Shown: one piece after another, positions 1 to 64,000 of the stretch | Layout of the letters: every line of letters starts with the position of its first letter | How positions within the stretch are numbered: the first letter of the stretch is position 1 | Source of the DNA: Pandoraea pneumonica | GTDB taxonomy: Bacteria > Pseudomonadota > Gammaproteobacteria > Burkholderiales > Burkholderiaceae | Direction of reading: 5' to 3' | Length of the DNA stretch: 64,000 nt | NCBI RefSeq assembly: GCF_902459645.1 | Contig: NZ_CABPSK010000004.1 | Location: 310,001 to 374,000 of the forward strand | The notes under the pieces: model-generated | Databases searched by the model: none | The model's input: only the letters and a program-made list of their open reading frames with translations | Told to the model about the DNA's origin: nothing | Program-made: the position numbers and the translations under genes

Positions 1-182
1 TGCGTGTGAAAAAGTCGGCCCGCGACTGTGCCGGCCATCGTGCGCGATTCCAACACTGCGAACAGCGTCGGCGCGACGATGTAGCCGATAGCCCATTGGC
101 TGCCGCACCAGAGCGTTGCCACCATCCGGAACAACCGTTCCAGTCTGGGTGCGCCCTGGGTCGACGCCACGGAAGACGTCAT
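1..182 (-). CDS. DUF4149-type membrane protein, N-terminal part (runs off the window)
   Basis: The reverse strand reads ATG at 182-180 and stays open to the window edge, giving about 60 residues beginning MTSSVASTQG. A short polar N-terminus is followed by a hydrophobic stretch around WAIGYIVAPTLFAVL, which looks like the first membrane segment. This resembles the DUF4149 family of small, four-helix inner-membrane proteins often found just after greA in Burkholderiales. The start codon lies one base after the greA stop, so translation is probably coupled to greA. The function of the family is unknown. The rest of the gene lies outside the window. Confidence 0.7.
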   Translation of the reverse strand, partial: MTSSVASTQGAPRLERLFRMVATLWCGSQWAIGYIVAPTLFAVLESRTMAGTVAGRLFHT

Positions 183-183
183 C

Positions 184-660
184 TCAGACGTAGCGGACAT
201 CGATGATCTCGTACTCACGCACGCCGCTCGGGGCCTGCACTTCGGCCACATCGCCTGCATGCTTGCCAATGAGCGCACGCGCGATCGGCGAACTCACCGA
301 AATCTTGCCGTGCTCCAGGTCTGCTTCGTCGTCGCCGACGATTTGATACAGCACCGTGCCGCCGTTATCGAGATCTTCAAGTTCGACGGTCGCGGCGAAG
401 ACCACGCGGCCTTCGGCATCAAGTGCCGCCGGGTCGATGATCTGCGCAGCCGACAGCTTCGATTCGAGGTCCTGAATGCGACCTTCGATGAAACCCTGCT
501 TTTCCTTGGCGGCGTCGTATTCGGCATTTTCCGACAGATCGCCTTGCGCACGGGCTTCCGAGATCGCAATGATCACGGCCGGACGCTCAATGGTCTTCAG
601 GCGGTGCAGCTCATCCTTGAGCAGCTCGGCGCCCCGCTTGGTCAGAGGAATGGTACTCAT
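184..660 (-). CDS. greA: Transcript cleavage factor GreA
   Basis: A 158-residue protein beginning [18 protein letters not shown], the usual length for GreA. The N-terminal half is a charged, helical coiled-coil segment that includes the family signature around [21 protein letters not shown], with the acidic tip residues that enter the RNA polymerase secondary channel. The C-terminal half is the FKBP-like domain ([20 protein letters not shown]). GreA rescues backtracked RNA polymerase by stimulating cleavage of the 3' end of nascent RNA. The frame stays open 29 codons upstream, but the ATG at 660 matches the family start. It lies 310 bp downstream of carB with its own promoter, and is followed by the DUF4149 gene after one base. 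Confidence 0.96.
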
Positions 661-759
661 GCGCGTTGTTCCGAAAGACAAAAAAATTGCCGCAGCAAAG
701 CCGCATTCGCACTTTTTGCGAACGCCGCTTGACCGCGGCTGTGACACCTATATGGCGTA

Positions 760-787
760 AGTGTAGCAGACTTGCCGTAGCTGCCAA
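760..787 (-). promoter_or_regulatory. Sigma-70-like promoter for greA
   Basis: On the minus strand a -35 element TTGGCA (plus-strand 782-787) and a -10 element TACACT (760-765) are separated by 16 bp. They lie about 100 bp upstream of the greA start and point toward it. The elements match the consensus at 5 of 6 and 4 of 6 positions. This suggests greA can be transcribed independently of carB. I see no other gene or clear terminator in the 661-970 gap. Confidence 0.5.
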
Positions 788-970
788 TCCAGTCACGCGT
801 CGGGTTTCGACCGGTGACGAATCGCGCGGCAATCCGCCTCACATAATGCATTTGGCGCGTAGGCCAGGGATGGGTTCCCGAGACTACGCGCCATTTTTTG
901 CGACATCGCCCGATGCGGCCTGAACCGCGCCGGGCTTATCGCCTGTGGCTATCCCGCCACTCCCCGCCGA

Positions 971-3900
971 TTACGACTGTGCGGGCAGTTGAGCGTGCAG
1001 GCTTTGCAGGTCGTAGACCTCCAGGTTCTGCAAGTACTTCAGACCTTCCACCGCAGCGCGGGCGCCCGAGATCGTCGTGTAGTACGTGACCTTGTGCGCT
1101 TGCGCCGTCATGCGGATCGAGCGCGAGTCGGCAATCGCCGTACGCGTTTCGTCCACCGTGGTGAACACCAGAGCAATCTCGCCGTTCTTGATCATGTCGA
1201 CAATGTGCGGACGGCCGTCCTTCACCTTGTTGACCACGCGCACCGGGATGCCAGCGGCTTCAATCGCCGCCGCCGTGCCGCGCGTCGCGACAATCGGGTA
1301 ACCCAGCGCGTGCAGCATGCGGGCCACTTCGACCGCGCGCGGCTTGTCCGCGTCCTTGACCGTGAGCAGCACCGTGCCCGACGCAGGCAGACGCGAACCC
1401 GCAGCCAGTTGCGACTTGAAGAGCGCTTCGCCGAATGTACGGCCCACGCCCATCACTTCACCCGTCGAGCGCATTTCCGGTCCAAGCACCGGGTCGACGC
1501 CCGGGAACTTCACGAACGGGAACACGGCTTCCTTCACGCTGAAGTACGGCGGCGAGACTTCGCTCGTCACGCCTTGCTCCTTGAGCGTCTGACCGACCAT
1601 CGCACGTGCGGCGATCTTGGCCAACTGACGGCCGGTGGCCTTCGAGACGTACGGCACCGTACGCGATGCACGCGGGTTCACTTCGAGCACGTAGATCGTG
1701 TCGACGCCGTTGCCTTGTTGAATCGCGAACTGCACGTTCATCAGGCCGACCACGTTCAGCGCGCGCGCCATTGCAGCCGTCTGACGCTTGAGTTCAGCGA
1801 CCGTTTCCGCCGACAGCGAGTACGGCGGCAGCGAGCAGGCCGAGTCGCCCGAGTGCACGCCGGCTTGTTCGATGTGCTCCATCACGCCGCCGATATAGAC
1901 ATCGGTGCCGTCCGAGATGCAGTCGACGTCGCATTCGATCGCGTCGTCGAGGAAGCGGTCGAGCAGCACCGGGCTGTCGTGGCTCACCTTGACGGCTTCG
2001 CGCATGTAGCGCTCGAGATCGCGCGGCTCGTGAACGATTTCCATCGCACGGCCACCCAGCACGTACGACGGACGCACCACCAGCGGGTAGCCGATTTCGC
2101 TAGCCAGCTTGAGCGCTTCGTCTTCGGCACGTGCCGTACGGTTCGGCGGCTGACGCAGGCCCAGATCGTGCAGCAGCTTCTGGAAACGCTCGCGGTCTTC
2201 AGCAGCGTCGATCATGTCCGGGCTGGTGCCGACGATGGGCACGCCGTTCGCTTCCAGATCGAGCGCGAGCTTCAACGGGGTCTGACCGCCGTACTGCACG
2301 ATCACGCCAACCGGCTTTTCGAGGTCGACGATTTCCAGCACGTCTTCAAGCGTCACCGGCTCGAAGTACAGACGATCCGACGTGTCGTAGTCCGTCGACA
2401 CAGTTTCCGGGTTGCAGTTGACCATGATGGTTTCGTAACCATCGTCGCGCAGCGCCAGCGCAGCGTGCACGCAGCAGTAGTCGAACTCGATACCCTGACC
2501 GATACGGTTCGGGCCGCCGCCGAGCACCATGACCTTCTTCTTGTTGGTCGGCTGGGCTTCGCACTCTTCCTCGTAGGTCGAGTACATGTAGGCGGTGTTC
2601 GTCGAGAATTCCGCGGCGCAGGTATCCACACGCTTGTAGACCGGGCGCACCTTCTGTGCGATACGGGCCTTACGCACGGCAGTTTGATCGGTGCCGAGCA
2701 GCTTGGCCAGGCGGCGATCCGAGAAGCCGCTTTGCTTCAGGAAGCGCAGCTCTTCGGTGCTCAGGCTTTCCAGCGTGCGACCGTTGAGGGCCTTTTCCTT
2801 ATTGACGATGGCTTGCAGTTGCGCGAGGAACCACGGGTCGATCGCCGTCTCGGCGTAGACCTCTTCGAGGCTCATGCCCAGGCGGAATGCGTCGCCCACG
2901 TACCAGATACGGTCTGGGCCCGGCTCGCCGATCTCGGCCACGATCTCGTCGCGGTCGGTCGACTTTTCGTCCAGACCGTCCACGCCGACTTCCAGACCGC
3001 GCATGGCTTTCTGGAACGATTCTTGGAACGTGCGGCCCATGGCCATCACTTCGCCGACCGACTTCATCTGCGTGGTCAGGCGCGTATCGGCTTCGCGGAA
3101 TTTCTCGAAGGCGAAACGCGGCACCTTGGTCACGACATAGTCGATCGTCGGTTCGAACGAGGCCGGGGTGGCACCGCCGGTGATCTCGTTGCGCAACTCG
3201 TCGAGCGTGTAGCCGATGGCCAGCTTGGCAGCGATCTTGGCGATCGGGAAGCCGGTCGCCTTCGATGCCAGTGCCGACGAACGCGACACACGCGGGTTCA
3301 TTTCGATGACGACCATACGGCCGTCCTTCGGGTTGATCGAGAACTGGACGTTCGAGCCGCCCGTCTCCACGCCGATTTCGCGCAGCACTGCCAGCGATGC
3401 GTTACGCAGCAGTTGGTATTCCTTGTCGGTCAGCGTCTGTGCCGGTGCCACGGTGATCGAGTCACCGGTGTGCACGCCCATCGGGTCGAGGTTTTCGATC
3501 GAGCAAACGATGATGCAGTTATCGGCGCGGTCGCGCACGACTTCCATCTCGTATTCCTTCCAGCCCAGCAGCGACTCTTCGATGAGCAGCTCACGCGTAG
3601 GCGAGAGGTCGAGACCGCGCTTGCAGATCTCTTCGAATTCTTCGCGGTTGTAGGCGATACCGCCGCCCGAGCCGCCCAGCGTGAACGACGGGCGAATCAC
3701 CATCGGGTAGCCGCTGCCACCGATGTCGGCGGTGATTTCCGCTTGCACGGCGAGCGCTTCTTCCATCGAGTGCGCGATGCCCGACTTGGCCGAACCGAGA
3801 CCGATCTTGGTCATCGCGTCCTTGAACTTCAGACGGTCTTCCGCCTTGTCGATGGCTTCCGGCGACGCGCCGATCAGCTCGACCTTGTACTTGTCGAGCA

Positions 3901-4219
3901 CGCCATGCTTGTGCAGGTCGAGCGCGCAGTTCAGCGCGGTCTGGCCGCCCATGGTCGGCAGAATGGCATCCGGGCGCTCCTTGGCGATGATGCGCTCGAC
4001 GACTTCCCACGTGATCGGTTCGATGTAGGTCACATCGGCCGTATCCGGGTCGGTCATGATCGTGGCAGGGTTGCTGTTGATCAGGATGACCTTGTAGCCT
4101 TCCTCGCGCAGGGCCTTACAGGCCTGTGCGCCGGAATAATCGAACTCGCATGCCTGACCGATGATGATCGGGCCGGCGCCGATGATGAGGATGCTCTTAA
4201 TGTCTGTGCGCTTTGGCAT
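971..4219 (-). CDS. carB: Carbamoyl-phosphate synthase large subunit
   Basis: A 1082-residue protein beginning [22 protein letters not shown], the full length of the family. It makes carbamoyl phosphate from bicarbonate, ATP and glutamine-derived ammonia for arginine and pyrimidine synthesis, in the cytoplasm with CarA. The two homologous synthetase halves are visible: the first begins at [19 protein letters not shown] and the second near residue 560 at [19 protein letters not shown]. Each has ATP-grasp motifs ([14 protein letters not shown] and [13 protein letters not shown]). The C-terminal MGS-like allosteric domain ([24 protein letters not shown] onward) is complete. It is transcribed with carA and a LysE-type exporter, in the order carA-lysE-carB. 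Confidence 0.98.
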
Positions 4220-4237
4220 AACGTTCTCAACAAAAAT

Positions 4238-4906
4238 TTAACTCAGCGTCGCGGTCGCGAGCTTCACACCGAAGCCGACGAACAGCGCGCCCACGCCGCC
4301 GGTCGCCCCGGCGCTCAACCGGCGACGTTGCCGGAAGTGCTCGGCCAGACGGGAACCGGCCAGGATCAGCGTGCTCAGGTACAGGAAACTACAGGTCTGC
4401 ACGATCACGCCCAGCACTGCAAACGACAGTGCCGGCCAGGCGTAGCCCGGATCGACAAACTGGATGAAAAACGACACGCAGAACAGGATCGCCTTCGGAT
4501 TGAGCAGGCTGATAAACAGCGCGCGGCGAAACGGCTGATCCGCGTTGACCTGCTTCGGCGGTGCCGCCACGGCACCCGGATTCGCCCGCGCGGCACGCAT
4601 GTTCTTCACAGCGCCGCGCAGCATGTTGAAGCCCATCCAGCACAGATACGCCGCGCCGAAGTACTTCACTACGAAGAACAGCGTCGGCTGGGCGTGCAAC
4701 AGCGATGCGACGCCTGCGGCCGCAAGGGCCATCAGGATCGTATCGCCGAGGAACACCCCGCAGGCGCCCGCGTAGCCTTGCCGAACGCCGCGTTGTGCGG
4801 CGACCGACAGGACATAGATCGAATTCGGCCCCGGCAGCAAGATGACCACCACCACCCCGGCCAGATAGGTCCAGAGGTTGACGATGCCGAGTGAGTTTCC
4901 GAGCAT
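4238..4906 (-). CDS. LysE/LeuE-family amino-acid exporter
   Basis: A 222-residue integral membrane protein beginning MLGNSLGIVNLWTYLAGV. It has about six hydrophobic segments and the family hallmark near residues 22-32 (VILLPGPNSIY, the LPGP-N motif of LysE/RhtB exporters). The remaining segments read as membrane helices, for example FFVVKYFGAAYLCWMGFNML. By family it would export an amino acid across the inner membrane; the PGPNSIYVLS version is typical of LeuE-like members, but the substrate cannot be read from sequence. It sits between carA (43 bp away) and carB (18 bp), so it is very probably in the same transcript. The start lacks a strong ribosome binding site. Confidence 0.88.
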   Translation of the reverse strand: MLGNSLGIVNLWTYLAGVVVVILLPGPNSIYVLSVAAQRGVRQGYAGACGVFLGDTILMALAAAGVASLLHAQPTLFFVVKYFGAAYLCWMGFNMLRGAVKNMRAARANPGAVAAPPKQVNADQPFRRALFISLLNPKAILFCVSFFIQFVDPGYAWPALSFAVLGVIVQTCSFLYLSTLILAGSRLAEHFRQRRRLSAGATGGVGALFVGFGVKLATATLS

Positions 4907-4949
4907 GGTGCGTGTTTCCCGATTCGTTCGTCGCGCTTATGCAGCGTAC

Positions 4950-6095
4950 TTAGGCGGCTTGTTTTGCGTCGGCCATCGACTGCACGAAGCGGTCGAACAG
5001 ATAGCCGATGTCGTGCGGGCCAGGCGACGCTTCCGGGTGACCCTGGAAGCAGAACGCCGGGCGGTCCGTCAGTTCGAAGCCTTGCAGCGTGCCGTCGAAG
5101 AGCGACACGTGCGAGACGCGCGCGTTGGCCGGCAGGCTGTTCGCGTCGACCGCGAAACCGTGGTTCTGCGACGTGATCACGACGCGCCCCGAGGCGAGAT
5201 CCTTCACCGGATGGTTCGCGCCGTGGTGGCCGGTCTTCATCTTGAGGGTCTTCGCGCCGACGGCCAGGCCCATGATCTGGTGGCCCAGGCAAATGCCGAA
5301 CGTCGGGATGCGGCGCTCGAGGAACGTCTTCGTGGCGGCAATGGCGTAATCGCACGGTTCCGGATCGCCGGGGCCGTTCGAGAGGAACACGCCGTCCGGG
5401 TTCAGGGCGAACACGTCGTCGGCCGAACTCTGGGCGGGCAGCACCGTGACCTTGCAACCACGCTCAGCGAGCATGCGCAGAATGTTGCGCTTGACGCCGT
5501 AGTCGAGGGCGACCACGTGGAACTTCGGGTCTTTCTGCTCGCCGTAGCCTTCGCCGAGTTGCCATTCCGTCTGCGTCCAGGAGTAGCGTTCGGTGGTCGA
5601 GACGACCTTGGCCAGATCCATACCGGCCAAGCCCGGGAACGACTGAGCCAGCGCGATGGCCTTGCCTTCGTCGGCTTCTTCACCGGCGAGAATGCAGCCG
5701 TTCTGAGCGCCCTTCTCGCGCAGGATACGGGTGAGGCGGCGCGTATCGAGACCGGCGATGGCGACAACGCCTTCGTCTTTCAGGTATTGCGACAGGGTTT
5801 TGTCGGCGCGGAAATTCGATTCGAGGATCGGAAGATCCTTGATGATCAGGCCGGCGGCATGGACTTTCGTGGCTTCGACGTCTTCACCGTTGACGCCCGT
5901 GTTGCCGATGTGCGGATACGTCAACGTGACGATCTGGCGCGCATAGCTCGGGTCGGTGAGAATTTCTTGGTAGCCGGTGATGGCCGTGTTGAACACGACT
6001 TCGCCGATGGTGTGACCGGCAGCGCCAATGGCGTACCCACGAAAGACCGTGCCGTCAGCGAGCGCGAGAATAGCGGGTGGGAATGACGGCAGCAC
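4950..6095 (-). CDS. carA: Carbamoyl-phosphate synthase small (glutaminase) subunit
   Basis: A 381-residue protein, the normal length. The N-terminal CarA-specific domain ([15 protein letters not shown], then [21 protein letters not shown]) is followed by a class I glutamine amidotransferase. The nucleophile cysteine lies in [12 protein letters not shown] near residue 270, and the partner His and Glu in [13 protein letters not shown]. It hydrolyses glutamine and channels ammonia to CarB. The start is a GTG at 6095-6093 preceded by AGGAG at good spacing. It is the first gene of the carA-lysE-carB unit and has a roughly 165-nt untranslated leader behind a well-matched promoter. Confidence 0.97.
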
Positions 6096-6265
6096 GGGAA
6101 ACTCCTGAAGGGTTCACCCCGGCTGCCGCCCCATCGTCCGCTCGCGATGACATCAGCGCGGGCACCGGAATTGCGCGGAATATGCGCACAGCGGATGCTC
6201 GGACTGCGGACGAGATGTCAGGCGGGTAGGCGCTAGGGTGAGGGTTAAGTGACTAAAACCTTCAA

Positions 6266-6293
6266 AGTATAGCGCAAATCCCAATCATCTCAA
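6266..6293 (-). promoter_or_regulatory. Sigma-70 promoter for the carA operon
   Basis: On the minus strand, TTGAGA (plus-strand 6288-6293) and TATACT (6266-6271) are separated by 16 bp. Each element matches 5 of 6 consensus positions. The promoter faces carA, and its -35 hexamer overlaps the stop region of the upstream GntR gene. Transcription would begin near 6259 and leave a leader of about 165 nt before the carA GTG start. I see no clear attenuator hairpin in that leader. Confidence 0.6.
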
Positions 6294-7051
6294 AGCTGAA
6301 CGTGTGGAGTACCAGTACGCTCTGCGTTCTCCCGGGGGGCAAGGCCGCCGACAGACGAATACGCAGAGGGGATAGGGAAGTGAATGCCCGCCCGCTGGGC
6401 CGCCAGCACGATATGGCGCTCCATCGCAGCCCCAGCAGCAGCGCCATCGCGGCGGCGCAGGGCGTCGAGGATCTCCAGATGTTCATGATAGGTGGAAAGC
6501 ACGAGTTCACGCTGATAGAAAGGCAGGCGCTGGCTTTCCATCACAATTTCCGTGCTGCCGCGCAGAATGTCGGCAATCGCGCCGTTACCGGCAAGCCCGA
6601 CGATGCGCAGGTGGAACGCGAAATCGAGCTGCGCCGCGGTATCGACATCCCCGTCGATGAGTGCGGCCTTCATGTCCTCGACGTTATCCGTGAGCCAAGC
6701 CATTTCGTCGTTGCTGGCGGCGTGGGCGGCCAGCCGGGCCGCAAAGCCTTCGAGCGCGTACCGCAGCTGATAGGTATCGGCGAGCGAAATCTGGTCGGCG
6801 AAGCGCCACGCCACGCCAACGCGCGCCGAGGCGTCGCTCACGTACACGCCTTTGCCGGGGCGAATGGAGACCATGCCGAGCGCTTCGAGCGTCGAGAGGG
6901 CTTCGCGCAGCGAGGCGCGGCTAATCGACAGTTCTTCGGCGAGTTGGCGCTGCGACGGCAGCATCGCGCCGGTCGGGTAGACCTGACGCTCGATGCGTTC
7001 GCGGATGATGGCGACGGCAGCGTCGGTTACGGCGTGTGCCGAATGCTTCAT
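6290..7051 (-). CDS. FadR-subfamily GntR transcriptional regulator
   Basis: A 253-residue protein. Residues about 10-75 form the GntR winged helix-turn-helix (PTGAMLPSQRQLAEELSISRASLREALSTLEALGMVSIRPGKGVYV). The C-terminal part is an all-helical FCD ligand-binding domain with the expected D/H residues (DFAFHLRIVGLAGN, then YHEHLEILDALRRRD, ERHIVLA). Such proteins usually repress genes for sugar acids or organic acids and release DNA on binding the acid. GAGG precedes the ATG. It lies 132 bp downstream of the trehalase gene on the same strand. It is the natural candidate to bind the TGGT-CAG-ACC(G) palindrome upstream of dctA. The effector cannot be read from sequence. Confidence 0.9.
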   Translation of the reverse strand: MKHSAHAVTDAAVAIIRERIERQVYPTGAMLPSQRQLAEELSISRASLREALSTLEALGMVSIRPGKGVYVSDASARVGVAWRFADQISLADTYQLRYALEGFAARLAAHAASNDEMAWLTDNVEDMKAALIDGDVDTAAQLDFAFHLRIVGLAGNGAIADILRGSTEIVMESQRLPFYQRELVLSTYHEHLEILDALRRRDGAAAGAAMERHIVLAAQRAGIHFPIPSAYSSVGGLAPRENAERTGTPHVQL

Positions 7052-7183
7052 GAGGCCTCACAAGTCATGCAGAGATATCGCACAAGCCGCGCAATCGCGC
7101 GCGGCTCGGTATGGCGCATTGTACGACGCCAAATATCGGGCGATGCACCGCAGCGCCGCCATGCCGCCGTTCGCCCACCCACC

Positions 7184-8815
7184 CTACCCGCGCGGCCGCC
7201 CGTGCGCCTTGGCCGTGTGGGCGTGATGTTCGGGGTGATCGCCGAGCAGGCGGCGCACCACGCCGTTCGTCCAGCCGAAGCCATCTTGCAGCGGATACTC
7301 CCCGCCCCCGCCGCCGCAGGCCGACATGACGTCGCTCGTATGCAGGGAGTACTTCTCCACCAGCTTGCTTTCCCGGGTGTAGAGCGCCCCCACCGTCGCA
7401 AGCCAGCGATGGGCGATGTCCTTGGCCAGCAGGGTCTCGCCGTACTTGCACAGGCCGTGGATGGCAATCCATTGCAGCGGCGCCCAGCCGTTGGGCGGGT
7501 CCCATTGCTGAAGGCTCGACGTTTCCGTCGTGCGCAGCCCGCCAGCGGCGATCAGGCGCGCGGCAATCGCACGCGCGGTGCGGTGCGCCTGTTCCGGCGA
7601 CGCGAGACCCACGAATAGTGGCGTCGCGGCGGCGGCCGACAATTGGCGGCGTATCGTCCCAAGCTGCCAGTCGTAGTCCATGAAGGCACCGTCGTCATCG
7701 CTCCATAGATGACGCGTCATCGCATTGCGACGAGCCTCGGCGCGCGCGGCGAACGCCTGCGCCGACGCCGTATCGCCGCTTGCCTCGCTAAGCCGGGAAA
7801 TATGCCGCTCGGTGGCGTAAAGAAAGCTGTTCAGATCGACCGGCAGAATCGCCGTCGTGCGGATCGACGACAGGTCGTTGGCGTCGCCGAGCCAGCGGGA
7901 ACTGAAGTCCCAGCCCGACGCCGCCCCGGCGCGCAGATCGCGATATACATCCCCCGCATTGCGCCCGATCGCATGCAACGCCGTATTCACGTCCTCTAGA
8001 TAGCCTTCTTCGCGCGGCGTGTCGCACTCGTCCCAATAGCGGTTGAGCAACGCGCCGTCGGGCAAGCGCACCAAATGGCGAAACGCCTCGCCGACCGCGA
8101 GCGACGCCTCCCCCTCCATCCAGAACGCGTACTCACGAAGCAAATGCGGCAAATAGCGCGCCGCGCGCGCCACCCCATGCGATTCGAAGAGTTCGACCAT
8201 CAAGCCATACATCGGGGGCTGCGACCGGCTCAGATAATAAGTGCGGTTCCCATTCGGCACGTGGCCATAGGTATCGATGAGAAACGAGAAGTTATCGGCC
8301 ATGTTCACGAGCCGTTCGTGGCGTCCGCTCTGCGCGAGCCCGAGCATCGTGAAATAGGAGTCCCAATAATAGAGTTCGTGAAACCGTCCGCCGGGCACCA
8401 CGTACGCCTGCGGCAACGGCAGCAGCGAGCTATCCGCCGGATGGGCATGCGGGTGTCGGGTGAGCACGTCCCAGAGGCCATCGATGTGCGCCACCAGCCC
8501 CTGCCCGGGATCCGACACGTAGTGACTATCGGGAATGCGCTCGATGGAAAAATGCGCGGAGACAAAAGCCGAGAGATCGAACCCCGGTCGCCCAGCGTCG
8601 TCGCGATAGCGCCGAAGCACCTCCTCCGGCGCCACCTGCGGCACGCAATCGACAAACGTCTTGCTATCGGGAAAGATGCGCTGCGTCTGCACCGCGACGA
8701 ACAATTCTTGATACCGATCGGCGGGCGTCAGCACGTCCGACGGCGCCACGTGCGCCACATCCGGCGACATGCCGCCTTGCGAGAGCGTGCGTTGGGCGGT
8801 GTCGGTCATGGTCAT
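7184..8815 (-). CDS. Alpha,alpha-trehalase, glycoside hydrolase family 37
   Basis: A 543-residue protein that hydrolyses trehalose to two glucose molecules. Both family signatures are present: PGGRFHELYYWDSYF at about residue 140 and QWDPPNGWAPLQW at about residue 436. The glycine-rich GGGGGEYPLQDGFGWTNGV segment near the C-terminus is also a trehalase landmark. I see no signal peptide (it begins MTMTDTAQRTLSQGG), which suggests a cytoplasmic TreF-like enzyme rather than periplasmic TreA. The start overlaps the upstream SDR stop by four bases (ATGA), so the two are translationally coupled. Its last 30 or so residues (HTAKAHGRPRG) are low-complexity and probably disordered. Confidence 0.93.
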   Translation of the reverse strand: MTMTDTAQRTLSQGGMSPDVAHVAPSDVLTPADRYQELFVAVQTQRIFPDSKTFVDCVPQVAPEEVLRRYRDDAGRPGFDLSAFVSAHFSIERIPDSHYVSDPGQGLVAHIDGLWDVLTRHPHAHPADSSLLPLPQAYVVPGGRFHELYYWDSYFTMLGLAQSGRHERLVNMADNFSFLIDTYGHVPNGNRTYYLSRSQPPMYGLMVELFESHGVARAARYLPHLLREYAFWMEGEASLAVGEAFRHLVRLPDGALLNRYWDECDTPREEGYLEDVNTALHAIGRNAGDVYRDLRAGAASGWDFSSRWLGDANDLSSIRTTAILPVDLNSFLYATERHISRLSEASGDTASAQAFAARAEARRNAMTRHLWSDDDGAFMDYDWQLGTIRRQLSAAAATPLFVGLASPEQAHRTARAIAARLIAAGGLRTTETSSLQQWDPPNGWAPLQWIAIHGLCKYGETLLAKDIAHRWLATVGALYTRESKLVEKYSLHTSDVMSACGGGGGEYPLQDGFGWTNGVVRRLLGDHPEHHAHTAKAHGRPRG

Positions 8816-9579
8816 TGCTCCGAATAATTCCAGAGCAGACCGCCGTCGACGAACACCGTCGTCGCCGTGACATAACTCGCTTCCGGCGACGCCAGAAACA
8901 AGACCGCGTTGGCCACCTCACTGGGATCGGCGAGACGCCCGAGCGGAATATTCGCGAGCAGCGCGTCGAGTTCTGCCTTGTTCTTGAGAAGTTGCTGATT
9001 GATCGCCGTGCCCACCGCACCGGGCGCGACGTTATTGACCGTGATACCGAGCGGCGCGAGTTCGATGGCGAGATTGCGCATCATCATCTTCATACCGCCT
9101 TTGCTGGCGCAATAACTGGTGAAGTGCGGAAACGGCAGCTCTTCGTGCACCGAGCTCACGTTGACGATCCGCCCGCCGCGTTTCGTATCGCTAAGATGAC
9201 GCACGAAAGCTTGCGTGAGGAAGAACGCCCCCTTCAGATTGATATCGAGCACGAGGTCGTAATCGGCTTCCGTGACGTCCAGAAACGCCGCGCGGCGCTC
9301 GACCCCGGCGTTGTTGACCAGCACATCGATGCGCCCCATTTTGGCCACCGCCTGCGTCACCACTGCCTGAACGTCGGACACGTGCCCGACATCCCCCGCA
9401 ATGACACAGCCGTCGCTCCCCGCTTTGCGCACGGCGTCGAGCGTCTGCTCGGCCATTGCGCTGTCTTGCCGGTCTTCCACGACGATGCGCGCGCCCTCCT
9501 GCGCCAGCCGAATTGCGATCGCGCGCCCGATGCCCTGTGCGCTGCCCGTGACGAGTACCACCGTATCTCTCATTCGCAT
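8812..9579 (-). CDS. SDR-family NAD(P)-dependent oxidoreductase (glucose 1-dehydrogenase-like)
   Basis: A 255-residue classical short-chain dehydrogenase. Visible are the cofactor loop VTGSAQGIG near the N-terminus, the NNAG motif, the catalytic Tyr/Lys in SYCASKGGMKMM, and PGAVGTAIN after it. By family it oxidises or reduces a sugar or polyol hydroxyl; the exact substrate is not visible. I chose the ATG at 9579 because GGAGG lies just upstream; the ATG at 9573 is equally possible and has better spacing. The frame is open further upstream without a supporting start. It is the first gene of a two-gene unit with the trehalase. Confidence 0.85.
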   Translation of the reverse strand: MRMRDTVVLVTGSAQGIGRAIAIRLAQEGARIVVEDRQDSAMAEQTLDAVRKAGSDGCVIAGDVGHVSDVQAVVTQAVAKMGRIDVLVNNAGVERRAAFLDVTEADYDLVLDINLKGAFFLTQAFVRHLSDTKRGGRIVNVSSVHEELPFPHFTSYCASKGGMKMMMRNLAIELAPLGITVNNVAPGAVGTAINQQLLKNKAELDALLANIPLGRLADPSEVANAVLFLASPEASYVTATTVFVDGGLLWNYSEQ

Positions 9580-9750
9580 GGCGCCTCCCTGACTTGTGTG
9601 TTGGGATACCCAATGCGACCCCGCGCCAGAAACCGAAGTTCCGGCGGTCACATAAGTGCAACCGCGCTGATCCACCCTATAAAACCGGCACTTTCATCGC
9701 CCGGCAATCGCAACCGCACCCCTAGGGTATCCCCTCAGCGGATGTGCCTT

Positions 9751-9779
9751 GACCGCCATATATTGACTTTCTAATATTC
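9751..9779 (+). promoter_or_regulatory. Sigma-70-like promoter for dctA
   Basis: TTGACC at 9751-9756 and TAATAT at 9774-9779 are separated by 17 bp and face dctA. The transcript would start near 9786, just before the palindrome at 9793-9803, so a bound repressor would block initiation or early elongation. Confidence 0.5.
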
Positions 9780-9792
9780 GCCATAACACCAC

Positions 9793-9803
9793 TGGTCAGA
9801 CCG
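9793..9803. promoter_or_regulatory. GntR/FadR-type operator candidate
   Basis: The 11-bp sequence TGGTCAGACCG is a near-perfect inverted repeat of the form TGGT-N3-ACC, matching the TNGTNNNACNA pattern known for FadR-subfamily regulators. It lies about 14 bp downstream of the dctA -10 element and 214 bp upstream of the SDR start. The nearby FadR-type gene at 6290-7051 is the obvious candidate regulator; this link is an inference. Confidence 0.5.
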
Positions 9804-9932
9804 GTATGACTTGTAGCGATACACTGCCCGATGGTGAGGAAAGCGCCGTACCGCAGAGCCCCCGAGAGAGCAATCCGTTGTTGTAGAGCCCATCAAATTC
9901 AGAAAGATCTACGCAGGCAGAGGAGACACACC

Positions 9933-11264
9933 ATGCCCAGGCTGTTCCGTTCGTTATTTGGCCGAGTCGTCATCGCGTTGGTAGTAGGCGTGGCACTTGG
10001 CATCTGGTTTCCGCAGTTGGGCGAGTCCTTGCGTCCGTTGGGCGATGGCTTCCTCAAGCTCATCAAGATGGTGATTGGCCCGATCGTCTTTTGCGTCGTC
10101 GTCAGTGGCATGGCGAGCGCGGGCGATTTGCGTAAAGTGGGCCGCGTCGGCGTGAAAGCGGTCATTTACTTCGAGATCATCACTACCTTCGCGCTGGTCA
10201 TCGGCGCCGTGCTGGCGTGGGTTACGCGCCCGGGCGTGGGCATGAACATCGACATCCGCAGCCTCGACCCGAGCGCGATGGCGACCTACACCGAGAATGC
10301 CAAGAGCCTGAAAGACACGGCCGGTTTCTTGTTGAACATCATCCCCAACACCATTACCGACGCGTTCGCCAAGGGCGACATTCTGCAAATTCTCGTCTTC
10401 TCCGTGATGTTCGGCTGCGCGCTCGCAGCACTGGGCGAGCGGGGCAAGCCGGTGGCGCGCTTCATTGAAGACCTGAGCCACGTGTTCTTCCGCGTGATGG
10501 CGTTCATCATCCGTCTGGCCCCGCTGGGCGTGCTGGGCGCAGTGGCCTTCACCACCGGCAAGTACGGTGCGTCGTCGCTCAAGCAACTCGGCATGCTCGT
10601 ATTCGTCTTCTATCTGAGCTGCGCCGTGTTCGTGACGGTCGTGCTGGGTGGCGTGTTGCGTCTGGCGGGTTTCAACATCTTCAAGTTCATCAAGTATTTC
10701 CGCGAAGAACTGTCCATCGTGCTGGGCACCGCGTCGTCCGATGCCGTGTTGCCGACGATCATGCGCAAGCTCGAGTGGATGGGCATCAAGAAGTCCACCG
10801 TGGGTCTGGTCGTGCCGACCGGTTACTCGTTCAACCTCGACGGCTTCTCCATTTACCTGACGCTCGCGGTCATCTTCATTGCGCAGGCCACCAACACACC
10901 GCTGTCGATTCACGATCTGATTCTTGTGGTGCTGGTGTCGTTGCTGACGTCCAAGGGCGCGCACGGCATTCCGGGTTCCGCCATCGTGATTCTCGCCGCG
11001 ACGCTGGCCGCGATCCCGGCCATCCCGGTCATCGGTCTGGTGTTGATTCTGCCGGTCGACTGGTTCGTCGGTATTGCCCGTGCGATCACCAATCTGCTGG
11101 GCAACTGCGTGGCAACGCTGGTTGTGGCGGCGTGGGAGAAAGACGTCGATTTTGCGAGAGCGCATCAAGTGCTGAACGGCGCACTGCCTTATGAGCCCGT
11201 CGTGCAAGCGGCGGAAGATGATGCCGCCGAAGCTTCACCGGCCAATGCTGCACTGACACGCTAA
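9933..11264 (+). CDS. dctA: C4-dicarboxylate:cation symporter, DctA/DAACS family
   Basis: A 443-residue inner-membrane protein beginning MPRLFRSLFGRVVIALVVGVALG, close to the usual DctA length. It has multiple hydrophobic segments plus the family motifs: IKMVIGPIVFCVVVSGMAS early on, SDAVLPTIMRKLEWMGI (the serine-rich reentrant loop region), and VVPTGYSFNLDGFSIY with the downstream TSKGAHGIPGSAIV loop. It would take up succinate, fumarate or malate with protons or sodium. AGGAGA at 9921-9926 fixes the start at 9933; the 34 codons open upstream are not family-like. The cytoplasmic C-terminal tail is Ala/Glu-rich. It is divergent from the SDR-trehalase unit. Confidence 0.94.
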   Translation: MPRLFRSLFGRVVIALVVGVALGIWFPQLGESLRPLGDGFLKLIKMVIGPIVFCVVVSGMASAGDLRKVGRVGVKAVIYFEIITTFALVIGAVLAWVTRPGVGMNIDIRSLDPSAMATYTENAKSLKDTAGFLLNIIPNTITDAFAKGDILQILVFSVMFGCALAALGERGKPVARFIEDLSHVFFRVMAFIIRLAPLGVLGAVAFTTGKYGASSLKQLGMLVFVFYLSCAVFVTVVLGGVLRLAGFNIFKFIKYFREELSIVLGTASSDAVLPTIMRKLEWMGIKKSTVGLVVPTGYSFNLDGFSIYLTLAVIFIAQATNTPLSIHDLILVVLVSLLTSKGAHGIPGSAIVILAATLAAIPAIPVIGLVLILPVDWFVGIARAITNLLGNCVATLVVAAWEKDVDFARAHQVLNGALPYEPVVQAAEDDAAEASPANAALTR

Positions 11265-11406
11265 ACACTCGTTAAACACAGGTTAAGCGCGCGGGTCTTC
11301 GGTCACACGCCCCGGCCCGCCGCTTTTTCCGCAGATTCTTTGCCGCAGCTTTTTTGCCGACGCGCCATTCATCGCGTCGGCCACTTTCTCTGGAGTTCAA
11401 AGCAAG

Positions 11407-12426
11407 ATGGCCCTCGTCCCGCAAGATCCGAACGCACCGGAATTCGTGCGCCGTTACGTCAATCTGGCCGATCCGCGTCTGGGTGCGCAGGCGTTGGAAG
11501 CCAGCGACGAGTTCTTCGCGGCCAAAGAGCGCATGCTCAACCCCGACCCGGCGGTGTTCATTCCGGGCAAGTACGACGACAACGGCAAGTGGATGGACGG
11601 CTGGGAAACGCGCCGCAAGCGCGTGAACGGCTACGACTGGTGCATCGTCAAGCTGGCGCGCCCGGGCGTGTTGTTCGGCGTCGATCTCGACACCAGCCAC
11701 TTCACCGGCAACTTCCCGCCCGCCGCGTCGCTCGAAGGCTGCTACAGCCCCGACGGTGCCCCGTCGGCCAACGCCGAGTGGTTTGAACTGCTCGCCTCGA
11801 CGACGCTGCAAGGCAACTCGCACCACTATCACGACATCACCACCCAGCGCCCGGCCACGCACGTGCGTGTGAATCTGTATCCGGACGGCGGTCTGGCGCG
11901 TTTGCGTCTGTACGGACTGCCGCAAAGCGACTGGGCGAACCGTTCGCGCGACGAGCTGATCGACCTGATCGCGATGGAGAACGGCGGCTACGTGGTCGCG
12001 GCCAACAACCAGCACTTCGGTTTGGCCTCGAACCTGCTGATGCCGGGCCGTGGCGTGAACATGGGCGATGGCTGGGAGACGCGTCGCCGTCGCGAGCCGG
12101 GCAACGACTGGGCGATCATCGCGCTGGCGCAGCCGGGCGAGATCGGCAAGATCGAAGTCGACACGGCGCACTTCAAGGGCAACTTCCCGGACCGCTGCTC
12201 GATTCAGGGCGCGTATGTGACGGGCGGTACCGAGCAGTCGCTCATTACGCAGTCGATGTTCTGGCCGGTGTTGCTGCCTGAGCAGAAGCTGGCGATGGAC
12301 AAGCAGTTCTTCTTCGAAGAGCAGATTCAGAAGCTGGGCGCGATTACGCACATTCGTTTCAACATCATCCCGGACGGCGGCGTGTCGCGCCTGCGTCTGT
12401 GGGGCCGGTTGGGCGAGAAGAAGTAA
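11407..12426 (+). CDS. alc: Allantoicase
   Basis: A 339-residue enzyme that hydrolyses allantoate to ureidoglycolate and urea in purine breakdown. The two-repeat structure of allantoicase is clear: [11 protein letters not shown]...[11 protein letters not shown] from about residue 62, and [11 protein letters not shown]...[11 protein letters not shown] from about residue 219. Each repeat is followed by the (D)T-HF-GNFP motif ([19 protein letters not shown] and [19 protein letters not shown]). GGAG precedes the ATG. Ureidoglycolate lyase follows 97 bp downstream on the same strand and would act on its product. Confidence 0.96.
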
Positions 12427-12523
12427 GCGAAGAAGTCAGCGAGCGCAGCAAACAACGAAGCGACTCACCGTCTGGCAGCAAGCGGGCGGTGAGCGAATGA
12501 AAAAACAAGAGGGAGAGAGTGAT

Positions 12524-13057
12524 ATGGCGGGCCCGGCATTGAAGATTGAGCGATTGACGCGAGAGTCGTTTGCGGCGTTTGGCGACGTGATCGAGTTGGC
12601 GGGGGCGAAGCATTTCGCGATCAATGGCGGGACGACGGAGCGGTATCACGATCTGGCGACGGTGGATCTGGGGCCGGAGGGTGGCCGCACGTTGGTGAAC
12701 GTGTTCCGGGGCCAGCCGCGTGAGTTGCCGTACGAGGTGAAGATGTTGGAGCGTCACCCGTTGGGCAGTCAGGCGTTTATTCCGTTGAAGACGCTGCCGT
12801 ATCTCGTGGTGGTCGCACCGGCAGGCGAGTTGGACGTGAGCAAAATGCGCGCGTTCGTCTCGGACGGCTGGCAGGGTGTGAACTACGCGCGCGGCGTGTG
12901 GCACCACCCGTTACTGGCGTTGCACGAGGTGAGCGACTTCATCGTCGTGGATCGTGGCGGCGAGGGCCACAATTGCGATGAGCAGGATCTGCCGACAACG
13001 TATTTGCTGACGCAAGCCGAGTTGGACAAAGTGCAGGGCGCGCAGAAAGCCGCATAA
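12524..13057 (+). CDS. allA: Ureidoglycolate lyase
   Basis: A 177-residue cupin-like enzyme that splits ureidoglycolate into glyoxylate and urea, completing allantoate use started by the allantoicase upstream. Family landmarks are [55 protein letters not shown], and [16 protein letters not shown] with the histidine pair. I start at the ATG at 12524, preceded by GGGAGAGAG; an upstream ATG at 12497 would add nine charged residues not expected for the family. A strong terminator follows at 13086. Confidence 0.95.
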
Positions 13058-13085
13058 CCGGCAACTTTGCAGGGAATCAAACAAG

Positions 13086-13111
13086 AACGCCAGACGATGT
13101 CTGGCGTTTTT
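13086..13111 (+). terminator. Intrinsic terminator after allA
   Basis: A perfect 10-bp stem (AACGCCAGAC at 13086-13095 with GTCTGGCGTT at 13099-13108) and a 3-base loop are followed by a T run interrupted only by one G. It lies 28 bp after the allA stop. Confidence 0.85.
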
Positions 13112-13188
13112 GTTTGGCGGGAAGAAGAAACGAAGAGCGGAGGGGGCGGTGTCGCCTGAGGGACTGGTCACGTGGATGAGGACAGAGT

Positions 13189-13242
13189 GGGGCCCCTTCC
13201 CGAGGCGAGTTGAACACTGTCTGAGCAGCGGGAAGGGGCCCC
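13189..13242. repeat. Long GC-rich inverted repeat between convergent operons
   Basis: The arm GGGGCCCCTTCCCG at 13189-13202 is perfectly complementary to CGGGAAGGGGCCCC at 13229-13242, with a 26-bp spacer. It lies between the end of allA and the convergent ridA, about 80 bp past the allA terminator. No T-run follows on either side, so a simple intrinsic terminator is not indicated. Confidence 0.7.
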
Positions 13243-13297
13243 GCTCTGGCCTGGGGGGAGGTTTAAGCGGCTCCCCCCAGCACAGCAAACCAAAGCA

Positions 13298-13708
13298 TCA
13301 AGCCGCCGGCACGACCGCCGTCACCTCGATTTCCACCTTCGCTTCATCCTCAACCAGATCGGCCACTTCTACGGCCGTCATCGCGGGGAAGTGGCGGCCG
13401 ATGACCGCGCGATAGTGCTCGCCGATCGCCGGGTAGTTCGCCACATATTCTTCCTTGTTCTTCACATACCAAGTCATGCGCACGATGTGCTCGGGCTTGG
13501 CGCGGCCTTCGGCCAGAATCGCGACGATGTTCTCCAGCGTCTGACGCACTTGCAGTGCGAAATCGTTCGTCTCGAAGCGTTGCTGCGCATTCCAGCCGAT
13601 CTGACCGCCGACAAAAACGATGCGGCTGCCCACCGTCATCTCGAACGCCATACCGTTGGCGTAGCCGCGCGGTTTCGCCCACTCGGGCGGTTGCAGAACT
13701 TGCAGCAT
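13298..13708 (-). CDS. RidA/YjgF-family enamine/imine deaminase
   Basis: A 136-residue protein of normal RidA length. Recognisable parts are GYANGMAFEMTVGSRIVFVGGQIGWN, FALQVRQTLENIVAILAEG, and the C-terminal AVEVADLVEDEAKVEIEVTAVVPA, where E-E replaces parts of the usual R-E-containing signature. RidA proteins hydrolyse reactive enamines and imines. It is the last gene of the aryl-CoA operon and overlaps the thioesterase stop by one base (TGATG). In an aminobenzoyl-CoA pathway the ring reduction yields enamine-type intermediates, so a dedicated deaminase here makes chemical sense; that role is inferred. A housekeeping RidA role cannot be excluded. Confidence 0.85.
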   Translation of the reverse strand: MLQVLQPPEWAKPRGYANGMAFEMTVGSRIVFVGGQIGWNAQQRFETNDFALQVRQTLENIVAILAEGRAKPEHIVRMTWYVKNKEEYVANYPAIGEHYRAVIGRHFPAMTAVEVADLVEDEAKVEIEVTAVVPAA

Positions 13709-14178
13709 CAGGTCACTCCCTCAATTACAGAATCAGGTGCGGCAAAGCGCACAATCGCCGCGCGCTGCGCTGGCGGCACCGCGATGGGCGCGGGCTTACC
13801 GCCCTCGCCTTTCGCGACCCAGACCAGCACCAGCGTGGCTTGCAAACGCGTCTCGTCGTTGGCACCCGCAAAGCGGATGCGCAGCGTCATCGACGAGCGC
13901 CCAAGACGCGTAACTTCCAGCGAACGCGTGAGCGTATCGCCCAAAAAACTCGGCGCACTGAACCGGCACTCTACGTTGGCCGTCGGCACGCCCAGACCAT
14001 CGCGCAGGTGCATCTCGCCGAACGACAACCCCAGCCCCTCGGCGCACCAGTCTTCGACCAGATCGTTGATCATCTCGAAGTAGCGCGGATAAAACACGAT
14101 GCCTGCCGGATCGCAATGCTTGAAGCGCACCAGCAGCGGCTTCACGAAAGCGTGCGTGCTAACTTCTGTGCCCGACAT
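13708..14178 (-). CDS. Acyl-CoA thioesterase, 4-hydroxybenzoyl-CoA thioesterase (hot-dog) family
   Basis: A 156-residue single hot-dog-domain protein. The family active-site signature is seen at HCDPAGIVFYPRYFEMINDLVEDW near residues 21-45, including the catalytic Asp of the D-x-AGIVFYPRY motif. It would hydrolyse an aryl- or acyl-CoA thioester in the cytoplasm, probably freeing CoA from dead-end aromatic thioesters made by the ligase next door. It lies 70 bp after the CoA ligase and overlaps ridA. The start at 14178 is preceded by GGGAGGAG. Confidence 0.88.
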   Translation of the reverse strand: MSGTEVSTHAFVKPLLVRFKHCDPAGIVFYPRYFEMINDLVEDWCAEGLGLSFGEMHLRDGLGVPTANVECRFSAPSFLGDTLTRSLEVTRLGRSSMTLRIRFAGANDETRLQATLVLVWVAKGEGGKPAPIAVPPAQRAAIVRFAAPDSVIEGVT

Positions 14179-14248
14179 AGTCGTCTCCTCCCTTATCTTC
14201 TCGGCGCACTACAACGCGCCACGACGCACGACAACGCATCAATACGCA

Positions 14249-15892
14249 TCACTGCGCCATCTGCCGCAGCTTGAAGCGCTGCAATTTACCGGTTTCCGTG
14301 CGCGGCAGCGCGTCGACAAACTCGATGGCACGCGGATATTTGTAAGGCGCGATGTTAGCCTTCACATACTCCTGAAGCGTCTTCACCATAGCGTCATCGC
14401 TAGGCTGCCCCGGCTTGAGCACGACATACGCTTTCACAATCTGACCGCGCGCCTCGTCGTTCGCCCCCACCACGCCGCACTCCGCCACGGCCGGGTGCGT
14501 CAGCAGCGCCGACTCTACTTCCGGGCCAGCGATGTTATACCCGGCCGAGACGATCATGTCGTCCGAGCGCGCCTGATAGTAGTAATTGCCCGCTTCGTCG
14601 CACATGAACGTATCGCCCGGCAGGTTCCAGCCTTGCTTCACGTAGTTCATCTGACGCGAATCTGCGAGATAGCGGCAGCCCGTCGGCCCCTTCACGGCGA
14701 GCTTGCCAACCTTGCCCGGGGGCAGCGGCTGCATGTTCTCGTCGACGATCATCGCGATGTAGCCGGGCACGGGCTTGCCGATGGCGCCTGGCACCACGTC
14801 GCCGTTCGCGGCGGAGATAAAGATGTGGATCATCTCCGTGCCGCCGATGCCATCGATCATCTCGATGCCCGACGCCTGCTTCCACAACTGACGCGTCGCA
14901 TCGGGCAAGGCTTCCCCCGCCGACACCGTCTTCTTCAAACTCGTTAGCGTGTACTTACCGACTAGCGCCGCCATTTGACGATAGAACGTCGGCGCGGTGA
15001 AGCAGATCGTCGCGCGGTAATCCTGAATGGCCTGTAGCAGCGAGTCCGGCGTGAGCTTCTCGAGCAGTACCGTCGACGCGCCCACGCGCAGCGGGAACGT
15101 CAGCAAGCCGCCCGTACCGAAAGTGAACGCTAACGGGGGAGTGCCGCAAAAGATGTCGTCCGGGCCCGGCTTGAGCACATGGCGGGGGAACAGATCGCAC
15201 ATCGCGAGCACGTCGCGGTGAAAGTGCATCGTGCCCTTCGGCTGCCCCGTCGTGCCGCTCGTGAACGCGATCAGGCAGACATCGTCCACCGCCGTATCGC
15301 AGGCCTCGAAGCTCGCCGGCTGGCGGGCCATGCGGGCCTCCAGTGAGTGCTCACCTGCATCGTGGAAATAGACCACCTGCGTGAGCACCGGGCAGAAATA
15401 CTCGTGCCCTGCCTGACGATTGAATTCCAGTTCTTCCTTGAGACGCCCGTCGCACAGCGCGGCGCTGACTTCCGCCTTATCGACGATTTGCTTGAGTTCC
15501 TTCGCGCGCAGCAGCGGCATCGTCGGCACGCCGACCAGCCCCGCCTTGATCACCGCCAGCCAAGCCGCCGCCATGAACAGGTTGTTCGGGCCACGCAGCA
15601 GCACGCGGTTGCCCGGCACGAGTGCCATATCGTTACGCAGCACATGCGCAATCCGGTCGACCATCTCGCGCAGGCCGGCGTACGACGTCACCGTGGGCTG
15701 ACCGTTCTCGACGGAGTAAATCGCCGGCGCGTCGCCCCGCCCTTGCGCAATCGTGCGATCGAGCAATTCGGCGGCGCAATTGATGCGCGCCGGATACGCC
15801 ACGTCGGGATTGTCGAGCAGAAACTCGGGCCACTGATCCGCGGGCGGCAAGTTGTCGCGCGCGAAAGTGTCGAGATGTCCAGATCGTTCCAT
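14249..15892 (-). CDS. Aryl-CoA ligase, probably 2-aminobenzoate/benzoate-CoA ligase
   Basis: A 547-residue ANL-superfamily enzyme that activates an aromatic acid to its CoA thioester with ATP. Motifs in order are the P-loop FTSGTTGQPKGTMHFHRD, the A5-type GIGGTEMIHIF, the hinge/GRD region QARSDDMIVSAGYNIAGPEVESAL, and the A10 lysine in PRTETGKLQRFKLR. The N-terminal RDNLPPADQWPEFLL resembles the benzoate-CoA ligase subfamily. The start at 15892 follows AAGGAG; 13 codons upstream are open but unsupported. Its place in an operon with a two-domain aryl-CoA monooxygenase and RidA argues for 2-aminobenzoate (anthranilate) as substrate. Salicylate or benzoate are alternatives. Confidence 0.88.
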   Translation of the reverse strand: MERSGHLDTFARDNLPPADQWPEFLLDNPDVAYPARINCAAELLDRTIAQGRGDAPAIYSVENGQPTVTSYAGLREMVDRIAHVLRNDMALVPGNRVLLRGPNNLFMAAAWLAVIKAGLVGVPTMPLLRAKELKQIVDKAEVSAALCDGRLKEELEFNRQAGHEYFCPVLTQVVYFHDAGEHSLEARMARQPASFEACDTAVDDVCLIAFTSGTTGQPKGTMHFHRDVLAMCDLFPRHVLKPGPDDIFCGTPPLAFTFGTGGLLTFPLRVGASTVLLEKLTPDSLLQAIQDYRATICFTAPTFYRQMAALVGKYTLTSLKKTVSAGEALPDATRQLWKQASGIEMIDGIGGTEMIHIFISAANGDVVPGAIGKPVPGYIAMIVDENMQPLPPGKVGKLAVKGPTGCRYLADSRQMNYVKQGWNLPGDTFMCDEAGNYYYQARSDDMIVSAGYNIAGPEVESALLTHPAVAECGVVGANDEARGQIVKAYVVLKPGQPSDDAMVKTLQEYVKANIAPYKYPRAIEFVDALPRTETGKLQRFKLRQMAQ

Positions 15893-15942
15893 GTGCTTCT
15901 CCTTGCCCCCGGTAATCCAGCAGTCAGTCAAGCCTTCGGCGA

Positions 15943-17163
15943 TCAGCCGTCTTTGAGCAGTTCGCGCGCGATGATGAGTTTTTGCACTTCGGTCGCCCCT
16001 TCGTAAATGCGCAGCGAGCGAATTTCGCGATAGAGCCGCTCCACGATGGCGCCCGACACGACGCCCGCGCCACCGAACATTTGCAACGCGCGGTCGATGA
16101 CCTGTTGCGCCGATTCCGTGGCAAACATCTTTGCCATGGCCGCCTCACGCGTGGTGCGCTGGCCTTGCACGTCGCGTTGCCATGCCGCGCGGTAGGTCAG
16201 CAGCGCCGCCGCGTCCACGGCAGTCGCCATGTCGCCCAAGGCTGCCTGCGTCAGTTGGAAATCTGCAAGCGTCTGACCGAACATCTCACGCGACTTCGCA
16301 CGCGCCAGCCCTTCGTCGAGGGCACGGCGTGCGAAGCCCAGCGCTGCGGCGGCCACCGACGCACGGAAGATGTCGAGCGTCATCATCGCGACTTTGAAGC
16401 CCTGCCCGGCTTCGCCCAGTCGCTGCGTGGCAGCCACGCGGCAGTTATCGAATTTGAGGCGAGCGAGCGGATGCGGCGCGCTCACATCGATGCGCTCTGC
16501 GATCGTCAGCCCTGGCGTGTCGGCATCGACCACGAAGGCGCTGATACCGCGGGCACCCGGCGCTTCGCCGGTACGCACGAACACGCAGTAGAAGTCAGCG
16601 ATGCCGCCGTTCGAGATCCACGTCTTCTCGCCGTTCAGCACGTAGTGATCGCCGTCGAGCGTCGCGGTGCAGGCCATCGCGGCCACGTCCGAGCCCGCGT
16701 TGGGCTCCGACAGCGCAAAGGCGGCAATCGCGTCGCCCGCTGCCACGCGCGGCAGGTAGCGTTGCTTCAGAGCGTCGCTGCCTGCGAGGGTGATCGCACC
16801 GCTGCCCAAGCCCTGCATCGCGAAGGCGAAGTCGGCCAGTCCGTCGTGACGCGCTAGCGTCTCGCGCAGCACGCACAGGGCGCGCGAGTCCAATTTGTCG
16901 AGTGCGCCGCCGTGACTGGCGGGGACACAGTATTTCAGCCAACCGGCGCGGCCCAACTGGCGCACCAGCGACACGCAGGTTGCATCGGTGTCGGCGTGAT
17001 GATCGACGTGCAACTCGCGCGTGCACCACGCATCGAGTTGCGTGCCGAGTTGGCGATGGGCTTCATCGAAAAATGGCCACGCGAGGAATTCGCCATTGCG
17101 CGCGTTCTGCGGCGTGCTGGCGTGGGTGTTGGCGTTCGCGTTGGACGTTGTGTTCTGGCTCAT
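15943..17163 (-). CDS. Acyl-CoA dehydrogenase
   Basis: A 406-residue FAD enzyme with the three-domain acyl-CoA dehydrogenase plan. Signatures are [17 protein letters not shown] and [24 protein letters not shown] in the middle domain, and [42 protein letters not shown] at the C-terminus. That last segment contains the glutamate position of the YEG(T/A) catalytic base. It would introduce a double bond alpha-beta to the CoA ester after ring opening. It lies 50 bp before the ligase and 13 bp after the enoyl-CoA hydratase. The extra Asn/Ala-rich N-terminal 20 residues are not part of the conserved fold. Confidence 0.92.
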
Positions 17164-17176
17164 GATCTCGCTCGTC

Positions 17177-18040
17177 TCAGTCGCCCTTGAACACCGGCTT
17201 CTGCTTCGCGACGAAGGCGTCGTAAGCGCGGCGGAAGTCTTGCGTCTGCATGCAAATGGCTTGCGCTTCGGCTTCGGCCTCGATGGCCTCGTCGACGCCC
17301 ATATTCCATTCCTGATGCAGCAACTTCTTGGTCACGCCATGCGCGAACGTCGGGCCGCAGGCGATCTGATCGGCCAGCGTTTGCGCCGCCGAGAGCACCG
17401 CGCCGCCATCGTGCAGCGCATTGAAGAAGCCCCATTGCAGGCCTTCTTCCGCCGTCATGACGCGACCGGTGTACAACAACTCCGAAGCACGCCCCTGACC
17501 GATCATGCGCGGCAGCAGCGTGCACGCGCCCATGTCCGCACCGGCGAGCCCCACGCGCACGAACAGGAAGGCCGTCTTCGTTTGCGGTGTCCCCAGACGC
17601 ATGTCGGACGCAAGTGCCATCATCGCGCCCGCGCCAGCGCAAATGCCGTCGATCGCGCTGATGATCGGTTGCGGACACGCGCGCATGGCCTTCACGAGAT
17701 CGCCCGTCATGCGGGTGAAGTCGAGCAGTTCCGGCATGCGCATTTGCGTGAGCGGGCCGATGATTTCGTGCACGTCGCCGCCCGAGCAGTAATTGCCGCC
17801 CGCGCCCGTCACGACCACCGTTTTGATATCCGTTGCGTAGACCAGGCCGCGAAACAGATCGCGCAGTTCGGCATACGAGTCGAACGTAAGCGGGTTCTTC
17901 TTGTCGGGGCGGTTCAGCGTGATGGTGCCGATGCTCGGACGCCCATGTGCGTCATTCGACACCGACCACAGAAAATGCTTGGCCTCAAAGTTCGCGAACG
18001 GGCGCTTGTGGTGCGCCATGGTCAGTTTCACGTCACTCAT
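17177..18040 (-). CDS. Enoyl-CoA hydratase/isomerase family protein
   Basis: A 287-residue crotonase-fold protein. It shows the oxyanion-hole segments [19 protein letters not shown] and [22 protein letters not shown]; the second carries the usual AGAG. The conserved [23 protein letters not shown] is near the N-terminus. It probably hydrates or isomerises a double bond in the CoA-bound ring or ring-cleavage product. AAGGAGG precedes the ATG at 18040; another ten codons upstream are open but less well supported. The next operon gene begins 13 bp downstream. Confidence 0.9.
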
Positions 18041-18152
18041 TACCTTTGCCTCCTTGGGCTTCATCGGCACCGAGAGCGGGCCAGATGAAACAGTTCGATA
18101 GTTTTCAGACGATCAGCCGATGCGGGGATGCGTAGATTCGTCGCCCCGCACG

Positions 18153-18968
18153 TCAGCCGGTCAACACTTCGCCACCGGCCACCGCGACCGATTGCCCGGT
18201 GAGCGCCGCCGCCCCCGGCTGGCAAAGCCACAGCACGGTGTCGGCGACTTCTGCCGGTTGTACGAGACGTCCCTGCGGATTGTGTTTCGCCAGTTCGGCG
18301 CGCGCCTCGGCCTCGGTGCGACCGGTCTTCGCGACGATATTGGCGATGGTGTCGCGCAGGATGTCGGTTTCGGTATAGCCCGGGCAAACGGCGTTCACCG
18401 TCACGCCCTTCTTTGCCACTTCGAGCGCAAGTGCGCGCGTCAGCCCGATCACGCCGTGCTTCGCCGCACAGTAAGCGGTGACATACGGATACCCCACCAG
18501 CCCGGCCGTACTCGCCACATTGACGATGCGGCCCCAGCCAGCGGCAAGCATCGCGGGCAGTGCCGCCTGAATGCAGTGGAACGTGCCTGTCAGGTTCACG
18601 TCGATCATCTGCTGCCACAACGCGCTGTCCGTTTTGCCGAACGGCGCACTGACCGCTTGCCCGGCGTTGTTCACCAGCACTTGCACGGGGCCGAAACGCT
18701 CGGTTGCGCGTGCGAAGGCGGCGTTAACCGCTGCGGCGTCGGCAATGTCAGCGCTCACCCAGTCGACGTCACCGAACGCCGCCAACGCCTGCACGCCGCT
18801 GGCCAGCGTCGACTCGCTGCGACCCAGCAGCGTCACGCGGGCCCCTTGCGCGAGCAGCGAGCGGGCTACCGCCTCGCCGATGCCACGCGCGCCGCCCGTC
18901 ACGAGCGCATGCACGCCCTTGAGCGTTGCGGGGGGCGTGGCGCTACCCTGCGTTGTCTGTTGCGTCAT
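18153..18968 (-). CDS. SDR-family dehydrogenase, likely 3-hydroxyacyl-CoA dehydrogenase type
   Basis: A 271-residue classical SDR. It has the cofactor loop VTGGARGIGEAVA, the NNAGQ motif, the serine of NVASTAGLVG, catalytic YCAAKHGVIGL, and VCPGYTETDIL. Its overall look (QGRLVQPAEVADTVLWLCQPGAAALTGQSVAVAGGEV) is that of 3-hydroxybutyrate or 3-hydroxyacyl-CoA dehydrogenase-like SDRs. It lies nine bases after the monooxygenase/reductase gene and so is almost certainly co-transcribed. In this pathway it would oxidise a hydroxy-CoA intermediate. Confidence 0.88.
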   Translation of the reverse strand: MTQQTTQGSATPPATLKGVHALVTGGARGIGEAVARSLLAQGARVTLLGRSESTLASGVQALAAFGDVDWVSADIADAAAVNAAFARATERFGPVQVLVNNAGQAVSAPFGKTDSALWQQMIDVNLTGTFHCIQAALPAMLAAGWGRIVNVASTAGLVGYPYVTAYCAAKHGVIGLTRALALEVAKKGVTVNAVCPGYTETDILRDTIANIVAKTGRTEAEARAELAKHNPQGRLVQPAEVADTVLWLCQPGAAALTGQSVAVAGGEVLTG

Positions 18969-18977
18969 GGCGCGTCC

Positions 18978-21320
18978 TTATTTACCGATCTGCTGTGCGT
19001 ACGCGGCAGCACGTTCCAGATTCGTCTCGTACTGCCGTTTGCCGGCATAGTACTGGGCTGGCCACGCGAGATCCTTGTAGCCGATCTTCGCGGCTTCGTG
19101 CAGCGTCCAGAACGGGTCGGCCAGGTGCGGGCGCGCCAGTGCGCAAAGGTCTGCGCGGCCCGACGCGATGATGCTGTTCACGTGATCCGCTTCGAAGATC
19201 GCGCCCACGGCAATCGTCGGAATCCCGGCCTCGTTGCGCACGCGATCGGCGAAAGGCGTCTGGAACATACGGCCATAAACCGGCTTCTCTTCCTTGCTGA
19301 CCTGCCCCGACGAGCAGTCGATGAGATCGGCACCGGCGTCTTTGAACGCACGGGCGATGAGCACGGCATCGTCCGGCGTGATACCGCCTTCGACCCAATC
19401 GCTCGCGGAAATACGCACCGACATCGGTTTGTTCTCGGGCCACACGGCACGCACTGCATGGAAGACTTCAAGCGGGTAACGCAGGCGGTTGTCCAGCGAG
19501 CCGCCGTATTCGTCGTTGCGCTGATTGGTGAGCGGCGAAATGAAGCTCGAGAGCAGATAGCCGTGGGCGCAGTGCAGTTCGAGCCAGTCGAAACCGGCTT
19601 CGGCGGCGCGGCGGGCGGCTTGCACGAAGTCGTCTTTCACGCGGTCCATGTCGGCACGGGACATCTCGCGCGGCGTTTGCGAAACCCCATCAATATACGG
19701 CAGTGGCGAGGCCGAGATCAGCGGCCAATTGCCGTCATCGAGCGGCTGGTCGATGCCGTCCCAAGCCAGTCGCGTCGAGCCCTTGCGACCGGCGTGGCCG
19801 ATCTGCATGGCAATCTTGGCGTCACCGCCCGCATGCACGAAGTCGACGATGCGCTTCCACGCGTCGCGCTGCGCGTCGTTCCACAGCCCCGGGCATCCCG
19901 GCGTAATGCGGGCGTCGGGCGACACGCAGGTCATTTCTGCCACGATCATGCCCGCGCCGCCCAACGCGCGGCTGCCAAGGTGCACGAGGTGGAAATCGCC
20001 GGGCACGCCGTCGACAGCGGAATACATGGCCATTGGCGACATCACAATGCGGTTCTTGAGCGTGAGACCCCGCGCTTTGAACGGCGTGAACATCGGCGGA
20101 ATCGCATGCTGACCGGCCGCGCGCGACACTCCGGCATGTTCGGCCAGCCAATCTTCGAAGCCTTCGACGTAGGCAGCGTCGCGCACACGCAAATTCTCGT
20201 GCGAGATGCGCTGCGAGCGCGTCAGCAGCGAATAGGCAAACTGTTCCGGCGAGAAGCGCGCATAGCGCTCGACGGTTTCAAACCATTCGGTCGAATTACG
20301 CGCGGCATTCTGAATCTTGAGCACTTCGATGCTGCGCGCGGCTTCGTAATCGCCCAGCACGCGCGGCAGCGCATCGACGCCGTCGGTGCCCAGACCGTCG
20401 GCCAGCGCGATGGAGTCTTCGAGGGCGAGCTTCGTGCCTGAGCCGATCGAGAAGTGTGCGGTGTGCGCGGCGTCGCCCATCAGCACGACCGGCACGCGCT
20501 TGCCGTCCACGTCATTCCAGTGCACCCAGCGCTCGCAAATCACGCGCGGGAATTGAATCCAGATCGCCGAGCCGCGCAGGTGCTTGGCGTTGCTCATCAG
20601 TTCGTGGCCGCCGAGGTACTTGGCGAACAACTGCTCGCAGAACTTCACGCCCTCTTCCTGGCTCATCTGATCGATGCCGTGGGCACGCCAGACGGCTTCG
20701 GGCGTCTCGACGATGAACGTCGAGGTATCGGCATCGAACTGGTAGGCATGCGCCTGAAACCAGCCGTGCTCGGTTTTCTCGAAGGCGAACGTGAAGGCGT
20801 CGAAGCGCTGATGGGTGCCGAGCCAGACGAAGCGATTCTGGCGCGTGTCGATATCGGGGCGGAACGTGTCGGCGTAGCGGGTGCGGATGCGGCTGTTCAG
20901 GCCATCGGAGGCGATGACGAGGTCGGCCTGATAGCGGCGTGCGATTTCCTGATCGTCGGCGACGTCCGTCTCGAAGACGAGTTCCACGCCGAGCGCTTCG
21001 CAGCGCGCCTGAAGAATATTGAGCAGCTTCTTGCGGCCGATGCCGATGAAGCCGTGACCGCCCGAGGTGATGGTGCGGCCTTCGAAATGGATATCGATGT
21101 CATCCCAGTGGTTGAAGGCCTCGTTGATCTGCGCGGCGCTCACTGGGTCGGCTTCCTGGAGGTTATCCATGGTGGCGTCGGAGAACACCACACCCCAGCC
21201 GAAGGTGTCGTACGGGCGATTGCGCTCGACCACCACCACGCGGTGCGAAGGTTGGCGCAGCTTCATCAACAGCCCGAAATACAGGCCGGCAGGACCGCCA
21301 CCGATACAGACGATATTCAT
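18978..21320 (-). CDS. Two-domain aryl-CoA monooxygenase/reductase (2-aminobenzoyl-CoA or salicylyl-CoA 5-hydroxylase type)
   Basis: A 780-residue fusion. Residues 1 to about 400 form a group A flavin monooxygenase with the Rossmann motif [11 protein letters not shown] and the second FAD motif [26 protein letters not shown]. From about residue 408 an Old-Yellow-Enzyme domain follows ([48 protein letters not shown]). This is the domain order of 2-aminobenzoyl-CoA monooxygenase/reductase, which hydroxylates and then reduces the ring of the CoA thioester. Annotation pipelines often call such proteins bifunctional salicylyl-CoA 5-hydroxylase. I place the start at the ATG at 21320, which follows GGAGGGTGGAG; a GTG two codons upstream is also in frame. 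It is the first gene of a seven-gene operon. Confidence 0.92.
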
Positions 21321-21828
21321 CTCCACCCTCCGGAAAACATTGACCGCGCACCGTTCACGCCGATCTTTGTTAAATCGTAAATAGTTTATGCCTAAAATAC
21401 TAGCGAAAAAAATTACGCCCTACAAGGTCAGATTGCGGATGCCCCGGGTGGGGAAAACGCGAAGTCTCTACATTACTTTGTCGAATGCAGAAAATCCGCG
21501 TTCAAATTCCGAAAATCGCTCGGGATATTGCGCAATACCGCATCGGATGATTCTGAATTCCATAATTTGAGCCATTTTTACAATTACAACTCGTCACTTG
21601 GCTGACAGAATTGGTCCCAGTTTCGCCATCTGTGGTTCTCACTGCAAACCCCGGCCAAACGCTTTGGTGTAAGCCCCCCCGGCTGTAGCACGCTCGCCGT
21701 GCTCACTGTTGCACCCGCCTCCCGCGCCAGCGCGCGCTGAAGTACCGACAACGACCGATGACCGTCCTCACCGACGGTGGCTTTGTCACGCGCTGCGATT
21801 TTCGACTTCGTAACCAGGCAATGCATTC
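21321..21828. other. AT-rich region between the aryl-CoA operon and the CDI locus
   Basis: This 508-bp stretch contains no supported gene. From 21360 to 21600 it is markedly AT-rich with several short palindromic words, so it probably holds the aryl-CoA operon promoter. The part from 21600 to 21828 is GC-rich and leads into cdiB. A 60-codon frame at 21388-21570 has no family look and no ribosome binding site, so I do not call it. Confidence 0.5.
21378..21388. promoter_or_regulatory. Palindrome upstream of the aryl-CoA operon, possible operator
   Basis: TAAATAGTTTA is an inverted repeat (TAAA-N3-TTTA) about 58 bp upstream of the monooxygenase start, inside the AT-rich promoter region. It could be a repressor site. 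No regulator gene lies next to the operon, so the binding protein is unknown. Confidence 0.3.
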
Positions 21829-23613
21829 GTGGCACATCGTGACCGTCTTGTTTTTCTTTTTCGTATCGTCGGCGCGCTCATCCTCGCGCTTCCCGCCGCA
21901 TCGGCTACCGCAGCCATAGCCGGTCGTCAGGGCGTGCAGGATCAGCGACTGGAACAGCAGCGGCGTGAAAGCGATGAGCGCACGCAACGTAGCGACGCGC
22001 CTGACGCGCGTCTGACGCTCAATTCGCCGCCGATGGCGAAGGGCAACACAGATCTCACCACCCTTCCCATAGAAGCCCCCTGTGTCGCGCTGCGTGAAAT
22101 CGATATCGCGACCGTGGACGGCGTACCCCTGCCAACGCAGTTCACGTTTATGCAGCGCGCCTTGGCACCGTTCATCGGCCAGTGCGCTGGGGCAAAGGGC
22201 ATCGCCCATATTGCTACGTTTGCTACGGATGCCGTACTCACCCAAGGCTGGCTGACGACACGTGTGGCGGTCCCTGAACAGGATCTCGCCGGTGGTCGCC
22301 TCAAGTTATTGATCGTTCCCGGCGTGGTCTCGGCCGTGCGCTTCAGCGATCCCGACACACGCACACACTGGCAGGCCGCCCTCCCCCTGCGCGAGGGCGA
22401 CATCCTTTCGCTCCCTGCGCTTGAGCAAGGGCTGGAGCAGCTCAAGCGCATGCCGAGTCAGGATGCCGATATTCGTATCGAGCCAGGTGACGCACCGGGC
22501 ACCAGCGTGCTGGTGATCGATACCCAGCGCAGGCGCCCATGGCGACTGCTAGCGTCGGTCGACAACAGCGGCACCCGCGACACAGGCCGCCTACAAGGCC
22601 AAATTGCGCTTGGCGTCGACAACCTCCTAGGGCTTAACGATCTGCTCGACGTCGCCGTGCAGCATGACCTAGCCACGGGGGACGATCGTTTCGGCACGAA
22701 GGGCGCGAGCTTCAGCTACTCGTTTCCGTGGGGGTACAACACGGTGTCGATCTTCGGTAGCACGCGCGCGTACTTTCAGCGCATCGCCGGGGCGAATCAG
22801 ACGTTTGTGTCGAGCGGGCGCAACCAAATTGCCGAATTGAAGGTGGAGCGCGTCGTGCAACGCGACCGCAACGGTAAGACGGCGCTGGAAGTCCGGCTGG
22901 GCCGCCGATTCGGCAAAAGCTTCATCGAAGACTTCGAGATCCCGCAGCAGTACCGCAACAACACCTATTTCCAGATCGGTGTGGCGCGTCGGCAGTACGT
23001 GGGCACCGCGCAAGCCGACGTAGTGCTGAGTTATCGACAGGGCATGCCTTGGTTCGGCGCGCAAGACGATCTACGCGACCCAGTCACTCAGCGCACCGCA
23101 CAACAGACCTATCGCTATCACATCGTCTTACTGGACGCGCAGTGGTCCGTACCGTTGCCCGCGCTGCCAGCACTCCCTGCCCTCGCCATCGAACCGACGC
23201 CGTTGCGATACGTCGGTGTCTTTCATGCCCAGACCACCGCTGACGCGCTATGGGCGGTCGATCAAATCGCGATCGGTGGGCGTTACAGCGTGCGCGGCTT
23301 CACGGGCGACTACACGTTGAGCGCGTCGCGTGGCTTCTTCCTCCGTAACGAAATTCACATGCCGTTCGGCACAAGCGCGCATGCGCTCTATGTCGGCGTC
23401 GACTACGGACGCGTTTTCGGCGCAGGCGCGCGTGAATTGCCCGGCACGCAGTTGGCAGGGGCTGTGTTCGGCTTGCGTGGCCAGTTCGCTGCGCATACCG
23501 ACGCGTTCGTCAGCGCCAGTTACGACGTTTTTCTTGCCAAGCCGCTCTATCGCCCGGCCGGGTTCCCGATCAATTCCCTCGTCGCCGGCGTCTCCCTCGC
23601 CCTGCGCTACTGA
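21829..23613 (+). CDS. cdiB: Two-partner secretion outer-membrane transporter, CdiB/ShlB family
   Basis: A 594-residue protein that would secrete CdiA across the outer membrane. It begins with a signal-like hydrophobic stretch (VFLFRIVGALILALPAASATA). A POTRA pair follows between about residues 80 and 235 (CVALREIDIATVDG, then LTTRVAVPEQDLAGGRLKLLIVPG and the ShlB-type second POTRA). A 16-strand barrel comes next, carrying the VRGF motif (IAIGGRYSVRGFTGDY near residue 490) of the lid loop. It ends in an aromatic residue (SLALRY), as barrels recognised by BAM do. cdiA starts 15 bp after the stop, a typical cdiBA layout. The chosen start at 21829 lacks a strong ribosome binding site, and a nearby alternative is possible. 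Confidence 0.93.
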   Translation: MAHRDRLVFLFRIVGALILALPAASATAAIAGRQGVQDQRLEQQRRESDERTQRSDAPDARLTLNSPPMAKGNTDLTTLPIEAPCVALREIDIATVDGVPLPTQFTFMQRALAPFIGQCAGAKGIAHIATFATDAVLTQGWLTTRVAVPEQDLAGGRLKLLIVPGVVSAVRFSDPDTRTHWQAALPLREGDILSLPALEQGLEQLKRMPSQDADIRIEPGDAPGTSVLVIDTQRRRPWRLLASVDNSGTRDTGRLQGQIALGVDNLLGLNDLLDVAVQHDLATGDDRFGTKGASFSYSFPWGYNTVSIFGSTRAYFQRIAGANQTFVSSGRNQIAELKVERVVQRDRNGKTALEVRLGRRFGKSFIEDFEIPQQYRNNTYFQIGVARRQYVGTAQADVVLSYRQGMPWFGAQDDLRDPVTQRTAQQTYRYHIVLLDAQWSVPLPALPALPALAIEPTPLRYVGVFHAQTTADALWAVDQIAIGGRYSVRGFTGDYTLSASRGFFLRNEIHMPFGTSAHALYVGVDYGRVFGAGARELPGTQLAGAVFGLRGQFAAHTDAFVSASYDVFLAKPLYRPAGFPINSLVAGVSLALRY

Positions 23614-23627
23614 GCTACCGAATTCCC

Positions 23628-26600
23628 ATGAATCACCGATGTTTCCGTCTTGTTTTCAGTCACGTCCGGCGTCAATGGATTGCCGTTGGAGAACATGTCC
23701 GCTGTGGGCGCACGCCCGGGACTTCACGATCGTCGCGCCGTCGCACCCGCGCGGGTGCGACGCGGCTCGTGTTCAGCGCGCTCGGGTTGACCGCCGCGGC
23801 GTTCTGCCAATCCGCAACGGCGCAGATCGTTCCCGCCGCAGGCCCGCACGCACCGGGCGTCGGCGTGACGCCGAACGGTTTGCCACTCGTCAATATCACT
23901 GCACCCACGGCGGCAGGCGTCTCCCACAATCAGTACCAGCAATTCGACGTACCGACCCAAGGCGCCATTCTCAATAACGCCGCCACGATCGTGCAAACGC
24001 AGACTGGCGGGTTGATCCCGGGAAATCCGAATCTAACCGGCGATCCGGCGCGCCTCATCCTCAATCAGGTAACGAGCACCCTCCCGTCGAATCTCGCCGG
24101 GTATCTCGAAGTGGCTGGGGGCCGAGCGGAAGTCATCGTGAGCAACCCGAATGGCATTACGTGCAACGGTTGCGGCTTCATCAATACCTCACGCGGCGTG
24201 CTGACAACCGGCTTGCCAGTGTTTGGCGGCAGTGGCTCTCTCGAAGCGTTTCGCGTCACCGACGGCACGGTGAACGTGACCGGTAACGGATTTAATGCAG
24301 GCAACCTTTCACACGCAGCCCTGCTCGCACGCGCGGTCGAGGTCAACGCCGCGGTTCATGCGCAGCAACTAGACGTCGTGACGGGGCGAAACGAAGTCGA
24401 CGCATCGACGTTCGACGTACGCTCGACCGAAGCGTCGTCAGGCGTGGCGCCCGCGTTTGCACTCGACGTGTCGCGTCTTGGGGGCATGTACGCGGGCAAG
24501 ATCCGACTCATTGGCACCGAGGCTGGCGTTGGCGTCAACGTGGATGGCGATGTTTCGGCTAACGGGGGAACCCTGACCTTATCGAGCGAAGGTCAGTTAC
24601 GCGTCTCTGGGAAACTGCACGCAGGCGGCGCGCTTCACGTGAAGACTGCCGACAGCATCCATGTAAGCGGCGATGTCCTCGCGACCGATGCGCTGCACTT
24701 GCAAACAGCACGCGATCTGATCAGTACCGGGCAATTTCACAGCGGGGCTGACGTCACGCTCTCCGTTAGCGGCACGTGGCAACACGACGGCGTGGCGTCG
24801 GCGGCTCGACATTTTCAAGGCAACGCGAACAGCGTGACATCGACGGGGACGATCGCCGCAGGCTCCGCCCCGGATGGGACTGCGGGTCAACCGGCGGATA
24901 TCACGCTAACGGTCGCGGGTTCACTGCAAGCCGCGGGTACCCATACGGCAACCAACAGCATCCGCTTCACGGCAAACGCCATTAACCTGAGCGGCGCGAA
25001 GACCACAACGCCGCAGAACCTTCTCATTCATGCACTGAGCGGCTCGCTCTCGATGGTCGGTGCGACGACTCGCGTTGGCAGCACAGCGACCTTGACCAGT
25101 CAGGGCGAACTCAGTCATGACAGCGCGTCGTTGGCGACGCAGCATCTGTCGATCGACGCGGCCGGACTGACTAATCGGGGCGGAGAACTTTCCCAATGGG
25201 GAACGTCGGTCACGAACATCACTCTGCGTGGCGCGCTGGATAACCGCGATGGTCGAATCGCCGTCAATGGCTCGGACCTGTTGCTGAGCTCCGCGTCGCT
25301 GGATAACACCGCGGGCAAGATCGACCATGCAGGCACTGGTGCGACGCGTCTGATAACCGGCCGAATCGACAACACCGACGGCTCGCTCGCGACAAACGGC
25401 GCGTTGCACCTGAGCGCGGACAGTTGGCGAAACGATCGGGGCGAGGTCTCTGCGAAACAAGCGCTTTATCTGCTAACGCACGGGTTGGTGAGCAACCAGG
25501 CTGGTTTGATCCAGTCGGGAGGCCTCTTCTCGCTGGAGGCGGGTGCCCTGAAAAATGACGGCGGCCGTTTGCTGGCATTGGGCGACGCGACGATGCGGAT
25601 CAGTGTCGTCGGCGAGTTGGCTAACCGGTCGCTGAATCGCGAATGGGGCGAACTGGCGAACGAGGCGGCGAACAGTATTCAGGGAGAGATTGCCGGAAAA
25701 GGCGACGTGATCGTGTCGGCGGGCGACGCTATCAACAGCGGAAGATGGGCGTCCGAAGGCACGTTCCGGTTCGAGGCGACCGGCAACCTGCTAAACACCG
25801 GCGGCCAGATTCTTGCCCGGGAACGTGTCGCACTGGCCGTGCGCGAACTGCTGGACAACACCGGGGGCCGCGTCCACACAGAAGGTCAGCTAGACGCTTC
25901 GGCCAACACCCTGCGCAATGTGGGCGGTCAGGTGCATGCGGGTTCGCTGGCAATAGTCGCCGCACGGCTCGACAACACGTCGGGCGAAATCGAGCAGAGC
26001 CAACCGTCGGAGTCGCCGAAACAGCGTAGCGACACTTCACCACAGTTGAAGATCGGCGAAGCCCTGATCAATCACGACGGCACGATCCGACTTGCCGCCC
26101 ACGACGCGCTGATCGACACCCAGACATTCGATAACGCAGGCGGCACCGTAGCGCATGCCGGGGACGGGCACTTGGTGGTCCATGCCACCTCGCTCGATAA
26201 CCGCAGCGGTCAGATCGGCACCAACGGCGACCTGCAACTGGCGGCGGAATCGCTCGAAAACGATCGCGGTCGCCTCACGGCGTTGCATTCGTTGACGGCA
26301 GATACAACTTCCTTCATCGACAACACATCTGGAACCATCGCCGGACAAGCCGTCACGCTGCACGCACAAACGGTGCTCCAAAACGCGCGAGGCACGATTG
26401 AGTCCGCGGACACACTGGACATTCGCGCGCAACAGTTGAACAACGACGGCGGCGCGCTGCGCAACAGCGGGCAGGGCCGAACCGTGATCGTTGCGACAGA
26501 CGGCATCACTAACCGGCAAGGCGCAGAAATCGCCTCGAATGGTGCGGTGACGCTCAGCACGGGCACGCTGGACAACACCGAAGGCACCCTGCGGTCTGGC

Positions 26601-29600
26601 CAATCGCTCACGCTGGAAACCGCAGCGCACCTCATCAACGAGCGCGGCGAACTTCGTGCGAACGGTGCGCTAGACGCTGCAATCGGTGGCGCATTCACGA
26701 ACCGGTCAGGACGTACAGCAGCCCACGATGCGCTACGTCTAGCAGTAACCGATGGCATCGAAAACTCGGAAGGCCGCATCGAAGCCGCCGCAGAGAGCGC
26801 ACAACTCAGTCTTTCGTCCGCAACGCTCAACAACGAGGGCGGGACGATCGTCAATGCGGGAACGCGAGCGCTCGATATTGCCGTACTCGGACACGTCCTA
26901 AATCAACCATCGCGTGCGCCGAATACATCGCCGATATCGGAAGCATCAGAAGCGTCGGGGCAAGCAAATAGCAAGGCGCGTGGCGGCATCATTGCAGACA
27001 ACGGTGTCGTCAACCTCTCGTCCCGCAGTCTTGAGAATCTGGAAGGTGCGCGCATTGAAAGCAGTCATTCGCTAACGCTCACAACCGGTGGCGATTTTTC
27101 CAACCGACAAGGGCACGTTCAAACCAACGGCGCGCTCTCGTTGAATGTGCAGGGCGATATCGACAACGGTGCGGGTGAAATCCACGCGGGCGGCGCACTG
27201 CTGGTACATGGCCGGAACATCGCCAATCGGCAAGGTAGCATTCGCGCCAACGACGCGCTGACACTGACCACCTCCGGCGAACTAGACAACACGGACGGGG
27301 AAATTCATGCCGGTGGTGGTTTGCAGGCGAGTAGCCGAAGCGTACGCAATCGGCAAGGCAAGATCCTCACTATTGGCGCGCTATTGCTCTCGGCACGAGA
27401 CGAAGTCGACAACAGCACAGGGGACATCCACTCAAGCGGCGCAATGCGGGTGAGCGGCGACACCATCGTCAACGCGCAAGGGCGTGTCCGAACGAACGAT
27501 GCCCTGTCGCTCACCACGCAAGGTGCTATCGACAACACCGCTGGCGAAATCCGCTCGACGGGCTCGGCAAACTTGAGTGCGGAGAACTTCGTCAATCAGC
27601 AAGGGCTTCTACGCACGAACGACGCGCTGACACTGGCGGCACGCCGCGACGTCGATAACTCCGGGGGAGAGATCCACTCGACTGGCGCAGTACGCGTGAG
27701 CGCCGAAAATCTTATGAATCGGCAAGGCCGCGTCCTATCGAACCGCGCCGCGACGCTCGGGGTAGACCGTGATCTCGACAATACCGATGGCGAGATTCAC
27801 GCGGCTGGTGCGTTAGATGGGCGCGTAGACGGTGCACTGACCAACGTTCGCGGGAGCATCGAGGTTGCGAGCAACACTGCGCTGCGCGCCGACTACGATC
27901 CCGCGTCATCCGAACCGTCCAAGACGACAAACGATACCGATGGCGGTGACACGCCAAATGCCCCCAACGAAACCATCACACTGCGCGCTGCGACGCTCGA
28001 CAACACCGATGGTCGCATCGTCAACGCCACGCTAGGCCAAACGACGCTGCACGCTGACGAGATTCGCAACGACGCATCGCTTCCGCCGTCGACATCCCGC
28101 CCGACGGGATTCATCGGCGGGAACGGCAATGTCGAGATACAGAGCTTAGTGTTGCGCAACGGTTCCGGAGCCGGGATCCATTCAGGGCAAGATCTGGCGC
28201 TCACGATTCGCGACCGCTTCGAGAGCGCCGGATCGCTGTTCAGCGGCCGCGATCTGCATCTGACCGGTTACGACGGCAAAGGTGTTCAGGCCTTCGACAA
28301 CCTCGGGCAACTTCAGGCACGGCAAGACGTCAGGCTTACGGCCGCGCTGCTGAATCACCGAGGCGGCGAGATTGCCGTCAACCGGGATCTGCATCTGGCC
28401 GCTGACCAGTTGCTTGGCGTCGGACAGCTTCGCGCAGGCAACACGTTGAACATCACGCTGCCGGGCGACTTCATCCTTGGCCCGTCCCACGATTGGCGTT
28501 CGAACGGTGATCTCAATCTGACGATCTCCGGACTGTTGACTGTCACTGGCGAGCTCGCGGCGGTACGCAAACTCACCGTAAATGCCGCTCGCTTGCTCAA
28601 TCAGGGGGGCGGACGAATCAAAGGTCGGACAGTCTTCGCCAATGCCACCGATCGGATCGACAACGCGTCGCGAATCGACGGCGACGACGTACAGCTTCGC
28701 GCGCCGGTATTCCACAACACAGGCGCAGTCATTGGCGAGCGCATCCGATTCGACGGCACCCATCTGACGAACACTGGCGCCGCTGCCGTCATGGCCGCCA
28801 CGCAGCAACTGGATATCTTCGCCCAGGGTCAGGTACTCAACGAGAACGGCGCGACGTTATATAGCCTCGGCGGCTTGCGCATCGGCGCGTCAGACGCACG
28901 TGATGGCGCCGGCTTCCTTGCCCAACAAGCAACCGGGCTGACGAACCGGTCGGCAACGATTGAGGCGGGCGGCGACATCGACATTGCCGTCAAGACGTTC
29001 GTGAACGAGCGCGGTCAGATCAACATCGAGCGCGGCATCGACGAGGGAACGACAACCGCCGTTCGGCACGTTTGGATCGCTGGGTATGTGACATTGCCCG
29101 ACGACACGTCGCTTGCACGGTGTGCCGCCGCGACTGGCGCGCCGTGTCAGGAGCTTCCGACCCGGCATTGGAGCCATAGCCTGCGAATCGACGATGGGCC
29201 AACGATGATTGATGAGCCTATTTATGAAGTCAATGATCGTGGGCAACCGACGGATCGCATCAAGGAAACGAAGAAAGTCCCGAATCCCGGCAATATTCCA
29301 TTCACCCAATGGCGCTGGACTCAAGAGGCGAGCGCAGCCCACTCCGCCGAGAAGCTCTATGCAGTGCGCGATCCCATCGCCGTCACGCTGCCTAAGGGGC
29401 ACCTCACTGCACTAGACACCGACAACAAGACCTTCTCGTTAGCGAAGCCGATCATCGAGGTCTACAAAGACTCGGTGTATTCCGTCGATTACGCCACTCG
29501 CAACATTACGCAACGCGCGGTCCAGCACTTCGAATCCATTCAAGACGACGGGAATGGCAACTGGATCGTGCGCTTTTGGCCCGATTACGACCCGTCACAG

Positions 29601-32600
29601 CACATTCGCCCGACGGTGGTCGATGAGGCGCGCCAGCCGATTACCGGCGCGCCGGACGAGGGGGCACGGATATTCCGATTCGGTCACGGCATTCAAGACG
29701 GGCGCGACACCAACGAATACCGGCGGCAAATCACCACGCGCAGTACGGTCGATCGAATCGTCAGTGCAGACGCGCCCGGTGTCATCGCGTCGCAGCGCTC
29801 GATTCGCTTGAACGTCGAGGCAGCCAGCGCCCTCAACTACGCGTCAGTCATCAGCGCGGGGGGAAACCTCGACGTGCGAGGCAACGGCGGCGAGATCACC
29901 AACCGCAGCGTCGGGCTTGAGCGTATCGAGCAGACCAGTCAAACGTCCGATCTTTACTGGCACGAGAAGCGCGGCAATAAGAACCGGTGGTTCACGTCGG
30001 TGAACTTGGGCACGTCCGAGCGCAAGTCCGTCGTTGGTGGCCTCGACGCCGTGATCTCCTCGAACCAGTCGACGCGAATTCACGGGCGAGACATCGTGAT
30101 CGATACCGTCTCGGGAGATGGCAGTCTCATCGATGCACGGTGGGTCGATGCTCAGGTGTCGGCGCGTGTTCCGGATGTTCCAGGAACGCTGGACGTACCG
30201 GATGTGCAGCGTCCGGAGAATCCCCAGCGGCCACAAGTGACGATTGATGCTGACGACACGCTCGCATCAACCGTCTCCACCGCAGCGCAATCCACCATCG
30301 ACGCGCCGCAACCAGCGCAGGTGTCGACTGTCGTATCGGGCGCGCTGCAAACGCTCGATCCGGTGTCAGGCGGCATTCCCGACCTGACATTGCCGAGCAG
30401 TGGCTTGTTCAGCATCGTGACGGCACCGTCGCAGCCATACCTCGTTGTCACCGACGCGCGCTTTACCGATTACGGCAAGTTCGTATCCAGCAATTACATG
30501 CTGGATCTGCTGAACGTCGATCCGGCGGGAATCGAACGGCGCATTGGCGATGGGTTCTATGAGGCGAAGCTGGTTCGGGATCAGATCCTTCGGCTAACGG
30601 GTCGCGCAAGGCTGACGGCCTACGACAGCAATGAGGCCGCCGCGGCCGATACGGAATATCGCTCGCTGCTTGCGCAAGGCGCGCGCGCCGGGCGGGATCT
30701 GTTGCTCCGAGTCGGCATTCGCCTCACTGAAGCGCAGATGCAAGCGCTGACCGACGACATTGTCTGGCTGGTCAAGCAGGATGTCACCGCACCCGATGGC
30801 TCCACGCAAACCGTGCTGGTACCGACGCTCTATCTCGCGCATGGCAAACGCGTGAGCCTGCAACCTGGTGGCGCACTCGTCACGGGACGCGACATGGTCG
30901 TGGAAGCCAGCCAGACGGTGAGCAACCGAGGGCAGATTGTCGGCGATGCCAGCACAAAGATTCGCGCCGTCGATATCGAGAATCATGGGGTGATTGGAGG
31001 GATTGCCCCGGGTGGAATCAAGGGCGCAGGGGGTGTCAGCAAGGCGGGACGGGACGGCGCCGCGAACTTGGGAAGCGCCGCTCGGGACGGAGCGGCCATC
31101 GTCGGCAGCGTGGAAAGCGTGGCGCCTGTGAACATCGACCGGGTGAGTGTCGGCAACGTCGAGGTCATCGCCTCGCGCGATATCGCGAACATTGGCGGCG
31201 AGATCCTCGGCAACCAAGTGCGCGTGGAAGCCGGGCGCGATGTCGTGGTGACGAGCCAAACACGCACGGTCGATTGGATGGGCGTTGGTGGCAGCGGCAA
31301 GACCACCGCCGTCGATGCCATCGGACGAATCGGCACGCTAGACACGCTAAACGTGACCGCCGGGCGTGACCTGAACGTCACGGGCGCCCAAATTCAATCG
31401 AGCGGTGATACCGAGCTGCGCGCTGGCCGTGACGTCTCAATCGGCTCCATCGCGGTGGACCGAAGCTTTGGCGATGGTCGCACTGGCGACAACCGCAGCG
31501 CGACTCAAGTCACCGAACACGCCGCGTCGGTCGTCGATGTCGGAGGAAATACCAGCGTTGTCGCTGGCCGGGACGCAGTGACCAAAGGCGCGCAGGTGAA
31601 TACCGGCGGCAATGTTGTCATCGCGGCTGGCCGCGACGTTGAGGTGGCTGCCGTTACCGACAAGTTGGATTTCACGGGCCGGTCGCGTAACGACGGTCAT
31701 GCCGCTACAGCGGACACGCACACAGAAAGCGTCCAGGGCAGTGACATCCGGGCTGGCGGTGCCATCGGCATTGCGGCGGGCCAAATCGAAGCAGTTCAGC
31801 GTGTACTCGAAGAGCGTGGCGTACGCGCCTACGTCTCGGAAGAGGGCTCGCGCAAAGGCGACGCCAAGGTTCTCGGCTCGTACGTCAGCGCAGGGGATAG
31901 CGGCGTCAGAAGTGGCAACCAGGATGCGGGCGCCAAGGGTGCCGTACAGATCGTCGCCTCAGGTGACGTGACCGTCGGCGGAGTCACCGCACAGCATGAC
32001 GACGTTCGGTGGTCGCGCGACACCAAGTCCGGCCTCCTCTCCAAAACTACAGAAGAACGCTACCGCGAGGTACACGGTACACAAACGACCGGCAGCACCG
32101 TGTCTGGAGACACCGTAAAGATTGCATCGGGACGGGATGTTTCCATCATCGGCTCGAACGTCGTTGCAGACGGCAACGCGACCGTTGCGGCCCAGGGCAA
32201 TGTAGCGATCACCTCCGCAGAAGACCGCCAGCAGTCGCTCAGCGTCTCGGAAACCAAAACTAGCGGTGTGTTCGGCAGCGGCACGAGCATCACCATCGGC
32301 AAACGCAGCGAGAAGGAGACCAAGCGCCGCGAGAGCACGAGTCAGACAGGCAGCGTGCTTGGCTCCGTGACTGGTGACGTGACGGTGCGAGCTGGAGACG
32401 AGTACCGACAGGAAGGCAGCGCGGTTATCGCGCCTGCGGGCAACATCGACATTTCGGCCAAGCGCGCTGCCATTACGGAGAGCGTTGAGCGGGATGCCAC
32501 CGAGCGTGAAACCGAGGTCCGCCAATCCGGCGTGACGATTGCGATCAGCAGTCCGCTATTGGCTGCGGCCGAAACCGTCGGCCAAATGGGCAAGGCGGTG

Positions 32601-35273
32601 AGCAAGGTCGACGACGGACGCATGAAAGCGCTCGGCGTCGCCGCCGGTGGATTAGCGGTCAAGAACGCTGCCGATACCGTCAAGAATCTGAAAGATGCGG
32701 CCAATGTAAGCGTCTCGATTACGGTCGGTGGCTCGATGCAGAAGAGCCGCGAGACACAGGAGAGCACCACGTCGATCGGCTCGAGGGTGAGTGCGGGTGG
32801 CAACGTTTCGGTGAGCGCCGAAGGCGACGGCAAAGCCTCATCTTTGCTCGTTCGCGGCAGCGATATCAAGGCTGGACAAGACGCGACGCTCAAGGCCGAT
32901 GGCGATATCAGCGTGCTAGCGAGCGCCGACACTTTCGAACAGCACCGCAAGAGTAGTGGCATCTCGGGCGGTATTGGCGTAGGCGTGTCCGTCGGCAGCA
33001 ATGGCATGTCCATCGGGGTGACCGCAAACGCCAGTGCCTCGCGCGGCAAGGCGGATGGCAAAGACGTCACGAACAACTACAGCCACATCACGGCTGATGG
33101 CAAAACCACGGTGGCATCGGGCGGCGACACGACCGTCAAAGGCGGCGTGATTGCGGGCGAGCGCGTCGTGGTCGACGTCGGCGGCGATCTGAGCTTGGAG
33201 AGCTTGCAAGACACCAGCGTCTATGAGTCGAAAGACCAATCCATCAGCGCCAGCGGCACGGTGGGGTTTGGCGGGGCGTCCGGGAGCGTGAACGTCAGTC
33301 ACCAGAAAATCAGCAGTGATTTCGCGAGCGTGACCGAACAAGCCGGGATCAAAGCGGGCGACGGCGGCTTTGACGTGTCGGTTAGCGGCAACACCGATCT
33401 CGTCGGTGCCGTTATCGCGTCCACTGACAAGGCGGCCGAGTCGAATAGGAATCGTCTGAAAACCGGTTCGCTGACCGAACGCGACATCGAGAACCACGCG
33501 GAATACGACGCCTTCGGTGTGAGCTTGGGCGGCGGAGTCAGCACAGGCGGCGGCGATAGCGCTAAGGTCGGCACCGATCAGAAGGGCCACGCCGAAACCG
33601 GAGCGAAAGCGATACCCGGCAGTGAGTTACCGAAGACCGGCCCGGTAAGCGTGGCCCCACCGACGGCAGTCGCAGCAAGCGGTAACGCGACGAGCGTGAC
33701 GCGAAGTGGCATCAGCGCTGGGGTCATCGAAATCACGGATGAAGCGTCGCAACTGGCGAAAACCGGCAAGACAACGGAAGAAACCATCGCGTCCGTGAAC
33801 CGTGACGTCTCCACAGATAAGGACGGCACCAACGCTCTAACCAACAAGTTCGATAAGGAACAGATCGAAACCAGCTTCGAAATCATGCAAGCGTTGCAGC
33901 GCGAAGTTGGGACGTTTGTGAACAACCGCGCCAAGAAAGCCGACGAGATCGAAGCGCAACTCAAGAACACCACCGACCCCGTGCAGCGTGCAGCACTAAG
34001 CGAGCAACTTGCCGACGCAAAGAAATGGGGACCGGGTGGCGATTACCGGTTGATCGTGAGCGCCGTCACCGCAGGCATCGGGGGCAACGTCACGGGGGCC
34101 GCTGGTGAAATGGCCTCACGCGCGACGGTGACCTATCTGCAAGGACTCGCCGCAAAAGAGATCAAGACGCTAGGTGAGAACCTTGATCCCGCATCGAAAG
34201 CCACCTTGCATGCCATCGCCGGTTGCGCGGGCGGTGCCGCGTCAGGTGGGAGTTGCGACGCAGGTGCGATGGGGGCCGCAGCGGGATCGTTGCTCGGCAG
34301 TCTGCTGGCAACCGCCGATAAGCCCGGACAGCCGCTTTCGCAGTCTGAGCGGGAAGCTCGCGTCAACCTGATCACGTCAATTGTGGCGGGTGTGACGGCG
34401 GGCGTCGGCCGGGACGTGGCGACAGCCTCAACAGGGGCAAAGACCGAGGCTGAAAACAATACGCTGGGGATTACGGTTCTGCCCCCGCCACCACAAACCG
34501 GTACACCGTCAGGGCAGACGAGTGGTAATCGGGGCAAGAGCGCCCCCGACGAACTGGATCCAAATGGTAGAGGCACCGGCAGCGCTAAGTCCGCCACAGC
34601 AAGACTTGCTTACGCATTACGCGAAGCCCTAGCAGACGCAGCGTGCAAGGTGTCGCCGTTGGCTTGTGCAAGTCGTCACGTTGCGGAGCAAGCCTCAGAA
34701 CGCGTGGGCTCGGATGCCTCTGAAAACCCAACGATTACCGCCACGCCAAACAACGGCCCATCGGGCGCCACAATCACCACCACACCAGACTCTGGCGAGA
34801 AAGGCCCGACGTTGACGGCCACGCCAGATAAAGGCGAACGCAGCGCTACAATCACCGCAACACCGGATCAGGACTCGAAAGGCCCAACCATTACCGCGAC
34901 GCCCAACGACGGGCCGGTGGTGTTTGATCCGATGTTGAAGACGCCGGAAGACATTTCTCCGTCGCAGGAAGCCGACGAAAAACGCACTGCTCGGCCGAAA
35001 CGGTTCCGAAAAAAAACAATCGAAGATGCTTGGAGTGATGCCCCAGTCGGTTCCAACTCGTCAACGAAAGCTTGTCCTACTTGCGGGAAAGATGTCGAGG
35101 TGGCGCCAGGCAACGGCCCGCGCGATTGGGATATCGACCATCAGCCACCTTGGAGCCAGCGCGATCATTCGGAAAAGACGCGGAAGGAAATATTGGATAA
35201 TTTCAACGAAGGTACCCGCCTAGAATGTCCAGGGTGTAATCGTTCAAGAGGCGCCAAACCGGCAGAGAAATGA
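23628..35273 (+). CDS. cdiA: Giant CdiA/filamentous-hemagglutinin exoprotein with C-terminal HNH-type nuclease
   Basis: A 3881-residue two-partner-secretion effector. Residues 1-25 resemble the extended signal peptide (CFRLVFSHVRRQWIAVGE), followed by a hydrophobic core and probable cleavage near SATAQ (62-66). The TPS secretion domain has the hallmark NPNGITCNGCGF at 173-184. Beta-helix repeats fill most of the middle, including six 41-residue units at about 1159-1404. A non-repetitive block near 1800-2400 contains a conserved FHA-type segment (GDGFYEAKLVRDQILRLTGRA). FHA-2 repeats follow (AGRDV...). A degenerate VENN-like motif, AENN, is at 3608-3611. Then come five 13-residue T/P repeats at 3702-3766 and a terminal nuclease-like domain from about 3815: Cys pair C3816/C3819, DIDH at 3835-3838, Cys pair C3867/C3870 with CNRSRG. 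Target nucleic acid is not predictable. Confidence 0.93.
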   Translation: MNHRCFRLVFSHVRRQWIAVGEHVRCGRTPGTSRSSRRRTRAGATRLVFSALGLTAAAFCQSATAQIVPAAGPHAPGVGVTPNGLPLVNITAPTAAGVSHNQYQQFDVPTQGAILNNAATIVQTQTGGLIPGNPNLTGDPARLILNQVTSTLPSNLAGYLEVAGGRAEVIVSNPNGITCNGCGFINTSRGVLTTGLPVFGGSGSLEAFRVTDGTVNVTGNGFNAGNLSHAALLARAVEVNAAVHAQQLDVVTGRNEVDASTFDVRSTEASSGVAPAFALDVSRLGGMYAGKIRLIGTEAGVGVNVDGDVSANGGTLTLSSEGQLRVSGKLHAGGALHVKTADSIHVSGDVLATDALHLQTARDLISTGQFHSGADVTLSVSGTWQHDGVASAARHFQGNANSVTSTGTIAAGSAPDGTAGQPADITLTVAGSLQAAGTHTATNSIRFTANAINLSGAKTTTPQNLLIHALSGSLSMVGATTRVGSTATLTSQGELSHDSASLATQHLSIDAAGLTNRGGELSQWGTSVTNITLRGALDNRDGRIAVNGSDLLLSSASLDNTAGKIDHAGTGATRLITGRIDNTDGSLATNGALHLSADSWRNDRGEVSAKQALYLLTHGLVSNQAGLIQSGGLFSLEAGALKNDGGRLLALGDATMRISVVGELANRSLNREWGELANEAANSIQGEIAGKGDVIVSAGDAINSGRWASEGTFRFEATGNLLNTGGQILARERVALAVRELLDNTGGRVHTEGQLDASANTLRNVGGQVHAGSLAIVAARLDNTSGEIEQSQPSESPKQRSDTSPQLKIGEALINHDGTIRLAAHDALIDTQTFDNAGGTVAHAGDGHLVVHATSLDNRSGQIGTNGDLQLAAESLENDRGRLTALHSLTADTTSFIDNTSGTIAGQAVTLHAQTVLQNARGTIESADTLDIRAQQLNNDGGALRNSGQGRTVIVATDGITNRQGAEIASNGAVTLSTGTLDNTEGTLRSGQSLTLETAAHLINERGELRANGALDAAIGGAFTNRSGRTAAHDALRLAVTDGIENSEGRIEAAAESAQLSLSSATLNNEGGTIVNAGTRALDIAVLGHVLNQPSRAPNTSPISEASEASGQANSKARGGIIADNGVVNLSSRSLENLEGARIESSHSLTLTTGGDFSNRQGHVQTNGALSLNVQGDIDNGAGEIHAGGALLVHGRNIANRQGSIRANDALTLTTSGELDNTDGEIHAGGGLQASSRSVRNRQGKILTIGALLLSARDEVDNSTGDIHSSGAMRVSGDTIVNAQGRVRTNDALSLTTQGAIDNTAGEIRSTGSANLSAENFVNQQGLLRTNDALTLAARRDVDNSGGEIHSTGAVRVSAENLMNRQGRVLSNRAATLGVDRDLDNTDGEIHAAGALDGRVDGALTNVRGSIEVASNTALRADYDPASSEPSKTTNDTDGGDTPNAPNETITLRAATLDNTDGRIVNATLGQTTLHADEIRNDASLPPSTSRPTGFIGGNGNVEIQSLVLRNGSGAGIHSGQDLALTIRDRFESAGSLFSGRDLHLTGYDGKGVQAFDNLGQLQARQDVRLTAALLNHRGGEIAVNRDLHLAADQLLGVGQLRAGNTLNITLPGDFILGPSHDWRSNGDLNLTISGLLTVTGELAAVRKLTVNAARLLNQGGGRIKGRTVFANATDRIDNASRIDGDDVQLRAPVFHNTGAVIGERIRFDGTHLTNTGAAAVMAATQQLDIFAQGQVLNENGATLYSLGGLRIGASDARDGAGFLAQQATGLTNRSATIEAGGDIDIAVKTFVNERGQINIERGIDEGTTTAVRHVWIAGYVTLPDDTSLARCAAATGAPCQELPTRHWSHSLRIDDGPTMIDEPIYEVNDRGQPTDRIKETKKVPNPGNIPFTQWRWTQEASAAHSAEKLYAVRDPIAVTLPKGHLTALDTDNKTFSLAKPIIEVYKDSVYSVDYATRNITQRAVQHFESIQDDGNGNWIVRFWPDYDPSQHIRPTVVDEARQPITGAPDEGARIFRFGHGIQDGRDTNEYRRQITTRSTVDRIVSADAPGVIASQRSIRLNVEAASALNYASVISAGGNLDVRGNGGEITNRSVGLERIEQTSQTSDLYWHEKRGNKNRWFTSVNLGTSERKSVVGGLDAVISSNQSTRIHGRDIVIDTVSGDGSLIDARWVDAQVSARVPDVPGTLDVPDVQRPENPQRPQVTIDADDTLASTVSTAAQSTIDAPQPAQVSTVVSGALQTLDPVSGGIPDLTLPSSGLFSIVTAPSQPYLVVTDARFTDYGKFVSSNYMLDLLNVDPAGIERRIGDGFYEAKLVRDQILRLTGRARLTAYDSNEAAAADTEYRSLLAQGARAGRDLLLRVGIRLTEAQMQALTDDIVWLVKQDVTAPDGSTQTVLVPTLYLAHGKRVSLQPGGALVTGRDMVVEASQTVSNRGQIVGDASTKIRAVDIENHGVIGGIAPGGIKGAGGVSKAGRDGAANLGSAARDGAAIVGSVESVAPVNIDRVSVGNVEVIASRDIANIGGEILGNQVRVEAGRDVVVTSQTRTVDWMGVGGSGKTTAVDAIGRIGTLDTLNVTAGRDLNVTGAQIQSSGDTELRAGRDVSIGSIAVDRSFGDGRTGDNRSATQVTEHAASVVDVGGNTSVVAGRDAVTKGAQVNTGGNVVIAAGRDVEVAAVTDKLDFTGRSRNDGHAATADTHTESVQGSDIRAGGAIGIAAGQIEAVQRVLEERGVRAYVSEEGSRKGDAKVLGSYVSAGDSGVRSGNQDAGAKGAVQIVASGDVTVGGVTAQHDDVRWSRDTKSGLLSKTTEERYREVHGTQTTGSTVSGDTVKIASGRDVSIIGSNVVADGNATVAAQGNVAITSAEDRQQSLSVSETKTSGVFGSGTSITIGKRSEKETKRRESTSQTGSVLGSVTGDVTVRAGDEYRQEGSAVIAPAGNIDISAKRAAITESVERDATERETEVRQSGVTIAISSPLLAAAETVGQMGKAVSKVDDGRMKALGVAAGGLAVKNAADTVKNLKDAANVSVSITVGGSMQKSRETQESTTSIGSRVSAGGNVSVSAEGDGKASSLLVRGSDIKAGQDATLKADGDISVLASADTFEQHRKSSGISGGIGVGVSVGSNGMSIGVTANASASRGKADGKDVTNNYSHITADGKTTVASGGDTTVKGGVIAGERVVVDVGGDLSLESLQDTSVYESKDQSISASGTVGFGGASGSVNVSHQKISSDFASVTEQAGIKAGDGGFDVSVSGNTDLVGAVIASTDKAAESNRNRLKTGSLTERDIENHAEYDAFGVSLGGGVSTGGGDSAKVGTDQKGHAETGAKAIPGSELPKTGPVSVAPPTAVAASGNATSVTRSGISAGVIEITDEASQLAKTGKTTEETIASVNRDVSTDKDGTNALTNKFDKEQIETSFEIMQALQREVGTFVNNRAKKADEIEAQLKNTTDPVQRAALSEQLADAKKWGPGGDYRLIVSAVTAGIGGNVTGAAGEMASRATVTYLQGLAAKEIKTLGENLDPASKATLHAIAGCAGGAASGGSCDAGAMGAAAGSLLGSLLATADKPGQPLSQSEREARVNLITSIVAGVTAGVGRDVATASTGAKTEAENNTLGITVLPPPPQTGTPSGQTSGNRGKSAPDELDPNGRGTGSAKSATARLAYALREALADAACKVSPLACASRHVAEQASERVGSDASENPTITATPNNGPSGATITTTPDSGEKGPTLTATPDKGERSATITATPDQDSKGPTITATPNDGPVVFDPMLKTPEDISPSQEADEKRTARPKRFRKKTIEDAWSDAPVGSNSSTKACPTCGKDVEVAPGNGPRDWDIDHQPPWSQRDHSEKTRKEILDNFNEGTRLECPGCNRSRGAKPAEK
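27102..27839 (+). repeat. Six 123-bp tandem repeats inside cdiA
   Basis: Units begin at 27102, 27225, 27348, 27471, 27594 and 27717 with exact 123-bp spacing (41 codons). Each starts with an Asn-Arg/Gln/Ala-Gln-Gly motif and includes a D-N-x-x-G-E/D-I turn about 20 residues later. They code for regular beta-helix turns. The DNA copies are similar enough to allow recombination and length change. Confidence 0.85.
34731..34925 (+). repeat. Five 13-residue linker repeats between AENN and the toxin
   Basis: Five consecutive 39-bp units encode T-[IL]-T-[AT]-T-P-[ND]-x-x-x-x-x-x (residues 3702-3766 of CdiA), for example TITATPNNGPSGA and TLTATPDKGERSA. They form a proline/threonine-rich, probably extended linker just before the nuclease domain. 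Confidence 0.85.
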
Positions 35274-35274
35274 C

Positions 35275-35853
35275 ATGTCTATAGTTGAACATTTGGAACG
35301 CCATCTCGGCACAATCCAATGCGGATGGAATTCATCGTCCAATTGTGCAGATGCGCCGTCCATAGGAACTTCTCGCGTTCAAGTCGTAAGGTTTGAGAAC
35401 ACTCTCTGGGACGATGCAGTTTCGTACTCAACGCTCGGGTTGAGCGAACGCGTCAAACACCTAAGCGATGGACGAACTATTCGGCAAGAACTTCTTTTTG
35501 CCACGCATGCAAAATACACGCCTGCCCATATTGCATCGTTCCTGCTCTCATTTGCAGAATGGGTCGCTGAACGTGATGGAGCACTTCTGCGTGGCCAAGT
35601 CATCGGACCAAGTACGCCATTAGTCACCGGCGCACGTGCAAACGCTGTATATGTTTCAAATCCGGTAATTTTTCCTGATGGCATATCGCCGTATGTTGGA
35701 GCCCCTCCAACTACCATATTGGCCTGGCTTATTCCACTCGTAAGCGACGAGGCAGACAGAATTAGAAATATAGGATGGGAGAGATTTGAGGAAGTATTGG
35801 AATCTTCGGATATAGATTTTCTTGATTTAGATCGAGATTCAATTATTTTTTAA
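35275..35853 (+). CDS. cdiI: SUFU-like immunity protein for the CdiA nuclease
   Basis: A 192-residue cytoplasmic protein. Its ATG lies one base after the cdiA stop, which is the standard position for a CDI immunity gene. The sequence (VVRFENTLWDDAVSYSTLGLSERV, then RQELLFATHAKYTPAHIASFLLSFAEWV, and a GPSTPLV...AVYVSNPVIFP segment) matches the pattern of the suppressor-of-fused (SUFU) domain. That domain is a common immunity fold for nuclease toxins of polymorphic toxin systems. It should bind and block the HNH-type tip encoded directly upstream. Its base composition is more AT-rich than cdiA, as usual for exchanged toxin/immunity tips. The assignment to SUFU is from pattern memory, not a search. 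Confidence 0.85.
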   Translation: MSIVEHLERHLGTIQCGWNSSSNCADAPSIGTSRVQVVRFENTLWDDAVSYSTLGLSERVKHLSDGRTIRQELLFATHAKYTPAHIASFLLSFAEWVAERDGALLRGQVIGPSTPLVTGARANAVYVSNPVIFPDGISPYVGAPPTTILAWLIPLVSDEADRIRNIGWERFEEVLESSDIDFLDLDRDSIIF

Positions 35854-35995
35854 CATTATCCTTGACAATACTTCAATATCAATTCCTCAATATTGCGACA
35901 CAACCCCATGTGATATTTATGACACAACCACGATGCATGGCTCTGAAGATCAGTTGCTCGGCGGACCATTGCTTACAGCAACCTAGAAATCTGAC

Positions 35996-36400
35996 ATGAA
36001 TGAAGATCAAAAAATGGAGATACTCCTCGGCGGAACGCTTGAAGATTCTAGCTCAAGAGTTGTTCCCGGCACGGAGGAGGCTAGTTCAAGAAAAGTGATG
36101 TATTTTTCTGATGATGGGAAAAATAATCTATCGAAGCAATTCAAGAACCTCACTTGTTTCACCAACCCACCTTTCGCCACTGCCGGTGGCGTATGCGAAG
36201 CTGGCTGTCAGATCATTCCGTCCGGAGGGCCAACCTTTCATGCAATTGTTTTTCATGGCGACATCGCTGGATGGACGAAAGATATCGAAGCTGGCGCAAG
36301 CGGATTAGGTCTACTACTGGCTCAAATTGACGGCGATCAATTCTCTATCTCCGACAATCGAAAATTTTTATTATGCGAATGTGAAATCAGGTTCACCTGA
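35996..36400 (+). CDS. Small hypothetical protein, possible orphan immunity gene
   Basis: A 134-residue protein that I do not recognise. It has an acidic N-terminus (MNEDQKMEILLGGTLEDSS), five cysteines including a C-x-x-x-C pair (GGVCEAGCQ), and no signal peptide or membrane segment. It lies 142 bp after the SUFU gene, in AT-rich DNA unlike the chromosome around it. The upstream gap has a perfect TTGACA at 35862-35867 but no convincing -10. Codon use and position fit an immunity gene that lost its toxin, and no other evidence supports that role. The region just before it contains a short in-frame string reading GGPLLTAT then stop. This faintly resembles the cdiA linker repeats and may be a worn remnant. 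Confidence 0.55.
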   Translation: MNEDQKMEILLGGTLEDSSSRVVPGTEEASSRKVMYFSDDGKNNLSKQFKNLTCFTNPPFATAGGVCEAGCQIIPSGGPTFHAIVFHGDIAGWTKDIEAGASGLGLLLAQIDGDQFSISDNRKFLLCECEIRFT

Positions 36401-36594
36401 CCCACCTCCGCACGTACTTCATGCGATGTTTGTGGCATTCGGAGCCGCAAGAATTGACATCACTCACGCCCCCTCCCCTCCCCGCCTCGCCAACTACCCA
36501 GCTCCGGCATGCTGCGGACCAGACCGCACTCCGTAAGAACACGGTGTCTCTACCGGAAAGTGCACAGAACGCGAAGACACCACAAATCTGACCA

Positions 36595-37218
36595 ATGAAG
36601 CAATCCGAATTCGAGCGAGGACTTCGCCTACTGATAAAGGCAGAGGCTAAGGCCATGGGTTGGAAGTCCATCCGCGGCACGCCTTATTGGACGAATGGCC
36701 CCTTCTTCTTCTCCATGATCGTGAGCGCAGGAGCGAAGGAGGGGTCATTTCATTCGAGTCTATGGTTCAAGTGGCTAGCACTTGACCGTCTGCTCTGGCA
36801 CGTGCTCGACATGTCAAGCAATGAGAACGCCCCTTTCAGTCTTCACGCCAACGGAGCCTTCGTGCTTACTGGTTGGCAAATTCAGAGTTTCACCATCCGT
36901 GATCTTGTGTGGGAGCCAGGTGTACTAGAACAGCAGATCAAGACCGCAATGCTGGAGGCCGCGTCAAAGGCGGAAGACATAGCGCGGGAGATTGACTCCA
37001 CGGATGCCTACATGCGTTTTCTCGATAGAGAGTACGAAAAGCGTCCAAATGCGGCGAGTACTGTCTGGCCTGAGCGCCTGCTAGTTCACATGTTGAGAGG
37101 GGAAAAGACTTTGGCTACTGAAATCGCAAAGGACAGAATCGTCAAACATGATTGGGGAGGTTTTTATGCTGGAGACAAGACATTCTTCGAACACGCGCTC
37201 GCTCTAAATGAGGCCTGA
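36595..37218 (+). CDS. Hypothetical protein, possible orphan immunity gene
   Basis: A 207-residue soluble protein I cannot assign. It is rich in aromatic residues in the first half (YWTNGPFFFSMIVSAG, HSSLWFKWLALDRLLWHVLDM) and helical and charged in the second. No signal peptide or membrane helix is seen. It sits between the 134-residue gene and a broken cdiA fragment, and lies on the same strand as cdiA. A 68-codon open frame on the same strand (36385-36591) ends three bases before its ATG, the spacing expected of a toxin 3' end followed by its immunity gene. That frame has a proline-rich stretch but no recognisable domain. I infer an immunity role from context only. Confidence 0.6.
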   Translation: MKQSEFERGLRLLIKAEAKAMGWKSIRGTPYWTNGPFFFSMIVSAGAKEGSFHSSLWFKWLALDRLLWHVLDMSSNENAPFSLHANGAFVLTGWQIQSFTIRDLVWEPGVLEQQIKTAMLEAASKAEDIAREIDSTDAYMRFLDREYEKRPNAASTVWPERLLVHMLRGEKTLATEIAKDRIVKHDWGGFYAGDKTFFEHALALNEA

Positions 37219-37228
37219 CACAAGAGGA

Positions 37229-37411
37229 ATGGTTGGCGCGACGGCAGGCGCTGGCACCTCGTGCCGCAACACCGGCGGTCGCGACCTCACCAGCAACTTC
37301 AGCCACATCACGGCTGATGGCAAAACCACGGTGGCATCGGGTGGCGACACGACCATCAAAGACGGCGTGATTGCGGGCGAGTGCGTCGTGGTCGATGTCG
37401 TTGTTGGATGA
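37229..37411 (+). pseudogene. Broken cdiA fragment (FHA-repeat piece duplicated from the main cdiA)
   Basis: The frame reading SNFSHITADGKTTVASGGDTT and onward is a copy of the FHA-2 segment in the intact CdiA. DNA 37281-37400 aligns without gaps to 33061-33180, with about 109 of 120 bases identical. The protein match extends upstream to about 37229. The reading frame stops at 37409-37411, soon after the match ends. This is the signature of an orphan cdiA-CT module: a short stretch of shared cdiA sequence that allows recombination with the full-length gene, followed by a different toxin tip and immunity gene. Here the tip itself is degraded. Confidence 0.85.
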
Positions 37412-37559
37412 TCTATTGGGGATAGCGCCAATGTTCCTTTTCGAATCGAGAAAAGCAGAAACTACAGTTCGGCGACCTCAACACGCCAATCACATCGACA
37501 TTACGCGCCATCATGCATGGATGAAGGATTATTCATACCTCAACTTCGGTGACAAATGA
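37371..37559 (+). pseudogene. Possible remnant of a toxin 3' end
   Basis: An open frame shifted relative to the cdiA fragment runs to a TGA at 37557-37559 that overlaps the ATG of the next gene (ATGA), as toxin/immunity pairs often do. Its last 30 residues (HANHIDITRHHAWMKDYSYLNFGDK) are protein-like. Other frames in the same 150 bp are also open for 20-30 codons, so I cannot decide which, if any, was the original toxin frame. Confidence 0.35.
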
Positions 37560-38032
37560 ATCAAGAAAAACCATACACAAACCTACTTACCCTCACCCTC
37601 CGATCATCGACACTTCTGTCACTCCTGCTACTAACAACCAGCCTAGCTTACGAAGTAATCTTTCACTCTTTCCATTTCGATCCCAGCATCGTACTTCACC
37701 ACATCACATTTTCATCAAAAATAGGAGTAGCCGCAGGAATATCTTTCAGTCTAGGTTTTTGGATGCTCAGCAAGCTTTACATCGACCGACGACACTCCAA
37801 ACCCAGAAATTCATCAGACCGACCATACACCAACGAAAACGAGCATCAAAACAAGAAAACAAAACTCAATCACATAAAAATTTCATTAAGAATATCTTTT
37901 TACCTGATTTTAAATTATCTCATCACATTAATTTCAATCAGCCTCATCGCACTGTCACTCGGAATACTGACAACCGAAGACGCTGACAGACCATTCTCGG
38001 CACAAAGCGAAGGTCTTCAATCACCCACATAG
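37556..38032 (+). CDS. Small membrane protein, probable orphan CDI immunity protein
   Basis: A 158-residue hydrophobic protein with about four membrane segments: LLTLTLRSSTLLSLLLLTTSL, the ITFSSKIGVAAGISFSLGFWML region, and a C-terminal pair around RISFYLILNYLITLISISLIALSLGI. A basic, Asn/Lys-rich loop separates the halves. Coding DNA is strongly AT-rich compared with the rest of the window. Multi-span membrane immunity proteins are known for pore-forming or uptake-blocking CDI toxins. Its ATG overlaps the stop of the short frame behind the cdiA fragment. I do not recognise the family; the immunity role is inferred from position. Confidence 0.6.
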   Translation: MNQEKPYTNLLTLTLRSSTLLSLLLLTTSLAYEVIFHSFHFDPSIVLHHITFSSKIGVAAGISFSLGFWMLSKLYIDRRHSKPRNSSDRPYTNENEHQNKKTKLNHIKISLRISFYLILNYLITLISISLIALSLGILTTEDADRPFSAQSEGLQSPT

Positions 38033-38461
38033 CGAAATACGGTTGACCAAGTGATCATCAGAAGTCGATCCCAGCTATCCGAGAGAGAGGTCGTTCGCCC
38101 CTGATGTACGCACTCCATTCGCTCACTGCCCCCACTCCCCCCCCCCGCAACTCCCGCCCCACCCTCCCCATCCCCCCGCTGTGAATAATCTGCAAAAACT
38201 CCCCAAACACCCGAACCAAAACCCACCCCACAGCGCAAACCAATCCCCCGCCAGCCCCCGCGATACGGGGTCTTGAGGGACGTTTGGAGGATGTGCAGCG
38301 CGCGAAGCCGTAGTTGGCGTACGACGACATCAGGCGAATCAACGCGTGTACGGTTGCCCTGCCGATCAACGGCGCTGGACGGATGAGCCACAAGCCACCG
38401 CGCTTTCGCGGACCTTGCGACTCTCCCAACTACGAACCCACATCACATTGCGAGGTGAATC
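38033..38461. other. Intergenic region with a poly-C tract, no supported gene
   Basis: This 429-bp stretch marks the end of the AT-rich CDI tail. It contains a C-rich section at about 38128-38240, including a run of ten C at 38137-38146. Open frames here on the minus strand have no family look. The last 30 bp carry the ribosome binding site of the DUF5076 gene (GAGGTGAATC). Confidence 0.5.
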
Positions 38462-38800
38462 ATGAATGAATGCCCGATACCGGAAGCTGCACTGCTCGAT
38501 GACAGCGCCGTCGAAATGCTTCGCGTATGGATCACTGAAGATGACTTGCACTGTTCGATGAAAGTCGGCGAGTACGCCGAAGTCATGAACATTACGGAGG
38601 AATCCGTTTGGGGAACGATTCTCGCCGACGTCGCGCGCACACTTTCCGAAGCGCTGGAATCCGAGTGCGCCAAATACGGCGGACGTCCCCGCCGCGTCAA
38701 ACACCCTTCCGAAACGCTCGCGAAAATCTGTGACGCCTTTCTCACCGGATTGAGCGGCCCCGCCGCAAACGACCCCGGCACCACGTTCCAGCAACACTAA
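38462..38800 (+). CDS. DUF5076 domain-containing protein
   Basis: A 112-residue soluble protein. The central part (EMLRVWITEDDLHCSMKVGEYAEV, then SVWGTILADVARTLSEAL) fits the DUF5076 pattern as I remember it. These are small proteins of unknown function in Proteobacteria. The C-terminus includes a short KHPSETLAKICDAFLTGL helix. GAGGTG lies 9 bp before the ATG. It stands alone between the CDI region and the convergent MHS transporter, and its normal base composition marks the return to chromosomal background. Confidence 0.75.
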   Translation: MNECPIPEAALLDDSAVEMLRVWITEDDLHCSMKVGEYAEVMNITEESVWGTILADVARTLSEALESECAKYGGRPRRVKHPSETLAKICDAFLTGLSGPAANDPGTTFQQH

Positions 38801-38889
38801 CGAGGTACCGGCAGGCGATTTTCCTTCCACCGCCCGCCAGCCCCCCAACGTCTGCGCTCACGCGCAAACACAACGTCCAACCCTAAGGT

Positions 38890-40284
38890 CTACCGCGCCC
38901 CCATCTTCGTGCGCGCAATCAACAGCGTCACAAGACTGATCACGGCGCCGACCATCAGATACAGCCCCGGTGCAAGCTTGTTGCCCGTCGAGGCAATCAG
39001 CCACGCGACAGCGAGCGGCGTAAAGCCGCCGAAGATCGTCGTGCCGAGGTTGTAACCCACCGCCATCCCCGTGGCCCGCGTGCGTGTCGGGAACAACGAC
39101 GACATCAACGCCGGAATCGGTGCGAAGTACACCGCCTTGAGCGTCCCCACCCACAGCATCACCAGCATCATCGTCGCGAGCGACGCGTGCGCATTCATGA
39201 ACGCGAACGCCGGATACACCGTGCACAAGAACAGCACCCCAGCCACCGCCATGATGCGAATGCGGCCCACACGGTCCGACCAATGGCCGACAAACGGCGT
39301 GAGCGTCATGATCACAAACCCGGTGACAAGCGTCGCGATAAAGCCCTGCTGCGGCGGCAACCCCAATTGCTTGGTCGCATACGTCGGCATGTACAAAATC
39401 ATGTAGTTCGCCGTCGTCGTCAAAATCAACGCGCCGATGCACACCAGCAACCGCGACTTCTGCGTCGCCAACACTTCCCGAATCGGTGACGGACCCGCCA
39501 CTTCACCCGCCGCCGCCTGACTTGCCGCCCGCGCCTTGATCGCCTCCTTCTGGAACGCCGGCGTCTCATCCACATACTTGCGGATGTACAAGCCAATCGG
39601 CCCGACCAGCATCCCGAACAGGAACGGAATTCGCCAGCCCCACGAATCCAACTGCGGCTGCGTGAGCGCCCCTGTCAACACCGCACCGAAAGCCGACGCC
39701 AACAACGTACTCGCCCCCTGACTCGCAAACTGCCAACTCGACATGAAGCCCGGACGATTCGGCACGTGCTCGACGAGAAACGCCGTCGAACTGCCGAACT
39801 CGCCACCCGCCGAGAACCCCTGCATCAAGCGCGACAGGAAAATGCCGATCGGTGCCCACACGCCAATGACGGCATACGTCGGCATAAAAGCGATCAGCCC
39901 CGTGCCCACCGTCATCATCGCAATCGACAGCATCAACGACGCCCGTCGGCCATGACGGTCCGCATAGGCTCCCAGTACGAACGCCCCGAGCGGGCGCGCC
40001 AGATACGACAACGCGAACGTGCCCAACGCCATCAGCAACGACACCGTCTCGTCGTGCGCCGGGAAGAAGAGCTTCGAGATCGTGACGGCGAAGTAGCCGT
40101 AGACGATCAGGTCATACCATTCCAGCGCATTGCCGATCGACGTGGCAACGATCAACTTGTACACGGGTACGTGAGCGGCTGGTCTCTCGTTGGATGCGTC
40201 GGATGCGGTGGCAGCAACGTCCGCGCCTCCCTCCGAAAGACGCCCCGTGTGCCCCGCCCCCGGAGCGGCAGCAGAACTGTTCAT
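38890..40284 (-). CDS. MHS-family MFS transporter (organic acid/osmolyte:H+ symporter type)
   Basis: A 464-residue inner-membrane protein of the metabolite:H+ symporter family. It opens with a disordered Ala/Ser/Gly-rich stretch of about 40 residues, then ATSIGNALEWYDLIVYGYFAVTISKLFFP, the MHS signature. GAYADRHGRRASLMLSIAMM is the loop 2-3 motif, and the GFSAGGEFGSSTAFLVEH segment is characteristic. Twelve membrane segments can be traced. Substrates of the family include proline/betaine, citrate, dicarboxylates and aromatic acids; this one is not assignable. The ATG at 40284 overlaps the M20 peptidase stop (ATGA) and follows GAGGGG, so the two form an operon. Confidence 0.9.
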   Translation of the reverse strand: MNSSAAAPGAGHTGRLSEGGADVAATASDASNERPAAHVPVYKLIVATSIGNALEWYDLIVYGYFAVTISKLFFPAHDETVSLLMALGTFALSYLARPLGAFVLGAYADRHGRRASLMLSIAMMTVGTGLIAFMPTYAVIGVWAPIGIFLSRLMQGFSAGGEFGSSTAFLVEHVPNRPGFMSSWQFASQGASTLLASAFGAVLTGALTQPQLDSWGWRIPFLFGMLVGPIGLYIRKYVDETPAFQKEAIKARAASQAAAGEVAGPSPIREVLATQKSRLLVCIGALILTTTANYMILYMPTYATKQLGLPPQQGFIATLVTGFVIMTLTPFVGHWSDRVGRIRIMAVAGVLFLCTVYPAFAFMNAHASLATMMLVMLWVGTLKAVYFAPIPALMSSLFPTRTRATGMAVGYNLGTTIFGGFTPLAVAWLIASTGNKLAPGLYLMVGAVISLVTLLIARTKMGAR

Positions 40285-41678
40285 CGCGGCTTCCCCTCTT
40301 TGAGGTCGACTTCGCCCAGATCCCAAAACAATCCCGCCATGATTTGCAACGCCTCACGCGCCACTGAACCGAGCAAATGCTCGTCAGGTGCATGCTGCGA
40401 GCAAGCCGGGTAGGAATGCGGCACCCACAGCGTGGGCAGCCCCAGCACGTCGGCAAATACATCGTTGGGCAGCGTGCCGCCAAGGTTCGGCAGCAGTACC
40501 GGCGGCTTGCCCGTCGTCTCGCGCATCGATGCCAGCGCCCACAACACCCACGGGTCTTCCGGATCGAGACGCGTCGCCATCACGCCGCGCTCCACTTCCA
40601 CATCGACCATCGTGAAACCGTGCGCATCCAAATGCGCGCGCACGATCTCGCCAAGCCGCTCCCAATCGGTGCCGACCACAAAGCGAATTTGCATGTGGGC
40701 GTAGGCGTACGGCGGAATCGCATTGACCGGCTTCTCGGGGTTGCCCGTCTTGAACGCCAGCACTTCGATGTTGTTCCAGCCGATCACTCGCTCGGTCGGG
40801 GTCAGGCCCGGCTCGCCATAGTCGGCGTCGACTTCCGGATCGTTCGGGCCGCCGCCCACTTCCAACCCTTCTAGCGCACGACGTACCGACGCAGGCAACG
40901 CAGGCGGGCGCAACCCCTCGATCAAAATCTTGCCGTTGCCGTCGACCATCGACGCAATCGCATTGGCCAGCACCACGCCCGGGTTACGCAGCAAGCCGCC
41001 CCAGTTGCCCGAGTGATGACCGCCTTCGCGCAGATTCAGACTCAGTTTGAAATTCACAAGGCCGCGCGAGCCCAAGAAGACCGTCGGATGCGTAGCCGCC
41101 AGACGCGGGCCGTCGGAGGCAATCAGCACGTCGGCACGCAACTCCTCGCGCAGTTGTTCGCAAACCGCGTGCAGGCCCGGAGAGCCCATCTCCTCGCCCA
41201 TCTCTACGATCATCTTCACGTTGTAGCCAAGCTTTCCGCCGCGTGCAGCAAGCACTTCAGCGAGCGCCGCTAGATTGATCGTGTGCTGGCCCTTGTTGTC
41301 CGCCGTGCCACGGCCATACCAACGGTCGCCTTCGACAACGATCTCCCACGGCTTGAGTCCGGCACGCCATTGCGCGTCGTAACCACGCACGACATCGCCA
41401 TGGCCATAGGTGAGCACCGTCGGCAGGTCGTCGGCTTCGCGACGCTCGGCAATCAGGAAGGGGCCGCCGCCCGGCGCAGGGTTCGGCACGATGCGCGAAG
41501 TGAAGCCCAGCGCGGCGAGCGCAGGCGTCATTTCATCGGCAAGGTAGGCATGGAGAATGTCGCCGCTATCGGCTTCCTGACTCTCCGTCTTGAACGCCAC
41601 GCGGCGGTTGAGGGTATCGAGAAACGCGCCCGAATCGTATTGGGCGGTGGCTTGAGCAATTGCGGCATTACGGGTCAC
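40281..41678 (-). CDS. M20-family metallopeptidase/amidohydrolase
   Basis: A 465-residue cytosolic M20 enzyme. Metal and catalytic landmarks are seen in order: LTYGHGDVVRGYD, GRGTADNKGQHTINLAAL, and VEMGEEMGSPGLHAV, where the glutamates are the general base and a metal ligand. SDGPRL follows, and the dimerisation domain comes before the C-terminal WVPHSYPACSQHAPDEH. Such enzymes hydrolyse dipeptides or N-acyl/carbamoyl amino acids using zinc. The start is a GTG at 41678 preceded by GGAG at 7 bp. Coupling to an MHS transporter suggests import of a substrate that this enzyme then hydrolyses. A LysR gene faces away from it. Confidence 0.9.
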   Translation of the reverse strand: MTRNAAIAQATAQYDSGAFLDTLNRRVAFKTESQEADSGDILHAYLADEMTPALAALGFTSRIVPNPAPGGGPFLIAERREADDLPTVLTYGHGDVVRGYDAQWRAGLKPWEIVVEGDRWYGRGTADNKGQHTINLAALAEVLAARGGKLGYNVKMIVEMGEEMGSPGLHAVCEQLREELRADVLIASDGPRLAATHPTVFLGSRGLVNFKLSLNLREGGHHSGNWGGLLRNPGVVLANAIASMVDGNGKILIEGLRPPALPASVRRALEGLEVGGGPNDPEVDADYGEPGLTPTERVIGWNNIEVLAFKTGNPEKPVNAIPPYAYAHMQIRFVVGTDWERLGEIVRAHLDAHGFTMVDVEVERGVMATRLDPEDPWVLWALASMRETTGKPPVLLPNLGGTLPNDVFADVLGLPTLWVPHSYPACSQHAPDEHLLGSVAREALQIMAGLFWDLGEVDLKEGKPR

Positions 41679-41920
41679 TGCATGTCTCCAAATGGCTTAT
41701 GGGGACGGCGGCCGGGGCTCGCACTCGCGCTGCGACGCGTGTCGGTAGCACGCTCTGGCACAACCGTTCAGGCCATTCTAGGAGTCGGTTTTTTTGACAA
41801 CAATGATAATATTTCGAACGTTCCGTTGCCGTTTCGGCAAAGCAGATGGCACACGTTTTCCATGTGTTTCAGCCTACGCACGCCGCTGGCTCTAGCCCCC
41901 TCAACCGCACTGTGCCGCCT

Positions 41921-42847
41921 ATGCAAACTCACGCTCTGCGCTACTTTCTCGAAGTCGCCCGAACCGGGTCGCTCAGCCGCGCGTCGGAGCGTCTGCACGT
42001 GGCTGTGTCGGCACTGAGTCGCCAAATTGCGAAGCTGGAAGAGGATCTGGGGACGCCCCTGTTCGAGCGGCGCCCGCGCGGCATGGTGCTTAGCGAAGCG
42101 GGCGAAATGCTCGCGGACCACGCGCGGCGTGTCTTGCTCGATGCGGAACGTGTGACCTCGGAGATTCGCGAGCTGACGGAAGTCGGTCGCGCCACCATTC
42201 GCGTGGCGAGTTCCGAAGGCGTTGCACGCGACTTTCTGCCGCAAGTGTTTGCGCGCTTTCGCGAGGCATACCCGGGCGCGCACTTCCTGCTCGATGTCAT
42301 CTCGCCGTTTGCCGCCACCGAGCGCGTGCGAGACGGCGAAGCCGACATCGCCGTCTGTTTCAGCGTGGCACCGGAAAAAGGCGTGCAGGTGGTGCATACG
42401 CAGCCCGCGCCCATCTATGCCCTCATGGCGCGTGGCCATCCGCTCGCCAAACGGCGCGAAGTGGCACTGGCCGATTTGCTGCCTTACCCGCTGGCGCTCT
42501 CCAACGCCGGGGTGACCATTCGGCAGATGTTCGATCTGTGCTGCACCCTCGAAGGTTTGCTGTTCGAGCCGGTATTCGTCAGCAACTATCACGCCGCACT
42601 GCACAGCTTCGTGCGCACGGGCAACGCCGTCACGCTCACTGGACTGCTGACCGTGCGTAGCCGTCTCGCGCCGGAAGGGCTTGTCGCCATCCCCATCCGC
42701 AACCCCGCGTTACACCAGCGCTCGCTGCAAGTGCAAACGATGGCGGGGCGCACCCTGCCCGCGCCCGTCGAGGCGTTTCTGGGGCTTCTGATCGATGCGA
42801 TCCGCGAACCGGAGATTCTCGACCGGCCTCTCGCCAAGCGCGACTGA
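41921..42847 (+). CDS. LysR-family transcriptional regulator
   Basis: A 308-residue regulator with the N-terminal winged helix-turn-helix (RYFLEVARTGSLSRASERLHVAVSALSRQIAKLEEDLGTPLFERRPRGMVLSEAGE), a helical linker and the periplasmic-binding-protein-like effector domain. It is divergent from the M20 peptidase/MHS operon and most likely controls it. I start at the internal ATG at 41921, which gives the canonical N-terminus; an upstream ATG at 41846 would add 25 unlikely residues. No strong ribosome binding site precedes either. The 240-bp divergent spacer has an AT-rich patch at 41785-41815 and a GAACGTTC palindrome at 41816-41823. Confidence 0.92.
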   Translation: MQTHALRYFLEVARTGSLSRASERLHVAVSALSRQIAKLEEDLGTPLFERRPRGMVLSEAGEMLADHARRVLLDAERVTSEIRELTEVGRATIRVASSEGVARDFLPQVFARFREAYPGAHFLLDVISPFAATERVRDGEADIAVCFSVAPEKGVQVVHTQPAPIYALMARGHPLAKRREVALADLLPYPLALSNAGVTIRQMFDLCCTLEGLLFEPVFVSNYHAALHSFVRTGNAVTLTGLLTVRSRLAPEGLVAIPIRNPALHQRSLQVQTMAGRTLPAPVEAFLGLLIDAIREPEILDRPLAKRD

Positions 42848-42888
42848 CCGGCTGCCTGACGGACACCCGCCGCACTTCGCTTGCCCCG

Positions 42889-44349
42889 CTAATTGGCGGG
42901 CGGTGGCGGCGTGGTGGCCGCAGCGGTGGCCTGCGCGGGCGTCACATGCTCGTCGTTCGCCATCTGCTCGCGGTCTGTTAGTTGCGCGAAGATCCACGCC
43001 GAGCAGCAGGTGATGAACCCCACGCAAGCGAACGTTGCACGGAACGCAGGCAAGGCGCCCACGCCCGCACTTTCGCCAAACGCACCGGTGAACGTCACGA
43101 GCAGCGCGCCCCCGACCGTCAGACCGAAGCTCATCGCGAGCATCTGCACGAGCGAGAACAGACTGTTGCCGCCGCTCGCGTCGTCGGGGTTCAGGTCCTT
43201 GAGCGTGAGCGTATTCATCGCGGTGAACTGAATCGAATTCACTCCGCCGAGAATGCCCAACTGGACGATGAGCAACGGCACCGGGTAATGCGGCGTCACC
43301 AGCGCAAAACTCGCCATGACCACGCCCGCGAGAATCGTGTTCCAGACCAGCACCGGACGATAGCCGTAGCGCGTCACCAGATGCGTCGCAAGACTCTTCG
43401 CGAAGATGCCCGAAATCGTGATCGGCAACATCAGCAAACCCGCCTCGAATGCCGTGTATCCCAGACTGACTTGCAGCAGCAGCGGCACGAGATAAGGCAC
43501 CGCCGCAATGCCGATGCGCGCAAACAAATTGCCCAGCAATCCCACGCTGAACGTATGCACGCGAAACATCGCCAGCGAGAACAGCGGCTGCGGCGTGCGG
43601 TTGGCGTACAGACCATACGCGACGAACCCGGCAAAGCCCACGACCAGCAACACCAGCATCAGCGCGTGCGCGCCTGCCATATCGGCATGCCGGTCGAGTG
43701 CGAGCGATGTCGCGATCATCCCCACCGAGAGCAGCAAATAACCTTTGATATCGAACCGCGTCTGATGCGGCGCACGCGCGTTGACCAAAAAGAAATGCGC
43801 CGCCACACAGCCCAACACGCCTACCGGCACGTTGATGAGAAACACCCAGTGCCACGAAGCGACTTTGACCAGCCAGCCGCCAAGCGTCGGGCCGATCAGC
43901 GGACCAATCATCCCCGGCACGGCCACGAACGCCAGCGCTTGCAGGTACTGCTCGCGCGGGAACGCCCGCAGCACCGCCAGCCGCCCCACCGGCAACAACA
44001 TCGCGCCGCCGAACCCCTGCACCACACGCCAAACGACGAGCGCATCGAGCATCGTCGAGTACGCACACATGGCCGAGCCGATGGAGAAGATGGTGAGCGC
44101 GCTAGTGAAGACGATGCGCGTGCCGAGCCGGTCTGCGAGCCATCCCGAGAGCGGAATGGTCACGGCCATTGTCAGTGCGTAGGCGATGACCACCGCCTGC
44201 ATGTGCAACGGCGATTGACCTAAGTCGCGCGCCATCGCGGGCAAAGCGGTATTGACGATCGTCGAGTCCAGCGTCTGCATGAAAAAGCCGACAGACACGA
44301 CAAGCAGCATCGCTTTTTGCCGCCAAGCGGTGAGTGGAGTTTCAGTCAT
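42889..44349 (-). CDS. DHA2-family MFS drug exporter (MdtD/EmrB-like)
   Basis: A 486-residue protein with 14 hydrophobic segments, as in the DHA2 family. MDR motifs are present: FMQTLDSTIVNTALPAMARDLG in helix 1, SGWLADRLGTRIVF in loop 2-3, RVVQGFGGAMLLPVGRLAVLR in helix 4, and GPTLGGWLVKVASWHWVFLINVPVG, the motif C region. It should export drugs or metabolites with protons across the inner membrane; the best resemblance is to MdtD. The upstream region carries the 13-bp tandem repeats described separately. No ribosome binding site is obvious at the start. The lysR gene converges from the other side, 41 bp away. Confidence 0.9.
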   Translation of the reverse strand: MTETPLTAWRQKAMLLVVSVGFFMQTLDSTIVNTALPAMARDLGQSPLHMQAVVIAYALTMAVTIPLSGWLADRLGTRIVFTSALTIFSIGSAMCAYSTMLDALVVWRVVQGFGGAMLLPVGRLAVLRAFPREQYLQALAFVAVPGMIGPLIGPTLGGWLVKVASWHWVFLINVPVGVLGCVAAHFFLVNARAPHQTRFDIKGYLLLSVGMIATSLALDRHADMAGAHALMLVLLVVGFAGFVAYGLYANRTPQPLFSLAMFRVHTFSVGLLGNLFARIGIAAVPYLVPLLLQVSLGYTAFEAGLLMLPITISGIFAKSLATHLVTRYGYRPVLVWNTILAGVVMASFALVTPHYPVPLLIVQLGILGGVNSIQFTAMNTLTLKDLNPDDASGGNSLFSLVQMLAMSFGLTVGGALLVTFTGAFGESAGVGALPAFRATFACVGFITCCSAWIFAQLTDREQMANDEHVTPAQATAAATTPPPPAN

Positions 44350-44364
44350 AGCGCAGCATCATGG

Positions 44365-44432
44365 ATATTCAGGCGGAATATTCCGGCGGGACATTCCAGC
44401 GAGATATGCCGACGCGGCGACATATCGACGGG
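44365..44432. repeat. 13-bp degenerate tandem repeat upstream of the drug exporter
   Basis: Four end-to-end 13-bp units (44365-44377, 44378-44390, 44391-44403, 44404-44416) read ATATTCAGGCGGA, ATATTCCGGCGGG, ACATTCCAGCGAG and ATATGCCGACGCG. A fifth (ACATATCGACGGG, 44420-44432) follows after three bases. They lie 16-83 bp upstream of the exporter start, where a promoter or operator array is expected. Confidence 0.65.
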
Positions 44433-44498
44433 GTCACGAATGCGCGTATGTTCGCACACTCGCGGTACCCGTCCTACCGGTGATTCACGCTGGCGATA

Positions 44499-46400
44499 TC
44501 ACCGACCCTGCACCGCCTCTCGCACTTGCTCCAGCGCCGCCGGATCTTCCAGCGTGATGAGATCGCCCGTCTCACGCCCCTCGCAAATCGCCTGAATCGC
44601 GCGGCGCAGCAGCTTACCCGAGCGAGTCTTGGGCAGCATCGTCACGAAGAACACGCGCGCCGGACGTGCAACCGCGCCCAGTTGCTTATCCACCGTCTTC
44701 ATCACGTCGCCTTCCAGGGCGAGCCGCTGTTCCGTGGTCTCGACCAACTCCGGCTGGCGCAACACGGCAAAGGCAATGGCGACCTGCCCTTTGAGCGCGT
44801 CTTGCGCCCCGATCACCGCCACTTCTGCCACCGCCGGATGGCTCGCAATGCTCTCTTCGATTTCACGCGACCCCAGCCGGTGCCCCGCGACGTTAATCAC
44901 GTCGTCGGTGCGGCCCAAGATGAAGTAGTAGCCGTCGTCGTCGCGCACGCCCCAGTCGAAGCTCGAATACAACTGCCGTCCGGGCACCGTTTCCCAATAC
45001 GTTTTGACGAAGCGGGCGTCGTCGCCCCACACGGTGCTCATGCACCCAGGCGGCAGCGGCCCTTCAATGGCCAACACGCCTTTCTGGTTCGGCCCGCAAT
45101 CTTCGCCGGTCACCTCGTCGACCAGCTTCACGTCGTAACCGTACACAGGCTTGCCCGGCGACCCCAGCTTGCTCGGCAACACCTCGACACCGCGCGCCAT
45201 GCCGAGAATCGGCCAGCCCGTCTCGGTTTGCCAATAGTTGTCGACCACCGGCTTGCCCACGCCGTCCGTCAGCCACCGTGCGGTGGGCTCGTCGAGGGGC
45301 TCGCCCGCGAGGAAAATCAGCCGCAGCGACGACAAGTCGTACTGCGTGAGATACGCGGGGTCTTGCTTCTTCAGCACCCGAATCGCCGTCGGCGCAGTGA
45401 ACAGTTGCGTCACACGGTACTTCTCGACAATGCGCCACCAGATGCCGCCGTCCGGGCGAATCGGCGTGCCTTCGTACATCACCGTCGCGATGCCCGCGAG
45501 CAGCGGCGCATAGACGATGTAGCTATGCCCGACCACCCAGCCGATGTCGGACGCGCAAAACATCGTGTCGCCCGGCTTCGCGCAGAAGATGTGCTGCATC
45601 GACGAGGCCAGCGCCACTGCATAACCCCCAGTGTCGCGTTGCACGCCCTTCGGTTTGCCCGTGGTGCCCGAGGTGTACAGCACGTACGACGGCTCGCTCG
45701 ATTCGAGCCATTCGCATGGCACGACCGCGTCGAGATGTTGCTCGCGCAGGGCCGCATAGTCGACGTCGCGCCCTTCGACGCGATCCATCGGCGCTAGGCC
45801 GCGGTCGATCAGCAGCACACTCGACGGCTTGCTTTGCGCGAGCGTAATGCCCTCATCGAGCAACGGCTTGTAGGGCACGACCTTGCCGTTGCGCGAGCCG
45901 GCATCGGCCGAGACGATGACTTTCGGACGCGCGTCGTCGATGCGCGCCGCGAGATTCACCGACGCGAAGCCGCCGAACACCACCGAGTGAATGGCACCGA
46001 GCCGCGTGCAGGCGAGCATGGCGAAAAGCGCTTCGGGCACCATCGGCATGTAGATCAGCACGCGCTCACCGCGTGTCACGCCCAGCGATTGCAGCGACGC
46101 CGCCATGCGGTTGACCTCGGCGGCCAGCGCGTCGTAGGTGTACACGCGCTCTTGCTCGGTTTCCGTCGACACCCAGATCAACGCGTTCTGCGAGCCGCGT
46201 GAGGGCAAATGGCGATCGACGGCGTTGTGGCAGATGTTGGTGCGCCCACCGACGAACCATTTGGCAAACGGTGGCTTGTCGTATTCGAGCACTTGGGTGA
46301 AGGGCGTTTCCCAGTCGATCAGGCGGGCTTGCTCCTCCCAGAAAGCCTCGCGCGACTCGGGGTCGACCGAACGGGCATGAAACGACGCGTACGAAGTCAT
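44499..46400 (-). CDS. prpE: Propionyl-CoA synthetase
   Basis: A 633-residue acyl-CoA synthetase that activates propionate, and more weakly acetate, with ATP. The ANL motifs are YVLYTSGTTGKPKGVQRDTGGYAVAL, DNYWQTETGWPI, YYFILGRTDDVINVAGHRLGSREIEE, and the catalytic lysine in PKTRSGKLLRRAIQAI. The N-terminal ACAS domain (YASFHARSVDPESREAFWEEQARLIDWETPF) and the length fit PrpE rather than Acs. GGAG precedes the ATG at 46400. No prpBC genes are next to it, so it appears to stand alone. It lies 94 bp after the last lasso-peptide gene on the same strand; some read-through is possible. Confidence 0.93.
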   Translation of the reverse strand: MTSYASFHARSVDPESREAFWEEQARLIDWETPFTQVLEYDKPPFAKWFVGGRTNICHNAVDRHLPSRGSQNALIWVSTETEQERVYTYDALAAEVNRMAASLQSLGVTRGERVLIYMPMVPEALFAMLACTRLGAIHSVVFGGFASVNLAARIDDARPKVIVSADAGSRNGKVVPYKPLLDEGITLAQSKPSSVLLIDRGLAPMDRVEGRDVDYAALREQHLDAVVPCEWLESSEPSYVLYTSGTTGKPKGVQRDTGGYAVALASSMQHIFCAKPGDTMFCASDIGWVVGHSYIVYAPLLAGIATVMYEGTPIRPDGGIWWRIVEKYRVTQLFTAPTAIRVLKKQDPAYLTQYDLSSLRLIFLAGEPLDEPTARWLTDGVGKPVVDNYWQTETGWPILGMARGVEVLPSKLGSPGKPVYGYDVKLVDEVTGEDCGPNQKGVLAIEGPLPPGCMSTVWGDDARFVKTYWETVPGRQLYSSFDWGVRDDDGYYFILGRTDDVINVAGHRLGSREIEESIASHPAVAEVAVIGAQDALKGQVAIAFAVLRQPELVETTEQRLALEGDVMKTVDKQLGAVARPARVFFVTMLPKTRSGKLLRRAIQAICEGRETGDLITLEDPAALEQVREAVQGR

Positions 46401-46493
46401 GATGTCTCCTTGCATGTTTTGGGTCGAGTGTGCGCGTTGACGCTTACGGAAGGCTTACCGTAGCGCGCACGGGAGACTTGACCTACCTAGGGA

Positions 46494-48314
46494 TTACGCG
46501 GAGGTTTCAGCAATGAGATCGGCCTGCTGCGCCTGCCACATGCGGGCGTACAGGCCGTTGCGCGCAAGCAGCGCCGAGTGATCGCCGATGTCGACGATAC
46601 GCCCCTGCTCCATCACGACGATGCGATCGGCGCGACAAATCGCCGCAAGCCGGTGCGCCACGACGACACAGGTTGCCCCTGCGCGTTCGTGAGCGAGACG
46701 GCTGAGAATGCGGGCTTCGGTGAGCGCGTCGAGCGCGGCGGTCGGCTCGTCGAAGAGCAGCAACCGTGGGCGTCCCCACAAGGCGCGCGCGATGTTCACG
46801 CGCTGGCGCTCGCCACCGGACAGCCCCGCGACGGCGATCGTTTGCGGCACTTCTGCGACCGCCGTGACGCGTGTAAATTCGTCGCGAACGTCGTGAGCGT
46901 CGGGCAGCGCTGTGTCGGGTAACCCGGCCCGGTAAGCCACGTTCTCGAACACCGTCCGATCGAACAGGCGGCAGTCCTGTGTGACGAAGCCTGTCACGCG
47001 GCGCAGTGCTGCCGCAGAGGCGCTGTCCAGCGGATGTCCGTCGATATGTAGCTGCCCGTGCGTCGGCAATGTGAGACCGGCCATCAAACGCAATAACGTG
47101 GATTTGCCAGCGCCTGAAGGACCGACGATGGCCACGTATTCTCCCGGGCGGATGCTAAGGCTAACGCGCGCGACGATGGGCATCCCCTCGGCGGTATCGA
47201 CACCGACCTGATCGAAGTGAATACGTGGGGCGTTTTCCGATGACCCACGCCGTGCCCCCATCTCACCGGCTTCCTCGTGAAGCGACGACCGCACCGGGCC
47301 ACTCTGCTGCGTCTGCGCCACCGGGTCGCTCGCGGCATCGCGCAAATGTTCATCGACGCTCACCAAGGCCCTCGCCACCTGCGACACTAACGCCCCCAGC
47401 ATCGCCGCAGGCAATGCAAATTGCAGCAGATACGCGTTGATTTGCACCAACGTGCCGACCGGCTCCGCGCCTCGCATCACATCACCAACTGCGAACAATG
47501 TCATGGCCGACACCCCGAGCGCCATGATCGCCATCTGACACGCGCTCGTGGCCTGCGCAGTAGCCGCCGTGGCAAGCGCCGCGACGTAGCGAGTGTGCAG
47601 CCGCTGCGACAGCCGCTCGATTTCGGCAGGTTCCTGCGCGAACGTCTTCACACATTCGAGTTGACCCAGCGTGTCGGCCAACGCGCCCATCGTGGTGCGT
47701 GAAATCTCGTTCGCATGCGCCTCTCTGCGTGTGACGCGCGCAAGCGACGGGCGCAACGTCAGCACATAAGCCCCCACGGTGACACCGAGCAGCACGCCAT
47801 AGATCGCGCCGAAGTTGAGCGTCAGGATGATGCCGGTAGCGAGCACTTGCACGGCCAACGGCAGCAGACCGAACACCAACCCCGTCACAATCACGGGCAA
47901 CGCCACTTCAACGCGAAAGAGACAATCGAGTGCCTGCCCCGCATTCACTTCACGCGCGCGATGGGCCGGTAAGTCGACGAGCCGCGACAAGTACCCCAAC
48001 GCCGTGCGCCGCCGCAGGTCTTCCATGGCACGCTGAATCAGCAAGTCTTTGCCGCGCTCGCCGATGGCGGCGGCCGACCACAGCGCCACATATCCCACCG
48101 CCAACGGCATCGCGAAGCCTACGGCGCGCTCCCCCGTCAGGGCATCGACGGCAAGCCCAAGCACCCAAGGGGCCACCAGCCGCAACGCGAGCATCAACGC
48201 CGCAGCCAGTGCGGCTATCACCACCCAGCGTCGATGACGCGACGTTTGCGTCTCACGCGCCCATAACTTTATGAGGACGAAACCGAGCGCCCGCCAAGCG
48301 GCCTGTCGTGTCAT
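46494..48314 (-). CDS. ABC exporter of the lasso-peptide cluster (D protein)
   Basis: A 606-residue half-transporter with an N-terminal six-helix membrane domain (residues about 25-320) and a C-terminal ATPase. Walker A is GPSGAGKS at 398-405, followed by the signature LSGGERQRVNIARALWG, Walker B LLLFDEPTAALD, and the H-loop VVAHRLA. It would export and give immunity to the mature lasso peptide, as McjD does for microcin J25. Its ATG at 48314 overlaps the synthetase stop (ATGA), so it belongs to the lasso operon. The open frame reaches 48 codons further upstream into the synthetase gene, but the start at 48314 gives the family-like N-terminus. The linker near residues 330-360 is unusually polar. 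Confidence 0.92.
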   Translation of the reverse strand: MTRQAAWRALGFVLIKLWARETQTSRHRRWVVIAALAAALMLALRLVAPWVLGLAVDALTGERAVGFAMPLAVGYVALWSAAAIGERGKDLLIQRAMEDLRRRTALGYLSRLVDLPAHRAREVNAGQALDCLFRVEVALPVIVTGLVFGLLPLAVQVLATGIILTLNFGAIYGVLLGVTVGAYVLTLRPSLARVTRREAHANEISRTTMGALADTLGQLECVKTFAQEPAEIERLSQRLHTRYVAALATAATAQATSACQMAIMALGVSAMTLFAVGDVMRGAEPVGTLVQINAYLLQFALPAAMLGALVSQVARALVSVDEHLRDAASDPVAQTQQSGPVRSSLHEEAGEMGARRGSSENAPRIHFDQVGVDTAEGMPIVARVSLSIRPGEYVAIVGPSGAGKSTLLRLMAGLTLPTHGQLHIDGHPLDSASAAALRRVTGFVTQDCRLFDRTVFENVAYRAGLPDTALPDAHDVRDEFTRVTAVAEVPQTIAVAGLSGGERQRVNIARALWGRPRLLLFDEPTAALDALTEARILSRLAHERAGATCVVVAHRLAAICRADRIVVMEQGRIVDIGDHSALLARNGLYARMWQAQQADLIAETSA

Positions 48315-50062
48315 ACGGCGCCCGCGCGCCAACCGCGTACGAACATCTCGATGGCATAAAGGCGACGAATCGTCGTCATGGATTCGAGATGATGGTGTGC
48401 CATGCGGCCGATCGCACGGCGGCACGCGTCGCGGTCGATCCACCCGGACGCCGCGCAATAGCCATCGAGACAGACCTCCTCGACATGCGCCAGATTCGCG
48501 GCGGCGCCCGCCCCCACCATGCCCGTCAACACGCCCTTATCGCGCCGCCACACATTCGGCAGTCCACTCGCCAGATATGCGGCACGGCGCAACGGCAGCC
48601 GGTTATGAATGGCGTTGAACAGCCGATAGGTCGGCATCGCCAGTCCTGCCTCGACGACCGGTTGCGTGAGAAATGGGAACACCGTGCCCGCTGACGCCAG
48701 CGATGGCTGCACTTCCACGTCACGCAAGTTGCCGAGGATGCCCAGAATCTGTGCCCGCTTGCCGGGACGCATGCGTAACGCCCATCGAGATAGCCAGGCG
48801 GCCGCCAGCGGTTCCGTGCGCGGGGTATCGGCGATGCGGGCGGCTGTCGTCAGCAGCCCGGTCGAGAGCGCCGCATCGGGGTTCGCATGACGCTGACGAA
48901 GTTGCCCGAATGCGCCTTGCGCCACCGCCCACAACGGCAGCCGCTGCATGACGGCCAAGTCCCGCCATGCGCTGAACGCGCGCCGCCATTGCCCGTCGGC
49001 CAGTGCATCGACGAAGGCCCCGTTGGGCGGGGGAGCGAGAAAGATAGCGTCGCCGCCGTGTCCGTTCACGAGACGATGGCCATGGTAGTCACGCAATCGC
49101 TCACGCACGGCGTCGAGCTGCGCCAGCATGCACAGATGCAGCGCGGGGCGCGCAAGACGAGGAATCGCCGCCGCGGGCGAGAACGCGGTGCAATCGATAT
49201 CGAGCCGCTCGAAGGCCATGCTCACGTGTCGCGCGACGCCCCCGGCATGATGCGACTCATCGCTCGACGGCGACGTCGGGTCGCGATGATTGATCGCCGT
49301 GCAGGCATGCGCACGGCCCGACTCCGCGAGTGCCAGCGCCAGCGATGTCGACTCCACGCCGCCGGAGAGCTCCAGCACCGCAGGCCGGTCGCCGACGCTA
49401 CGCTCGACCGAGCGCCGTAACAGCCGCAGCACGCCCTCCCCTGACGCGACGTTCTGCGCTTCTTGATCCGGCATCCGCCACTCCGGCCACCACACTACGC
49501 GTGTTTGCGGTGCGCCGCGCTCAGGTATCCAGAGCGCGTGTCCCAGCGGCAGGCGCTCGACGTCGTAGAGCGCACATTGCACGCCGCCCAAATCGCCGTG
49601 CACGAGAAATGACTTCAACGCGAGGCTATCGAAGCTGGGATGTTCGTCCACGAGTGCCGCAGGGTCCGCCGCCAAATGCACGGCACCGTCCCGGCAGAAG
49701 CGGTAGTACGTCGGGCAATGTCCGCACGGGTCGCACAGCACGATCGTCGTACCGCGCCAACGATCGTGCACGATCACGCGGTAGTGCCCCCAGTAGCGCT
49801 GGACAAAGCGCTCGGGCGATTCAAGTGCCAGTCTCGCGACGTCCATCCCGGTGGACACTTCCCGCCCGTCTTCCTTGAGAAACAACGTGCCGCTGATGTA
49901 CCACGCCAGCAATTCACTCTGCCCGCTCGAATGACGGCGTGTGCTGTCGACGCCCGGGCGAATGCGAGCAACTGGCGCGCCGTCGAGACCGCGCATCACC
50001 ACCGCGTCGGGAAAAGGTTCGTGCCGCTCGGCGGGTCCCGGGCGTAGGCGGGCAAGTTTCAT
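48311..50062 (-). CDS. Lasso-peptide macrolactam synthetase (asparagine-synthase-like C protein)
   Basis: A 583-residue homologue of asparagine synthetase B. The N-terminal half resembles the Ntn-type glutaminase domain but lacks the catalytic Cys-2 (it begins MKLARLRPG), as expected for lasso C proteins. The ATP-pyrophosphatase loop is LELSGGVESTSLALAL (SGGVES at 233-238), followed by the VNGHGGDAIFL motif and C-terminal ATP-site residues (RDKGVLTGMVG). It would adenylate the side-chain carboxylate of the core and join it to the core's N-terminal amine. GGAG lies six bases before the ATG at 50062. Frames upstream of that ATG are open but not homologous. It starts 98 bp after the B protein gene. 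Confidence 0.93.
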   Translation of the reverse strand: MKLARLRPGPAERHEPFPDAVVMRGLDGAPVARIRPGVDSTRRHSSGQSELLAWYISGTLFLKEDGREVSTGMDVARLALESPERFVQRYWGHYRVIVHDRWRGTTIVLCDPCGHCPTYYRFCRDGAVHLAADPAALVDEHPSFDSLALKSFLVHGDLGGVQCALYDVERLPLGHALWIPERGAPQTRVVWWPEWRMPDQEAQNVASGEGVLRLLRRSVERSVGDRPAVLELSGGVESTSLALALAESGRAHACTAINHRDPTSPSSDESHHAGGVARHVSMAFERLDIDCTAFSPAAAIPRLARPALHLCMLAQLDAVRERLRDYHGHRLVNGHGGDAIFLAPPPNGAFVDALADGQWRRAFSAWRDLAVMQRLPLWAVAQGAFGQLRQRHANPDAALSTGLLTTAARIADTPRTEPLAAAWLSRWALRMRPGKRAQILGILGNLRDVEVQPSLASAGTVFPFLTQPVVEAGLAMPTYRLFNAIHNRLPLRRAAYLASGLPNVWRRDKGVLTGMVGAGAAANLAHVEEVCLDGYCAASGWIDRDACRRAIGRMAHHHLESMTTIRRLYAIEMFVRGWRAGAV

Positions 50063-50160
50063 GGCTGGCTCCGTACTTGGATGGGTGAAGATTCGGAGAA
50101 TCGATGCGCGCGCGGGGACGTCGTGCATCCATCGCGCGTCAGATGCGGCACTGCGACCGC

Positions 50161-50922
50161 TTAGGCCGGGGTCTCGTAGATCACGGCGAGTTGGTCGCGT
50201 CGGCGCAGGTCGTCGCCGATCACACGCGAATCGCTCTCGGTCCACGCGTGCGCATAGAACGGCTGACGCTGCACTCCGATTACCAGCCGGAGTCGCAGGC
50301 CGTCGCGCGCGCACCATGCGGCCAGCGCGGCATACCACGGCAGACACGGCGAACATTGCGGATATACGAGCGCGGCGCGGTGCATCGCCGCCACATAGGG
50401 CGAATAGTCTTGTGGCGTGCCGTACTGCGTTCGGTGATCGGCTTGCGCGCGCGTCACCATATCGACGACACCGTGCATTCGCGCGCGCCGGGTCACGCGC
50501 TGGGCCTGCCAGAGCCAGTAGCCTGCGCGCACGACATCGCGAACCCGCGGCACACGCGCCACATCGGCGGGCATCGCCAGCCAAGCATCGAACCCGCCGC
50601 GCGGTGCCAAATCGCGCGCCGCAATGCGAGTATCTGGTGTGGTGCGTGCCATCGGCGCCAAAATGCCCTGCGCCTCGAACATCGCCTGCGTGGCGAGCAG
50701 ATCGTCGGCCGTGATGCCGACGTCATGCGGCCAGCCGATCAGTTGGCGCAACGCCTGCGAATGGTGATAGGAGAGATTGAAATAGCGGTCGTGCGAGAGG
50801 TTGAGCGCCACTACGTGCCGGTCGATACCTGCGATGTGGACGTCGGGTGCCAGATGGCGGAAAACCGGCGCGTCCGCACACGCGCCGGAGCCGATCAGTG
50901 TCGGGTCGGACACCTCAGGCAT
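50161..50922 (-). CDS. Lasso-peptide B protein: RRE fused to transglutaminase-like leader peptidase
   Basis: A 253-residue two-part protein. Residues about 15-90 resemble the PqqD-like RiPP recognition element that binds the leader ([24 protein letters not shown]). The C-terminal half has the cysteine-protease pattern of lasso B2 proteins: [14 protein letters not shown] with the likely nucleophile C193 (C190 nearby), a [10 protein letters not shown] strand, and the histidine in AHAWTE at H225. It would cut the leader from the precursor. Proteobacterial lasso clusters usually carry the two parts fused, as here. GGGGAG precedes the ATG at 50922, and the start overlaps the precursor's last codons by eight bases. 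Confidence 0.92.
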
Positions 50923-51097
50923 TGCTCCCCGTGACGGGTGGCAACGTGGGAATACAAAGCGGCTTGAAGCACAGCGGCAACAGCGTGATGCCCTCCGCGT
51001 CGTTGCCGAGTACGCCGCGCGTCGCATGCGTGGCATCCACCGAGGCGAGCAATTCGAGTTCGGTCACTTCTTTCGCCGTTGTCATGGCCTTATTCAT
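50915..51097 (-). CDS. Lasso-peptide precursor with a long, two-cysteine core
   Basis: A 60-residue precursor. Leader residues 1-27 are acidic-helical ([19 protein letters not shown]) and end with Thr at -2, the residue required by lasso maturation. The core is residues 28-60 (33 residues). It starts with Gly-28, and Glu-35 at core position 8 is the likely partner for an eight-residue macrolactam. Cysteines at core positions 16 and 21 (segment PLCFKPLC) could form a disulfide in the tail. The tail after the ring is 25 residues, exceptionally long. Length, cysteines and ring all fit pandonodin of Pandoraea norimbergensis as I recall it; an exact match needs checking. AAGGGG precedes the ATG. 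The stop overlaps the B protein start. Confidence 0.93.
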
Positions 51098-51121
51098 TTA
51101 GCACCCCTTATTGAATGAATA

Positions 51122-51137
51122 CGGACGACATCGTCCG
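51122..51137 (-). promoter_or_regulatory. Inverted repeat in the lasso precursor leader
   Basis: CGGACGA-CA-TCGTCCG is a perfect 7-bp inverted repeat, 25 bp upstream of the precursor ATG. A possible minus-strand -10 (TATGAT) lies just upstream at about plus-strand 51147-51152, with only a weak -35. The repeat could be an operator near the start site or a hairpin in the 5' end of the mRNA. Confidence 0.4.
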
Positions 51138-51237
51138 CGTCTTCATCATAGGAAACGGGTAGCTGTGCATTGATGGGAATTTTCCGAACGGATGAGACGC
51201 GGCGGCGACGTCTTTTCGGTTTTCGGAGGTGGAAAGC

Positions 51238-51271
51238 AAAACGCCCGTGAAGGCTTCCTCACGGGCGTTTT
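51238..51271 (-). terminator. Intrinsic terminator after mltD
   Basis: A perfect 13-bp stem (51238-51250 with 51259-51271) encloses an 8-base loop. The arms are AT-rich at the base, giving a T-rich run on the minus strand. It lies 50 bp after the mltD stop and separates mltD from the lasso operon. Confidence 0.85.
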
Positions 51272-51321
51272 GTTTGTGCGAGCGGCGCGATGGCCGCTCG
51301 TGATACTGGCTAACTGACAGC

Positions 51322-53001
51322 TTAGCGCTGTGCCGTCTTCGTCACCTTGGTCGGGGCCTTGGCGGCAGGCTTCGCTGCGGTCTTGGCGACCGTCTTCGCG
51401 GGGGCCTTGCTCGCCGACTTGGCCGGTGCCGCCTTCGTGTTCGACGCGACCGTCTTGGCCGACTTGGCGGCCGGGCGTTGGGCGACCACGCGAATCATCT
51501 TGCCGTTCTTGCCCTTCACCAGACGCGTGCGCGGTGCATCGTCGTCATCCTTGCTGGCTGCGGCCGGGGCTGCCGACGCGGCGAGCACGCGCGACGCATC
51601 CTTCACCGGCACGTGCAACACCAGCAGTTGGCCGCTGGTCAGCGTATCGCGGCGCAGGTGGTTCCAGCCCTTGATCTGCGCGACGGACACGCCGCTGCGC
51701 GATGCCACCGCGGCAAGCGTGTCGTGCTTGCGGGCACGCACCATCACCTTGCGGGTATCGGGCAGATCCGGCTCCAGCGCCAACACGGCGTTGGTGGCGA
51801 CCGATGCGCTGATGTCTTCATCGATATCGTCCGAGCGCGGCACCAACAACGTGGAACCGGCCTTCAGGCGCATGCGCGGCGCAATGTTGTTCACCGAGCG
51901 GATCACGGCAGCGTCGACACCCAGCTTGCGTGCCACGTCTTCCGGGCGCTCACGCGACGCCGAGGTGTAGGTCGTCCAGCTCGAGAGCGGCTTGTCGTAA
52001 CCCTTCAGACGCTTCTGGAACACTTCGGCGCTGTCGAACGGCAGCAGAATCTGCGGCTGTGCGGCACCGAGAATGACCGGCTTGCGGAACGACGGGTTGA
52101 GCGCACGGAATTCGTCGAGCGGCAGGTCGGCCAGCTTGGCCGCGAGCGCCACGTCGATATCGCGCTTGGTGGTCACGCTCACGAAGTACGGGTGATTCGG
52201 AATCTCGGGCAGCTTCACGCTGTAGAGATCCGGGTGCGCAATGATGTTCTTGATGGCTTGCAACTTCGGCACGTAGTAACGCGTCTCGGTCGGCATGCGC
52301 AGGCTCAGATAATCGGTCGGCAGCCCTTGCGCCTGATTACGGTCGATAGCGCGCTGCACATTGCCTTCGCCCCAGTTGTAAGCGGCGAGTGCCAAGTGCC
52401 AGTCACCGAACATCGCATAAAGCTTCGACAGATAGTCCAGTGCCGCCGTGGTGGAGGCGAGCACATCGCGGCGCTCGTCCTGGAACATGTTCTGCTTGAG
52501 GTTGTACGTCTTGCCCGTGCTCGGAATGAACTGCCACATGCCCGCGGCCTTGGCCGTCGAGAGCGCTTGCGGGTTGTAAGCACTTTCCACGAACGGCAGC
52601 AGCGCGAGTTCCGTCGGCATATGACGGCGCTCGAGTTCTTCAACGATATGGAACAGATACTTGTTCGAACGCTCGATCATGCGCTCGACGTATTCGGGGC
52701 GCTGCGCATACCACTGCGTGCGGTCCTGCGCGAGATCGGTATCGAGATCGGGGATGGCGAAGCCGTGGCGGATGCGGGCCCAGAGGTCGGCATCGTCGCT
52801 GCCGTAGGCCAGATCGTTGATCGAGTCGTTATCGAGGTCGATCGTCTGATCGCTCGACACACGTTGCTTGCCCTTGGCATTCGATGCGAGCGGCGACTTA
52901 CTCTGCGCTTGGGGCGTGGAATTCGATGCACCTGTAGGTGGCGCTGTACTGGCACAAGCCGCCAGAAGCAGCGTCAGAAGCAAGCTAACGATAAGTCGCA
53001 T
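51322..53001 (-). CDS. mltD: Membrane-bound lytic murein transglycosylase D
   Basis: A 559-residue lipoprotein. The signal peptide ends in the lipobox LLAAC with the modified Cys-16. The SLT/GH23 domain follows at about residues 125-260, with the catalytic Glu in LLPFVESAYNPQALS (near residue 139) and the MWQFIPSTGKTYNL and AAYNWGEGNV motifs. Two LysM modules come next (about 345-392 and 415-465), which bind glycan. It cleaves peptidoglycan to 1,6-anhydro products in the periplasm. The last 50 or so residues are a Lys/Ala/Pro-rich tail (KSASKAPAKTVAKTAAKPAAK), unusual for an MltD. It is transcribed alone between two hairpin-bounded gaps. Confidence 0.94.
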   Translation of the reverse strand: MRLIVSLLLTLLLAACASTAPPTGASNSTPQAQSKSPLASNAKGKQRVSSDQTIDLDNDSINDLAYGSDDADLWARIRHGFAIPDLDTDLAQDRTQWYAQRPEYVERMIERSNKYLFHIVEELERRHMPTELALLPFVESAYNPQALSTAKAAGMWQFIPSTGKTYNLKQNMFQDERRDVLASTTAALDYLSKLYAMFGDWHLALAAYNWGEGNVQRAIDRNQAQGLPTDYLSLRMPTETRYYVPKLQAIKNIIAHPDLYSVKLPEIPNHPYFVSVTTKRDIDVALAAKLADLPLDEFRALNPSFRKPVILGAAQPQILLPFDSAEVFQKRLKGYDKPLSSWTTYTSASRERPEDVARKLGVDAAVIRSVNNIAPRMRLKAGSTLLVPRSDDIDEDISASVATNAVLALEPDLPDTRKVMVRARKHDTLAAVASRSGVSVAQIKGWNHLRRDTLTSGQLLVLHVPVKDASRVLAASAAPAAASKDDDDAPRTRLVKGKNGKMIRVVAQRPAAKSAKTVASNTKAAPAKSASKAPAKTVAKTAAKPAAKAPTKVTKTAQR

Positions 53002-53352
53002 TGATCGGGCTCGAATAGGGTGACATCTTCATGAAATTGGCAAGGATGTTAAGGAAACCCTTCGGATGCGTCAACCTTTATGCCTAAATTTTTTGCAAAT
53101 TTACGCCCAAAATGCCCGAAAAATCAGGGTTATTCCTTAGATCGAACCTCCGATTTGTGAACGCTTCGCCACATGCGCTCCCCGCATTTTGCGCATATAC
53201 GATGCCATCGATATGACACCGAAACATCATCGATGAGGCGATCAGACAAGGAGGAGCAGGCACGCGAGCAAGTGTCAACGCTCGGTTTAGAACAGAAGCC
53301 ATGACACGTCAGGCTGTTGACAGCCTGACGTTCTCACGACTAGTACGCACGA
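53002..53352. other. Intergenic region between mltD and gloB
   Basis: This 351-bp stretch has no supported gene. The half near mltD is AT-rich (53040-53160) and should contain the mltD promoter on the minus strand; no consensus pair stands out. The half near gloB contains the inverted repeat at 53306-53331. Confidence 0.45.
53306..53331 (-). terminator. Hairpin after gloB, possible terminator
   Basis: A perfect 12-bp inverted repeat (ACGTCAGGCTGT at 53306-53317 with ACAGCCTGACGT at 53320-53331) has a 2-base spacer, 22 bp after the gloB stop. It has no T-run, so it may be a Rho-assisted or stabilising hairpin rather than a simple intrinsic terminator. Confidence 0.5.
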
Positions 53353-54180
53353 TTAGCGGAAGGTATCTTTCCAGCCGCGCACGGTGGCGAAGACGGCTTC
53401 GCGCGAAAGCGAAGTGCTGCCGGCGTGGATTTCGGCCGCGGCCACCACGGCGGGGGCATCGCTGCGCAGGAAGGGGTTGGTGGCTCGCTCTTGCGCGAGC
53501 GTGGTCGGCAGCGTGGGTCGCCCGGCCGCACGCAGTGCCGAGGCTTCGTTGTGCCACGCGGCGAGCGCTTTGTTATCGGGGTCGACGGCCAGCGCGAAGC
53601 GAATATTCGATAGCGTATATTCGTGCGCGCAGTGCACGAGCGTTGCTGGCGGCAATGCCACGAGCTTGTCGAGCGACGCGAGCATTTGGGCTGGGGTGCC
53701 TTCGAAGAGGCGTCCGCAACCACACGAGAACAAGGTGTCGCCGCAGAACAGCCGAGGCGCGTCTGCCGGGCCTGCGCCCAGAAAGTACGCGATGTGCCCC
53801 AAGGTATGGCCGGGCACGTCGATCACTTCGAGCGTCATGGCCGGGGCATCGATATGGAACGTGTCGCCGCCGTTGTGCGGGTGATCGACGCAGGCAATCG
53901 GCTCGTGCGCCGGGCCATGCACGGGCACGTCGAAGCGTTCGAGCAATGTATCGACGCCGCCCACATGATCGGCATGCTTGTGCGTGATGAGAATGGCGCG
54001 CAGCGTCAGTTTGTGCGCATCGAGATAGGCGAGCACCGGCGCGGCGTCGCCCGGATCGACCACGACGGCATCTTTGCCGTTGTCGACGACCCAGAGATAA
54101 TTATCTTGGAACGCGGGAACCGGAAAGACGGTCAGTGTACCGGTCGACTGCCCGGTCACCGCATCTGCGTGCGCATCCAT
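53353..54180 (-). CDS. gloB: Hydroxyacylglutathione hydrolase (glyoxalase II)
   Basis: A 275-residue metallo-beta-lactamase-fold enzyme that hydrolyses S-D-lactoylglutathione to lactate and glutathione. The metal site motif THKHADHVGGVD is near residue 60, with the further ligands VPGHTLGHIAYF and CGDTLF. The C-terminal glutathione-binding part (CAHEYTLSNIRFALAVDPDN, RKD-like ERATNPFLRSD) is present. The family usually starts right at LTVFPVPAFQDNYLW, so the first 15 or so residues (MDAHADAVTGQSTGT) may be untranslated; a GTG at codon 8 is an alternative start. With the ATG at 54180, only 14 bp separate it from the divergent methyltransferase. Confidence 0.94.
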   Translation of the reverse strand: MDAHADAVTGQSTGTLTVFPVPAFQDNYLWVVDNGKDAVVVDPGDAAPVLAYLDAHKLTLRAILITHKHADHVGGVDTLLERFDVPVHGPAHEPIACVDHPHNGGDTFHIDAPAMTLEVIDVPGHTLGHIAYFLGAGPADAPRLFCGDTLFSCGCGRLFEGTPAQMLASLDKLVALPPATLVHCAHEYTLSNIRFALAVDPDNKALAAWHNEASALRAAGRPTLPTTLAQERATNPFLRSDAPAVVAAAEIHAGSTSLSREAVFATVRGWKDTFR

Positions 54181-54194
54181 ATATACTCGCCACC

Positions 54195-55079
54195 ATGTCA
54201 GAACGTCCGATTATAGACTGGCCCGTTTGGCTCGTCTCACCGCCAGGCCGCTACGCGCTCGCATGGGAACAGGCCCTCTTCGATCAATGGGTCGGGGATC
54301 TGTTCGGCTATCACGCGCTGCAACTTGGCCGCCCCGAGCTCGATACGCTGCGCGAGAACCGCATGCCCTACCGGGGCCTCGTCCTCACCGCGCCGCGCGG
54401 CGCGGAAGCCCCGCCACTCATGACCAAGGCGGCCAGCGACACCACCGATACCACTATCCTCACCGGCAACGGCTCGTGCGAGAGCGCGTCGCCCGTCATG
54501 CCCGAGATGGTCACGCGCGACATCCTTGTCAGCCGCTTCGACGAGTTGCCCATTGCGACGGCGAGTACCGATCTCGTCGTGTTGCCGCATGTGCTTGAAT
54601 TTGCTGAAAACCCGCACGACATTTTGCGTGAAGTCGAGCGCATTCTCGTGCCCGAGGGGCAAGTGATCATCACCGGTTTCAACAATTTGAGTCTGTGGGG
54701 CGCGCGCGAAGAATTGGGCAAGTTGGCCGGTGCGCCGTTCCTGCCGCCCGGGGCCGATCTCATTGCCTTCACCCGACTTAAAGACTGGCTCAAGCTGCTG
54801 TCGTTCGACATCGACCGCGGCCGTTTCGGTTGCTACCGCCCGCCGCTGCGAGGCGAGCACTGGTTGCAACGATTCGACTTCATGGAGCCGGCCGGCGACC
54901 GCTGGTGGCCGATCTTCGGAGCGCTTTACGCGGTGCGTGCGGTCAAGCGCGTGCGCGGCATGCGCTTGGTCGGCAAAGTACGCAAGCGTATACTCGGCCT
55001 CCAGCCGGCTGCGGCGCCGGTGGCCACGCCCAATACGACGCATCGCAAGATTGCCGAAGTGGCCGACCTGCCTGATTGA
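54195..55079 (+). CDS. Class I SAM-dependent methyltransferase-like protein
   Basis: A 294-residue protein of the Methyltransf_11-like group that sits between gloB and rnhA in many proteobacteria. The C-terminal half of the fold is clear: LPIATASTDLVVLPHVLEFAENPHDILREVERILVPEGQVIITGFNNLSLWG. The usual glycine-rich SAM motif I is not visible before it, so activity is uncertain. It ends with a basic C-terminal region (RAVKRVRGMRLVGKVRKRILGL). I take the ATG at 54195, matching the family start; 20 codons upstream overlap gloB. No clear ribosome binding site is present. rnhA begins 11 bp after the stop. Confidence 0.85.
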   Translation: MSERPIIDWPVWLVSPPGRYALAWEQALFDQWVGDLFGYHALQLGRPELDTLRENRMPYRGLVLTAPRGAEAPPLMTKAASDTTDTTILTGNGSCESASPVMPEMVTRDILVSRFDELPIATASTDLVVLPHVLEFAENPHDILREVERILVPEGQVIITGFNNLSLWGAREELGKLAGAPFLPPGADLIAFTRLKDWLKLLSFDIDRGRFGCYRPPLRGEHWLQRFDFMEPAGDRWWPIFGALYAVRAVKRVRGMRLVGKVRKRILGLQPAAAPVATPNTTHRKIAEVADLPD

Positions 55080-55090
55080 TTGTTTGAGAG

Positions 55091-55537
55091 ATGACCTTGC
55101 CGCAAGTTGATATCTATACCGACGGTGCCTGCAAAGGCAATCCCGGCCCCGGTGGCTGGGGCGCCCTGCTCGTCGCGGGGCAACACCGCAAGGAAATGTT
55201 CGGCGGCGAAGCCAACACGACCAACAACCGGATGGAGCTGCTCGCGGTGATCCGCGCGCTCGAAGCGCTGAACAAGCCCTGCCACATCGTGCTTCATACC
55301 GATTCGCAGTATGTCCAAAAGGGCATCAGCGAGTGGATTCATGGGTGGAAGGCGCGCGGTTGGAAAACCGCCGCGAAAGAGCCTGTGAAGAACGCCGACC
55401 TTTGGCAGTTGCTCGATGCCGTCTCGCAGAAGCACGACATCGAGTGGCGCTGGGTGAAAGGCCACGCGGGCCACCCGGGCAACGAAGCCGCCGACCAGTT
55501 GGCCAATCGCGGCGTCGAGAGTCTGCGCGGGGCGTAA
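55091..55537 (+). CDS. rnhA: Ribonuclease HI
   Basis: A 148-residue enzyme that degrades the RNA of RNA-DNA hybrids. All family active-site segments are present: [17 protein letters not shown] with Asp-11, [10 protein letters not shown] with the catalytic Glu, [12 protein letters not shown] with Asp, and the final [15 protein letters not shown] with His and Asp. The basic handle region ([20 protein letters not shown]) is normal. It lies between the methyltransferase and dnaQ, all on plus and closely spaced. This is a common order in Burkholderiales. Confidence 0.97.
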
Positions 55538-55614
55538 GCCCTGCCCTTCCTGCGTAGATTCTGGCTGAACACCCGCCCCGCGCAGTACGCCAATTCCGAA
55601 ACATACCGAACACC

Positions 55615-56352
55615 ATGCGACAACTTATTCTCGATACCGAAACCACTGGCCTGAACCCCAGGACGGGTGACCGCCTGCTGGAAATCGGTTGCGTGGAACT
55701 GGTCAATCGCCGCCTGACCGGCAACAACCTGCACTTCTATATCAACCCTGAGCGCGACAGCGATCCGGGCGCATTGGCGGTGCACGGCCTGACGACCGAA
55801 TTCCTCTCCGACAAGCCGAAGTTTGCCGACGTCGCCGAAGAGCTGCGCGAGTACTGCCGTGGTGCCGAGATCATCATTCACAACGCGGCGTTCGACTTGG
55901 GCTTTCTCGACATGGAATTCAGCCGCCTGGGCTGGCCGCCGTTCATGGAGCATTGCTCGAGCCTGATCGACACGCTGCTGCGCGCCCGCGAGATGTTCCC
56001 GGGCAAACGCAACTCGCTCGACGCGCTTTGCGAACGCCTTGGCGTGAACAACGCGCACCGTACGCTGCACGGCGCTTTGCTCGACGCGGAGTTGCTCGCC
56101 GACGTGTACCTGGCCATGACGCGCGGGCAGAAGAGTCTGGTGATCGACGCGGGTGACGACGACGAAGAAGGCGGTGCGCAACGCGAAAAAATTTCGCTGC
56201 GTCAGTTCGAATTGCCGGTCGTTCAGGCAGCGGCTGAAGAAGTCGCACTGCACGACGGCGTCCTCAGCGAGATCGACAAGGGGATGAAAGGCACGTGTGT
56301 GTGGCGCACCGAACCGGCGCCGCCGGAAGGCGAAGCGGCACCCGCTGCGTGA
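55615..56352 (+). CDS. dnaQ: DNA polymerase III epsilon subunit (3'-5' proofreading exonuclease)
   Basis: A 245-residue DEDDh exonuclease. Exo I is ILDTETTGLNP (Asp-7 and Glu-9), followed by LEIGCVELVNRRLTGNNLHFYINPERD; Exo II is IIHNAAFDLGFLDMEF; Exo III is HRTLHGALLDAELLADVYL. The C-terminal part after about residue 185, which should bind the alpha subunit, is present but acidic (DDDEEGGAQREK). It proofreads replication as part of the Pol III core. It is the third gene of the methyltransferase-rnhA-dnaQ series. A short TTGCGA/TCGCAA hairpin follows at 56364-56380. Confidence 0.96.
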   Translation: MRQLILDTETTGLNPRTGDRLLEIGCVELVNRRLTGNNLHFYINPERDSDPGALAVHGLTTEFLSDKPKFADVAEELREYCRGAEIIIHNAAFDLGFLDMEFSRLGWPPFMEHCSSLIDTLLRAREMFPGKRNSLDALCERLGVNNAHRTLHGALLDAELLADVYLAMTRGQKSLVIDAGDDDEEGGAQREKISLRQFELPVVQAAAEEVALHDGVLSEIDKGMKGTCVWRTEPAPPEGEAAPAA

Positions 56353-56387
56353 GCCGGTAATTTTTGCGATTTTTTCGCAAGAACCCC

Positions 56388-56416
56388 TTCCCAAGCGCAA
56401 CAAACGTCCCTATAAT
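56388..56416 (+). promoter_or_regulatory. Promoter candidate for the tRNA-Val transcript
   Basis: A perfect TATAAT at 56411-56416 has a weak -35 (TTCCCA, 56388-56393) at 17 bp. It is followed at 56431-56448 by CTTGCGA-GTCA-TCGCAAG, a perfect 7-bp hairpin. A second candidate pair, TTGCAG (56512-56517) and TAAAGT (56535-56540) at 17 bp, lies nearer the tRNA and may be the main one. Confidence 0.45.
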
Positions 56417-56607
56417 TGCTGTCTTTGCTGCTTGCGAGTCATCGCAAGAAACGGCGTGAAGTGATCGAGAGATATCGTCACGGCGGCAGCAAAAAAGATT
56501 AAAAAGAAAGGTTGCAGACTTCTACGAAAACAGTTAAAGTTCTGCTCCTGATTGCGAAACGAAAGCTTCAGCAATCAACACTAAGTCATTGATTTAGTTA
56601 ATGATTT

Positions 56608-56682
56608 GGGTGGTTAGCTCAGCGGTAGAGCACTGCCTTCACACGGCAGGGGTCACAGGTTCAATCCCTGTACCACCCACCA
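56608..56682 (+). tRNA. tRNA-Val (anticodon CAC)
   Basis: A 75-nt cloverleaf. The acceptor stem GGGTGGT pairs with ACCACCC, followed by discriminator A and an encoded CCA. The D arm is GCTC...GAGC. The anticodon stem CTGCC/GGCAG encloses loop TTCACAC, so the anticodon is CAC (reads GUG). The T arm ACAGG/CCTGT has loop TTCAATC. No mismatch is seen in any stem. It stands alone downstream of dnaQ. Confidence 0.96.
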
Positions 56683-56751
56683 GTATTTCAGGCTTTTCCG
56701 ACTCAGCGGTGAGTCAGTCCCCGAGACGGAAAAGCCCTCCTCCGAAATACT
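56682..56751 (+). terminator. Compound hairpin after tRNA-Val
   Basis: AGTATTTC at 56682-56689 pairs with GAAATACT at 56744-56751. GGCTTTTCCG at 56691-56700 pairs with CGGAAAAGCC at 56727-56736. Between them ACTCA/TGAGT forms a small inner hairpin. The structure begins at the last base of the tRNA and probably acts in termination or 3' processing. No long T-run follows. Confidence 0.55.
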
Positions 56752-56989
56752 GATTCTTGCGCAACTCCCTCTCGCGCAATTTCATTCCCAAGCATCACCA
56801 AAGCGAATCAAAACGTCGTCAAACGCGTTGTTGCGCTTGCTTTTTCGCGACGATCCGTTCGCATTTTTCGTTTCACGCCCACCGGCGAACCATCGCATGC
56901 GCCGCTTCGCCCGTTCCGCGCGTCCGCCGCAAGGGCCGAGTGCCGCATGCTGCGGGCGTTTGCACGGTCCGACGGGGGCTATAGGGCAA

Positions 56990-57003
56990 GTCTTATATAA
57001 GAC
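56990..57003. promoter_or_regulatory. Perfect 14-bp palindrome upstream of icd, likely operator
   Basis: GTCTTATATAAGAC is a perfect palindrome 145 bp upstream of the icd start, with a TATA-rich centre that could overlap a -10 element. Palindromes of this size are typical dimeric-repressor sites. The region 56752-57147 holds no gene apart from this element. Confidence 0.5.
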
Positions 57004-57147
57004 CTAAGCCTTCACATTACGAAAAGGCATTTCAGTTTTGCCCCCGACCCGTGTCACAATCAGGGAAATTCGCACATGGCTACCGGGCTGTTTCCAGTCG
57101 GCGGCGTTCCCCCACCTTTTCCTGATTCTTGGATTCGAGACTTCGCG

Positions 57148-59388
<2,241 letters not shown>

Positions 59389-59492
59389 TAGCGGCACAGC
59401 GAGGCAGGCGCGAGCCTGCGTGACACCGAGGCATGGGCGGCTCTGACGGGCTGCCCAACCGCTACCGGCATCACAACATCGCAAGTAGCAAC

Positions 59493-59520
59493 AAAAAAGC
59501 CGGCAATTGCCGGCTTTTTT
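59493..59520. terminator. Bidirectional intrinsic terminator between icd and the convergent MFS gene
   Basis: A perfect 28-bp palindrome has a GC-rich core (GCCGGCAA/TTGCCGGC) flanked by six A on one side and six T on the other. It therefore has a T-run in both directions and can end both icd and the opposite transporter gene. Confidence 0.9.
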
Positions 59521-59573
59521 GTTTGTATCGTCACCCGATCAGTGCCGGGTAACGATGACCTACAGCCACCGCA

Positions 59574-60884
59574 TCAGCGGTTGACCTGTTCCTTCGATTG
59601 CGTGAGTGCCAGCACGGCACCCAGCGCAAGGGCCGCCGACACGCAGTACATGCCTGCGTTCGTGCTTTGCGTCACGTCCTTGAGCCAGCCAATGATGAAC
59701 GGGCTCACGAAACCGGCCAAGTTACCGATCGAGTTGATCATGCCGATGGCCGCCGCCGCCGAGCCGCCCACGAGCAATGCGCTCGGGTACGTCCAGAACA
59801 CCGGCATCGTGGCGAGCATGCCTGCCGTACCGATCGACAGCGCGACCATGGCCAGCGGCACGTTATTGCCCCACACCGTGCTCAGATACAGGCCAACCGC
59901 GCCAGCGAACGACACGATCGCGAAGTGCCAACGACGCTCACGCGTACGGTCCGAGCTACGAGCCACGGTAATCATGCTCACCACGGCGCAAGCGTAGGGA
60001 ATGGCCGTCAGCAGACCGACGTCGAGTGCATTCTTCACGCCGCTAGCCTTGATCAGCGTCGGCAGATAGAAGCCGATACCGTAGAGGCCCATCATGCAGC
60101 AGAAGTAGATCAGCGCCATCAGCCACACGCGGCCGTTGGTGAACACCGAGCCGATCGAGTGTTGGGCCTTGCCAGCGCTGTCTTGGGCGATGTTGTTCTC
60201 GAGAATCGTCTTCTCTTCGTCCGTCAGCCACTTGGCCGCACGAATGCCGTTCGGCAGGTACATCAGCGTGACGACGCCGAGGATCACCGACGGAATGGCT
60301 TCGATAAAGAACAGCCATTGCCAGGCAGCCCAGCCGCCCACACCGTTGAACGCCGCGAGAATCCAACCCGAGAGCGGGCCGCCGAACACACCGGCGATAG
60401 GAATGCCGATCATGAACAGCGCGTTCATGCGGCCACGGCGCTGTGCCGGGAACCAGTAGGTGAGGTACAGCACGATGCCCGGGAAGAAACCGGCTTCGGC
60501 CACCCCGAGGAAGAAGCGCACCAGATAGAACTGCGTGGGCGTCTTAACGAGCAGCGTTGCGGCCGAGAGTACGGCCCACGTGATCATGATGCGGGCGATC
60601 CAGCGGCGCGCACCGACCTTGTGCATGATGATGTTGCTCGGCACTTCGAAGAAGAAGTAACCGATGAAGAAGATGCCGGCCCCCAGACCGTACACCGTCT
60701 CGCTGAACTGAAGATCGTTCAGCATTTGCAGCTTGGCGAAGCCCACGTTCACGCGGTCGAGGTAGGCCGCGACGTAACACAGGAACAGGAATGGCAACAA
60801 ACGCCAGGTGGCTTTCGCGTAGGCTTGCGCCTCGATTTCGCGCGTGCGTGCGCCGGTATTGGTACCGCTAGCGATAGTACTCAT
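59574..60884 (-). CDS. ACS-family MFS transporter (phthalate/tartrate/sugar-acid permease type)
   Basis: A 436-residue, twelve-segment inner-membrane protein. The anion:cation symporter hallmarks are FLFLCYVAAYLDRVNVGFAKLQM in helix 1, GLGAGIFFIGYFFFEVPSNIIMHKVGARRWIARIMI, and FLGVAEAGFFPGIVLYLTYWFP. It probably brings in an organic anion such as a sugar acid, tartrate or aromatic acid with protons. The ATG at 60884 follows GGAG; a GTG three codons upstream is in frame. It converges on icd across the bidirectional terminator. The substrate is not assignable from sequence, and no catabolic gene is next to it. Confidence 0.92.
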   Translation of the reverse strand: MSTIASGTNTGARTREIEAQAYAKATWRLLPFLFLCYVAAYLDRVNVGFAKLQMLNDLQFSETVYGLGAGIFFIGYFFFEVPSNIIMHKVGARRWIARIMITWAVLSAATLLVKTPTQFYLVRFFLGVAEAGFFPGIVLYLTYWFPAQRRGRMNALFMIGIPIAGVFGGPLSGWILAAFNGVGGWAAWQWLFFIEAIPSVILGVVTLMYLPNGIRAAKWLTDEEKTILENNIAQDSAGKAQHSIGSVFTNGRVWLMALIYFCCMMGLYGIGFYLPTLIKASGVKNALDVGLLTAIPYACAVVSMITVARSSDRTRERRWHFAIVSFAGAVGLYLSTVWGNNVPLAMVALSIGTAGMLATMPVFWTYPSALLVGGSAAAAIGMINSIGNLAGFVSPFIIGWLKDVTQSTNAGMYCVSAALALGAVLALTQSKEQVNR

Positions 60885-61432
60885 GGTCTCCACTTCGATC
60901 GTTGGCTGCCCTCGCAGCCAAAACTGCTACTGCAACGCTGCCCACGGACCACTCGCACCGATCACGCCGCCTTACCCACTCGACTGCTCTCTCAGACCGC
61001 ACGATTCTCGTGTAATGGGAATACATCACACGGGGTCCGGAGGCATTGTCTCCGGACGTCGCGCCTCGGCCGGATAGGCCGGTGCGCCACGGTTCTCACC
61101 CTGCCATCCCCTTTCGTTTTTGGGAGGCCGGCGCGATTGTAAACCATCGAGCGCCGCTCGACTTCGAGCACTGATTCAGTCAATGGTTATTTTCCGAAAG
61201 CGTATCTGGCTTCATGTGTCGCAACAATGTGACGCATTGCGTGCGCTGACATTGCCCGTCATTCGCGTCGCTGTCAGCCACGCATTCCCGCGACCTGCGG
61301 TCGATACGGCCGCTGACACGCAAGACAATGCACGGCGGAATCCGAAAATACCTTTCCGAGGAGACTTACGCGCCGCCAGCGCAGCGCGTAATCTTTCGTA
61401 GATCTTTGGTAGATAACGAACTTCGCAAGCCT
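60885..61432. other. Divergent intergenic region with a GC-rich hairpin
   Basis: This 548-bp stretch separates the ACS transporter from the phzF gene. It holds a perfect 8-bp inverted repeat, GTCCGGAG (61035-61042) and CTCCGGAC (61050-61057), about 150 bp upstream of the transporter. An AT-rich patch lies near 61175-61215. A GAGGAGA at 61353-61359 has no start codon at proper spacing in the phzF frame. No gene is supported. Confidence 0.45.
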
Positions 61433-62332
61433 ATGACGCCGCACACCCCGCCCTCGCTCGCCACTCCCGCCACCGTCTCGCTGGTGAGCGTCTTCCCTGC
61501 CGCTGCCAATGGCGGCAACCCTGCCCCCATCGTGCTCGACGCCGATGCGATGAGCCCTGATGAGATGCGCGGTGTCGCGGCGCATTACGGTCACGAAAGT
61601 GCGTTCGTCATGGCGCCGGAGAATGCGGGCAACGCCTGGCGTTTCCGCTTCTTCGTGCCGAATCATGAAATGGAGATGTGCGGACACGCGACGCTGGGAT
61701 CGCTATGGGTGTTGCGCCGTGAGGGGCGCTGGGACGGCAAGCCCGTGAAGATCGAGACGTTAAGCGGTCTGGTCGACGGCCAGTTAGCCGCCGACGGCGA
61801 ACATATCGAAGTGAGCCAACCGGCGGGACGCACGGAACCGATTCTCGACGCGAGCGCGATCGCCGCCATCTGCGCGACGTTGCGAATTTCGCCCGACGAC
61901 ATTGCCCTCGAAGGCATCTGCAATGCGGCCACGAGCCGGGTCAAGACGTTGGTCCCGCTGCGCAGCGTGGCACAACTGCAAGCGCTTCAACCCGATTTTT
62001 CGACCATGCTCGCCACTTGCGACGCCATTGGCTCCACCGGGCTTTACCCCTGCGCGCGGGAATCGGCGGGCGACGGCAAGACACTGCCCGTACTGCAAGC
62101 GCGCCAGTTCCCGCGCTCGTCGGGATATCCGGAAGATGCGGCGACTGGCATTGCGGCCGCCGCACTGCTTTACGGCGCGCGCCGTTACGGTTGGCTGGCA
62201 CCGGGTGAGCGTGGCGTCGTGGTGCGTCAGGGGGTAGCGATGGGACACCCGTCTGCCATCACCGTGACGTTACGCGACCCGCTCGACGCCGGTGCCGGGT
62301 GCTGGATCAGTGGCGACGTGCACGCAATGTGA
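61433..62332 (+). CDS. PhzF-family isomerase/epimerase-like protein
   Basis: A 299-residue protein of the PhzF (phenazine biosynthesis-like) superfamily, related in fold to diaminopimelate epimerase. Motifs include VSVFPAAANGGNPAPIVLDAD near the N-terminus, the HESAFVM segment with the catalytic acid, FFVPNHEMEMCGHATLGS, and SGYPEDAATGIAAAALLYG. No other phenazine gene is near, so it is one of the many stand-alone members of unknown substrate. I start at the ATG at 61433, where similarity begins; the frame is open to 61328. Its stop overlaps the convergent MFS gene by 26 bp. Confidence 0.88.
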   Translation: MTPHTPPSLATPATVSLVSVFPAAANGGNPAPIVLDADAMSPDEMRGVAAHYGHESAFVMAPENAGNAWRFRFFVPNHEMEMCGHATLGSLWVLRREGRWDGKPVKIETLSGLVDGQLAADGEHIEVSQPAGRTEPILDASAIAAICATLRISPDDIALEGICNAATSRVKTLVPLRSVAQLQALQPDFSTMLATCDAIGSTGLYPCARESAGDGKTLPVLQARQFPRSSGYPEDAATGIAAAALLYGARRYGWLAPGERGVVVRQGVAMGHPSAITVTLRDPLDAGAGCWISGDVHAM

Positions 62333-63509
62333 CGACCACCACCGCGCCCAGCACCGCCGCGATGCCGCCGCAAAGAAACACGGCGCGGTAGCCGAACGGG
62401 TTGGCCACGGCCCCTGCGAGCGGCCCGGTCAGCAAAATGGCGATGTCTTGAAACGCGGCATACGTGCCCAGACTTGTGCCGCGGCTCGCCGCCGGTGCGC
62501 GCTTGACGACTTCGATACCCAGCGAAGGGAAGATCAGCGACGCACCGGCGCCAGCGAGTGCGGTGCCCAACAACGCCAGCCCTGCGCCCGGCGCTTGCCA
62601 GACCAGCAACAGTCCCAGCGCTTCCACGAACATCGAAATCTGCGCGACACGCAGATTGCCGAACCGCTCCGGCCAGCGCCCGCCGATGAGGCGCATCAAC
62701 ACGAACGCCGCCCCAAACGCCGACAACGCCAGTGCTGCCCCCGACCAGCGTGCCGAATCGAAGAACAGCACCACAAATGCGCCGACCACGGCGAAGCCGA
62801 CGCCTTGCAAAGCGAGGGCGAGACCGGGCAGAAAGACGATGCGCAGCACTTGTGAATACGGCAATGCGCCGCCTTCGTGGTGCGCAGGCGCGACTGCCGG
62901 AATGCGCGCGATGACGCACCATCCGACGAGCGGCAACAAGCAGATAGCAACGGCGACAGCGGCGAGTGACGTGACGTTGTAAAGCGTCAGCCCCAGCGGC
63001 GCGCCCACGGCGAGCGCGCCGAAAATGGCGGCCCCCGTCCATGACATCACGCGCCCCGACTGCGGCGCACCGAGACTACCGATGGCGTAGGTAAGCGTGC
63101 CGGTGATAACAAGGCTTTCGCCAACGCCAAGCAACAGGCGCGCGACGGTGAGTACACCGAGACGCGGCGCAGCGGGCAGCGCCAGCAACCCGGTGGCGAG
63201 CAGCGCGACGCCCGAGAGCGCGACAAAGCACAGCCCTCGCTGAAGCGCGACCCGTGCGCCGCGCTGATCGGCGGTACGTCCCGCGAACTTACGCGTGAGC
63301 ACCGTCGCGAGCGATTGAATGCCGACGGCGAAGCCGACGACGACGTTGTGATATCCGAGCGTGTCGTGCACGAATAGCGGCACGACCGAGAGCGACATGC
63401 CGATGGTCAGGCATGCGAGAAACACATTGAGCGAGAAGCGCACGAGCAACGCCGTGGCGTTAGCGGGTGCGAGCGCCGCCTGAGCGGGCGATGCGGCAGA
63501 AGACGACAT
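62307..63509 (-). CDS. MFS transporter, arabinose-efflux/YfcJ-like
   Basis: A 400-residue membrane protein with twelve predicted segments. Typical loop motifs are GFAVGIQSLATVLTRKFAGRTADQRGARVALQRGL (the G-x-x-x-D-R-x-G-type loop) and LLLGVGESLVITGTLTYAIGSLG. It resembles the YfcJ/YhhS group of exporters. It would export a sugar or small hydrophobic compound; this is not assignable further. The ATG at 63509 begins MSSSAASPAQA; an upstream ATG at 63551 is possible. The 3' end overlaps the phzF gene tail to tail. Confidence 0.85.
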   Translation of the reverse strand: MSSSAASPAQAALAPANATALLVRFSLNVFLACLTIGMSLSVVPLFVHDTLGYHNVVVGFAVGIQSLATVLTRKFAGRTADQRGARVALQRGLCFVALSGVALLATGLLALPAAPRLGVLTVARLLLGVGESLVITGTLTYAIGSLGAPQSGRVMSWTGAAIFGALAVGAPLGLTLYNVTSLAAVAVAICLLPLVGWCVIARIPAVAPAHHEGGALPYSQVLRIVFLPGLALALQGVGFAVVGAFVVLFFDSARWSGAALALSAFGAAFVLMRLIGGRWPERFGNLRVAQISMFVEALGLLLVWQAPGAGLALLGTALAGAGASLIFPSLGIEVVKRAPAASRGTSLGTYAAFQDIAILLTGPLAGAVANPFGYRAVFLCGGIAAVLGAVVVVTLRARRH

Positions 63510-64000
63510 ACGAAAAGACTCCACGTAAGACCGGCGCGCATGACAAATCAAACGCTAGCCGGCGGTCGAACGACCGCGACACAGAGAGTCACCGGGGGAA
63601 TCAGGAGAAGGAGATACGCAGCGCGGAAGAGAGCCGGTGCAATGGAAAACACTGTCCGGCGATCGCCATACGAACGCACATCCCTCGCTTGATAAGCCGG
63701 ACTGACCGACCGCTGTCGCGGAGAATGCGTTGGTTGACGTGAACGCTTACGTGGCACCGGCACATCATCATGTGAGTCACATGAATCGACACCGTCTGCC
63801 ATCAATCAATTGCGGATTCTAGCGGGACGTTTCCCGTAACGCAAGGTGAGGTGACGCATGGTCACAACAGCGCGCGCCGCTGTCTTGCCGCTGTCTTGCC
63901 GCTGTCTTGCCGCTGTCTTGCCGCTGTCTTACCGCTGTCTCACCGTGGTCGCATGGCGATCAATCGATCGGATCGGTGCCTCGCGCCAGCCGCGTGCTGG
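63510..64000. other. Window end: intergenic DNA with an 11-bp tandem repeat
   Basis: No supported gene lies here. The first 300 bp are upstream of the MFS gene. The 11-bp repeat at 63877-63942 is described separately. The minus strand from 64000 reads 12 open codons to a TGA at 63962-63960 (ending RGTDPID), which may be the tail of a gene lying outside the window; that is too short to call. Confidence 0.45.
63877..63942. repeat. Six-copy 11-bp tandem repeat
   Basis: Units of CCGCTGTCTTG run end to end from 63877. The first four are identical, the fifth ends in A and the sixth ends in CA. The unit length is not a multiple of three, and the array lies in non-coding DNA. It is a candidate variable-number repeat. 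Confidence 0.9.

Follow-up and report, generated by a model that had tools for sequence, protein, structure and literature searches.

The 64,000-nucleotide stretch of Pandoraea pneumonica DNA analysed here (the window) carries, with very little room for doubt, an intact chromosomal four-gene lasso-peptide operon of the pandonodin type. All four genes are intact at the same chromosomal site in 10 of 32 Pandoraea genomes and the precursor matches the deposited pandonodin chain (PDB 6q1x), so the arrangement is not a product of chance. Judged by its sequence, the operon is a new sibling of the described pandonodin and not a system of a new kind, since its core peptide differs from that of pandonodin at four of 33 residues. 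The operon consists of the following features.

50915..51097, minus strand: panA-type gene for the lasso precursor (60 aa; residues 1-27 leader, 28-60 core); from the ORF, a 29/33 match to 6q1x and 10 orthologues
51017..51097, minus strand: 27-residue leader peptide with Thr at -2; from sequence and conservation of T-2
50918..51016, minus strand: core peptide, 33 residues, with predicted ring Gly1-Glu8 and predicted Cys16-Cys21 tail disulfide; from the 6q1x alignment
50993-50995, 50969-50971 and 50954-50956, minus strand: core codons for Glu8, Cys16 and Cys21, respectively
50161..50922, minus strand: panB-type leader peptidase, 253 aa; from NF033537 and PF13471; overlaps panA by 8 bp
50063..50160, minus strand: B-C intergenic gap, 98 bp; from coordinates; length varies among loci
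48311..50062, minus strand: lasso cyclase of the panC type, 583 aa, with an asparagine-synthase fold; from PF00733; PP-loop SGGVES at residues 233-238
46494..48314, minus strand: panD-type ABC exporter, 606 aa; from PF00005 and PF00664; overlaps panC by 4 bp

A sequence-only reading of this DNA had proposed the gene order A-B-C-D, start/stop overlaps at A/B and C/D, and a 98-bp gap between B and C. The ORFs give that order (precursor, B2 peptidase, cyclase, ABC exporter), and the coordinates bear out both overlaps, of 8 bp and 4 bp, and reproduce the gap exactly. Each of the four genes has a full-length ORF opening with ATG; the panB ATG lies at 50922-50920, and panC and panD share the ATGA at 48311-48314. 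Across the 11 loci measured, including the window, the B-C gap ranges from 31 to 127 bp, which rules it out as a conserved element.

The lasso-required residues named in the same reading are present in the window precursor as T26 (leader position -2), G28 (core Gly1) and E35 (core Glu8). Together with Cys16 and Cys21 they are kept in all 11 full-length precursors, comprising that of the window and the 10 further orthologues on which the panA assignment is based, with relic loci left out. The proposed 33-residue core holds, and its two tail cysteines are those expected of a class IV lasso peptide. The count of 25 residues beyond the eight-residue ring was also correct; we divide these into a loop of seven and a tail of 18, because a passage of PMC13352647 gives pandonodin an 18-residue tail within its 33 residues. 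Among the 11 full-length precursors, all from one chromosomal site, core positions 3, 6, 7, 12, 18, 20, 28, 31 and 32 vary naturally. The G31S and H32N changes of the window core are absent from the other 10, while Asn at position 32 is also found in the precursors of two relic loci (G010 and G014).

Constraint is unevenly spread along the precursor. The core has a pN/pS of 0.145 against 0.365 for the leader; within it, residues 16-21 are loosely constrained (0.351), while residues 22-33 reach 0.117, a value drawn from few sites and non-independent pairs. By the same measure panB (0.261), panC (0.177) and panD (0.244) all lie above residues 22-33. This strong constraint on the last 12 core residues suggests that the tail end takes part in function, and on sequence grounds it probably has one. 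An alternative, that the long tail is a tolerated leftover without function, is unlikely. In its favour, a portion of PMC8498205 describes the pandonodin tail as tolerating mutation or protein fusion, with the product sometimes still recognized by the processing enzymes, and the weak constraint on residues 16-21 points the same way. Against it stands the pN/pS of residues 22-33, lower than that of the leader and of all three partner genes, although few sites and non-independent pairs underlie it. A functional tail end leads to the prediction that pandonodin function depends on the far end of its tail.

Profile searches bear out the peptidase, cyclase and exporter assignments made earlier for the three remaining genes. 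The putative peptidase matches the lasso B2 domain NF033537 (61.5 bits, cut-off 33) and PF13471 (63.7 bits, cut-off 26), and Cys190, Cys193, His225 and Asp237 of PanB are invariant in 11 sequences. For the leader-binding RRE domain expected in the N-terminal part of PanB, no Pfam or NCBIfam profile matched and a PDB sequence search returned no relevant match. PanC, claimed as an asparagine-synthase-like cyclase, matches PF00733 (47.7 bits, cut-off 21); its SGGVES falls on the GMP synthase (2ywb) loop SGGVDS when the two are aligned, and the motifs SGGVES, GGD and DKG are kept in the window. It falls far short of the cut-offs of the curated NCBI lasso cyclase models NF033561 (94.7 against 300) and NF033535 (25.8 against 525), so we do not claim membership of these two models. 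Compared with its counterparts in the three nearest relatives, the window panC has a dN/dS of 0.04-0.05, indicating strong constraint. PanD is an ABC exporter by PF00005 (117.3 bits) and PF00664 (44.8 bits).

By analogy with experimentally characterized pandonodin, PanB would cut off the 27-residue leader after Thr26-Arg27, and PanC would then activate Glu8 with ATP and join it to the amino group of Gly1, closing an isopeptide ring around the threaded tail. A Cys16-Cys21 disulfide in the tail would make the product a class IV lasso peptide with an expected monoisotopic mass of 3299.73 (core minus H2O minus 2H), which PanD would export. In a chimera built on the pandonodin precursor, a section of PMC13003496 reports, the leader was excised by PanB and the isopeptide bond installed by PanC. 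For pandonodin itself, PMC7549694 reports expression in E. coli BL21.

Upstream of panA, alignment of 14 loci revealed a candidate control region.

51122..51188, minus strand: conserved promoter-like block; from the alignment of 14 loci
51173-51188, minus strand: part of the promoter-like block, TTCGGAAAATTCCCAT
51144-51155, minus strand: part of the promoter-like block, TTTCCTATGATG, in which TATGAT is a possible -10
51122-51137, minus strand: inverted repeat CGGACGATGTCGTCCG, perfect in the window alone among the 14 loci
51240..51271, minus strand: terminator-like hairpin at the end of the upstream mltD-like gene, separating that gene from panA

A generic promoter scan gave no sigma-70 match at the promoter-like block. 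The 16-mer from this block has one exact copy in the window genome and occurs with two mismatches at five more places; a regulon sharing the block was rejected on the single exact occurrence. The terminator-like hairpin was recognized from its sequence and its conservation in the 14 loci, and is absent from the list returned by a simple terminator scan.

At the operon site, the 32 Pandoraea genomes divide into 10 with an intact operon, one in which A and D alone are intact, six with relics and 15 without the operon. The partly damaged copy (G027) has lesions in B and C, with ACG at the panB start. Loss on this scale (six relics, a seventh locus damaged and 15 sites without the operon) indicates that the operon is dispensable. 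Across the genus one and the same pair of genes flanks the locus, and an origin in a phage or on a plasmid was rejected. Among 50,697 phage records none matched the precursor, viral contigs yielded no confirmed relative, and plasmid records held distant (<60%) lasso B proteins alone, in 10 cases. The relic precursors of G010 and G014 have Met for T-2, have lost C16 and carry Gly and Asp, respectively, in place of E8. That of a third relic, G005, keeps all five key residues and has lost N5, L25 and T29 among the otherwise invariant core residues. One D junction is apparently common to these three relics.

In five of the six relic loci, falling in two separate clades, panC remains open as a full-length ORF though A and D are damaged, and it continues to evolve under constraint. 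Four of these five open copies have lost a motif residue, and in each of two sister pairs (dN/dS approx. 0.14 in both) the change is common to both members (G235D in one pair, D338N in the other). In either pair the altered motif is one considered indispensable to the binding of ATP or Mg. A still-active cyclase is disfavoured by these motif changes in four of the five relics, G005 being exempt. In G019 a deletion brings the operon promoter directly upstream of panC, and in G005 panC starts 36 bp past the panA stop. Simulation lent no support to neutral decay of the orphan ORFs. Their openness may reflect recent or partly independent inactivation; that PanC has a second, non-catalytic role and persists as a maintained pseudo-enzyme left over from the lasso pathway is a speculative reading that we think doubtful. 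These losses, in which exporter and precursor are damaged together and the cyclase gene stays open, amount to a natural experiment on the death of a lasso pathway.

The relics also raise the question of whether the window operon is complete in sequence yet non-functional, as in its relic-bearing relatives. With relics alone in six of 32 genomes, B and C damaged in G027, and a window tail bearing G31S and H32N, unseen in the other 10 full-length non-relic precursors, the idea has some basis; set against four full-length ORFs with ATG starts, the retained SGGVES, GGD and DKG motifs and the low panC dN/dS against the three nearest relatives, it is most improbable.

Within the genus, Pandoraea sp. 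PE-S2T-3 has a second lasso locus (L060) with two leader-core units in one precursor ORF. Its B and C proteins are 56% and 57% identical to those of the window, and no D homologue was found adjoining it, whereas the window has panD.

Pandonodin was reportedly described by Cheung-Lee, Cao and Link in 2019 (doi 10.1021/acschembio.9b00676). The window had been suggested to hold the pandonodin locus or a close variant, and comparison with the deposited chain (E=4.9e-16 for the precursor against 6q1x; 29/33 core residues identical) decides for a close variant. The two share the ABCD gene set and a 33-residue core with G1, E8, C16 and C21, identical over positions 1-19; they come from different species, and the four core differences, all of them in the tail, are I20L, L28V, G31S and H32N (pandonodin residue first). 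The exact pandonodin core occurs in three related genomes (G015, G016 and G022), whose proteins are 82-83% (B), 92-93% (C) and 80-83% (D) identical to those of the window. Despite the shared operon type and site and the 29/33 core identity, the sequence comparison rules out that the window is the P. norimbergensis pandonodin locus itself, given the four core differences and flanking genes only approximately 90% identical at the nucleotide level to those of the three genomes with the exact core.

The window locus and its relatives provide pandonodin with a natural family of 11 full-length precursors, in which variable and invariant core positions can be told apart. Among other lasso peptides, LP2006 and the felipeptins are actinobacterial and shorter. 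Passages in PMC13352647 place pandonodin in class IV, with a tail-tail disulfide, and those in PMC13352647 and PMC9266682 give the class IV peptides LP2006 and the felipeptins one within-tail disulfide, as predicted for the window peptide.

The lasso operon lies on the minus strand, with its four genes in the following positions:

50915-51097, minus strand: A (panA), lasso precursor of 60 residues
50161-50922, minus strand: B (panB), lasso B2 domain (NF033537)
48311-50062, minus strand: C (panC), asparagine-synthase domain (PF00733)
46494-48314, minus strand: D (panD), both ABC exporter domains

These coordinates bear out the gene order, start/stop overlaps and 98-bp B-C gap claimed in the sequence-only reading; the overlaps measure 8 bp (A/B) and 4 bp (C/D). 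The precursor features described there, Thr at the next-to-last leader residue (-2) and Gly1, Glu8, Cys16 and Cys21 of the core (precursor residues 28-60, numbered 1-33), all hold in the window. B scored 61.5 bits against NF033537 (cut-off 33), as expected of the proposed lasso peptidase, while PF00733 in C and both exporter domains in D agree with the asparagine-synthase-like cyclase and ABC exporter proposed for them. Profile searches yielded no RRE match in window B, and two NCBI lasso-cyclase models scored far under their cut-offs on window C.

Upstream of panA, a near-invariant block (TTCGGAAAATTCCCAT, 17 bases, TTTCCTATGATG) was found in 14 aligned loci, comprising 10 intact operons, that of genome G027 and the relics of genomes G001, G010 and G014. 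TATGAT may be a -10 box; a generic scan yielded no promoter. Between this possible -10 box and the panA ribosome-binding site lies a 16-bp inverted repeat, CGGACGATGTCGTCCG (window 51122-51137), which is perfect in the window alone among the 14 loci. An exact match to the block's 16-mer occurs once in the window genome.

The operon was followed across 32 Pandoraea genomes, including P. iniqua, P. capi, P. anapnoica, P. aquatica, P. anhela, P. commovens, P. horticolens and P. communis. PanB matches were present in 15 genomes (E<=0.001; that of G012 is a weak match on another contig), PanC matches in 16 and PanD matches in at least 11 (E<=1e-80). The operon is flanked by genes for an acyl-CoA synthetase and a LysM lytic transglycosylase, which we take to be prpE and mltD; these were matched in 31 and 32 genomes, respectively. 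At this shared site, A-D are all open with ATG starts in 10 genomes (G000, G002, G004, G006, G009, G015, G016, G022, G024 and G026). G027 (locus L047) has A and D intact, with ACG replacing the panB start and panC broken into two frames by a frameshift near codon 199 (damaged spots around 4039-4054 and 2537); the panB and panC damage may be sequencing error. Relics occupy the site in six genomes (G001, G003, G005, G010, G014 and G019), and no operon is seen in the remaining 15. Comparison of the mltD-prpE interval with five operon sequences by blastn, which covered 14 of the 15 (all but G018, whose 1.2-Mb genome has no prpE match), gave matches confined to the ends beside mltD and prpE except in G029, where operon matches of 36-60 bases fall on the opposite strand. 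The G029 interval (L077) holds approximately 13.6 kb of other DNA at the relatives' operon position. Among a sample of 398 family genomes, genus included, the best B matches beyond Pandoraea had 33-38% identity over most of their length, and the candidate precursors upstream of them (motif filter) were short and dissimilar to pandonodin.

A is altered, truncated or missing and D missing or fragmentary in all six relics; B is open in G001 only; C is full length and open in five and missing in G003. The G005 relic has no panB, its panC starting 36 bp past the panA stop, and deletion of A-B in G019 brings the promoter directly upstream of panC. An in-frame 35-codon deletion in G001 (P. anapnoica; L045:2233-2310) takes the leader end and most of the core. 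A FastTree analysis of the two flanking genes joined G010 and G014 at a support of 1.00, and G001 and G019 at 0.70, placing G005, G003 and the operon-less G013 near G010/G014. G005 appears to share its D junction with G010/G014, and G001 and G019 retain differing D pieces. Together, the flanking-gene tree and D junctions suggest at least two separate losses, one per clade, provided that the operon was acquired only once.

The open panC copies inside relics (orphan panC) lie in these loci:

L064 and L087: orphan panC of G005
L071 and L094: orphan panC of G019
L045: orphan panC of G001
L048: orphan panC of G014
L049: orphan panC of G010

Between G010 and G014, dN/dS was 0.14 for panC (95% bootstrap 0.09-0.22) versus 0.42 and 0.64 for the panA and panB remains, whose intervals are wide (panA 0.19-1.10; N-terminal panB 0.26-2.47); Fisher p-values were 0.03 (C versus A), 0.0015 (C versus B) and 0.0007 (C versus A+B). 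The panC value was likewise 0.14 for G001 versus G019 and 0.18 for G005 versus G010 or G014. Simulated neutral decay of panC (four mutation schemes, 200 runs each) gave mean dN/dS of 0.62-1.00 and a minimum never below 0.34 for G010-G014 and G001-G019. Intact panC gave 0.03-0.10 in five close pairs and up to 0.16 in distant pairs; on single branches, orphan copies had 0.12-0.18 versus 0.02-0.07 for the intact relative. Of the 408 alignment columns that show no variation among 10 intact species, the orphans are changed at 5 (G001), 19 (G005), 25 (G010), 21 (G014) and 15 (G019). A motif residue is lost in four of five copies: G235D, in the PP-loop (assigned by alignment to GMP synthase), is common to G001 and G019, which also carry E237A and K509N, respectively, and D338N is found in G010 and G014. 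G005 retains G235, E237, D338 and K509. D338 and K509 presumably have the roles in PanC that are carried over from related enzymes. It is possible that the relic operons were inactivated late or partly independently, given the still-open panB of G001 and a G235D change that could have two separate origins. From the dN/dS values below neutral simulation and the motif changes, panC seems to have remained under constraint, real though relaxed, once the pathway and probably its catalysis were lost.

Pandoraea sp. PE-S2T-3 (G022) has a second lasso locus beside its normal pandonodin locus, with a double-core precursor:

L060:7410-7781 (= L017, L050): double-core precursor, 123 residues in one ORF, two tandem leader-core units

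The junctions read ATHATQ/GGGGQENE... and ATQATK/GYDGNWFE..., each unit having Thr at -2, Gly1 and Glu8. B (56%) and then C (57%) follow, C with PP-loop, GGD and DKG motifs; no D homologue was found nearby. No other double-core precursor was found in the 299 family genomes examined, and none of the open-licence titles and abstract starts listed, a scope outside which most subscription literature falls, described a double-core lasso precursor.

T-2, G1, E8, C16 and C21 are invariant in all 11 full-length precursors from outside the relics. Variation among these is found at nine of the 33 positions of the core (3, 6, 7, 12, 18, 20, 28, 31 and 32), at 31 and 32 in the window precursor only. The sequence-only reading had counted 25 residues after the ring as tail; the length is right, but the pandonodin literature reckons the loop separately from an 18-residue tail (PMC13352647). 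Pooled over 45 pairs from 10 intact species, pN/pS was 0.145 for the core versus 0.365 for the leader, and 0.261, 0.177 and 0.244 for B, C and D; within the core it was 0.058 (ring), 0.233 (residues 9-15) and 0.184 (tail), the tail dividing into 0.351 (residues 16-21) and 0.117 (residues 22-33), all being point values without interval from few sites and non-independent pairs. Residues 22-33 are thus constrained although, according to PMC8498205, the pandonodin tail tolerates mutation or protein fusion with recognition by the processing enzymes retained in some cases, which points to a role for these residues in what the peptide does.

The exact pandonodin core is found in G016, which we take to be P. 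norimbergensis. A PDB search with the window precursor (chains of at least 20 residues, matches up to E=10) yielded pandonodin (6q1x) as its single match, to residues 28-60 (E=4.9e-16). Judged by its sequence, the window holds an intact pandonodin-type lasso operon, of predicted class IV, in a Pandoraea species other than that of pandonodin. The comparison of cores proposed in the earlier reading identifies a close variant: 29 of 33 residues are identical, and the window differs from pandonodin at four, by I20L, L28V, G31S and H32N.
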